Virus record (IMG/VR): IMGVR_UViG_3300029286_000138
Location: 1 to 35,089 of that record
From: a virus
Length of the DNA: 35,089 bases
Direction: 5' to 3' (one strand)
Part shown: in pieces, positions 1 through 35,089 of the stretch
Layout: every line of letters starts with the position of its first letter
How positions within the stretch are numbered: the first letter of the stretch is position 1
Translations under genes and position numbers: made by a program
The notes under the pieces: generated by a model
What the model saw: the letters and a program-made list of their open reading frames with translations, nothing else
Database searches by the model: none
What the model was told of the DNA's origin: nothing

Positions 1-1114
1 CACTACTTCCACTTGTTCCTGATGTTCCGTCAGTCCCTGAAGTTCCACTACTTCCACTTGTTCCTGATGTTCCATCGGTGCCGGAAGTTCCACTACTTCC
101 ACTTGTTCCACTTGTCCCATCTTTTCCTGATGTTCCACTTGTCCCATCTTTTCCTGATGTTCCACTTGTCCCATTTCCACTTGTCCCAGATGTTCCGTTC
201 CCTGACGTTCCACTTGTTCCCGGAGGAGATGGTAATCCATCATGACCAGAAGTTCCACTTGTTCCCTTTTCCCCTGATGTTCCACTAGACCCCTTTTCAC
301 CTGAAGTTCCTGATGTCCCATCGTGACCACTTGTTCCACTACTTCCATTTATTGCACTGGTCCCACTTGTACCATTACCTGAAGTTCCACTACTTCCAAA
401 ACCATCCAAACCATCTTTTCCTGATGACCCACTTGTTCCATTTTTTGATATTCCACTTGTTCCTGAATTCCATTCGGTAATTAAAGCGGAAGTAAAATCA
501 GTAAACTTACCATTTGAACCTGATAAGAAAGTTACATTAAATGAATATTGTCCAAAAGGAATATTATTAAAGGATGATGTTATAACATAAATTCCCCAAA
601 TTAAAGGATTATCTTTTTGTTCAATTTTAACAAATCCGGATAACCATCCAGATAACCAACCACTACAATCACCACTAAAAGTATCATGATAATTAACATC
701 TATTCTATTAACATCTGGAATATTTACATCATAAACATGTGGATTACCATATGTCCAACCATTGATATAACCCCAATCGGTTTGTATATCATTACTAACA
801 GATATAAAAGGTCTAGCAACACCAAGTTGTGAGTAACCAGATGTACCGGATGTACCATCTACACCAGAACTACCTGAACTACCATAGAAATTACCATCAA
901 CACCAGAACTACCACTTGTTCCTTTAGCGTTTCCATCTAGAACTACGTTGATTGAATGGGTATCAGAATTGAAACTTGAAGATAAAGCATCATTACCTGT
1001 TGTTTTTTCATCAAAATTTCCATCCAAACCTTGACCAACAACATTTAAATGTATTGCTTTGTTATCTTTATCATAACTTCTACCAAATACTTCTTCTGAA
1101 CTAAAATATTCCAT
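1..1114 (-). CDS. Collagen-like tail fibre protein, C-terminus cut by window edge
   Basis: Open from an ATG at 1114 to base 1 with no stop, so at least 371 residues are present and the C-terminus is missing. The N-terminal part (about residues 1-55) is non-repetitive. Two blocks of GSSG/GTSG repeats flank a beta-rich domain at about residues 85-220, and the protein ends in a long run of GTSGTSG, GKDGTSG and GEKGSSG units. The Gly-X-Y periodicity is collagen-like and implies a trimeric fibre shaft. It starts 14 bases after the stop of the adaptor candidate, so it is probably co-transcribed with the portal operon. A receptor-binding fibre is likely, but the tip is not visible. A second fibre at 8201-9088 uses the same repeat. 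Confidence 0.85.
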   Translation of the reverse strand, partial: MEYFSSEEVFGRSYDKDNKAIHLNVVGQGLDGNFDEKTTGNDALSSSFNSDTHSINVVLDGNAKGTSGSSGVDGNFYGSSGSSGVDGTSGTSGYSQLGVARPFISVSNDIQTDWGYINGWTYGNPHVYDVNIPDVNRIDVNYHDTFSGDCSGWLSGWLSGFVKIEQKDNPLIWGIYVITSSFNNIPFGQYSFNVTFLSGSNGKFTDFTSALITEWNSGTSGISKNGTSGSSGKDGLDGFGSSGTSGNGTSGTSAINGSSGTSGHDGTSGTSGEKGSSGTSGEKGTSGTSGHDGLPSPPGTSGTSGNGTSGTSGNGTSGTSGKDGTSGTSGKDGTSGTSGSSGTSGTDGTSGTSGSSGTSGTDGTSGTSGSS

Positions 1115-1128
1115 ATTTAATTATTATT

Positions 1129-1632
1129 TTATACTTTACCTATCCTGAAATTCCATGTATTTTGTGCTGGTTTATCATGATATTTATTATTTTTCCATAA
1201 AGGATAAAGAGAAATATTGTCATCAATATATCTTTTCATTGTTTGTCTAACTCTATCCATATAATTTTCAATGAAATCTCTGAAAAAAGCTAAATCTTTT
1301 GATTCTGCTGCGATGGAATGATCACTTGATTTTATTCTCAATCCAGCAGAATTCAACTGTAAAGAAAGTGTCATAACCAAATACTGCCATACCGATAAAG
1401 AAACTAATAATTTAAGAAAATTATTTACGATATAAGCGTTTGCTGCTGTATATGTACCTCCACTTTTTTGTGATATAATTTCATCACTCCATTCTTGTCC
1501 AAGTGTATCACGAAGAATTGTATCTTCTACTGCTAATGTAGCACGATTTATAAGTAAATCATTTATATCTCCATTTACTTCAGGACAAAAAACACGAACC
1601 TCACTAGATGTTACTAAATATTGATTATACAT
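1129..1632 (-). CDS. Putative head-tail adaptor (neck) protein
   Basis: A 167-residue, mostly helical protein with no signal peptide or membrane segment. Its place just downstream of the portal gene, interrupted only by a homing endonuclease, and its size fit the small helical adaptor proteins that bind beneath the portal. The sequence resembles uncharacterised phage proteins of Bacteroidota (DUF6712-like), but this is from memory of the pattern and was not tested. The start overlaps the end of the endonuclease gene by 8 bases, which suggests the endonuclease inserted cleanly between two structural genes. Function is inferred mainly from position. Confidence 0.5.
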   Translation of the reverse strand: MYNQYLVTSSEVRVFCPEVNGDINDLLINRATLAVEDTILRDTLGQEWSDEIISQKSGGTYTAANAYIVNNFLKLLVSLSVWQYLVMTLSLQLNSAGLRIKSSDHSIAAESKDLAFFRDFIENYMDRVRQTMKRYIDDNISLYPLWKNNKYHDKPAQNTWNFRIGKV

Positions 1633-2107
1633 ATTTATTTTCTTTATTTTTTCTCAAACCCTTATTCCAAGGTATTCTACCTTTCATAGAATTACTGGTC
1701 TTTAATCTTCGTTCATCAGATATTTTTCTATTTTTAGCTGCTTCTGAAATTATCCTTTTAGTTTCATCAGTTCTTTTAACACCTTTGTTTGAATCACTCA
1801 TTTTTTTTCTAATTTCATCTGTTCTGATAAAATTTCTACCACCCGACGTGATATTATATCCGTTATTTATGGAATTAAAATGATTTATATACCAAATTTC
1901 TTTTTCATTTAAATCATCCAAATCCATACAAACTTCTAAAATAGTCCATTTAAAATTTTCAATTCCGTTCTTTTTAACAGAATTATCAAAATGAGACCTT
2001 GTACCGGATGGTTTATTGTGTTCCCAAATTCTATCCTGTAATGTTCTAGTGGTTTGTCCAATATAACATTTACCATTTATTTTATTTGTTGCTTTGTATA
2101 CTATCAT
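1625..2107 (-). CDS. GIY-YIG homing endonuclease with NUMOD-type tail
   Basis: A 160-residue protein. Residues 1-90 carry the GIY-YIG nuclease signature: VYKATN, then CYIGQT, an Arg in the helix LQDRIWEH, a Glu in EKEIWYINHF and the closing GYN. The C-terminal half has short basic repeats (IRKKMSDSNKGVK, IISEAAKNRK, and a final KGRIPWNKG) typical of NUMOD3 DNA-binding modules. It is a free-standing homing enzyme between the portal and adaptor genes. The start overlaps the portal stop as ATGA, and the 3' end overlaps the adaptor start by 8 bases, so its translation is tied to late structural gene expression. The catalytic residues look intact. Confidence 0.92.
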   Translation of the reverse strand: MIVYKATNKINGKCYIGQTTRTLQDRIWEHNKPSGTRSHFDNSVKKNGIENFKWTILEVCMDLDDLNEKEIWYINHFNSINNGYNITSGGRNFIRTDEIRKKMSDSNKGVKRTDETKRIISEAAKNRKISDERRLKTSNSMKGRIPWNKGLRKNKENKYV

Positions 2108-3105
2108 TGAATTTGTATTCTTTTGTCCATAAGAGGTTGTAACTTCCTATCAATTTCAGCTTTCATTGGTTGTACCATATTGTCATTATATAACTGTTGA
2201 AACACTGGTAAATCCGTAGCATTACCCAATTTACCGGGTACAAGTACACCGAGTAAAGGTGCTGGATAACTATGTGAAATAGCAATCTGTTGTGTTACTT
2301 GTTCAGTTAACCATTTGTATTTTCTATCACTATCATTTTCATTAAATGGTGTAATAGTTGGTGCATGATCTTTATCTTCACTATAAGTAATAAATACACG
2401 ACCAGCGTTTTCACTTCCAGTGAATGATGATTTAATATCTTTCTCAAATTCTTTTTGTTTTTCTTGATCGAAATACGCTGGTACATTAATTAATGTATTT
2501 GAAACGAAATTATTCTGAACAAGATTTGCGTAATAATTTTCTAATTCAATATCCGTTGTTATCCATTTTACCCCTGAATAATAATAAGGTCTTGGATAAA
2601 TATCCTCACCAATCATATATCTTTTACCTACATATATCTGATGTTGATCAAAAGTAGGATTTGTATTATACGCTTGTATCATTTCAATTTTTCTATTGGA
2701 ATATTTAAACCAGTCATTAGAATAATAATAAAAAATTGGTTCATTATTCTCATCCGATTTACCATTTCTTACCTTACTAAAATCCAAATGATTCATTTTC
2801 AATATGTTAGTGTGATTAACATTCCATATTACTTCTACTGCAAATCCTCCAAGTGTGATGTAGTCAAGAACAATTCTTTTGTAAAATTCATCTTCCTGTT
2901 GTTCCTTTGTTATTTGAAATTGAAGATTGTTCAATATTGCAGCGTGGATTGAAGATTTATAGTAACATTCCATCAATTGTAAATACCATTTATTATCTTC
3001 ACCCGCCATATAATAATTATAGGCTGGTTGCCAAACTTCCTTAAAAACTGGGATTTTCATCTCACTCAAATTGACTGACATAAATCCGCCTTGTTTATTA
3101 TCCAT
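2104..3105 (-). CDS. Phage portal protein
   Basis: A 333-residue protein resembling HK97/SPP1-like portals, the dodecameric ring through which DNA enters and leaves the head. Typical features are an early segment on binding of new partners (SSIHAAILNNLQF), a Tyr/Trp-rich central part, and a C-terminal ISHSYPAPLLGVLVPGKLG segment followed by a long helix (NATDLPVFQQLYNDNMVQP) like the portal stem and clip region. It is short for a portal, though the C-terminus looks natural. An alternative ATG lies eight codons in, at 3081, preceded by AAGGCGG, which is the only Shine-Dalgarno-like sequence nearby. Leftmost gene of the divergent pair with the capsid island. Confidence 0.85.
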   Translation of the reverse strand: MDNKQGGFMSVNLSEMKIPVFKEVWQPAYNYYMAGEDNKWYLQLMECYYKSSIHAAILNNLQFQITKEQQEDEFYKRIVLDYITLGGFAVEVIWNVNHTNILKMNHLDFSKVRNGKSDENNEPIFYYYSNDWFKYSNRKIEMIQAYNTNPTFDQHQIYVGKRYMIGEDIYPRPYYYSGVKWITTDIELENYYANLVQNNFVSNTLINVPAYFDQEKQKEFEKDIKSSFTGSENAGRVFITYSEDKDHAPTITPFNENDSDRKYKWLTEQVTQQIAISHSYPAPLLGVLVPGKLGNATDLPVFQQLYNDNMVQPMKAEIDRKLQPLMDKRIQIQ

Positions 3106-3279
3106 AAAGTTTCATTATTTTTCTATACTTATATATATGAAAAAAGAAAGTTTTACTATAATCTTTATCTATCTTTTATGGATCTATATACGATCTCCAT
3201 ACGATCTTTGGCTTATTAAGAATTATATATTTTTCTATATATATCTATACACGTGTTTAAAAAATAATAAAGCAACCTT
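3106..3279 (+). promoter_or_regulatory. Divergent intergenic region with three GATCT sites at 11-bp spacing
   Basis: This 174-base gap separates the leftward portal operon from the rightward capsid island and must hold both promoters. GATCT occurs at 3181, 3192 and 3203, exactly 11 bases apart; the last two lie in the longer repeat ATACGATCT (3188 and 3199). The third copy runs into CTTTGG, giving GATCTTTG, one base from the Bacteroidota -7 element TAnnTTTG. TATATATAT lies at 3130-3138, 25 bases before the portal start. Helically phased repeats suggest a protein-binding array, but no binding protein is known. Confidence 0.45.
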
Positions 3280-3873
3280 ATGTTAGACAAGATTATCAAG
3301 TTACTTAAACTGAGGTTTGCCGGAGAGATGACGCTAAAAGATGGTACTCCCATCATAATTTCTGGAGATTTAACAATTGGTGTAGAAGTTAAAGTAAATG
3401 GACCTGATGGTCCTATTTTACTGCCAGCTGGTACATATGAATTGGAAAGTGGTCAAATCATAACAGTAGACGAAAAAGGTTTAATAACTGATATTGTCGA
3501 AGTTGTTGATACACCAGAAAATCCAGATACAGAAACAGGAGCACCATCAGTAGATGAACCAATTGAAGTTGAAGAGGTAAAAGATCCAGTGGTTGAAGAA
3601 CCAAAGGAACCAACAGATTCTGGTACAACTACCAAAGATATGCCAGTGGTTGATATGGAAACTAAATTTAAAGATTTAGAAGATAGAATTAAATCATTGG
3701 AAGATAAAACGTCTAAACTTTCGGAAGAAACTACGAAATTTGATACTGATTTAGAGCTTATCAAAAATAAGGCTACATTTAGTAAAGAATTATCTAAAAA
3801 CTCTAGCCCCGATGTGGCTACAACATCACCATTAGTTGATAAAATAAATAGAATTCGTCAACTTAAAAAATAA
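3280..3873 (+). CDS. Putative capsid scaffolding / prohead core protein
   Basis: A 197-residue acidic protein encoded 11 bases before the major capsid gene, the usual position of a scaffold. Residues 1-75 form a beta-rich module ending in a LPAGTYELESG motif. Residues 76-125 are low-complexity and rich in Glu, Pro and Thr. Residues 126-170 read as a coiled coil (FKDLEDRIKSLEDKTSKL), and the C-terminal end is short and basic (INRIRQLKK), like the capsid-binding tail of many scaffolds. It is likely removed by the XkdF-like protease encoded at 5477-6307. A capsid decoration role for the N-terminal module is an alternative. Confidence 0.6.
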   Translation: MLDKIIKLLKLRFAGEMTLKDGTPIIISGDLTIGVEVKVNGPDGPILLPAGTYELESGQIITVDEKGLITDIVEVVDTPENPDTETGAPSVDEPIEVEEVKDPVVEEPKEPTDSGTTTKDMPVVDMETKFKDLEDRIKSLEDKTSKLSEETTKFDTDLELIKNKATFSKELSKNSSPDVATTSPLVDKINRIRQLKK

Positions 3874-3884
3874 TAATAATTCTT

Positions 3885-4784
3885 ATGGCATTCGATATTA
3901 GTGCAATTAATTACACATGGGTCAATGAGAACAATCAAAACCTTTTAACTGAAGCCATCATCGGAGCTCAAACAGCTTCTTTGGTACAAGTTTATCCGGG
4001 TGTTAAGTATAAAGAAAACTTAAAGTTTCTTGCTACTGATGCTTGGACACAGGCTGGTGGTTGTGGATGGTCAGCATCCGGTAATACCACTCTAACCGAC
4101 AAAGATGTAATTGTTACTTCATTGAAATGGACAGAATCACTTTGTCCTGACACATTAGAAACCACAGCGTTACAACTCTCAATGAGAGCTGGTAAGAATG
4201 AACAAATTCCTTTTGAACAGGCTTACGTTTCTTTAAAAACAAAACAAATCCAAACAGTTCTTGAAACAATGTATTGGAGTTCAACAGCAGCATCTTCAGT
4301 TAAATGTGATGGTTTAATCTATCTATTAAACAATGATTCTGACGTACACGATTATGTATTTAATCCTTGTGCAACTGGTCAAACTTTCAGTACTTGGGCA
4401 GCTGCTGTATATGGTATGTACAATCACCTTTCACCTGAAGCTAAAAACTTTAACGACCTTACCTTATTCGTAAGTTATTCGACTTTCAGTTTAATGCAAC
4501 AGGCTATGGTAATTGCTAACATGTATGCAATTGACCAAACTGGACCAAATTTGATGGCTTTCCGTTTCCCGGGAACCAACGTTACTGTACAACCAATCAA
4601 AGCGTTAGGTTGTTACATGGTATTATCACCATCATCCAATTTACTTTGGGTAACTGACTTGGTTTCAGAAGAAGATAAGATCAACCTTTGGTTTAGTCAA
4701 GACAACCAAGAAGTAAGATTTGTAGCAAACGGTAAAATCGGTGTTTCATATTACTTTGGGGATTACATCGTTCTCGCACAATAA
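3885..4784 (+). CDS. Major capsid protein (HK97-fold candidate)
   Basis: A 299-residue protein starting ATG in an A/T-rich leader. Size, position after a scaffold-like gene, and composition fit the HK97-fold coat protein that builds the icosahedral shell. Visible features include an early helical segment (residues 15-45), a long helix region around residues 100-135 (the capsid spine helix by analogy), and a C-terminal beta segment ending GVSYYFGDYIVLAQ. There is no long N-terminal delta domain, consistent with a separate scaffold. The codons are less AT-rich than in the neighbouring small genes, as expected for a highly expressed gene. Confidence 0.8.
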   Translation: MAFDISAINYTWVNENNQNLLTEAIIGAQTASLVQVYPGVKYKENLKFLATDAWTQAGGCGWSASGNTTLTDKDVIVTSLKWTESLCPDTLETTALQLSMRAGKNEQIPFEQAYVSLKTKQIQTVLETMYWSSTAASSVKCDGLIYLLNNDSDVHDYVFNPCATGQTFSTWAAAVYGMYNHLSPEAKNFNDLTLFVSYSTFSLMQQAMVIANMYAIDQTGPNLMAFRFPGTNVTVQPIKALGCYMVLSPSSNLLWVTDLVSEEDKINLWFSQDNQEVRFVANGKIGVSYYFGDYIVLAQ

Positions 4785-4819
4785 TTAAAAAATGTGATAA
4801 AAAAAAATAACTAATAAAA

Positions 4820-5377
4820 ATGGCATGTTTGAGATTTAATCAAGAAGTTACCAGTGCATGTAGAAACTCCCAACCGGGTGTAGCAACTGTATACTTAGCA
4901 AACTTTGACGCTATTACTAGTTTTACCACAAATACAGCAGGAACGATATTATCAGGACTTACTGCATCAGGTGAAACAGGAACTAGTTCAAAAGCGTTTT
5001 ATCAGTTGGCACAAAATAAAAATTCCGCAATTTTGCTCGATACCGCAAGTATCAACATATCTAACGGAACAGCTGTGTCAAAACCGAAGTTAACTATTAA
5101 GTTACAAGGACTTACAGAAGAAGTTATAACAGTTTATAAAGAACTTTTACAAGCTTCTGTTGTAGCGGTTGTTAAAACAATTGACGCTAAATACTACGCT
5201 ATCGGATTCAATAATGGTTTGGATGCTATCACAGCAACTTTAGGAACTGAAGCCGCAAGTGACGGTTTTAAAGGTGCAACCTTCGAATTAGAAGGGATCG
5301 AAAGTTCTCCTTTCTATTTAATAGATGATAGTGCAGGTGGAATTGGAAGTACATTCGTAACAACTTATGTAGTCTAA
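4820..5377 (+). CDS. Putative major tail tube protein
   Basis: A 185-residue beta-rich protein and last gene of the plus-strand capsid island. It aligns by eye over nearly its full length with the two flanks of the protein at 9136-10248: GVATVYLANF versus GVKEIYLANY, GTILSGLTASGE versus DVILSGITMDGE, and a C-terminal half sharing YAIGF/YALGF, NGLD and GFKGATF. Size and fold type fit a tail tube subunit, which polymerises round the tape measure, but the assignment rests on position and composition. A head decoration protein is the main alternative. The gene ends 17 bases before a strong bidirectional terminator. Confidence 0.6.
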   Translation: MACLRFNQEVTSACRNSQPGVATVYLANFDAITSFTTNTAGTILSGLTASGETGTSSKAFYQLAQNKNSAILLDTASINISNGTAVSKPKLTIKLQGLTEEVITVYKELLQASVVAVVKTIDAKYYAIGFNNGLDAITATLGTEAASDGFKGATFELEGIESSPFYLIDDSAGGIGSTFVTTYVV

Positions 5378-5394
5378 TCCTACACACTTCAAAT

Positions 5395-5422
5395 AAAAAG
5401 CCACTCAATGAGTGGCTTTTTT
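5395..5422. terminator. Bidirectional intrinsic terminator
   Basis: A 12-bp perfect stem: AAAAAGCCACTC (5395-5406), three-base loop AAT, and GAGTGGCTTTTT (5410-5421) with one further T. The A-tract and T-tract make it work in both directions. It ends the plus-strand capsid island (stop at 5377) and blocks leftward read-through from the protease gene at 5477-6307. Confidence 0.93.
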
Positions 5423-5432
5423 ATGCTCGAAA

Positions 5433-5464
5433 TTTGGAAATCTCGTAAATTTGTTGTAACTTTG
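5433..5464 (+). promoter_or_regulatory. Bacteroidota housekeeping-type promoter facing into the protease gene (antisense)
   Basis: TTTG at 5433-5436 and TAACTTTG at 5457-5464, 20 bases apart, match the Bacteroidota -33/-7 consensus TTTG-N19-21-TAnnTTTG. A second -7-like box, TAAATTTG, lies at 5446-5453. Everything downstream to 20238 is on the minus strand, so a transcript from here would be antisense to the protease gene. The likely start is followed by the perfect palindrome GCCTTTTAAAAGGC (5472-5485), which covers the protease stop codon. Confidence 0.5.
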
Positions 5465-5476
5465 TAGCAATGCCTT

Positions 5477-6307
5477 TTAAAAGGCGAATAATGATTCTAC
5501 TGAAAAACCTAACACTTTCTTTGCTTTTACATACTGCCAGAGCTCTTCCCCAATGATTTTATATTCACAGAACCATCTTGTTTGTTTTAATTGTTCATCT
5601 TCTTCCAACCAACTATTCAATAAAATTGCTGATCCTGTTTTGTCCTCTTTGTGATTAACGGAAATACTACGATTGAAACCATATTTTTCTTTTGCTAATT
5701 TTACTGTTTCTCTACTAAAATATACATATCCCGGGTTATTTAATCCATCAACATTATTACGATAAATCATTTTTCCACTAACTAATACACAACCTTTAAC
5801 AATTCTTTTTTCATCATCTGCTAATGTTAAATAAATATCACCACTTTCTTCTGATAATGATTGATCTAAATATTTCCATTTATTCCTTGGTACTTCGTTA
5901 ATTGATGTACATCTTCTTAAAGTATGACGGCAATTATATAATTGTTGAGATCCTGAAAAATCTGTTGTATTTGTTCCATCGAATGTTTGAAAGAAATTTG
6001 AGTCCTGTATCCAACCTGCACTATAATAATTACCTTCCGAATGATTTAAATTAGCCCAATCTTGTATTTCAATTTCGTGATAAACACGACCAGCGTGTTC
6101 CTTACAAAAGGGGTGTGATGTTGCTATAACTTCTGGTTCCGGTGAACAAGTAAATTTGAAATATGGTAACACTGCTGGTATATCATATTTGAAAAATTCA
6201 AAATTTTCCTGTATTGCGGGACTTTCCACAAATGAAATTAATTCAACACCTGTCCTGTCATCTGGGTTAATCTTTAATTCTTTTATCTTAAATAATGGTT
6301 TTTCCAT
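5477..6307 (-). CDS. XkdF-like prohead protease with MuF-like N-terminal region
   Basis: A 276-residue protein. The C-terminal half (about residues 160-276) matches the XkdF/Peptidase_S78_2 pattern: RIVKGCVLVSGKMIYRN, GYVYFSRETVKLAKEKYG, ISVNHKEDKTGSAILLNSW, and the ending YVKAKKVLGFSVESLF. This is the maturation protease that processes scaffold and capsid proteins. The central part (residues 60-140) carries HPFCKEHAGRVYHEIEI and YNCRHTLRR, which resemble Cys-His segments of MuF-type head proteins. The N-terminal ELISFVESPAIQENF is common in phage structural proteins of Bacteroidota. It is last in the leftward tail operon and separated from the capsid island by a terminator. Confidence 0.75.
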   Translation of the reverse strand: MEKPLFKIKELKINPDDRTGVELISFVESPAIQENFEFFKYDIPAVLPYFKFTCSPEPEVIATSHPFCKEHAGRVYHEIEIQDWANLNHSEGNYYSAGWIQDSNFFQTFDGTNTTDFSGSQQLYNCRHTLRRCTSINEVPRNKWKYLDQSLSEESGDIYLTLADDEKRIVKGCVLVSGKMIYRNNVDGLNNPGYVYFSRETVKLAKEKYGFNRSISVNHKEDKTGSAILLNSWLEEDEQLKQTRWFCEYKIIGEELWQYVKAKKVLGFSVESLFAF

Positions 6308-6323
6308 AATAATAAATTATTTT

Positions 6324-6524
6324 TTACTCCTCGTTAATATATATGATTTTATGATCTTTTATTACCATTCTACCTTTTGATAATTCATACTCACCATCTG
6401 GTAAATAGTTTCTTTTATCATATACTTCTTGTTGAAACGGAGATATTTCTAACAAATGATCATTCATATAAGAATACATCAAATACCATTCACTCCCGTC
6501 TTTTAATTTTATACTTGTTTTCAT
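6324..6524 (-). CDS. Small beta protein related to the scaffold N-terminal module
   Basis: A 66-residue protein. The ATG at 6524 shares its A with the stop of the upstream gene (TAATG), so coupled translation is likely; a TTG three codons earlier is the less likely start. The sequence runs from SIKLKDGSEWY to LPDGEYELSKG and a final IIYINEE. The LKDG...LPxGxYELxxG pattern matches residues 19-70 of the scaffold-like protein at 3280-3873, suggesting a shared small beta fold. A capsid or tail decoration role is possible; no function can be assigned. Confidence 0.6.
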   Translation of the reverse strand: MKTSIKLKDGSEWYLMYSYMNDHLLEISPFQQEVYDKRNYLPDGEYELSKGRMVIKDHKIIYINEE

Positions 6525-7096
6525 TATGTACAAATTTTTATATAAAAAAATCTAATTGGTTTAACATATAGATTTGTTGTTTTCATTGATACTACTGTAG
6601 GAACCGTATGTGAAATATCAAATATCCAAGATGTTTGTTGACCATGTTCTGATGATGTCCAGTACCATGTTGTAAATCCAGTCGGTGCCCACAAATAATT
6701 TTTAATACTTTTAATTTCATAAAATGATGGTAAAAACCAGTCTGTAAATCCAGATAATGATAAAGTATCACTATAACTTGCTGCAATAGGCCTTAATGTT
6801 GTACCATTTAAAATTCTTGTTGTATTATCCTGACCAGTTCCAATGGTCAATCCAGTTGAACCTATCGTATCACCAGTATAACCCCATTGAAACAGTTGTG
6901 GATTATCTTGTTGTAAAATAATACCACCGATATACCCAGATAAATATAATGTATCACCCGTATTGAATATATACCCAACAATTCCTCCTTGAAATATATC
7001 ACCCAAACTTAAAGATACTGCACAATCTAAACCAATTCTTTTAGTTGTTGGTAAATCATTAACTATTTTTTTATCATGAATACATAAATATTGCAT
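6524..7096 (-). CDS. DUF1566-domain virion protein
   Basis: A 190-residue protein. From about residue 32 it carries the DUF1566 (Lcl C-terminal, FISUMP-like) pattern: GDIFQGGIVGYIF, a Trp-rich middle, SGFTDWFLPSFYEIKSIKNYL, WYWTSSE, and the closing YVKPIRFFYI. DUF1566 domains have a C-type-lectin-like fold and occur in surface and phage tail proteins that bind ligands. The short N-terminal segment may dock it to the tail. It follows the propeller-like gene by 4 bases, within a run of fibre-type genes, so a host-recognition role is plausible. The same domain is inserted in the tube paralogue at 9136-10248. Confidence 0.7.
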   Translation of the reverse strand: MQYLCIHDKKIVNDLPTTKRIGLDCAVSLSLGDIFQGGIVGYIFNTGDTLYLSGYIGGIILQQDNPQLFQWGYTGDTIGSTGLTIGTGQDNTTRILNGTTLRPIAASYSDTLSLSGFTDWFLPSFYEIKSIKNYLWAPTGFTTWYWTSSEHGQQTSWIFDISHTVPTVVSMKTTNLYVKPIRFFYIKICT

Positions 7097-7100
7097 ATTA

Positions 7101-8204
7101 TTATGTTGTTTTTTGATAATATAAAGATTCAGTCTGGCCGTCTATTAATGCGATATAATTATCATTTCCAGAAATGTTTAATGTCCAACCACCATTTATT
7201 ATTTTTTCAGTTATCCAATTATAACCATCATATGATGTGATAATACCAGCATTATAAAAAGACATTGATAAGAACTTATTGTCTTTATAATTATACAAAT
7301 AATAAGACCAATATGGATGAGTTGTTCCATCAATTTCTGCTGCACCCGGTGTTTCATACCATGTAATACCATCACATGATTTAGATACCCAACTACCCTC
7401 ATAACTAACAAACATACCACAACCAAATGTTACCAGACCAGTATCATTTCTTCCATCAGAAGCATTTCTTGTTGAAACATTCCAATTTACAAAGTCTGTT
7501 GTTGTTAATAAATTACCTCTATTAGCAAATACGTATTTACCATCTGCATAATAACCACATGTTATTATTGATGTCCCACTTTGTTGTATTGCTAATGTCC
7601 AATTTATTTGATCAGTAGAATACATAATTTTATATGTATCAAAAGCTTTTCTACCAACCCAGACCCATTTTCCATTACCATAAAATAGTGATGTATTATA
7701 ATAGTCACTACCCAATGGTTCTAACAAATTATAAGTCCATCCAGTAATACTAGATGAATAATAATAACCCATTCTAGCAGTAGCCCCTTCCCCTATAATT
7801 ATAAATTTCCCATTTCCATCTGTTGCTATAAACATAGGAGATATAGATGAACTGAGATTATATGTATATCCAGTATCCGGAGTATGAGTATACATTTTCA
7901 TAAATGTCCATCCAGTATTAGTAATGTCAGAATTCATATAAAACGCATCACCTAAACCAGAACCTAATTTACCAACCATTAACCAATTTTGTGAACTTTC
8001 ATCCCATTGAACTAATGAATAGTCCCACCATGTATTCCCAGAAACAAGAATTGGTGTATAACTTGTCCAATCTCCATAGGTATAAGTTCCAGATGATGAA
8101 CAATTACCACAACTTGGTTCATAAAAATAAACCTCGTTTGGTTTCATTTGAACTGAACCATTGATTGGATCTATAACTACCCCTGCTGCTCCTGTTGGTT
8201 TCAT
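7101..8204 (-). CDS. Propeller-like tail fibre or receptor-binding protein
   Basis: A 367-residue protein with repeats of the type NGKxIIIGEG...YYSSSITGWT, YGNGKWVWVGR...YSTDQINWT and DGKYVFANRG...TTDFVNWN, spaced about 45-50 residues apart. This resembles BNR/sialidase-type or WD-like beta-propeller blades. No sialidase catalytic set (Arg triad, Tyr, Glu) is clear, so binding rather than hydrolysis is the safer reading. The start overlaps the stop of the collagen-like fibre gene as ATGA, so the two are translationally coupled and probably part of one fibre assembly. Confidence 0.65.
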   Translation of the reverse strand: MKPTGAAGVVIDPINGSVQMKPNEVYFYEPSCGNCSSSGTYTYGDWTSYTPILVSGNTWWDYSLVQWDESSQNWLMVGKLGSGLGDAFYMNSDITNTGWTFMKMYTHTPDTGYTYNLSSSISPMFIATDGNGKFIIIGEGATARMGYYYSSSITGWTYNLLEPLGSDYYNTSLFYGNGKWVWVGRKAFDTYKIMYSTDQINWTLAIQQSGTSIITCGYYADGKYVFANRGNLLTTTDFVNWNVSTRNASDGRNDTGLVTFGCGMFVSYEGSWVSKSCDGITWYETPGAAEIDGTTHPYWSYYLYNYKDNKFLSMSFYNAGIITSYDGYNWITEKIINGGWTLNISGNDNYIALIDGQTESLYYQKTT

Positions 8205-9088
8205 ATTCTTGTTGAATTTGTTAATATACCATTTTTAAATGTTACTGTTACTGTACCACTTGTCCCATCCATTTTACCAGTAAACTCAAAGGTGTGTGTC
8301 ACACCTTCAGAATTATCACTTGATTTATAATTTGAATATGGTTTAAAATAACCAGAATTTGTAGTTCCTGTTATAATTAGAGTTGGTACATATAATGTAG
8401 TAGTTCCTGATATATAGTAAAAATTAACATCGGTAGAAAATACACCACTTGAACCTGCTGTACCTGAACTCCCATAACCACCACTTGTACCAGAACTTCC
8501 ATAACTCAATCCACTAGTTCCACTAGATCCAGACCCACTAGTTCCACTAGATCCAGACCCACTAGTTCCACTAGATCCAGACCCACTAGTTCCACTGGAT
8601 CCAGACCCACTAGTTCCACTGGATCCAGACCCACTAGTTCCACTGGATCCAGACCCGCTAGTACCAGAACTTCCAAAACCACTCGTGCCTGAACTTCCAA
8701 AACCACCACTAGTACCAGAACTTCCAGAACCAGTTGTAAATCCAGTTACTTGATAGACTAAACCATTATCAATTGTTAATACGATACCATTATCAGCAAA
8801 AGTATCAATGTGTGACAAATTCAGATGTGGTGTATATAAAGTAGTTATCCCACTTTCCCAATATAAATTTACATCGGTACTGTAAGCTTTACCACTAGTC
8901 CCAGCACTACCAGCACTGCCCATAGCACCATTTGTACCAGATGTTCCACCTACATATGCAGAAACATAATCTTTTATCTGATCAAGTGTCACCTGTCTCA
9001 CTTCAGGATATGTATTTAAATCAACTGGAAATACATTATTCCCATTGATTGTTGGTTCTACATCTAAATTTCTTACGCGTTTACCCAT
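8201..9088 (-). CDS. Collagen-like tail fibre protein with perfect octapeptide repeats
   Basis: A 295-residue protein. Residues 1-45 are a globular attachment segment. Residues 46-195 include two blocks of GSSGTSG repeats separated by a short beta domain (STDVNLYWESGITTLYTPHL), and a similar domain (STDVNFYYISGTTTLYVPTL) follows the second block, an internal duplication. The C-terminal 50 residues are beta-rich. The collagen-like shaft implies a trimer. The octapeptide GSSGTSGS is encoded by six 24-base units at 8511-8654. First of three fibre-type genes that overlap or nearly touch, downstream of the tube paralogue. Confidence 0.85.
   Translation of the reverse strand: MGKRVRNLDVEPTINGNNVFPVDLNTYPEVRQVTLDQIKDYVSAYVGGTSGTNGAMGSAGSAGTSGKAYSTDVNLYWESGITTLYTPHLNLSHIDTFADNGIVLTIDNGLVYQVTGFTTGSGSSGTSGGFGSSGTSGFGSSGTSGSGSSGTSGSGSSGTSGSGSSGTSGSGSSGTSGSGSSGTSGSGSSGTSGLSYGSSGTSGGYGSSGTAGSSGVFSTDVNFYYISGTTTLYVPTLIITGTTNSGYFKPYSNYKSSDNSEGVTHTFEFTGKMDGTSGTVTVTFKNGILTNSTRI
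8511..8654 (+). repeat. Six tandem 24-bp repeats inside the fibre gene
   Basis: Six adjacent 24-base units begin CCACTAGTTCCACT on the plus strand. Units 1-3 continue AGATCCAGAC and units 4-6 GGATCCAGAC, so two triplets differ by one base. There are no spacers, so this is not a CRISPR array. The repeat encodes the collagen-like octapeptide of the gene at 8201-9088. The near-identity of units points to recent expansion by slippage or recombination. Confidence 0.95.
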
Positions 9089-9135
9089 CGAATATATTAT
9101 TGGTTTTTAGTCTATCTATTAATATATATAATTTT

Positions 9136-10248
9136 TTAACAATTCATGTATGTGATTGATAGTCCACCCAAATATTCCAATGAAATATTTATATCAACCA
9201 ATATATCACAATCACCTGAACAATTCGGAAAACATTTACCAATACCATCAGGATCAAGTAAATACATAGGATCTTTTTCTGTACCTTTCAATACAAATGT
9301 TGCTCCTTTGAAACCACTTTCCCTATTTTCTGTTGTACCGATTGTACATTCTACTGTATCTAATCCATTTTGAAATCCAAGTGCATAAAATTGATTATCC
9401 AAAGTTTTACAAACAGCTATTAAAGTTGTTTGTTTCACTTGATCATAAAATTTCAATATCGTTTCATCCAATCCGATAACTTTAAAATCCAATTTTGGTA
9501 TAGATTGTGCTACACCATTTGGAATATGTATCAATGCTTCTGTTAAGAATAATGCTGTTTGTCTTGGTATTGAAACTTTATACCATGATTTTGTTATGTA
9601 TGTTGGACCAAATGTACGAATTGGTCTAACCCATTTAGATTGATATGTTCCACCAGCTCCACCTAGTGATGTTGGTAAAGAATAGTATGGTGTAGCATAC
9701 ATCGCAGAATTACTTGTAATTTGAAAAGATGACCAATATGTATCGCCCATAGATTTTTTGAAATTTCCTATTAAATTTTCATTTAATAGTATTTGTTCCC
9801 ATTCTAATTTTGATGGAAGGTACCAATCTGTGTATCCACTTATATTGGCATTATGACACCACCAAGCAGCCATTGATCCATTACTACAACTATTCATAAT
9901 ATTTATTGTACTAGATAATCCATATCCTATATTTTCATTTGTGTATACACTAGTTTGTGCACATCCTGTCCAAAATGTCTTACCAGAAAAATCATCCTGT
10001 GCACAAATCAATCCCTCTGTTCCTCCATTCCAAGTATAAAATACAACACCACCTTGATAAATATCACCGATATTTTTAACAATCGGTATTGCTTCCCCGT
10101 CCATAGTTATACCAGAAAGTATTACATCATCCGGATATAATCTATAATCTATTAAATCAGAATAATTAGCAAGATAAATCTCTTTAACACCCGCTGGTGT
10201 ACCACATAAATTGGTTATTTTGTGTCCAAATCTCCTACAATTAGCCAT
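9136..10248 (-). CDS. Tail-tube-like protein with inserted DUF1566 domain
   Basis: A 370-residue protein. Residues 1-57 and about 218-350 are a paralogue of the tube-like protein at 4820-5377 (shared YLAN, ILSG, IPNG/ISNG, ALGFQNGLD and GFKGATF). Between them, about residues 58-217, lies a complete DUF1566 domain: GDIYQGGVVFYTWNGG, LICAQDD, GYTDWYLPSKLEWEQIL, TYWSSFQ and KWVRPIRTFGP. A Cys-rich tail (CFPNCSGDC) follows the core. It lies directly downstream of the tape measure gene. By analogy with tube proteins that carry outward Ig-like domains, the insert could decorate the tail surface, or the protein may cap the tube as a specialised minor subunit. Confidence 0.7.
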   Translation of the reverse strand: MANCRRFGHKITNLCGTPAGVKEIYLANYSDLIDYRLYPDDVILSGITMDGEAIPIVKNIGDIYQGGVVFYTWNGGTEGLICAQDDFSGKTFWTGCAQTSVYTNENIGYGLSSTINIMNSCSNGSMAAWWCHNANISGYTDWYLPSKLEWEQILLNENLIGNFKKSMGDTYWSSFQITSNSAMYATPYYSLPTSLGGAGGTYQSKWVRPIRTFGPTYITKSWYKVSIPRQTALFLTEALIHIPNGVAQSIPKLDFKVIGLDETILKFYDQVKQTTLIAVCKTLDNQFYALGFQNGLDTVECTIGTTENRESGFKGATFVLKGTEKDPMYLLDPDGIGKCFPNCSGDCDILVDINISLEYLGGLSITYMNC

Positions 10249-10263
10249 TATTTATACTTATTT

Positions 10264-13200
10264 TCACCATTTCGATCTTTGCTCCATTACTGAAACTTTT
10301 CTTTGTACTTTACTAACATCATATTCCGTTACATTAACAGGAATAGATGATGTACCAGCAACAACCTCTGTTACTATTTTCCTTAAACTACTTTCATCAA
10401 ATCCTCCATTTGTATTATAGTTATTTGTTACCATTTGACTTGTATTATTTGTTGGAATAACACCACCATTAGCAAATTTTGGTGTACCATAACTATAATT
10501 ACTTGTAAAATAATTATTTGAAATTGGTATCAATCCATTATTCAATCCATCTAATTTTTGTAACATTCCCGGTTGTTGAACAACAGATTTTCTTACAATA
10601 TATTCACCACCCTCAGCTACAATTGGAACACCACCACTTGAATGAGATGGTCCAGATACCTCACCCCCTAATTCGTATTCTGGCACTGGTTGTTTTGCTA
10701 TTAATCCAATTTGAGTGGCCACTAACGCTGCTGTTAGTGAAGCAAATATGGCACCTAATATTGGGTTTCCTGCACTTGCGTATGCAGATACAACTGCTAA
10801 CGCTCCATTGATAACCGCCTTTAAGATTGATGCTTGTTTTTCTTTTTGGAATTGTGCACGTTTCATTTGACGTTCTTGTTCCATCTTATTCTTTTCCGCT
10901 GCAGCTACTTTATCATCATATTGTTTTCTTGTGATTAATTGTTCATCAAGTAATGTTTGAAGATTATCTTTTTCTTGTGTTAACGCTTGATCCATTTGTT
11001 GTAACTGCATTTCCATTGCACGTGCATTCTGTTCTATGTAAGAATCAATTGCTGCTGTCATGATTTCACCTGTTTTATTGGCTAAATCCTGCATATAGGA
11101 TAACCAATTTTCTTTGAAATCTTTGCCAATTACTTTTGGATCCCAACCAAGTGAAAAATTATCCAATGGTTTTTGTGTTTGTATTTCATCTATTTTAATA
11201 ACAGTTTCATCGAGTGATTTATTCAAATCATCTAATGCTTGTGTTTCTGCAATAACACGTTCTTCACCTGTCATTGTAGATTCTATCCATTTCATACGTG
11301 CATCGTATGCAGCAATATAAGTATTCTTCAATTCATCTAATACTTGTACTTCTGCTTTACGATTTGCCTGTACATCTTTAAATGTATTGGTTGGAACTTT
11401 TTCTGCAGTTTGCATTGAATCAACCAAATTCTTTTGTAATGAAATCTTATCATTCCATAGTTTTACCCTATCTTCTAAAAATTTAACATCAACATCTAAT
11501 AATTTTTTGTTATTATCATCAGTAATTTGTTTAATCTTTACACCTTGATCAGTAACTAATTTTTCTTGGGTATTATTAAAATCATTAATTAATGCAACTC
11601 TTGTTTTATCTAAAATTTCATCATTCTTTATAATTAAATCATAATCTTTTTTAGATGCATCTTTCTTTAACTTTTCATTATCAGCAATCTTTTTATCCAA
11701 TGCTGCTAATTCCTTATCAAAATTAAACTTTAATTGTTGTTGTGCTAAATTACTTACACGAATTTGTTCCTCAATTTTATAATCACTATCATCAGTAATT
11801 AATTGTTTTGAATCAGCATTAAATTGTTTGTGCATATCCAATATCCTATTATATTCAGATATTTCAATATCACCAAATAAATTACTTTGTTTTATTGTAT
11901 TCAAGTCTTGGAAATATCTATTTTCCATTTCCAATTGTCTCTTTCTTATCTCTTCTGATCTCTTTAAAGATAATTCTTGTGTATCTGTCGAATACATATT
12001 TAGAATCAATCTATTATATTGATCCCAAGTTTCTTGCCATATTTGTAATAACTTTTCTCTTGTTGCTTTCTCTAATTGGATACGAGTATCTGCGTTAGCT
12101 TTATTCTTTTCAATTATTGCAAGTCCTGCTTCTTTATCTAGAATAATTAATTCTTTGTTCATCTTCTCGATACGAGTTTTATTCCAATTATCGAAGTTTG
12201 TCTTTACGGACTGTTTCATGGTTTGGAATAAGTACTCACCTTCTATCTCACCTGCTTGATATTTACGATTTATTTCTGCAAGTTCAAGTAATTGTTTTTG
12301 TTCTTCCCTCTTATATTCTTCCCAATATTTTCTACTTATTTCATTTCTTTTAGCTTGAGTTTCTGTCATTCTACCTGCCAAAACAGCAATTTTATCATCT
12401 AATGTACCTATTTCATTCCTTAATCCTTCAATTTGTTTCTGATAATCCTTCATCAAATCAATTGAAGTTTTAATTGCTGCCTGTACTTCCTTTTCTGCTT
12501 TAACTTGATTACTTTCTTCCAAGAATAATTTATTAAATGCCCATATTAAACCAGTAATAGCGATAGCAAATGCTGCCATCCATCCAAGTGATACTAATAG
12601 TGTCCTACCGAAATTAGCTGCTGCTGTTGCTGCTGATTGAAAACCTATTGGTAAAAATGAAATTAATTTTGTAGTTGTTGATACTTTACTACCAAAATTT
12701 CCGAAATTATTTCCTGTTTTATCAATTATATTACCTGTTTTATCAACTTCTAATCCTAACTCTCTTAATGATTTTAAAATAACAGATGGAACTATTTTAC
12801 CACCAGCATTTTTAAAATTGTTTAATTTGGTAGTAGTGGAATCCAATTTAGATCCAACATCACACAAACTTTTAGCCATTGGAAGTTGTTCCGGTTTGAG
12901 TCCAATCGTTTCAATTGCTTTTGAAAAAACACCCATTTGAGATGTAACATTATCTAATACTGTTTGATAACTGATATATGCTGCTTTTTGTTCTAAAACA
13001 GCTTTTGTTAAACCTTGTGTAGCTGCAGAACCAGCTAAATTTGAAGCTGTATTTGTATTTTGACTTTTAGTTGTATCTGTTATTTCTTGTGATAAACTTT
13101 GTGTTGCTTGTACTTGTTTTTGTGTAACAAATAATTCAGCGATTTTAGTAGCATATATTTTACCAAGAGTAATTAAACGTTTTGAGTCTGCTAATGACTG

Positions 13201-13572
13201 CAATGCATTACCAACAGCCATAAATTGAAGTATTTTCTTTTCAACTTCACCTGCTTTTTCGGATTCAACTCCAAGTAATGACATAACACCTGTTAAACCA
13301 GCAACAGCATTTGATGCAACACCAGCAAAACGAGCCATATTACCAAATACATCACCCGTATCAACATTGGATGCGGAAGCACGTAGGTCATCAAAGTCAC
13401 CTTTCAATTCTCCAAAACGAGCCTTTAATTTATCATTATCTTCTTTGGATAGTAGAGAACTACCAATAACACCTTTAAGTGCTGCCATTTCTCTTCTAAT
13501 ACCCGTTAAAGAACTATCAAATTGTTTGGTATCTAGCCCAACTTTTACATAGATTTCGTTAGTTTCTGCCAT
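10264..13572 (-). CDS. Tape measure protein
   Basis: At 1102 residues this is the long helical protein that sets tail length and passes DNA or itself into the host envelope. The N-terminus (VKVGLDTKQFDSSLTGIRREM) is typical of TP901-like tape measures. A hydrophobic segment lies near residues 325-345 (LGWMAAFAIAITGLIWAF). A long coiled-coil middle, rich in Glu, Lys and Gln, runs from about 350 to 880. A second hydrophobic stretch at 910-957 precedes a conserved ELGGEVSGPSHSSGGVPIVAEGGE-type end, here seen as ELGGEVSGPSHSSGG. At roughly 0.15 nm per residue the tail would be about 165 nm. The start overlaps the preceding small gene by 14 bases. Confidence 0.93.
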   Translation of the reverse strand: MAETNEIYVKVGLDTKQFDSSLTGIRREMAALKGVIGSSLLSKEDNDKLKARFGELKGDFDDLRASASNVDTGDVFGNMARFAGVASNAVAGLTGVMSLLGVESEKAGEVEKKILQFMAVGNALQSLADSKRLITLGKIYATKIAELFVTQKQVQATQSLSQEITDTTKSQNTNTASNLAGSAATQGLTKAVLEQKAAYISYQTVLDNVTSQMGVFSKAIETIGLKPEQLPMAKSLCDVGSKLDSTTTKLNNFKNAGGKIVPSVILKSLRELGLEVDKTGNIIDKTGNNFGNFGSKVSTTTKLISFLPIGFQSAATAAANFGRTLLVSLGWMAAFAIAITGLIWAFNKLFLEESNQVKAEKEVQAAIKTSIDLMKDYQKQIEGLRNEIGTLDDKIAVLAGRMTETQAKRNEISRKYWEEYKREEQKQLLELAEINRKYQAGEIEGEYLFQTMKQSVKTNFDNWNKTRIEKMNKELIILDKEAGLAIIEKNKANADTRIQLEKATREKLLQIWQETWDQYNRLILNMYSTDTQELSLKRSEEIRKRQLEMENRYFQDLNTIKQSNLFGDIEISEYNRILDMHKQFNADSKQLITDDSDYKIEEQIRVSNLAQQQLKFNFDKELAALDKKIADNEKLKKDASKKDYDLIIKNDEILDKTRVALINDFNNTQEKLVTDQGVKIKQITDDNNKKLLDVDVKFLEDRVKLWNDKISLQKNLVDSMQTAEKVPTNTFKDVQANRKAEVQVLDELKNTYIAAYDARMKWIESTMTGEERVIAETQALDDLNKSLDETVIKIDEIQTQKPLDNFSLGWDPKVIGKDFKENWLSYMQDLANKTGEIMTAAIDSYIEQNARAMEMQLQQMDQALTQEKDNLQTLLDEQLITRKQYDDKVAAAEKNKMEQERQMKRAQFQKEKQASILKAVINGALAVVSAYASAGNPILGAIFASLTAALVATQIGLIAKQPVPEYELGGEVSGPSHSSGGVPIVAEGGEYIVRKSVVQQPGMLQKLDGLNNGLIPISNNYFTSNYSYGTPKFANGGVIPTNNTSQMVTNNYNTNGGFDESSLRKIVTEVVAGTSSIPVNVTEYDVSKVQRKVSVMEQRSKW

Positions 13573-13801
13573 ATTTCTTTATTATTTCTTGTGTTAAGAC
13601 ATCACAAACATTGTACATGTCCAACTCCATTGTATCCAATTGATAGGATTTACATGCATTGATAAATCCACGCTTGTATATATACTTTTTAACAATCTTA
13701 TAGAATTGATCAATGATATAAATATCATCCTTACTTAATATCAATTCAGTTCTCTTGATATCTTTTAACGAATAAATTAAATTGAAACATTCTAAATTCA
13801 T
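13559..13801 (-). CDS. Small protein encoded directly upstream of the tape measure gene
   Basis: An 80-residue, helical, Lys/Tyr/Asp-rich protein with no recognised domain. It overlaps the tape measure start by 14 bases. Tail assembly chaperones usually sit here, but this protein is short, has no visible frameshift extension, and a better chaperone candidate lies at 21034-21737. Three Cys residues are present, with no clear metal motif. Probably a small tail-assembly factor; function unknown. Confidence 0.6.
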   Translation of the reverse strand: MNLECFNLIYSLKDIKRTELILSKDDIYIIDQFYKIVKKYIYKRGFINACKSYQLDTMELDMYNVCDVLTQEIIKKYGRN

Positions 13802-13816
13802 AACTTTTATATATTT

Positions 13817-16800
13817 TTATAGATTATTTGTGTACCAGTTAATACCATCAGAATAAATAAATACCAATCTATTATTAGCATCTAATGTAGTGAATGGTGT
13901 TCCAATACCTTCCATACCAATTACTATTGGATTTGAGGTAGCGTTATTCGCTAAATCATGAATGATAAAAACTTTACCATCAATTTTATCAACATCCATC
14001 AAAGTAATTGCTCTACTAGTAACACCTGTATAATTATCACCAATAACAAAATCACCACTTGTTTGATAAGTTGCTGTTGTTTTAATGGTGTTATTGAATG
14101 TTCCAGACTTACTTGAATAATTATCACTTACCCAAGTTTCTGTAACACCAGATTTAGTATCTGTATAACTTTGACTATCCGTTACCGCTTGTGTATAAGT
14201 ATTTCCAGTTACAGAATAAACAAATTCTTCCGTAACAACTGTACTTAAGTCCTTACCACTAATGTAAGTTTTACTATTCTCTGTAACTGTAATTCCGGTT
14301 GTACCAATTAATACAACATCAGTAACACCACTCGAAATAATGTTATCACTTGAATTCATCAAAACAATTTTACTATCTGTAACAGTATTATTATTTGAAT
14401 TAATAAATACACTTGTATTCAAATTGGTAACACCAGATACCGTTGTACCTGTTATTTCAAAATTAAAATCACTTGAAACATCAATATTATTACCCTGTGA
14501 ACCAATTAAAACAACATCATTTTGATTAACAGTATTATTTTTACTACCAATTAATACAGTATTATTGTTATTTACGATATTATTATCACCCTGAACAAAT
14601 GAATCATTGGAGTTTATAGTATTATTTTTACCCATTATAATACCTCTTGCATTAGCAGGATATGAATTATTTGAATAAGGAGTTGAACCCATATCCAAAT
14701 CACCTGTCTGATCCGAATAAGTTTCATTGGAAGTAAGTAAATTACCACCCAAATTTAACATTAGTCCACCACCATTACCTATTCCAATACCTATTCCACC
14801 ACCACCGATACCTCCACCACCTGTAGCACCACCAGTTGATTGACAACCTGCACTTTGGAATATTTTCCAAGTAGGTGTATCAATTGAGAATGGTAAATTG
14901 TAGTAAGTATATCTTATCAATTCAACTTTACATTCTTGTCCATTTGTCCAGTCAATGATTTTATTCAAATAATAATAAGTATTGCCTATTCTTATCTTTT
15001 TACGGAAATTCAACATCGCAATATCACTATGATTTAATCTCATTGTGTATGTAACCAATTTTGAATTTGGGTCCATATACAATGCAATCTTTTCTTTCCA
15101 GTAATTCTTGAACAAATTAAATAAAGTGTATTTATGTAATTTAGAAAAGTAATATTTTTGTACACCCCAGTTTAAATCTTTCGTTGGATTATATGGATTA
15201 TCCCAATGTCCCGCGTAAGGAAAGAAATTCCTTGTTGTACCAGCACCAAAGTAGAATTCACCCAATCTATACCAATTCATACCTGATGTTGTACCAGATG
15301 TTGTCCCAGATAGGTAAGATAATACAGAAATCTTACTTAATGATTGTCCACCTAAATCCGATGGTAATAATTTTTTACGGTACATGATTTTAGTAGAAAA
15401 TGTTTGGTCACTTTTCTTGTTATCAGTTAACCAAGTTTTTCTTTTACCATCATTCCATAAACTTGACATCAACCAAGATGATGTTCCAAAATTTCTAATA
15501 AAACATGTACTAAACAAACTATCAATTTTCATACTACCCTCTGATAAATATGGATTTGTTATTGTCATAGAACCATAAGGAACTGTATATTCCTCACTAT
15601 ATTTTTTAGTTAAATCATCATTACCATCCTTAACATATTGAAATAATACATCTTTATTCACTAAATCAGGTATTCTATCAATAATTTCTTCACCTTTTCC
15701 ATCAACTTTATAAGTCCAATCCGTTGTTTCTGTAATACCAGAACGAAAGAAATCATTCCAAGGTTCAATTATTATATTACCCGGAACATCTTTATCTTCT
15801 TGATATATAAGATTATACATATTAGATATACCTTTAATCAAATCAATTTGTTTCATATCAGGTAAAATATTGTTCATGTGAACCATGTTACCCTCGTAAA
15901 GATATGGTTTGTTGTTGTAATCGTTATTACAATAAGATAAGATTTTGTTCACCATCACCCAAGTTTGTACCCAACCACCTGTCATTGGTGTACCTACTGA
16001 TCTCCATTTAAATTCATCAGCACTAGCACGTATTGTCATATAGAAATATACTTTATCATTAACATATAAATCTTGTTCAGAAATATCCAATGATACTACC
16101 TGATTATTCAAAATCCAGTCCTCACCTTTTGTTCCCGGGTATCTTGCGAAAGCGTTTGGATTTGGATCACCAAAGTTACCAACGTGGGGGTTGTTAATGT
16201 AAACTGTTTCTACTGTTTCACCGATATTTTCATGGACACCAGATGGTGTGATACGGTAACAATGTAATCCTATTTCTACCGTATTGTATTGACCGTATTC
16301 ATCACCACTTGTCCATGCTCCATAAAAAGGTGCGTTATTACTATCATATGGTTTGCCAAATAAATCATATGAAATAAAAGCGTGTAATTTATAATTACCT
16401 GACCTACGAACATTCCACCATTTGTTTGTAGTATCCCAACTTAATCCTGTTGATCCTGTATTGTTAAATAAAGAAACTGTATTACCTGAATAATCCATTA
16501 AACAACCACTCATTTGATCAAATGGTAATTTATTTCCTCTTGTTCTTCCATCGGAATATGAATAGAAATTGTGTAATCCACATTTAAATACATAACTTGA
16601 TGATGTATTACATGGTGATTGTACCGCTGGTAATATACCACCTGAATAACCAGCAATATCGTAACCACTCCAATATGTCCAACCTGTCATTGAACTCCCG
16701 TGTGCAAAAGTACCAGATGTTGTTCCAGCGGTATCACCTGACATATTTACACTAATACCAATCTGAAATTTATTCTTATCCAATTCAAAAGTATCTTCTG

Positions 16801-18049
16801 ATACATTTTTTGTTAATGGTATAATCAATGATTTAAATTCAGTACTATTTAAGAAATTACTTGAATACTGATAACCCGCATCAGCAAATATCTTATCCCA
16901 TAATTCTTTTACATAAATTGCAGGTCTCACACAAGTAAAATCTAATTTTGTTCCATCCTCAAATCCTTGATAATCAATAAATGGGTAAAAATAACCAACC
17001 GAATTATTGTACATTGTTGTATTGTTATACGATGCAATAACATTTGGTATTGTGTAAAGATGATCATATTCACTAAAATCCAAATCATCAATTGGATTAT
17101 CATTATTAGATAACATCTTGTCACCAATTGAATCTGCTAATGATTTTACATTACCATAGAAAGTTCCCTCATATTCAATGAAATATTCTCCCTTAATAAC
17201 TTTTTCCAATTCAAAATATCCAACCATTAATTGTATTGTATCTTGATAAATACCTGCAGGAATTCTCTTGTTCAAAAATATAACTGTATCTCCTGTTGTA
17301 TTACCAATGAATAAATTTTCATCAAATAACATTTTAAAGATTTGATTATTATTTGGTGTTCCCGGAACTTTTATGGTTTTGGAATAGTTTGATGCTCTTC
17401 CACTAAAATCTGTTGTGATTTGAAAATTTAAAACGAAAGTATCCTCATCATAAAGATCCAATCTAACAGTTGTGCCCATACTTGGTATTATGGTAAGATT
17501 TGAAAAACCTCCCGTAAATCCGGGACTTGGAATAATTTGAACTTGTTGTGTTTGTATTGTAGTTGTACCTGTCACATATATTTGTTGTGATTGTCTACCA
17601 TTTGTTGTTATTGGTAGTCCAGTTACACCATAAAGAACCGGAGTAATACTATCTGTATTTCCTGATTGTAATCCTTTCACATCTATCGAAACAGTATAAT
17701 AACCCGCGTCAAACATTGGATCAGATACTGGTTGTAAATCCATCCAAATTGGTTCCGTACTACCCGCGTCAGATCTCATCCAACCTGCATTATTATTTTC
17801 CAAAGTATCAAATGTCCAACCACTTATCATTGTAACTTGATCTGTATTACCTTGTATTGTACTTGATGGTACATTCATAAGATAAGTAGTATTACCACTC
17901 CAACCATTTCCATAATTCATAAATGATTGTTGTCCACCACCCTCACCAATTCCGGTTCCTCCACCTATACCAGTTCCACCACCAACACTTTGATTGGATT
18001 GGTTAATTATTTCTGGACGATATATCAGCCTGATTTCATTTGCTATCAT
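13817..18049 (-). CDS. Large tail hub / tip protein with C-terminal fibre-like repeats
   Basis: A 1410-residue protein. The first 40 residues include a GGGTGIGGGTGIG-like linker. A carbohydrate-binding-like beta region follows (residues 40-200), then a segment with ITTDFSGRASNYSKTIKVPG (about 210-245) seen in tail proteins of Bacteroidota phages. Around 770-870 a hub-like region reads IKGISNMYNLIYQEDKDVPG and later FFRSG, TDWTYKVDGKG and VKDGNDDLTKKYSEEYTVPYG. A glycine hinge near 1072-1095 leads to an array of N-N-T-V and I-G-S repeats (about 1125-1260), like YadA-head or beta-helix fibres, and a short C-terminal cap. It probably combines the baseplate hub and a central fibre. Confidence 0.75.
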   Translation of the reverse strand: MIANEIRLIYRPEIINQSNQSVGGGTGIGGGTGIGEGGGQQSFMNYGNGWSGNTTYLMNVPSSTIQGNTDQVTMISGWTFDTLENNNAGWMRSDAGSTEPIWMDLQPVSDPMFDAGYYTVSIDVKGLQSGNTDSITPVLYGVTGLPITTNGRQSQQIYVTGTTTIQTQQVQIIPSPGFTGGFSNLTIIPSMGTTVRLDLYDEDTFVLNFQITTDFSGRASNYSKTIKVPGTPNNNQIFKMLFDENLFIGNTTGDTVIFLNKRIPAGIYQDTIQLMVGYFELEKVIKGEYFIEYEGTFYGNVKSLADSIGDKMLSNNDNPIDDLDFSEYDHLYTIPNVIASYNNTTMYNNSVGYFYPFIDYQGFEDGTKLDFTCVRPAIYVKELWDKIFADAGYQYSSNFLNSTEFKSLIIPLTKNVSEDTFELDKNKFQIGISVNMSGDTAGTTSGTFAHGSSMTGWTYWSGYDIAGYSGGILPAVQSPCNTSSSYVFKCGLHNFYSYSDGRTRGNKLPFDQMSGCLMDYSGNTVSLFNNTGSTGLSWDTTNKWWNVRRSGNYKLHAFISYDLFGKPYDSNNAPFYGAWTSGDEYGQYNTVEIGLHCYRITPSGVHENIGETVETVYINNPHVGNFGDPNPNAFARYPGTKGEDWILNNQVVSLDISEQDLYVNDKVYFYMTIRASADEFKWRSVGTPMTGGWVQTWVMVNKILSYCNNDYNNKPYLYEGNMVHMNNILPDMKQIDLIKGISNMYNLIYQEDKDVPGNIIIEPWNDFFRSGITETTDWTYKVDGKGEEIIDRIPDLVNKDVLFQYVKDGNDDLTKKYSEEYTVPYGSMTITNPYLSEGSMKIDSLFSTCFIRNFGTSSWLMSSLWNDGKRKTWLTDNKKSDQTFSTKIMYRKKLLPSDLGGQSLSKISVLSYLSGTTSGTTSGMNWYRLGEFYFGAGTTRNFFPYAGHWDNPYNPTKDLNWGVQKYYFSKLHKYTLFNLFKNYWKEKIALYMDPNSKLVTYTMRLNHSDIAMLNFRKKIRIGNTYYYLNKIIDWTNGQECKVELIRYTYYNLPFSIDTPTWKIFQSAGCQSTGGATGGGGIGGGGIGIGIGNGGGLMLNLGGNLLTSNETYSDQTGDLDMGSTPYSNNSYPANARGIIMGKNNTINSNDSFVQGDNNIVNNNNTVLIGSKNNTVNQNDVVLIGSQGNNIDVSSDFNFEITGTTVSGVTNLNTSVFINSNNNTVTDSKIVLMNSSDNIISSGVTDVVLIGTTGITVTENSKTYISGKDLSTVVTEEFVYSVTGNTYTQAVTDSQSYTDTKSGVTETWVSDNYSSKSGTFNNTIKTTATYQTSGDFVIGDNYTGVTSRAITLMDVDKIDGKVFIIHDLANNATSNPIVIGMEGIGTPFTTLDANNRLVFIYSDGINWYTNNL

Positions 18050-18101
18050 ACTTTATTTCTCTTTTTATATTTTTTACCAAGATTATATGTGTGTCCTATT
18101 A

Positions 18102-19772
18102 TCATCCCTGTTGTACAATCGATTCATTCGAAGGTCTTAATTTTATCTCGTAATATATGATTTTATCATTTTTCTTTTGTTCATATCTAACACTATCCGA
18201 TACAACTATCATGGGCACGCCGTAAGGCCACCATGCATCATTGTAATAGAATGTTTGTAACATGTACACAACAGGACTAGTATATAAACCCATTAATATT
18301 TGACTTTCCATTTGAGTAACAGAATTAGTTCTTAAAGTATACTCTTCCTGATAGTTTACATTGAAAACCCTTTCACCTGCATCATATGGTGAATAAGATG
18401 ATGTTGGTAATTTCTGTTTATATGTTGTACGGTTAATTTTCTGATTTATTTCTTTTTTTGCTGAAAAAGTAAATGTGTCGAACCCCCCGTGCTTGTTGAG
18501 AAAAAAGATTTGTACCCTATCATATCTATTACATTTATCTTTCTTAAATACTTGGAAAGGTACACGATTTAAAGTTAATAAAGATGTAGATGTTTTACTA
18601 TAATATATTGGTCCTGAACGATGTGACCAAGGACCAGTTCCCGGATGACTAACATCACCATCTATAACTGTTCCACCTGATGAAAGTAATGCAAATACTC
18701 CTTCGTTTTGAGCTTCATAAATCATACTACCAACAGGCATTAATAAATTATTAGCACTTGTATTACTATAACAATAATCATTATAACTACCATTCTTTAC
18801 TAAATCAATTTCATATCTAATCCAAGTATTTGTGAATCCACTTAACACACCATTGTAATTTATGAGTTGTTTAGGACCACATGGAAATCTGTATGCTCTT
18901 GTATTTGTATAAGTAAATGAAAAATTATCATCATATATTGTAGTAACAGAAATACCAGAATGTGATTGGATGATACTAATACCACCACCTCCACCACCAC
19001 CTATGTATGAACTATCACCACCTGTTGCAATATTTTTAGTATCCAAACTTGGAAGTGACATTTGTAAATTTTCTTGACCATCAATATTAGCTGCTAATTG
19101 AATACCACTACCACCCCCTCCGATGGTTTGTGTATTTGTTCCTTGTGTCCAAGTAGAATGCCATACTCTGTATCTTATTTTATCAGGACGACCACAAATG
19201 TTATCACCCAATGCATATAAAAATAAATATTCATCATTATCTAATTCATATCTATTTGCATCAGTTAAAAATTTACCACCAGTCGTACCACTCAAAGATG
19301 ATGTTGTTGTTCCACTCATAACCCAAAGTGCATTACCATCTGGATTTAAACCCATATAATCATATGGTATTGGTTGTTGACAACCATTGAAATAAGTTCT
19401 AGGTGTACTTTCGTACCAGTTACCTGTATTAATTCTTACAGGAGGTGTACCATAATATTCATAAACAAATAATTGAAATCTTAACGCCATTGTTAAACAC
19501 TCTTCAAGATTAGTATCACTTAAATTAATTTCCTCTTTAACAAAGTTTCTATAAATAGATGATGGATTAAATTCACATGTTCCACCTGATATTGGATAAA
19601 GATTATATGTACCCAATTCTTTTGTCCATCCATCATATGTATAATATTTCAATACAAATTGGAATTGGAAATTCGGTTGTGTCCAGTTACTACTTGAGAA
19701 CTGATATGTTAATCTATTGGTATCGAATACTCTACCCCAATCTTTTGGTTGTGTTATCAATGATATTGCCAT
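18102..19772 (-). CDS. Distal tail / baseplate protein
   Basis: A 556-residue protein. A poly-Gly loop (DSSYIGGGGGGGISI) near residue 265 separates an N-terminal beta domain (1-220) from a C-terminal part. The C-terminal segment has FFLNKHGGFDTFTFSAKKEI, seen in tail proteins of Bacteroidota phages, and a closing beta region (YYEIKLRPSNESIVQQG). Its place between the tail completion gene and the large hub gene suits a Dit-like or upper baseplate role. It precedes the hub gene by 52 bases with no terminator between. The specific function is inferred from position and one remembered motif. Confidence 0.65.
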   Translation of the reverse strand: MAISLITQPKDWGRVFDTNRLTYQFSSSNWTQPNFQFQFVLKYYTYDGWTKELGTYNLYPISGGTCEFNPSSIYRNFVKEEINLSDTNLEECLTMALRFQLFVYEYYGTPPVRINTGNWYESTPRTYFNGCQQPIPYDYMGLNPDGNALWVMSGTTTSSLSGTTGGKFLTDANRYELDNDEYLFLYALGDNICGRPDKIRYRVWHSTWTQGTNTQTIGGGGSGIQLAANIDGQENLQMSLPSLDTKNIATGGDSSYIGGGGGGGISIIQSHSGISVTTIYDDNFSFTYTNTRAYRFPCGPKQLINYNGVLSGFTNTWIRYEIDLVKNGSYNDYCYSNTSANNLLMPVGSMIYEAQNEGVFALLSSGGTVIDGDVSHPGTGPWSHRSGPIYYSKTSTSLLTLNRVPFQVFKKDKCNRYDRVQIFFLNKHGGFDTFTFSAKKEINQKINRTTYKQKLPTSSYSPYDAGERVFNVNYQEEYTLRTNSVTQMESQILMGLYTSPVVYMLQTFYYNDAWWPYGVPMIVVSDSVRYEQKKNDKIIYYEIKLRPSNESIVQQG

Positions 19773-19773
19773 A

Positions 19774-20238
19774 TTATATAATCTTTGTTTTTGCTAATTC
19801 TTTTTGTAAATCAGTTTTAAGTGAACCAAATACATTGGTAACATTCTTTATCTTACTTTCTTGATTTAGAAACCTGACTGCTTTAATACCTTTCTTTGAT
19901 ATTGATTTCTGTAACATATATGATGCACCAACTTGTGTAATCTTTCTATTTTTACCTTTATTAATTTTACTCATAAAACCTCTACCATGATTTGTGAACA
20001 ACCATTGATATATAGGTAATCTTGGAGGAGGTTTAGCACCCGCTCTTCTTCCACTATCAACATACTTACCATAAGAAACATATTTGATGGTGAAGTTTTT
20101 ATTTTGTTCATCAATATCATAAGTAATGGAGTTATATAATCTTCCGGTATTAACTTTATTATTTGTCTCCAATACTTTCTTCATGTTCACAATTGTACGT
20201 TGTGCCCATTTTTGCAGCACTTTCCCTATTTCTGTCAT
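19774..20238 (-). CDS. HK97 gp10-like tail completion protein
   Basis: A 154-residue basic protein. The pattern NTGRLYNSITYDI, then YGKYVDSGRRAGAKPPPRLPIYQWL, is characteristic of the HK97 gp10 / tail completion family, which caps the tail and joins it to the neck. The C-terminus is Lys-rich. The start ATG at 20238 follows an ATATATAT stretch. It ends one base before the distal tail gene starts, so the two are co-translated. Upstream lies an HNH endonuclease remnant that separates it from the chaperone-like gene. Confidence 0.75.
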   Translation of the reverse strand: MTEIGKVLQKWAQRTIVNMKKVLETNNKVNTGRLYNSITYDIDEQNKNFTIKYVSYGKYVDSGRRAGAKPPPRLPIYQWLFTNHGRGFMSKINKGKNRKITQVGASYMLQKSISKKGIKAVRFLNQESKIKNVTNVFGSLKTDLQKELAKTKII

Positions 20239-20261
20239 GCCAATATATATGATTTTTCGAT

Positions 20262-20586
20262 TTATTGGGGTAATGGTTGTATCTTATATTCCGATAAATT
20301 ATTATCTATGATATATTGATTTCTTATTTCTATTGCATCAGAAAGATTAACATGAAATCCAATATATTTACCATCACAATGGACACCATATCCACTCTTT
20401 ACTTTAGATACACCAAAGAATTCGGTGGTACAATTTTTATTTTTTCTCTTATTTGAATTTTGAATATGGGCTGAAACCCATCGTAAATTTCCGGGTTCAT
20501 AGTTTAGGTCATTGTTACTTCTATCTAATGTTAATCCCTGACCATAATTTGGGTCGGAACCGGGAGTGACTACTACACCCCGGTTT
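20262..20586 (-). pseudogene. HNH homing endonuclease remnant (C-terminal half, with AP2-like module)
   Basis: An open frame of about 107 codons with no usable start codon, bounded upstream by an in-frame TAA at about 20589. It encodes YGQGLTLDRSNNDLNYEPGN followed by LRWVSAHIQNSNKRKN, the second half of an HNH homing endonuclease active region. It then has FFGVSKVKSGYGVHCDGKYI and ...SDAIEIRNQYI, an AP2-like DNA-binding module. The N-terminal half of the nuclease is missing, so it should be inactive. The truncation point coincides with the GTGACTACTACAC hairpin at 20558-20590 and abuts the plus-strand gene at 20641. Confidence 0.75.
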
Positions 20587-20590
20587 TTTT
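20558..20590 (+). terminator. Terminator-like hairpin, first copy of the GTGACTACTACAC element
   Basis: The stem pairs AACCGGG (20558-20564) with CCCGGTT (20579-20585) and GTG (20566-20568) with CAC (20576-20578). A20565 is bulged, the loop is ACTACTA, and T20584-20590 follows. No plus-strand gene lies upstream, so its job as a terminator is unclear. The T-run occupies the -33 region of the promoter for the gene at 20641. The loop and closing pairs are identical to a hairpin at 30714-30750. Confidence 0.7.
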
Positions 20591-20607
20591 ATTTCAATAA
20601 TTTTACT

Positions 20608-20615
20608 TATCTTTG
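20608..20615 (+). promoter_or_regulatory. Bacteroidota-type -7 promoter element
   Basis: TATCTTTG matches TAnnTTTG exactly, 25 bases before the ATG at 20641. No clear TTTG -33 box is visible; the corresponding position is the T-run of the preceding hairpin. It would let host RNA polymerase transcribe this gene independently of the leftward tail operon. Confidence 0.6.
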
Positions 20616-20640
20616 TAATCTAACATTTAAAACAAACAAT

Positions 20641-20907
20641 ATGAAAACAACAGAAATTACTTGGATAGATTTGAATACTCCTCCTGATGATTACAACATG
20701 TCTGACGATGTGCTTCATACCATTTTAGATCATATGGAACTTATACCAAAGGAACAAAAGTTTCGTTTTGGTTTCGATGATGACAATACCGTTTATTTGG
20801 AATTAGAAGGTGAATCTGAAATTGTTGTTATCAAAAGTAGTTTATTAAAAGCGCTTGAAGACATTCAAAAGAAGATGGATGAAGATGGATTTAGTTTCCG
20901 TAATTAA
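20641..20907 (+). CDS. Plus-strand accessory (moron-like) gene, acidic protein
   Basis: An 88-residue acidic protein. The ATG at 20641 follows AAACAAACAAT, a typical Bacteroidota leader, which decides it over an upstream GTG at 20566 within the hairpin. It starts TTEITWIDLNTPPDDYNMSD and ends KKMDEDGFSFRN. The middle (FRFGFDDDNTVYLELEGES) reads as a small beta sheet and a helix follows. It is alone on this strand within the leftward structural genes and has its own host-type promoter, which is the moron pattern. No family recognised; acidic mimicry or anti-defence is possible but unproven. Confidence 0.75.
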   Translation: MKTTEITWIDLNTPPDDYNMSDDVLHTILDHMELIPKEQKFRFGFDDDNTVYLELEGESEIVVIKSSLLKALEDIQKKMDEDGFSFRN

Positions 20908-21020
20908 TCATCATTCATATTTGAAAATATTTGGTCAATCGAAATTATCTTTGGGATATAACCTCTTTTATCTGCCCAATACCTATAATCTTTTCCTTGT
21001 GATAATCCGTGACTTTTCAT
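20904..21020 (-). CDS. Possible 38-residue protein
   Basis: A short open frame, ATG at 21020 and TAA at 20904. It encodes a basic N-terminus (MKSHGLSQGKDYRYWADKRG) followed by an amphipathic segment and an acidic end. It begins 14 bases after the stop of the frameshifted chaperone frame. It overlaps the stop of the converging plus-strand gene by 4 bases. The composition looks coding, but nothing proves expression. Confidence 0.4.
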   Translation of the reverse strand: MKSHGLSQGKDYRYWADKRGYIPKIISIDQIFSNMNDD

Positions 21021-21033
21021 ATTATATCTATAC

Positions 21034-21312
21034 TTATAAAGCTAAGAGGTTTTTACTATCTTTCATTTCTTGAATGTTATGTTCCTGTTTACTTATTGTT
21101 AAATAATCCAGAACTTCATACAAAGGCAACCTACCTACTTTTTCCATATTCAAAATATTATTATTTGATAATATCTTTTGAGTGAAGTACCAAATGAAAT
21201 ATTTATTTATATTATCTATTTGGTGTTTGTAGGCACTTGATTCATACTCACTTTCAGAAGGTTCAAATAATGAGCCCTGATATTGTTCATATACTTGAAT
21301 GCGACAATCGAA
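21034..21312 (-). CDS. -1 frame extension of the tail assembly chaperone (GT-like C-terminal domain)
   Basis: Entered by a -1 shift at T TTT TTT, this frame encodes 92 residues from FDCRIQVYEQYQGSLFEPSE to a TAA at 21034. Visible parts are KYFIWYFTQKILSNNN and RLPLYEVLDYLTISKQEHN, an ordered helical domain of the kind seen at the C-terminus of frameshifted tail chaperones, which bind the tape measure. The fusion product would be 234 residues (142 + 92). The frame has no good start of its own near the junction; an internal ATG would give only 37 residues. Expression depends on the shift or on a base-count error in the T-run. Confidence 0.6.
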   Translation of the reverse strand, partial: FDCRIQVYEQYQGSLFEPSESEYESSAYKHQIDNINKYFIWYFTQKILSNNNILNMEKVGRLPLYEVLDYLTISKQEHNIQEMKDSKNLLAL

Positions 21313-21737
21313 AAAAAAAGTAACAAACCATTTGCTATGTTCATATCCAAATCCAATAAATCTTCCTCAATTGGTTCCTGTGTGTTCAAATCAAACTTCT
21401 TTACCTTACCATACCATTTCACCGGACGAAAGTATAACGCAAGTAAACGGTTTATATTTTGTAAATTATTATTCTCCGCTAATATCGTTTCCAATCTTGC
21501 CCACTGATCAAATGATTCATCTGTAAAAGGAAAACAAACTTTCCATAGTTTTTTGTTAAACCAATAATACTTTTTGAATTTAGTTGTTGGTGTAATTTCC
21601 ATACACTTCTTTAATTGTTCACCAACTTCATCAATAGTTTTAGTTGTATCTATCTTGAAGTATTTGATCAAATCAAGTTCATAAGTCGTTGAACCAGTGT
21701 CTAATAATGATATTTTCTTGAAGTCTTTTACAAGCAT
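21216..21737 (-). CDS. Putative tail assembly chaperone, zero-frame product
   Basis: A 173-residue protein. Its ATG shares an A with the stop of the gene before (TAATG). The segment FTDESFDQWARLETILAEN and then LALYFRP resembles small tail assembly proteins of phages of Bacteroidota. At codons 140-142 (LFF) the gene runs through nine T residues (21311-21319), then continues 31 codons to a stop at 21216. The -1 frame from this run is open for another 92 codons and looks more protein-like than the zero-frame end. A G/GT-type pair, as in lambda and many siphoviruses, is the natural reading. A homopolymer indel is the alternative. Confidence 0.65.
   Translation of the reverse strand: MLVKDFKKISLLDTGSTTYELDLIKYFKIDTTKTIDEVGEQLKKCMEITPTTKFKKYYWFNKKLWKVCFPFTDESFDQWARLETILAENNNLQNINRLLALYFRPVKWYGKVKKFDLNTQEPIEEDLLDLDMNIANGLLLFFSIVAFKYMNNIRAHYLNLLKVSMNQVPTNTK
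21311..21319 (-). promoter_or_regulatory. Putative -1 ribosomal frameshift site (T9 run)
   Basis: Minus-strand C-T9-C, read CTT TTT TTT TCG in frame 0. Re-reading one T gives TTT TTC GAT and enters the long -1 frame. A T TTT TTT heptamer is a permissive slip site. No strong downstream stem is obvious. Confidence 0.5.
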
Positions 21738-22231
21738 TATTTTTTCCCTTTCTTTATTTGTTTTCTAATACTCTTGGAAATTTCTTCTGTTCTTTCCACA
21801 TCAAGTTTATGATATTCTTCTGTCTTACCAACTTCTTCAAATTCATTTAAAATAGGAAGTTCATCAGCAACAACAATATCTTTTAAAGTTTCTTCCGTTT
21901 GTATTTCTACAATTTTACCAATTATTTGTTCAGGATAATCAATTGATTCACCATTGGTTATATCTTCTTCATACTTTGTATAAATATCAACAGGAATTTG
22001 TTTCTTACACCACTCTTGATATTTTGGAGTTAGACTACCATAAAGGTTCATTAAATCCATTCCTGATTTTTGTGCACAACTTCTACATGCAGTGTTAATA
22101 AAAATACCAACTAAACTACCAACTGATATTAAAGTATCATAGTCAATATTTCTTTTATGTGGTATGACTTCAAGTTCCATACGTTTCATAAATTCGATTT
22201 GTTTGTCTGTAAGTTCCATTTCAATTCTCAT
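21737..22231 (-). CDS. Structural-operon protein of unknown function
   Basis: A 164-residue protein without a recognised domain. The N-terminus is helical (MELTDKQIEFMKRMELEV). A Cys pair CRSCAQKSG follows at about residues 49-57, the middle is acidic, and the tail is strongly basic (SIRKQIKKGKK). The start is at 22231 with an alternative ATG four residues in. Its stop is joined to the chaperone start as TAATG, so it is translationally coupled to that gene. It lies between lysozyme and tail genes. A head-tail or chaperone partner is a guess from position. Confidence 0.65.
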   Translation of the reverse strand: MRIEMELTDKQIEFMKRMELEVIPHKRNIDYDTLISVGSLVGIFINTACRSCAQKSGMDLMNLYGSLTPKYQEWCKKQIPVDIYTKYEEDITNGESIDYPEQIIGKIVEIQTEETLKDIVVADELPILNEFEEVGKTEEYHKLDVERTEEISKSIRKQIKKGKK

Positions 22232-22249
22232 TGTTTTTTGTTATTATTT

Positions 22250-22693
22250 TTAAAAGATTATTTTTCCGGTAGAATATAAAATCCATTCACTCTTCCTTCT
22301 TCTCCTCAAACCTTCAAGAGGTTTACCATTTGAGTTTATCCATTTCATAAATTCATTCCCGATAGATTGGTCATTCGGATTTATTTTAATTTTCTTTAAT
22401 AATGTTGATTTATTAAAATTACCTAAACCCAAATTATATATAAAAGATATCAATGAACTTTTTTGATTTCCATCAATATCCAAATTTAAATTTGTTAAAT
22501 ATTTATCTATCTTTTTAATATCAGATAATAAATATTCTTCTGCTTGTTCTTTTGTTACCTTATCACCCATCTGTACTTTTTCACCATTTGGGTACACCGT
22601 TGTACCATATCCGATTGTTTTTACACCCGCTGGACATATGTATGCATCAAGGTACAATCCTTCATAATGTTTTATTAATTCTATATTTATCAT
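22250..22693 (-). CDS. Endolysin, GH24 lysozyme (T4-type muramidase)
   Basis: A 147-residue protein of the GH24 family. The catalytic Glu is in HYEGLYLDAY near residue 11. The family motif PAGVKTIGYGTT follows at about 22-33, with the conserved Thr. Later elements are AEEYLLSDI, SSLISFIYNLGLGNF and LEGLRRRRKSEW, all usual for phage muramidases that cut the peptidoglycan MurNAc-GlcNAc bond. No signal peptide is visible, so export would need a holin; membrane-protein genes lie just upstream. The ATG overlaps the stop of a 58-residue gene (ATGA). Length is complete for the family. Confidence 0.93.
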   Translation of the reverse strand: MINIELIKHYEGLYLDAYICPAGVKTIGYGTTVYPNGEKVQMGDKVTKEQAEEYLLSDIKKIDKYLTNLNLDIDGNQKSSLISFIYNLGLGNFNKSTLLKKIKINPNDQSIGNEFMKWINSNGKPLEGLRRRRKSEWILYSTGKIIF

Positions 22694-22866
22694 AACTTTT
22701 TATTAATTTTTTTTATATACTTTTCTATAATTTCTTCTTTGGTCATTCCATCTCTTAATAACTTAATTGTTTCTTGAACAAATGTGAAATTATTTTTTAA
22801 ATCATAACCTAATGTATCAACCGGATAATATTTCCATAAAATTTCTTCGACATCTTCAAAATACAT
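22690..22866 (-). CDS. Small 58-residue protein upstream of lysozyme
   Basis: ATG at 22866 and TGA at 22690, overlapping the lysozyme ATG by 4 bases and the end of the membrane-protein gene by 11 bases. It encodes an acidic N-terminus (MYFEDVEEILWKYYPVD) and a basic C-terminal helix (MTKEEIIEKYIKK). The tight overlaps on both sides and the coding-like composition support a real gene. It may be a lysis regulator by position, but no family is recognised. Confidence 0.7.
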   Translation of the reverse strand: MYFEDVEEILWKYYPVDTLGYDLKNNFTFVQETIKLLRDGMTKEEIIEKYIKKINKKL

Positions 22867-23128
22867 TCAATAAATATTTTTTTATAATAAATGTTAAGTA
22901 GTAAACTATCGGACATAAATATAATCCGAACAAACTTCCGAACATTATTATATACGAAATCCAGAAAAAATGTGCTGATACACAAAGTGGACACCTGAAC
23001 ATTTGAATGAAGAAGTCAACCAAAAAGTATTTGGAACTTACATTATTCGGTAAGTGTAACAAATCTTCCACAATAAGTACACCCCATAGACTAGACACTA
23101 TCATCATTAAAATTACTGTTAATATCAT
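22856..23128 (-). CDS. Small membrane protein, holin candidate
   Basis: A 90-residue hydrophobic protein. Membrane segments are visible at residues 1-22 (VILMMIVSSLWGVLIV) and 50-85 (FFWISYIIMFGSLFG and IVYYLTFII), with the motif FRCPLCVSAHFFW between them. A Cys-x-x-Cys next to a membrane helix recalls DUF1360-type phage membrane proteins. Its position beside lysozyme fits a holin. The start is uncertain: 23128 gives a 38-base overlap with the sigma-like gene, and a Met eight residues later reduces this to 14. Confidence 0.6.
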   Translation of the reverse strand: MILTVILMMIVSSLWGVLIVEDLLHLPNNVSSKYFLVDFFIQMFRCPLCVSAHFFWISYIIMFGSLFGLYLCPIVYYLTFIIKKYLLNVF

Positions 23129-23723
23129 TTTCTTTATTTATTTTTTCAAACCATTCATCAAATTCTTTATCATAATATTCTCTGATGTATTTTTTCCCAC
23201 TTCTTATAAAATTATCTAATGTAGATGAACCAATTGAATACTCAATACATATCCTGTGTTTTGGTACACCCTTTATAAAATACAAATACATATATGTTAT
23301 AGAAGATATCTCCCTGAGTTGTAATTGAGTTAAACCAGTAAAGTAAACTTTGTTCACCACATTATCAATTTTATCCATAATGAAATCCAATCTGTAATTA
23401 TGTTCACTTTCATCCACAACTTCAATACCTGTTAATTCAATCATATTTAAAGTTAATGATTTATAAAACTTACCAGTATTTCTTTGGTTCTTTATAATTT
23501 GTGAAATGAATTTCCTCAATTCTTTCTTATCATAAAGTATCTGTAACTTTTCATTATCCATATTTAAAAGAACGAAATAAATATATTGTTCAAGGTCAAC
23601 ATCAGTTTGATCCAATGATGAGTTGGTTATTAATTTATGTATTAATTTTCTTATCCCGTAGTTACGTGCTACAGCATTAACTATTTGTTCATTTGTATTA
23701 CCCAAAATAATAATTGATATCAC
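23091..23723 (-). CDS. Phage-encoded sigma-70-like transcription factor
   Basis: A 210-residue protein. Residues about 37-90 (DVDLEQYIYFVLLNMDNEKL, then ELRKFISQIIKNQRN) match the region-2 pattern of small sigma-like proteins in Bacteroidota phages (DLxQxIYxxLL ... FxxxIIxNQ). Residues about 155-190 (GVPKHRICIEYSIGSSTLDN) read as a helix-turn-helix in the region-4 position. It would direct RNA polymerase to phage late promoters. The start is GTG at 23723, or TTG six codons later; no early ATG exists. It overlaps a possible 39-residue gene upstream. It lies in the leftward packaging-lysis operon. Confidence rests on pattern memory, not on a search. Confidence 0.65.
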   Translation of the reverse strand: MISIIILGNTNEQIVNAVARNYGIRKLIHKLITNSSLDQTDVDLEQYIYFVLLNMDNEKLQILYDKKELRKFISQIIKNQRNTGKFYKSLTLNMIELTGIEVVDESEHNYRLDFIMDKIDNVVNKVYFTGLTQLQLREISSITYMYLYFIKGVPKHRICIEYSIGSSTLDNFIRSGKKYIREYYDKEFDEWFEKINKENDINSNFNDDSV

Positions 23724-23817
23724 TTTTTAAATTAAATCCTTTTGTAAACCAACAATGAGCCTGCCAAGGTGCAGACTTTTTACCAGTTGGTGTTTCGAAT
23801 TTAATTCTATAATTCAT
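23698..23817 (-). CDS. Possible 39-residue protein
   Basis: ATG at 23817 and TAA at 23698, overlapping the GTG start of the sigma-like gene by 26 bases. It encodes MNYRIKFETPTGKKSAPW, then HCWFTKGFNLKSDINYY. The frame is open upstream to about 23880 (with KQRAQIFFKRLFEKHG) but without a start. It fills the 160-base space between the SGNH gene and the sigma-like gene. It may be the remains of a longer gene. Confidence 0.45.
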   Translation of the reverse strand: MNYRIKFETPTGKKSAPWQAHCWFTKGFNLKSDINYYFG

Positions 23818-23883
23818 AAGAATTATCTGTAAACCATGTTTCTCAAATAATCTTTTGAAAAATATCTGAGCCCTTTGTTTTTA

Positions 23884-24513
23884 TCATATAATTTTCTTCT
23901 TTTTTAATTCCTCAATTAGAAGAGGTAAGGCAAGTTTATTTAAGTGTACCCATCCATCCATATACTTTGGGTTAGTTCTACCGTCCTGAGTGAGGATTTC
24001 ATCAAATAAACAAACAAAAGGAACAGAATACATATTACACTTTTCTTCAAGAAATTTATTAAACCCTGAAGTAATAATATTTCTTTGTATGTTTGTTCCG
24101 TATGTGACATCAAAATTCCCATCTACGAAATGACTAGGACTTGGTCCCAATACACACACATTCCACCCCTTTACTTGTTTATAATGTAAGATTGTTTTGA
24201 AATATTCATTGACTGAAAATTCTATTGTTAATTTAAAATCTTTACCTTTTAAATGAATTTCTTTTGGAAGATGAGCACGACAATCAATCTCACCGAAACT
24301 GAACAAAATCTTATCTGACTTATTACAAAACATTAATACATCATCAATGTTTCGTCTCCAATTAGATATACCTGTTGCGGTTGGTGCACCCAATCTATAT
24401 ATTTCAAATGGTGGGTTCTTGATTTGATTTCTTAATAATGGTGAATACAAATCAACAATACCATCCTTACCTTGAAAAATACTTACATGACTATCTCCTA
24501 TTACTTTAATCAT
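23884..24513 (-). CDS. SGNH/GDSL-family hydrolase
   Basis: A 209-residue protein with SGNH blocks in order: GDSH at residues 6-9 (nucleophile Ser8), a Gly-rich loop around LGAPTATG (41-48), FSFGEIDCR (72-79), GPSPS near 125, and DGWVHLN at 186-192 with the Asp-x-x-x-His dyad. The family includes esterases and O-acetyl hydrolases acting on polysaccharides and peptidoglycan. No signal peptide is visible, so it acts in the cytoplasm, at lysis, or on the virion. It lies between the terminase and lysis genes and overlaps the small gene upstream by 8 bases. Substrate unknown; deacetylation of cell-wall glycan to help lysozyme is one hypothesis. Confidence 0.72.
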   Translation of the reverse strand: MIKVIGDSHVSIFQGKDGIVDLYSPLLRNQIKNPPFEIYRLGAPTATGISNWRRNIDDVLMFCNKSDKILFSFGEIDCRAHLPKEIHLKGKDFKLTIEFSVNEYFKTILHYKQVKGWNVCVLGPSPSHFVDGNFDVTYGTNIQRNIITSGFNKFLEEKCNMYSVPFVCLFDEILTQDGRTNPKYMDGWVHLNKLALPLLIEELKKKKII

Positions 24514-24727
24514 TTTTAATTTTTAATTTTTCTATTAAATAAGCATCTTTTATAAATAGTGAACAAACTTCCTCTTTATAATCCATACCATCCATCTTAC
24601 AATAAAATCTTACCGTATCATCAGAATATTGATAACACTCAATTTCTGAAACTGTATAATATTTTTCAATTATATTTCTCTTATAATTTTTGTACCATTC
24701 TATAATTACATTATCTATTTGCTCCAT
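24506..24727 (-). CDS. Small protein between terminase and SGNH hydrolase genes
   Basis: A 73-residue protein with a helical N-terminus (IIEWYKNYKRNIIEKYY) and a beta-rich middle (VRFYCKMDGMDYKEEV). It overlaps the terminase stop by 13 bases and the SGNH gene start by 8, which supports coupled translation. No domain recognised. Confidence 0.65.
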   Translation of the reverse strand: MEQIDNVIIEWYKNYKRNIIEKYYTVSEIECYQYSDDTVRFYCKMDGMDYKEEVCSLFIKDAYLIEKLKIKND

Positions 24728-25989
24728 GACATACTTGCTTGTTTTTTAAACTCGAAGTATGCACGGAGATAAGTTGCGTCACTTATATCGTTCGAGAAAC
24801 TTAACTTTCTTTTAATTTCATCCTTTGGTGTAATACCAGCAATATCACCTTTAAATACTTTCTTAACAACTAAATATTCCTGTAGTTCTTTATCATCTAA
24901 TTTCCAATTAAAATTAACAGATAAATTGTTTACCTTTTCTGCAAACTTATAATATAATTGTGCTTTCATATTTGGAAATTTTTCACCATTGAAACATGAA
25001 GAGTTAGCATAATATTTTACACAACCATGAAGATAACCAGCAACCCCACTTCCAACACCACTCGAGTCAATAATTACATTAGATATACGACATTTATAAG
25101 TGTTCATAATCTCCTTTATCTTTTCAACAATTTGTGGTGATTCTGATTTTATTAAAATATGTTTTTGAACAGCATTCCAACCTTTCCACAATATAATTAC
25201 AGTTCTATCTTTACCTGTATCTGCTGGGTCAACTGTTATATAAGTATCATCTGATACATTTGTAAAAAACTCGTTGTAATATATTTGGACTAATTTCTCA
25301 TACTCAAACAAAGAAAAGTCATCATCGAATGACCAATTACCTAATAGTAATCTATTTCTTAATTCCGGTTCTAGATTATCCAAAGATTTAACATAACTTT
25401 CAGAAACATATTTATTATCTTTAATTGTTGCAGGAACATATACTGTACCATTTGGAGGATTTTTTATAAGTTCGTGTAAGTGTCCCGGACATGGGTTTGT
25501 AGTAATGAGTAGTTTACCAGTAATACCAAACTCATCAAGTTTGTATCTCATTCTAGTTTTAATAATTGTTATCGCCTTTTGAGAAATTTCTGCACCCTCA
25601 TCAATCAAACCGGCAGAAAATTCTGTGCCGGAAAAGCGTATGTATTCGGTGTCTGATGGGTACTCAAAGAAATCCAAACAATATATTTCAGATCCATTTG
25701 AAAAAGTATACACAAAATTTTGATTATTGAAAGATACCATATTACTTAAACCCCAAGAATCTATTAAAGAGTTCATTGTGAGAATGGTGCTACGGCGAAG
25801 TGTACTTAATCTTGACCTCCCCATAAACATTCTATTACCGGGATAACGAAGAGAATTAATAACCAACCACGCACAACCCAACCAGCTCTTGCCGGATCCA
25901 AGACTCCCACCATAGACCACAGTATCAATATCTTTTCTTTCAAGGTATTGAAACGCAATATGTTGTTTCGGTTGTGGTTTAAAATTTAT
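24715..25989 (-). CDS. terL: Terminase large subunit, apparent AUA start
   Basis: The packaging motor ATPase and nuclease. Walker A is YGGSLGSGKSW, Walker B-like is FSAGLIDEGAEIS, and the nuclease domain has VDPADTGKDRTVIILWKG and VIIDSSGVGSGVAGYL. The conserved N-terminus (INFKPQPKQHIAFQYLERKD) lies upstream of the first conventional start, GTG at 25920, and removing it would lose the segment before Walker A. The frame opens after a TGA at 26001-25999 and has no ATG, GTG or TTG before it. ATA at 25989 overlaps the small-subunit stop as ATAA, in the same geometry as the ATGA overlaps elsewhere here. From there the product is 424 residues. A -1 shift at AAA just before that stop is an alternative. 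Confidence 0.88.
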   Translation of the reverse strand: MNFKPQPKQHIAFQYLERKDIDTVVYGGSLGSGKSWLGCAWLVINSLRYPGNRMFMGRSRLSTLRRSTILTMNSLIDSWGLSNMVSFNNQNFVYTFSNGSEIYCLDFFEYPSDTEYIRFSGTEFSAGLIDEGAEISQKAITIIKTRMRYKLDEFGITGKLLITTNPCPGHLHELIKNPPNGTVYVPATIKDNKYVSESYVKSLDNLEPELRNRLLLGNWSFDDDFSLFEYEKLVQIYYNEFFTNVSDDTYITVDPADTGKDRTVIILWKGWNAVQKHILIKSESPQIVEKIKEIMNTYKCRISNVIIDSSGVGSGVAGYLHGCVKYYANSSCFNGEKFPNMKAQLYYKFAEKVNNLSVNFNWKLDDKELQEYLVVKKVFKGDIAGITPKDEIKRKLSFSNDISDATYLRAYFEFKKQASMSWSK

Positions 25990-26462
25990 TTCGATATGTC
26001 ATTATCATTAATTTTTATAACCACTTGGTCATCTGTTTCAACCTGTGGTTGATGATAATGAAGAATAAGACTTGTAGAATTTATATCTATTTGTCCTTTA
26101 ACGATATGTAATCCCAAAAGGTCAGCAAGTAATTTATATCCTGATAATGTATTTTTAATATCACCATTTCTTTTTGCTAAGTCAATGGTATCCATGATAT
26201 CGGTGAGTATTCTTTCCTTTGATAAATGTAAATCCTTAAATTTATCTTTGTAATAATTATCAACAAATTCAGATACTAATTGTTTTTTATTTTCAAGTAA
26301 GTTTCTGAAGTGATTGTGTTTCTGAATCTTATTCCATAAAACTTTATCAGGATATAACTGATCAAACACCACTAATTTGTTCCAATTGTTTACAATTAAT
26401 AGTGTTAAAATTTGTATATCCTTATTACTCAATACATTATGTTTTACAATTTTATAACTCAT
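25986..26462 (-). CDS. Terminase small subunit (probable)
   Basis: A 158-residue, mostly helical protein directly before the large terminase gene. The central helix pair (KERILTDIMDTIDLAKRNGD and SGYKLLADLLGLH) is like the oligomerisation core of Terminase_2-type small subunits that recognise the packaging site. An N-terminal helix-turn-helix is plausible around residues 12-50. The C-terminus is acidic. It is preceded by TATATATA (26468-26475) and by a strong terminator at 26479-26506, so transcription must start in the short space between or read through. Confidence 0.7.
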   Translation of the reverse strand: MSYKIVKHNVLSNKDIQILTLLIVNNWNKLVVFDQLYPDKVLWNKIQKHNHFRNLLENKKQLVSEFVDNYYKDKFKDLHLSKERILTDIMDTIDLAKRNGDIKNTLSGYKLLADLLGLHIVKGQIDINSTSLILHYHQPQVETDDQVVIKINDNDISK

Positions 26463-26478
26463 ACATGTATATATAAAA

Positions 26479-26506
26479 AAAGGTGGGTCTTGTTTGACCC
26501 ACCTTT
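26479..26506 (-). terminator. Strong leftward terminator before the terminase operon
   Basis: On the minus strand AAAGGTGGGTC (26506-26496), loop AAACAA, GACCCACCTTT (26489-26479), then further T residues. This 11-bp stem with a U-run is a classical intrinsic terminator. It lies between leader copy A (26527-26587) and the small terminase gene, so it either ends a short RNA of about 100 nt or serves as an attenuator. Confidence 0.9.
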
Positions 26507-26526
26507 AACCAAGAAATAAATTATCA

Positions 26527-26587
26527 TGTTGTTGTCATCAAAATGACCCCCCTTACTTTTTCATTTTGTTTTATTTTAAGATTAGTG
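26527..26587 (-). repeat. Leader element copy A, with Met-Lys-Lys mini-ORF
   Basis: A 61-base sequence almost identical, in opposite orientation, to 30878-30937. On the minus strand it begins CACTAATCTTAAAAT, has ATG AAA AAG TAA at 26564-26553, then G6, a short hairpin GTCAT-TTTG-ATGAC, and ACAACAACA. It faces the terminase operon. A related upstream box, AGCGTTTCGCCGAATA, lies at 26607-26622 (plus strand). Confidence 0.9.
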
Positions 26588-26638
26588 AGTGATTAATTTC
26601 AATTATAGCGTTTCGCCGAATAAAAAAAATTTACCAAT
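26588..26638. other. Spacer with GCGTTT box upstream of leader copy A
   Basis: AT-rich spacer. Plus-strand AGCGTTTCGCCGAATAAAAA (26607-26626) has a reverse-complement counterpart, AGCGTTTAGCCGAAATAAAA, upstream of leader copy B (30814-30833). The box-to-leader distance is 19 bases here and 44 there, so it is more likely a protein site than a promoter element. No gene is visible. Confidence 0.5.
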
Positions 26639-26986
26639 ATACTCAAATACTCACTCATTTTTACGCCTATATATATTTTTTTTCAAAATTGAAAAATTGA
26701 AGTGAGTATTTGATGAGTATTTGTATGAGTATTTGAGTATAAACATGAGTATAAACATAAGAAAATAAGTGTATATATATATATATCTATATATGTTATA
26801 TTATTATATATTATTATATATTAATTACTTACTGTTTTATACATTATCCAAAAATAAAAAAATATATAAGGGCTAAAAACAGGTGAGTATAAATTAAAAA
26901 ATCCAGTTTTTTTAACTGGATTTTTTAATAATTTCAAAAAACTCATGAGTATTTGAGTATATACTCATGATATTTTTGAGTATAAA
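26639..26986 (+). repeat. GAGTATTTG/GAGTATAAA iteron cluster, candidate replication origin
   Basis: Nine direct copies of GAGTAT occur at 26704, 26715, 26727, 26735, 26747, 26885, 26947, 26955 and 26978; all but the one at 26955 continue as TTG or AAA. Inverted copies (ATACTC) lie at 26639, 26647 and 26961, the last forming the palindrome GAGTATATACTC (26955-26966). Between the groups, 26770-26830 is almost pure A/T, suitable for unwinding. The array holds no gene and runs into the 3' end of the primase-helicase gene. Iterons plus an AT-rich stretch beside a replication gene are the usual structure of an origin. Confidence 0.7.
26896..26926. terminator. Bidirectional terminator within the iteron region
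   Basis: AAAAAATCCAGTT (26896-26908), five-base T loop, AACTGGATTTTTT (26914-26926): a perfect 13-bp stem with A and T tracts in both directions. It would end the leftward primase operon before the main iteron group. Confidence 0.9.
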
Positions 26987-29346
26987 TGGTGATTTTTTTT
27001 ACTTATAAGATTAAAATTTTTCCATTTTGAAATCATTCTTGTTAAGGTAGATTTTGAATAATTATATTTTTGATTTTTATTTACAGAGTCTATACTTTTA
27101 AGATTAAATTCTTTTGGTAATAGATCAAGAAAATCCGTTTTTAAATTATTATAATTCATAACGACATCATCTGTTCCAGCAATATTATTAAATAATAATT
27201 CGGAATGTTTAATTAAAATTTTTACGATTTCAATAGAATTATAAAAATCTATATCATCAACAAAAATAATATTATCTTCCATAATATTAATATTTTCCCT
27301 TTTCTTAATATTAAATATATTATTTTCATATCTTCTTAAACAAGAAAGAATTCCCATAATTCTAACAGCAACCAAACCATGTCGTTTAACTATTGCGTCA
27401 TAAGAGATAGAGTTATAATCTACAATATCGTTCATTTCTCTAGAAAAAATACTATCAAATTCCGATATTTGTTTATCTGTTAATTTTACATTCCAGTAAT
27501 CTGAAATATAATCATCAATCATATTTTTTAATTGAAGTGACGCTAACTCGAAGTTCTTCATTCCTTTTAAATCGTAATCTTTAAATGGACTAATCCATTT
27601 AGATTCCATATCAAATAGATAATAAATAAATCTACTTAATAATCCGTTTTCAGCACCTTTTTTACCAATCATGTTTTTTGGTTGGTCGATAGTTCCACTT
27701 ATACAAACACTTATATTTGGTGATTTAATCCTTCTTTTTTTACTAACTCTACCAATATTTATATCTTCATTTTGAAATGCGTTTCTTAAAACAACTGAAA
27801 AATCACCCCATCCACCTTGTTTACCACCTTCATTATTGGATGTAAGTATATCAGCTTCATTTTCAAATACAATACCAACACCTTCATTATTTATTAAATC
27901 TTCATTTACACTAGCTTTGGATGAATCACCAGCAATTAATAAAGATTTCAATATTGGAGGTTCTATATGTTTCTTCTCTTTATCATCTAGTAAAATATAT
28001 TCATCATATGATTTTATATAATTTTCATAAAAAGTATCTTCAGTTTTATTTAAAATCTTTTTAGATGATGACATAATACCTTTCCCCAATCCTGATCTAG
28101 CACCGATGAAAGTATAAAAATTTAAAAATTGTTTTTTTCTGAAATATGTTGTTGAAACAGTTTTAAAACATGGACCGAGTATAGTCAATAATGATAACAA
28201 AATCAAATCCTTATCTCTACTAGAATCGAATATATAAGTTAAATTTTTAAGAAATTCTGGTAAATCGTCATATACTTTTGTAGGTATTATTGGTGTGTTT
28301 CTTAAATCGTTTCTTTCAATTTCTTCATCAACTTCATCTTCTACTGTTTCTATTTCTTCGAATTTTATTGGTGGTATTATACCTTTATTAAAAAAGAAAA
28401 CACTCAACAATAAATCATTACCATCTTTTTTAGATAAAACATGTTCTTTAAATGTCTTAAAGTCTATTAAATATTTTCTAAATCCACCATTTTTAGAATA
28501 ATTTTCATTTATCATATTATAAAACCAATGAATAATATCTTCTGGTTGATTTCTTAAACAATAGAATAATCCGTTAAATTTATCGTAATGTTCAAATATT
28601 TCTTTAAATTTATCTTTATTAAATTCGTAAAGATTATCTAAATAAGGAATTTGTATTTTTTCATTACCATTGACAATTTCATAATTTTCTTCTTTAATTA
28701 TGATATTTTCATTGTAAAGAGGTTCCCATTCATCTTTGTAAAAGGAACCTGTTATACAATACCTAAATGTTACCTGTGATAATTTACCCGCGGATACATC
28801 ACCAGCGTATTTTCTATTTAATTTTATACCATAATTATCTGATAAATACTTCATCAGAAATTGATAATTGGATTTATGTATTTGTTTTAATATATTGGTA
28901 GGGTAATCAATACCATATTTAATATATTCTTCAAAGAATGAAGATTGAATATTTACGAATCCTCTTATTCCAAATAATGATTTTGAAAGGCCACCACTTA
29001 TTATATGTGTATCATTTTTGAGTTTATCAACAAATTCCTGTAATGATTTTGTATTTGTATCGGAATAGAATAATTCCAATTCTTTTAGTTTATCTTCTTC
29101 GTTATCGAAATGAAAATCTATATCAAAGAAATTCATTGACGGACAAAGAAAATCATCAGCGGTTTTACCGTTAACGGTATTATTTATAACGTAACATGGT
29201 TTATCTGTATATGGTGGATCTTTTCTAATTTCATCGAAAAAATCATCCATATCATATTCCACCGGTCTTTCCCATTTTATTGATGTATCTATTTTACTCC
29301 ATTTATAGAATTTTAAATTATCTTTAATTTCGTCTTTACTTAACAT
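26965..29346 (-). CDS. Primase-helicase (BT4734-like N-terminal domain plus DUF3987 ATPase)
   Basis: A 793-residue protein. The N-terminal part (about residues 65-240) carries FFDIDFHFDN and ISGGLSKSLFGIRGFVNI, the pattern of BT4734/VirE-N type primase domains. A DUF3987 helicase-like ATPase follows: Walker A GARSGLGKG at about 412-420, Walker B-like GVGIVFENEADIL near 490, then ISGTIDQPKNMIG and LLSRFIYYLF. The C-terminal 70 residues look like a winged helix (YSKSTLTRMISKWKNFNLI). It is the likely replication initiator and unwinding protein. It is last in a three-gene leftward operon and ends inside the iteron cluster. Confidence 0.85.
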   Translation of the reverse strand: MLSKDEIKDNLKFYKWSKIDTSIKWERPVEYDMDDFFDEIRKDPPYTDKPCYVINNTVNGKTADDFLCPSMNFFDIDFHFDNEEDKLKELELFYSDTNTKSLQEFVDKLKNDTHIISGGLSKSLFGIRGFVNIQSSFFEEYIKYGIDYPTNILKQIHKSNYQFLMKYLSDNYGIKLNRKYAGDVSAGKLSQVTFRYCITGSFYKDEWEPLYNENIIIKEENYEIVNGNEKIQIPYLDNLYEFNKDKFKEIFEHYDKFNGLFYCLRNQPEDIIHWFYNMINENYSKNGGFRKYLIDFKTFKEHVLSKKDGNDLLLSVFFFNKGIIPPIKFEEIETVEDEVDEEIERNDLRNTPIIPTKVYDDLPEFLKNLTYIFDSSRDKDLILLSLLTILGPCFKTVSTTYFRKKQFLNFYTFIGARSGLGKGIMSSSKKILNKTEDTFYENYIKSYDEYILLDDKEKKHIEPPILKSLLIAGDSSKASVNEDLINNEGVGIVFENEADILTSNNEGGKQGGWGDFSVVLRNAFQNEDINIGRVSKKRRIKSPNISVCISGTIDQPKNMIGKKGAENGLLSRFIYYLFDMESKWISPFKDYDLKGMKNFELASLQLKNMIDDYISDYWNVKLTDKQISEFDSIFSREMNDIVDYNSISYDAIVKRHGLVAVRIMGILSCLRRYENNIFNIKKRENINIMEDNIIFVDDIDFYNSIEIVKILIKHSELLFNNIAGTDDVVMNYNNLKTDFLDLLPKEFNLKSIDSVNKNQKYNYSKSTLTRMISKWKNFNLISKKNHHLYSKIS

Positions 29347-29355
29347 TCATATCTA

Positions 29356-29538
29356 TTATTTTTTATAATTCCTCATTAATTTATCCATTATAAATCTTCC
29401 GAATAAGAAATCTCTATCTATCACAACTTCATTTTTATATTTTTCATCAAATTCTTTGGATAATTCTTCATGTATATCTTCTGGAAAATTCAATTCCATT
29501 TTATTTCTATCATCTATATAGATTGTTTCTTTAATCAT
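29356..29538 (-). CDS. Small acidic protein before the primase-helicase gene
   Basis: A 60-residue protein (FPEDIHEELSKEFDEKYKNE in the middle) with a basic C-terminus. The ATG overlaps the stop of the preceding ribbon-helix-helix-like gene as ATGA, and the primase-helicase gene starts 9 bases after its stop. It is helical with charged ends. No family is recognised; a regulatory partner of its neighbour is possible. Confidence 0.65.
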   Translation of the reverse strand: MIKETIYIDDRNKMELNFPEDIHEELSKEFDEKYKNEVVIDRDFLFGRFIMDKLMRNYKK

Positions 29539-29720
29539 AACCCAACCCTTTCCACTTGTTTTGATACTTCTTCAATTAAATTCATTCCATGTTTCTTAAC
29601 TAGAAAATCTATAAAATAGCTTTTCCTTATACCTAATTTTTTTGATGCAATACCAATAATATCATATGCTTCCTGTGATATGTAATACATTACTGGTTTT
29701 TCGTTTTCTTTCAATTTCAT
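29535..29720 (-). CDS. Ribbon-helix-helix-like regulator (tentative)
   Basis: A 61-residue protein. The pattern KPVMYYISQEAYDIIGIASK followed by LGIRKSYFIDFLVKKHG reads as a beta strand, a first helix, and a second helix starting with a Ser/Tyr N-cap, the CopG/Arc-type arrangement. Such proteins bind as dimers to short operators. It is first in the leftward replication operon, so it may control the divergent region at 29721-29905, which carries two small inverted repeats. Confidence 0.55.
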   Translation of the reverse strand: MKLKENEKPVMYYISQEAYDIIGIASKKLGIRKSYFIDFLVKKHGMNLIEEVSKQVERVGL

Positions 29721-29905
29721 AACCTATTTATTAATTTTTGTCCTTTCGGATGATGTTATATATATAAATGGTATGGCTCAAAGTTTATGTTTTATAAAAA
29801 TAATTAAAAATAATTTAAACAAATTCATTAACCTAATCTATAAATCATAAATCCCATTGGGATAGAATAAATCGGAACACCGTTCCTAAAAAGAAAACAA
29901 ATAAA
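29721..29905. promoter_or_regulatory. Divergent promoter region with two small inverted repeats
   Basis: This 185-base gap separates the leftward replication operon from the rightward gene at 29906. TATATATATA lies at 29757-29766. Two short inverted repeats lie in the rightward leader: ATCCCATTGGGAT (29851-29863) and GGAAC-ACC-GTTCC (29874-29886), 20 bases before the ATG. They could be operators or RNA hairpins that control translation. No exact TAnnTTTG box was found. Confidence 0.5.
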
Positions 29906-30655
29906 ATGGAAGAATTAGAAAAAAATGTACCGGAAGAATTAAATGATGATTTATCATTTTTGGGTGGAAACAATGAAGTTTCAAAATATGAAAAATATTA
30001 TTTTGCTAAGTTGTATACAAAAAAGGGAACTGAACCTCATTTCAAATTTCGTAGAATTGTTGATGGTGTACCAACTGATGTTAAAGGAACTACAAAAACG
30101 ATTAGTGGTAAATTGAATAAAATTACATTCAGTCAATATGAATATGAGGGTGTAACATTAAAGACAGTCAGGTTTAATTTTGAAACTTTGAATGAAGATG
30201 GAAAACTTGTTGGAATAAGTTGGGGGTGTGGTTGGAATTCAGTATTACAGAATCTTGTAAATTGCTTATTGAATGAAGAAAAGGAAATAAAATCTTTATT
30301 GGTATCTGTTTATAAGGATCCAAAATCGGATTATAATAAAGCGATGTTTCGTGTAAATGGTAACAAACCAGAATGGAAATATTCAATAGAAGAATTGAAT
30401 GAAAAGAAAGAAAAAATTTTCAATAAGAAAGGAGAACTTGTTAAAACTGAAGTTGGTGAATTGGTTGATTTTCTTGAATCCGAATTAAAAAATCATCTAA
30501 ATGTTATTCTACCAAATTTCAAACCAGAAGAAGAAATTAAAGAAAACGTAACACCAACTATTGTTGAAAGTTCAATAAATGATTTTTTCAAAGAAGATCC
30601 TGATATGGAGTTGGGAGTTGATGAACCAACACCACCACCAAAGAAGAAAAAATAG
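29906..30655 (+). CDS. Possible single-stranded DNA-binding protein
   Basis: A 249-residue protein with an acidic N-terminus. The central region (about 30-165) is beta-rich with aromatic residues (YYFAKLYTKKG, FKFRRIVDG, RFNFETL, GISWGCGWNSVL), and the C-terminal region is charged, ending DEPTPPPKKKK. Size, composition and the single-gene unit opposite the primase-helicase fit a phage single-stranded DNA-binding protein, but the end lacks the usual acidic tip of bacterial SSB and no family was confirmed. The ATG follows AAACAAATAAA. It is followed by a structured 3' region and terminators. Confidence 0.5.
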   Translation: MEELEKNVPEELNDDLSFLGGNNEVSKYEKYYFAKLYTKKGTEPHFKFRRIVDGVPTDVKGTTKTISGKLNKITFSQYEYEGVTLKTVRFNFETLNEDGKLVGISWGCGWNSVLQNLVNCLLNEEKEIKSLLVSVYKDPKSDYNKAMFRVNGNKPEWKYSIEELNEKKEKIFNKKGELVKTEVGELVDFLESELKNHLNVILPNFKPEEEIKENVTPTIVESSINDFFKEDPDMELGVDEPTPPPKKKK

Positions 30656-30750
30656 TGTGCCATACACGCTAGACATCCTCGCAGGGAATTGCAAACGATG
30701 TTTGAGGGGGTCGAAAATCGGTGGAGTGACTACTACACTCCCCGATTTTT
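30653..30750 (+). ncRNA. Structured GC-richer 3' region, possible small RNA
   Basis: In otherwise AT-rich DNA this stretch folds into consecutive stems: TAGTGTG-CCATA-CACGCTA (30653-30671, including the stop codon of the gene before), CAAAC-GAT-GTTTG nested under CCTC/GAGG (about 30676-30706), and a terminator hairpin at 30714-30750. No gene is visible in it. It could be a 3'-UTR-derived RNA or a separate transcript. Confidence 0.4.
30714..30750 (+). terminator. Terminator, second copy of the GTGACTACTACAC element
   Basis: AAAATCGG (30714-30721), bulged T, GGAGTG (30723-30728), loop ACTACTA, CACTCC (30736-30741), CCGATTTTT (30742-30750). The 14-bp stem and T-run make a strong terminator for the gene at 29906-30655. 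The loop and its closing pairs, and the preceding GGGTCG, match the hairpin at 20551-20590. Confidence 0.85.
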
Positions 30751-30779
30751 AAAATACTTTTAATTTGTCATCCATTGTT

Positions 30780-30817
30780 AAATCCCGGTGTTAGTCCATT
30801 GACATCGGGATTTTTTT
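30780..30817 (+). terminator. Second intrinsic terminator
   Basis: AAATCCCG (30780-30787), then TGT/ACA after a one-base mismatch, a loop of 10 bases, CGGGATTT (30806-30813) and T to 30817. It backs up the terminator 30 bases upstream and insulates leader copy B from upstream transcription. Confidence 0.85.
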
Positions 30818-30877
30818 ATTTCGGCTAAACGCTTTCCCACGCTTCCAAAAGATTGAGATACACTTCTTGTTTTATAC

Positions 30878-30937
30878 CACTAATCTTAAAATAAAACAAA
30901 ATGAAAAAGTAAGGGGGGTTGTTTGATGACAACAACA
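30878..30937 (+). repeat. Leader element copy B, with Met-Lys-Lys mini-ORF
   Basis: A 60-base sequence differing from copy A (26527-26587) only in a few bases after the G6 tract. ATG AAA AAG TAA is at 30901-30912, after AAATAAAACAAA. It then has G6, a hairpin TTGT-TTGATG-ACAA, and ACAACAACA. A second small hairpin, GGTTGT-GAC-ACAACC (30949-30963), follows without a T-run. It heads the rightward nuclease operon starting at 31027. Confidence 0.9.
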
Positions 30938-31026
30938 AAGGTCAAGGTGGTTGTGACACAACCCAGTGTAGTTTTGTATAAAAAAAATTTAGACTTTATA
31001 CTCAATTATTTTTTATATATATTATT

Positions 31027-31266
31027 ATGTTGGAAGGATATTACAGAAGGGACTCAATATTATATATGTATGATAGGAAACATTATAAAAGGGAAATGTT
31101 GAGAAATGAACTCATGACAAAAATTTGGAATGAGACCGGTAATTTTGTATATATACCACCAGATTCAAAAGATTTAATAGATGATGATGAGGAAGTTGAT
31201 ATACCAGATCAAATAATAGAAGAAATGATTGATGAAGATTTTGAAGAAAAAAATGAAGAAATATGA
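31027..31266 (+). CDS. Small protein with highly acidic C-terminus
   Basis: A 79-residue protein. The N-terminal half is basic and aromatic (YYRRDSILYMYDRKHYKREM) and the C-terminal half very acidic (DLIDDDEEVDIPDQIIEEM). It lies 90 bases after leader copy B and is first in a three-gene operon. Its stop overlaps the nuclease ATG (ATGA). The charge pattern suggests a protein-binding or DNA-mimic tail; no family recognised. Confidence 0.65.
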   Translation: MLEGYYRRDSILYMYDRKHYKREMLRNELMTKIWNETGNFVYIPPDSKDLIDDDEEVDIPDQIIEEMIDEDFEEKNEEI

Positions 31267-31625
31267 AAACAAGTTCAGCTAAAGCAAAAGGTCGTAGTTT
31301 ACAAAATACCATAAGAGAACAATTGAAATTAAATTTTCCTGAATTGGAGGAAGATGATATCAAATGTCAAATTATGGGTTGTTCAGGTGTAGATATTTTA
31401 CTTTCACCTGCAGCAAAGAAACTTATTCCATATTCGATAGAATGTAAAAATCAGGAAAAATTGAATATTTGGGAATCTTTAAAACAATGTGAAAAAAATT
31501 CCAATGGATTAACACCAGTATTATTTTTTAAAAGAAATCGTACCGATGTATATGCTGTAATAAAGATGGAAAAATTTATGGATTTTATTTCACCAAATTA
31601 TACAAATTATAAGAGCTATTTATAA
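31263..31625 (+). CDS. PDDEXK-type nuclease, Holliday junction resolvase-like
   Basis: A 120-residue protein. The core is KAKGRSLQNTIREQL (residues 7-21), GCSGVDILLSPAAKKLIPYS with Asp44, and IECKNQEKLNIWESLKQCE with Glu60 and Lys62. The D...ExK arrangement, Gly before Asp, and a Gln-containing helix after the Lys are typical of small phage PDDEXK nucleases such as resolvases. It probably processes branched replication or recombination intermediates before packaging. It is coupled on both sides (ATGA and TAATG). Confidence 0.75.
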   Translation: MKTSSAKAKGRSLQNTIREQLKLNFPELEEDDIKCQIMGCSGVDILLSPAAKKLIPYSIECKNQEKLNIWESLKQCEKNSNGLTPVLFFKRNRTDVYAVIKMEKFMDFISPNYTNYKSYL

Positions 31626-31867
31626 TGGATACAAATTTAATAGTGTTTTGTAAAGAATATGAATTTCATTTACAAAGTGGTCAAAAGGATTTAAGACCAT
31701 ATCTTAAAGAATACAACAGAATAATGGGTACTACCGATAAGGATGGTGTTTATTTTAAAAGATTATATAATTCATTTATTAAAGATGTTAACGAATTTCT
31801 TGATAGGAATGTGAAGATATGTCAAAGTAGATTGAAACATGTCAAGAAAGTAGTTAAAGAGTTTTGA
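31625..31867 (+). CDS. Small basic protein at the end of the nuclease operon
   Basis: An 80-residue, helical protein rich in Lys, with a basic end (SRLKHVKKVVKEF). Its ATG shares an A with the nuclease stop (TAATG). No domain recognised. No clear terminator follows; the converging fibre gene ends 50 bases away. Confidence 0.65.
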   Translation: MDTNLIVFCKEYEFHLQSGQKDLRPYLKEYNRIMGTTDKDGVYFKRLYNSFIKDVNEFLDRNVKICQSRLKHVKKVVKEF

Positions 31868-31916
31868 ATATGTGGAAATAGAAGATGATAGATATATAAA
31901 AAATTATGGAAAATAA

Positions 31917-32666
31917 TCATTTCAAACAATTATTATAGTAATTAGTTACATTTGTTTGATTCCAACTTACTTTTTCAACTATTAATTCTTCTAACTGAAC
32001 ATCTTTATTAAAATACCATCCGTAACAATAACCCAATCTTAAATTTGTACCACCATTACAATCAGCAGTGTATGATGAATATGGCGAATTTTTTAGAACA
32101 CCATCTACATAACATTTTGCTTTACCACTACCAATTGTTCCATCCCAAGTATAAATTATATTGTGCCATAAACCATCACAAACATTCATATTGGTATGTA
32201 CAGAAACATCATTACCACCTTTATTGTTCCACTCACACATTAAATAACCCCAACCAACCCAATATACATTATAAATAGTAACACCAGTATTATCTACACT
32301 ACCTGTATAAATACCTGTATTACTTAAAAATGTATTTCCAGAATTACTTGGACTTTGAATCTTTGACCAAAAACTTATTGTTACTGGTGGATTTGGTATT
32401 ACCGGATTTGAAAAATCAACTTGTGATGAAGAACCTGACCACATATCCAAACATTTGTAATATTTATCAAATTGATAACCAGAATTGGTTGTAACACCAG
32501 AATAATTATTACCCGATTCATCCAATATATTACCATCAAAACGATAATAAGCAACAGTATTTGAATTAACTGTATATGGTGTATTAATTACATTACGAAT
32601 ATAATTATCGTTGGTAATGTATAAACCACCTGTTGATGTATCTAATTTTGGGTATATATAATTCAT
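31917..32666 (-). CDS. LamG-like (concanavalin A-like) fibre protein
   Basis: A 249-residue protein with a Laminin_G_3-type jelly roll: VAYYRFDGNILDESGNNYSG at the start of the domain (about residue 38), VTISFWSKIQSP near 95, DGLWHNIIYTWDG near 170, and a closing QLEELIVEKVSWNQTNV. Such domains bind glycans and are common on phage fibre tips. The first 37 residues may attach it to the virion. It converges with the nuclease operon. Its C-terminal end matches the partial protein at the right window edge (EELIVEKVSW versus DEVIIEKVAW), so the two are paralogues. Confidence 0.8.
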   Translation of the reverse strand: MNYIYPKLDTSTGGLYITNDNYIRNVINTPYTVNSNTVAYYRFDGNILDESGNNYSGVTTNSGYQFDKYYKCLDMWSGSSSQVDFSNPVIPNPPVTISFWSKIQSPSNSGNTFLSNTGIYTGSVDNTGVTIYNVYWVGWGYLMCEWNNKGGNDVSVHTNMNVCDGLWHNIIYTWDGTIGSGKAKCYVDGVLKNSPYSSYTADCNGGTNLRLGYCYGWYFNKDVQLEELIVEKVSWNQTNVTNYYNNCLK

Positions 32667-32681
32667 AACTCTTAATAATAT

Positions 32682-33113
32682 TTATATACAATCTAATCCA
32701 GATATCAATGAAACAGTCCAAAGAAGACCATCCACATTTTGATCCCAAAGAAGAATGGGTTCAGCAACTAGAGGAAATTGAATACCTGCACCTGTTGTGT
32801 CAGGTATCTGTTGTACAAATCCTTCGAAAAATTCTAGACAATTTGAATAAGTTAGAAATCTTTGACCAGTCATAGGACTCAATCCAATTCTTCCAACCGT
32901 ATATATTCCAACTGTATATTTAATTCTATTTTGTTCAAGTATTTCTACTGGTTGTGGTGTAATGTAAACTCTGAAATCATAATCATAATCCAATTCAGAA
33001 AGTTCAATTTCATCAATCAAACATGTTTTTATGAATACGTTTTTAGTGGAACCACCGATTGTGGTTCCACTTAGCCATGTTGTCAAATAATTTATAAATT
33101 CTGTATATTTCAT
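32682..33113 (-). CDS. Putative neck / tail terminator-like protein
   Basis: A 143-residue protein from the ATG at 33113. A longer frame begins at 33191 but would overlap the gene before by over 60 bases, so the internal ATG, preceded by ATATATAATAATT, is preferred. A beta-rich core (YDYDFRVYITPQPVEIL, then KYTVGIYTVGRIG) and an FxxFVQQIPD segment are seen. Size and fold suggest a small head-tail joining or tail terminator protein. This is inferred from general features; no signature motif is present. Confidence 0.55.
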   Translation of the reverse strand: MKYTEFINYLTTWLSGTTIGGSTKNVFIKTCLIDEIELSELDYDYDFRVYITPQPVEILEQNRIKYTVGIYTVGRIGLSPMTGQRFLTYSNCLEFFEGFVQQIPDTTGAGIQFPLVAEPILLWDQNVDGLLWTVSLISGLDCI

Positions 33114-33127
33114 AATTATTATATATT

Positions 33128-33382
33128 TTATTGACTTAAAATTAACCAATTCAAATCTTGTAAAATTACAGCTTCTGTCCCTGTTGAACATCTACCAGCA
33201 ATAACAAAAGTTTCATTTTCTAAAACATCATCCAAATAAACATTTGTTGAAAAGTTAAACGCTCTTGAATTTTGGTCGATATAAACACTCATATTACCAT
33301 AAGTAGTTCCTGTAAAATTACCATTCTTTACAATAGATAAAGTCACCGTTGCTGGTTGGTTAGAAGCAGTAATCTTCTCCAT
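33128..33382 (-). CDS. Small beta-rich structural protein
   Basis: An 84-residue protein made of alternating strands (ATVTLSIVKNGNFTG, NMSVYIDQNSRAFNF, ETFVIAGRC). It may be a small virion or fibre-associated protein. The start overlaps the end of an endonuclease remnant in another frame by 23 bases. No family recognised. Confidence 0.6.
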   Translation of the reverse strand: MEKITASNQPATVTLSIVKNGNFTGTTYGNMSVYIDQNSRAFNFSTNVYLDDVLENETFVIAGRCSTGTEAVILQDLNWLILSQ

Positions 33383-33509
33383 CTAAAGTTAGTAAACACG
33401 TTTTATATCCTTTTCTGGAAACTCTACATTTCAACAGACGGTTGTGTTTTAAGGAGTATACATCTCCATTTTCACTTATTTTATATTTATAAAATACTTT
33501 CCATGTCAT
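33360..33509 (-). pseudogene. NUMOD4-like remnant of a homing endonuclease
   Basis: A 49-codon frame, ATG at 33509. It encodes MTWKVFYKYKISENGDVYSL followed by KHNRLLKCRVSRKGYKTCLL, which matches the N-terminal NUMOD4 module of HNH homing endonucleases (W..I...Y.IS..G.V.SL...L....GY..). The HNH part is absent; the frame stops inside the next structural gene. It is either a decayed homing gene or a small free DNA-binding protein. Confidence 0.6.
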
Positions 33510-33548
33510 AATAATTTATATTCCCTTACGAGATTATTGTTTTGTTTT

Positions 33549-33923
33549 TTAGTTTGTAAATCTACCTTTTTCAACATAACCTCCACCATTGAAAGCAGAA
33601 AACATCAAGTGACCACCTGTTATTACTTCTATCTTCCAAGAATTGGCTTGGTTTTTGGTTCCAACATACATAATGTTCGATGTATATTCATCTTGTTGAT
33701 ATGTATTACCAGAAACTGTTAAATCTCCTATAACAGTTACATCTCCCGGAAATACAACATCTCCTCCACTTCCACCACCAATGTTTATATTAATTGCTGG
33801 CTGTACTCCATCCGTTATCACCGCACGAACCATATCGGTTGCGGTTGATATATTTGTATTAATAGTATTGCCTGTTATGACAGACGCTATTAAATCTCTA
33901 AGAACCATACTCTCTTTTCCCAT
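33549..33923 (-). CDS. Fibre / tail appendage protein
   Basis: A 124-residue protein. Residues 1-40 are helical. A glycine-rich turn (NINIGGGSGGD) follows, then the repeat DVVFPGDVTVIGDLTVSGNT, common in the shaft of phage tail fibres, and a short beta end. It may be a small fibre subunit or a truncated fibre. TATATATATA lies at 33956-33965, 33 bases before the start, followed by ...AAAAAATAAT as upstream of the portal gene. Confidence 0.65.
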   Translation of the reverse strand: MGKESMVLRDLIASVITGNTINTNISTATDMVRAVITDGVQPAININIGGGSGGDVVFPGDVTVIGDLTVSGNTYQQDEYTSNIMYVGTKNQANSWKIEVITGGHLMFSAFNGGGYVEKGRFTN

Positions 33924-33969
33924 ATCGCTACGATATTATTTTTTGATACTCTACTTATATATATAATTT

Positions 33970-34245
33970 TTATCCAATTTCATCAAATGATTTAGGATTT
34001 TGTTCATCAAAATTATCATATTCATTATAACTACCACTCCATTTGTCAATTCTTCTTCTTCTTGTTAATCCTTCTGACCATGTTTTTAAGCCAGCTAACC
34101 CAGCAACAAGTGAAATTGTAAATATAAAAACTTCAGCATTACCACTATAAAATGAAAAAACACTTCCAACAATCATGATTATTATTGCCATGATTTTTGA
34201 GAACGTTAACCAAAGTGATATTCTAAAACTATTTTTCATTAACAT
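33970..34245 (-). CDS. Small membrane protein, holin-like
   Basis: A 91-residue protein with two hydrophobic segments (about 12-32, WLTFSKIMAIIIMIVGSVFSF, shown here in part as IMAIIIMIVGSVFSF; and 37-54, VFIFTISLVAGLAGL), a basic stretch (TRRRRIDKWSG) and an acidic tail. This two-helix layout with a charged end is usual for phage holins, but its distance from the lysozyme gene and the second membrane-protein candidate at 22856-23128 leave the role open. It overlaps the gene before by 7 bases. Confidence 0.6.
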   Translation of the reverse strand: MLMKNSFRISLWLTFSKIMAIIIMIVGSVFSFYSGNAEVFIFTISLVAGLAGLKTWSEGLTRRRRIDKWSGSYNEYDNFDEQNPKSFDEIG

Positions 34246-34436
34246 TTTTTCTTTTTCTTTAAAGCACGTAATCTTGAAATTACATCTTTAAAATATTCAT
34301 TTCTACTCATGGTATCCCACATCGAAATACATTTTGCAACAGCTTGATCCTGTGCATCACCTTTACCTACATAGTGACTAACACAACGACCCATCCAATC
34401 CTGTTGACTTTCACCTGATTTCTTTTCTATCGGCAT
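34239..34436 (-). CDS. Small conserved-type phage protein with paired Cys
   Basis: A 65-residue protein starting MPIEKKSGESQQDWMGRCVS and continuing to AVAKCISMW. The pattern GES..D...RC......QA.A.C...W is familiar from short proteins in phages of Bacteroidota, often near portal or structural genes; function unknown. The Lys-rich end is KKKKKC. It overlaps the preceding gene by 26 bases and the following by 7. Confidence 0.65.
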   Translation of the reverse strand: MPIEKKSGESQQDWMGRCVSHYVGKGDAQDQAVAKCISMWDTMSRNEYFKDVISRLRALKKKKKC

Positions 34437-34839
34437 CTGTTAAATCATTATTTTTTACCCATATAAAACTATCTGATTTATATGGTATTTTATAATTTGT
34501 ATCAATATCAACACTTCCAAATGAAGAACGATTACGATAAATTTTATCTACTTTTACATCAATATCTTTTACTTTTGATAGTATCAATTGGTGTTCTGAT
34601 TCATTAGATTTCGCATCACTTTTAGTTTTTAATATTTCATTATTATCCTTAACTAACTGCCAGATAATATTTTCTGATTTCTCACGATTTTCTAATTGCG
34701 TTTGTACAACTTGAATTGACGCATTACTAGTATACATCATAACCGTTATCCAAGTAAAAAATGTAACCATTAATGGTATTAAGAACCAGTGTATTTTTTT
34801 CTTTAATTCATCAAATTTGTTTATATTTTTCTGTGTCAT
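34411..34839 (-). CDS. Membrane-anchored coiled-coil protein, possible spanin-like factor
   Basis: A 142-residue protein. A cytoplasmic start (MTQKNINKFDELKKK) is followed by one membrane helix at about 17-37 (FLIPLMVTFFTWITVMMY), a coiled-coil segment (VVQTQLENREKSENIIWQL, later LSKVKDIDVKVDKIY) and a soluble end. This N-in, single-pass layout with a periplasmic coil is what inner-membrane spanins look like in phages of Gram-negative hosts. Next to a holin-like gene, a lysis role is reasonable, but a structural one is not excluded. Confidence 0.6.
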   Translation of the reverse strand: MTQKNINKFDELKKKIHWFLIPLMVTFFTWITVMMYTSNASIQVVQTQLENREKSENIIWQLVKDNNEILKTKSDAKSNESEHQLILSKVKDIDVKVDKIYRNRSSFGSVDIDTNYKIPYKSDSFIWVKNNDLTDADRKEIR

Positions 34840-34854
34840 TTCAAAGTTATTATT

Positions 34855-34966
34855 TTAGTTTACTCTTAATTGAGTACCACATATAGAAGATGTCATTCCA
34901 TATTCATTTGTTGCATATACTGAAACTATTGCAGTACCAATTCCGTTCTGCTGCTAATTTTCCCAT
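34855..34966 (-). pseudogene. Possible frameshifted Ig/FN3-like fragment
   Basis: ATG at 34966 begins MGKLAAE, but the frame soon stops. Another frame is open from about 34954 to the TAA at 34855 and reads NGIGTAIVSVYATNEYGMTS, then SICGTQLRVN, like the last strands of an Ig- or FN3-type domain. Skipping one base in GCAGCAG would join the two. It lies 2 bases after the stop of the LamG gene. Too short to be sure it was ever a gene. Confidence 0.35.
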
Positions 34967-34968
34967 TA

Positions 34969-35089
34969 TTAAATACCTTTAATTTTTTTATAATAGAATA
35001 ATACATCTGAACTACTCCATGCTACCTTTTCTATAATTACTTCATCAATATATCCTATACTATTTCTTGTATTAGCGTATGTACTCCAT
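34969..35089 (-). CDS. LamG-like fibre protein, C-terminal end only
   Basis: The frame is open from the right edge to a TAA at 34969: 39 codons ending GYIDEVIIEKVAWSSSDVLF and then YYKKIKGI. This is the last part of a LamG jelly roll and aligns with the end of the protein at 31917-32666. Most of the gene lies outside the window. Confidence 0.7.
   Translation of the reverse strand, partial: WSTYANTRNSIGYIDEVIIEKVAWSSSDVLFYYKKIKGI

Follow-up and report, generated by a model that had tools for sequence, protein, structure and literature searches.

The window analysed here, meaning the whole stretch of DNA under study, is a viral record of 35,089 bp, and the host group of the virus is Bacteroidota. 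Two of its operons are headed by similar elements, copies A and B (Table 1), both of which face outward, toward the first gene of an operon. Operon A holds packaging, structural and lysis genes, among them the large terminase subunit (TerL), and operon B a RusA-like resolvase gene, so that the names terminase operon and nuclease operon, given to them in an earlier note on this DNA, are both borne out. Between the copies lie a DUF3987 gene, two small ORFs and an unassigned ORF of 249 aa; as the DUF3987 gene is of the primase/helicase type, replication module is a fair label for this segment. Protein searches with the 249-aa protein and with the 158-aa product of operon A's first gene returned zero phage matches. 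PHROGs and Pfam recognised no sigma or RNA polymerase gene and no antitermination protein, of the N type or otherwise, in a record that is possibly incomplete and has many unassigned ORFs. A dense array of GAGTAT repeats, present at copy A only, adjoins this copy together with AT-rich DNA.

Table 1. Positions of the elements, their parts and the neighbouring genes in the window.
Feature	Position	Strand	Remark
TerL	24715..25920	-	in operon A
Operon A first gene	25986..26462	-	158 aa; probably small terminase, judged from position alone
Operon A first-gene ATG	26462	-	
13-mer TTTTTTATATATA	26468..26480	-	ends 5 nt before ATG at 26462
Strong intrinsic terminator AAAGGTGGGTC-AAACAA-GACCCACCTTTTTTT	26475..26506	-	between copy A and first gene
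Copy A, conserved element	26527..26587	-	61 nt; sequence and self-BLAST
16-nt block TTTGATGACAACAACA, copy A	26527..26542	-	
Hairpin GUCAU-UUUG-AUGAC, copy A	26534..26547	-	5' arm starts at last G of G6
42-nt block CACTAATCTTAAAATAAAACAAAATGAAAAAGTAAGGGGGGT, copy A	26546..26587	-	
G6 tract, copy A	26547..26552	-	
Mini-ORF MKK, copy A	26553..26564	-	A at -3, -6, -12, -13
Upstream box TTTTTTTATTCGGCGAAACGCT	26607..26628	-	19 nt from copy A
Terminator-like palindrome before copy A	26896..26926	-	closes DUF3987 transcript; sequence inspection
DUF3987 gene	26965..29346	-	within bracketed segment
Terminator before copy B	30782..30817	+	closes upstream plus-strand transcript
Upstream box TTTTTTTATTTCGGCTAAACGCT	30811..30833	+	44 nt from copy B
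Copy B, conserved element	30878..30937	+	60 nt; sequence and self-BLAST
42-nt block CACTAATCTTAAAATAAAACAAAATGAAAAAGTAAGGGGGGT, copy B	30878..30919	+	
Mini-ORF MKK, copy B	30901..30912	+	
G6 tract, copy B	30913..30918	+	
Hairpin GUUGUU-UGAU-GACAAC, copy B	30918..30933	+	5' arm starts at last G of G6
16-nt block TTTGATGACAACAACA, copy B	30922..30937	+	
Weaker hairpin GGTTGTGACACAACC	30949..30963	+	past copy B; no good U-tract
13-mer TTTTTTATATATA	31009..31021	+	ends 5 nt before ATG at 31027
Operon B first-gene ATG	31027	+	
Operon B first gene	31027..31266	+	79 aa, no assigned function
RusA-like Holliday junction resolvase	31263..31625	+	operon B

The earlier note had described twin elements of about 60 bp in opposite orientation, and their sequence, coordinates and strands all proved right. 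The two copies consist of an identical 42-nt block and an identical 16-nt block with 2-4 variable bases between them, and self-BLAST of the record, which aligned them over 61 nt at 95% identity (E 1e-19), returned them as its sole non-tandem repeat. Shuffles of the window contained 0 matches to the 32-mer core. Within the 60-mer, an A-rich start region is followed by a mini-ORF, ATG AAA AAG TAA (MKK), then by G6, a short hairpin and AACAACA; only three G6/C6 runs occur in the 35 kb. Inspection by eye found no transposon hallmarks, that is, no terminal inverted repeats or target duplications.

Each copy is predicted to fold into one hairpin of 5-6 bp after the G6 tract (-5.4 kcal/mol in A and -7.0 kcal/mol in B). 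The bases that differ between the copies still give a hairpin in each, as had been claimed, and random bases at the variable positions would yield a hairpin at least as stable with a chance of 0.05 for A and 0.018 for B. That the hairpin is kept despite the changed bases favours an action as RNA. The isolated 60-mer RNA folds no better than its shuffles (z 0.4 and -0.8). As for the mini-ORF, it has A residues at -3, -6, -12 and -13, where they stimulate initiation in Flavobacterium (PMC6847099), and host-type A-rich translation starts are present elsewhere in the record. The start context of MKK outscores 86-89% of all the record's ATGs, yet ranks below 25 of the 37 genes, and its synonymous positions are also identical between the copies. 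A further short ORF after the hairpin, MTTT (ATGACAACAACA), was rejected as a gene since in A it ends after four codons, its start does not resemble that of a gene and a G-rich Shine-Dalgarno sequence is not the rule at this phage's gene starts.

The repeated layout extends beyond the 60-mer. A second shared box, AGCGTTT(C/A)GCCGAA, had been reported upstream at 19 and 44 nt, correctly so, and the actual box is longer than was noted; its score was reached by 0 of 2000 shuffles and by no random window pair. What the earlier note missed is a 13-mer, TTTTTTATATATA, which occurs only twice in the 35 kb, both times before the first gene of an operon and at the same distance from its ATG, and which is the top same-offset match among 666 gene pairs. 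The two first genes also have the most U-rich start regions among the 37 genes. Thus upstream box, 60-mer and 13-mer are collinear in both operon heads, and the rest of the spacer is unalignable.

Both copies sit behind terminators that end the replication-side transcripts. In addition, a strong intrinsic terminator, not mentioned in the earlier note, stands between copy A and its first gene, with an 11-bp stem and a U-tract that extends into the start region of the gene. Because it overlaps this start region, there is no space for another promoter, and expression from the annotated start requires readthrough. Downstream of copy B, folding and a terminator scan found a weak hairpin only and no canonical terminator, so that the case for regulated readthrough is clear for A only.

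We searched for relatives of the element. Four pattern scans of IMG/VR and one of the GTDB contigs gave chance matches only, and individual candidates were discarded as they fell in coding sequence (L001 and L092), adjoined a CRISPR array (L091) or had the remainder of the element missing (L089 and L090). Nothing beyond the generic A-rich start region turned up in about 170 loci with a related TerL or RusA, in 23 whole records or in a sample of 395 genomes of the phylum of G020, where an empty answer proves nothing, and neither TerL nor DUF3987, each used as a single-protein query, brought up a close relative. The 60-mer, proposed as a query against related phages, is therefore absent from every relative found; this does not refute the observation, since these relatives share just 25-38% TerL identity. 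The element is known from two copies, both in one genome, and with no homologue in the collections searched there is no covariation across species. Some TerL-related phages do carry repeated promoter-like intergenic sequences of their own; L056, for example, has three copies built around TATATCTTTG or a sequence close to it, and L033 has two.

Several known systems resemble this arrangement in part. In phage lambda, nutL and nutR are paired leader sites that face out from a central module and combine a short hairpin with conserved flanks; the put sites of HK022 suppress termination without added factors, through the zinc-binding domain of the RNA polymerase beta' subunit. The copies share with nut the outward pairing, a short hairpin that differs slightly in each copy and the conserved flanks. 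They differ from it in that the conserved block is much longer, the mini-ORF is no part of nut, no N-like protein was recognised and AATCTTAAAA resembles boxA, the NusB-S10 site, only loosely. The put RNA spans ~70 nt and forms two long stem-loops (PMC9378689). Like putL and putR, the elements are two similar sites of 60-70 nt that head two operons, with an intrinsic terminator ahead at least for copy A; unlike them, they have one hairpin of 5-6 bp plus a mini-ORF and G6, and they serve packaging and nuclease operons, not early ones, in a different host phylum. The earlier reading of paired leaders that head two operons finds support in the orientation, the isolating terminators, the collinear blocks and the terminator after A; put membership is not supported, as the fold differs. 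Leader-peptide attenuators and minigenes (trp-type; axe-txe mg2) also place a short leader ORF before a terminator or regulated gene, whereas here the ORF has three codons only; ribosome-mediated attenuation would call for an intrinsic terminator ahead of both operons, and A has a clear one and B a weak hairpin. Rfam gave no score at or above any gathering threshold; the RF00558 L20 leader, in which a terminator likewise closes an AU-rich leader, scored 25.6 bits over copy A against a gathering threshold of 58.7, carried by the terminator and AU-richness, and was rejected as sub-threshold; there is no L20 gene.

We tentatively favour, with a little less than even confidence, the reading in which A and B form the conserved core shared by paralogous 5' leaders at operon heads that exert one cis-acting control, most likely as RNA. 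These leaders are best read as arranged like the lambda nut or HK022 put sites while being members of neither. Each would comprise the box, the 60-mer, a variable stretch that holds a second hairpin, and the U-rich TTTTTTATATATA-N5-ATG; control would be shared between operon A, with its packaging, structural and lysis genes, and operon B, with its RusA-like nuclease gene. The core would most likely work within the nascent transcript, where G6-hairpin-AACAACA may serve as a site whose recognition allows the transcription complex past the terminator or hairpin before the first gene, and, via the mini-ORF, a ribosome may possibly pass it as well. Readthrough at A and B would then switch on both operons together late in infection. 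Transcription of the leaders, this fold, translation of MKK and readthrough as the point of control are inferences. The stronger proposal, that this is a new paired leader-RNA class in a Bacteroidota phage, whose minigene, G6 and hairpin switch late transcription past a terminator at the start site and so coordinate packaging and resolvase, strikes us as rather unlikely. The papers and libraries searched describe no antitermination or leader-RNA control for Bacteroidota phages, whose hosts do without Shine-Dalgarno sequences and follow a promoter consensus of their own; with its minigene, such a compact paired element would offer a clear test of late-gene switching in these phages and could serve as an expression part in Bacteroidota hosts.

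The perfect identity over 42 nt, A-rich filler included, exceeds the needs of a hairpin site; a promoter, gene conversion or a recent duplication could account for it. The main rival, possible if somewhat unlikely, takes the 60-mer to be a promoter of a phage class together with its initial transcribed region. A and B would then be the late promoters, the host RNA polymerase that reads them would have been modified by a phage factor, and the box would bind an activator. Bacteroidota promoters have the consensus TAnnTTTG (PMC9723704), and this -7 box (~5-12 bp before the start), typical of Flavobacterium and Bacteroides sigma-A promoters, is absent upstream of A and B and canonical at 5457, 20608 and 20946. 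A long, perfectly conserved block suits DNA recognition, and the repeats of L056 and L033 lend this view further weight; a box at 19 nt in one copy and 44 nt in the other, however, can be no part of a rigid core promoter, a hairpin kept through base changes is unexpected for a DNA-only site, and no sigma or polymerase gene was recognised, though many ORFs are unassigned. A poorer chance goes to MKK as the working part, its translation or stalling controlling the first gene by, for example, freeing a start region otherwise paired with the A-rich MKK segment, or occupying G6 and so allowing alternative pairings. Minigenes in leaders are documented to control the following gene in cis (PMC8708949), and MKK has a good start context. 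The MKK segment can base-pair with the U-rich start regions of both first genes, which rank 2 and 3 of 30 genes in this complementarity, with 5.9 expected pairs in B but just 0.3 in A, and in ensemble folding a ribosome on MKK opens neither start codon. The downstream hairpin also offers its right arm as a pairing partner to G6 and the bases that follow, each right arm favouring its own leader (-14.7 against -12.1 kcal/mol with B's leader for A, -11.4 against -7.9 kcal/mol with A's leader for B); this alternative, however, is weaker than the best fold by 7.6 (A) and 2.3 (B) kcal/mol, so that the energies do not favour trp-type switching, its fit over random bases reaches p ~0.06 in each copy, and identity at the synonymous positions of MKK also counts against this reading.

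We consider a role in DNA metabolism improbable, be it as G6-bearing origins at which transcription primes replication through an R-loop, as a packaging site, or as inverted repeats by which the module could flip. G clusters stabilise R-loops, the elements flank replication genes, copy A immediately precedes the terminase genes and the GAGTAT array and AT-rich DNA adjoin it; yet the array is found only there, two opposed packaging sites would be unusual, no recombinase was recognised in the record, the arms are unlike in the middle and a 13-mer at fixed spacing from the ATG suggests gene expression. The slimmest chance falls to an ordinary leader that was recently duplicated or underwent gene conversion, with no special function for its conserved bases. 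Two copies only, with zero conservation outside them in the collections searched, would suit such an origin, but the flanks and spacers have diverged past alignment while three separate blocks have been kept in order, one of them at a fixed spacing.

The two near-identical 60-mers that the earlier note had placed at the heads of the packaging/structural (TerL) operon (copy A, 26527-26587, minus) and of the RusA-like nuclease (resolvase) operon (copy B, 30878-30937, plus) do exist at these positions, and form the sole non-tandem repeat of the record (E 1e-19). They share 42 identical bases, followed by 2-4 variable and 16 further identical ones, and the 60-mer core was absent from all shuffled sequence. 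The upstream box reported with them lies, as described, 19 and 44 bases from the copies, but it is longer than first noted (22-23 bases in the same orientation, TTTTTTTATTCGGCGAAACGCT and TTTTTTTATTTCGGCTAAACGCT), and its score was reached by 0 of 2000 shuffles and by no random window pair. Downstream of each copy we found TTTTTTATATATA, of which the record has these two occurrences and no other; both end 5 bases 5' of the first-gene start codon, and among the 666 gene pairs compared no other same-offset match is as long. In U-richness of the start region, these two first genes rank above all others of the 37 examined, which mostly have A-rich starts. A and B are genuine, clearly delimited leaders that form a pair at the heads of the two operons. 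Since the spacers separating box, 60-mer and TTTTTTATATATA do not align between A and B, their sequences suggest two old paralogous control regions with blocks kept by selection; gene conversion is a possible source of the A/B identity.

Both copies face outward, with the DUF3987 gene and the genes around it behind them, and replication-side transcripts stop at terminator-like hairpins ahead of each copy (see table). A strong terminator (26475-26506) follows copy A, with its U-tract running directly to the start codon at 26462 and leaving no space for another promoter, so that the packaging operon, if this start is right, can be expressed only by transcription past the terminator. The hairpin after copy B is weaker and lacks a clear U-tract.

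Terminator-like hairpins ahead of the copies, and repeated intergenic sequences in TerL-related phage contigs
Feature	Location	Strand
Hairpin before copy A	26896-26926	minus
Hairpin before copy B	30720-30745	plus
Hairpin before copy B	30782-30817	plus
Repeated intergenic sequences	L056 6255-12372	
Repeated intergenic sequences	L033 646-1770	
Repeated intergenic sequences	L014 1381-4955	

The A/B differences sit in the 5' arm of the element's hairpin, the 3' side being invariant, and random variable bases would give an equally stable hairpin with a probability of 0.05 (A) or 0.018 (B). This retention of the hairpin is the best evidence that the element acts as RNA, and a cis-acting RNA control site coordinating the packaging/structural and resolvase operons is our best explanation, tentatively held. 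Counting against RNA action, the 42-base identity, mostly A-rich, exceeds what such a hairpin requires, and a phage-specific promoter within the 60-mer, though on balance unlikely, stays a serious rival because no TAnnTTTG promoter was found upstream of A or B, whereas canonical ones are present elsewhere in the record. With regard to the RNA site, the arrangement resembles that of nut and put sites, as the put analogy in the earlier note had it, but the elements failed the structural test for put.

The three-codon mini-ORF (MKK) carries A at -3, -6, -12 and -13, which raises initiation in Flavobacterium johnsoniae (PMC6847099), and its start context outscores 86-89% of all ATGs, with 25 of the 37 genes scoring higher; its translation is plausible. 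AATAAAACAAAATGAAA alone proved a generic start region in a search of other phages, and so is not special by itself. The right arm of the downstream hairpin is also a potential partner for the G6 run and the bases that follow it (GGGUC:GACCC in A, GGGUUGU:ACAACCC in B; p ~0.06 per copy against random variable bases), in a fold weaker than the best one by 7.6 (A) and 2.3 (B) kcal/mol. The MKK segment can pair with the U-rich start regions, strongly in B only. Both alternative pairings are leads, and the p-values of these tests are optimistic since the tests were devised with the sequence already in view.

The proposed search for the 60-mer in related phages returned no relative from the collections searched, an absence that is not proof, and the literature searched yielded no described element of this design. 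Some TerL-related phages (L014, L033 and L056) have their own repeated intergenic promoter- or leader-like sequences, different in each contig and none with a mini-ORF and G6. In a Paludibacteraceae contig (L091 7260-8000), ATGAAAAAATAAGGGGGGT adjoins a TATCTTTG box that borders a CRISPR array, probably by coincidence; the CRISPR repeats terminate in AATTTCTGCTACTGCAGAT and by eye resemble Cas12a repeats.

The virus is a tailed phage, and its host is likely a member of Bacteroidota, as the best matches to its TerL, at 25-35% identity, come from Flavobacterium, Cellulophaga and Bacteroides phages. The window is the complete IMG/VR record (35,089 bp), which may itself be incomplete because its end interrupts a repetitive tail-fibre gene. 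At 25900-25990 the homologous N-terminus of the TerL frame lacks an ATG, and EINFKPQPKQHIAFQYLERKDIDTVVYGG lies upstream of a GTG at 25920; a non-standard start, a frameshift or a sequencing error are the alternatives.

Beside the DUF3987 gene, GAGTAT/ATACTC repeats form a dense array (26637-26985; 350 bp hold 12 of the record's 31 copies), accompanied by AT-rich DNA and a palindrome, TCATGAGTATTTGAGTATATACTCATGA (26943-26970); this region may be an origin of replication or an array of operators. A 61-aa ORF (29535-29720) resembling by eye, without a database match, a ribbon-helix-helix DNA-binding protein is a possible regulator, and a GC-rich segment with strongly folded RNA 3' of the 249-aa gene (30656-30755; z -3.45), with a G5 run and a terminator at its end, is possibly a small RNA. 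A canonical Bacteroidota promoter (5436-5470, plus; TTTG, 20 nt, TAACTTTG) points antisense into the gene at 5477-6307. Finally, the minus-strand structural block is interrupted for 977 bp (20239-21215) by a gap in which an ORF, listed with 113 aa, lies on the plus strand; its likely ATG start (MKTTEITWIDL...) is preceded by a TAnnTTTG box at 20608.
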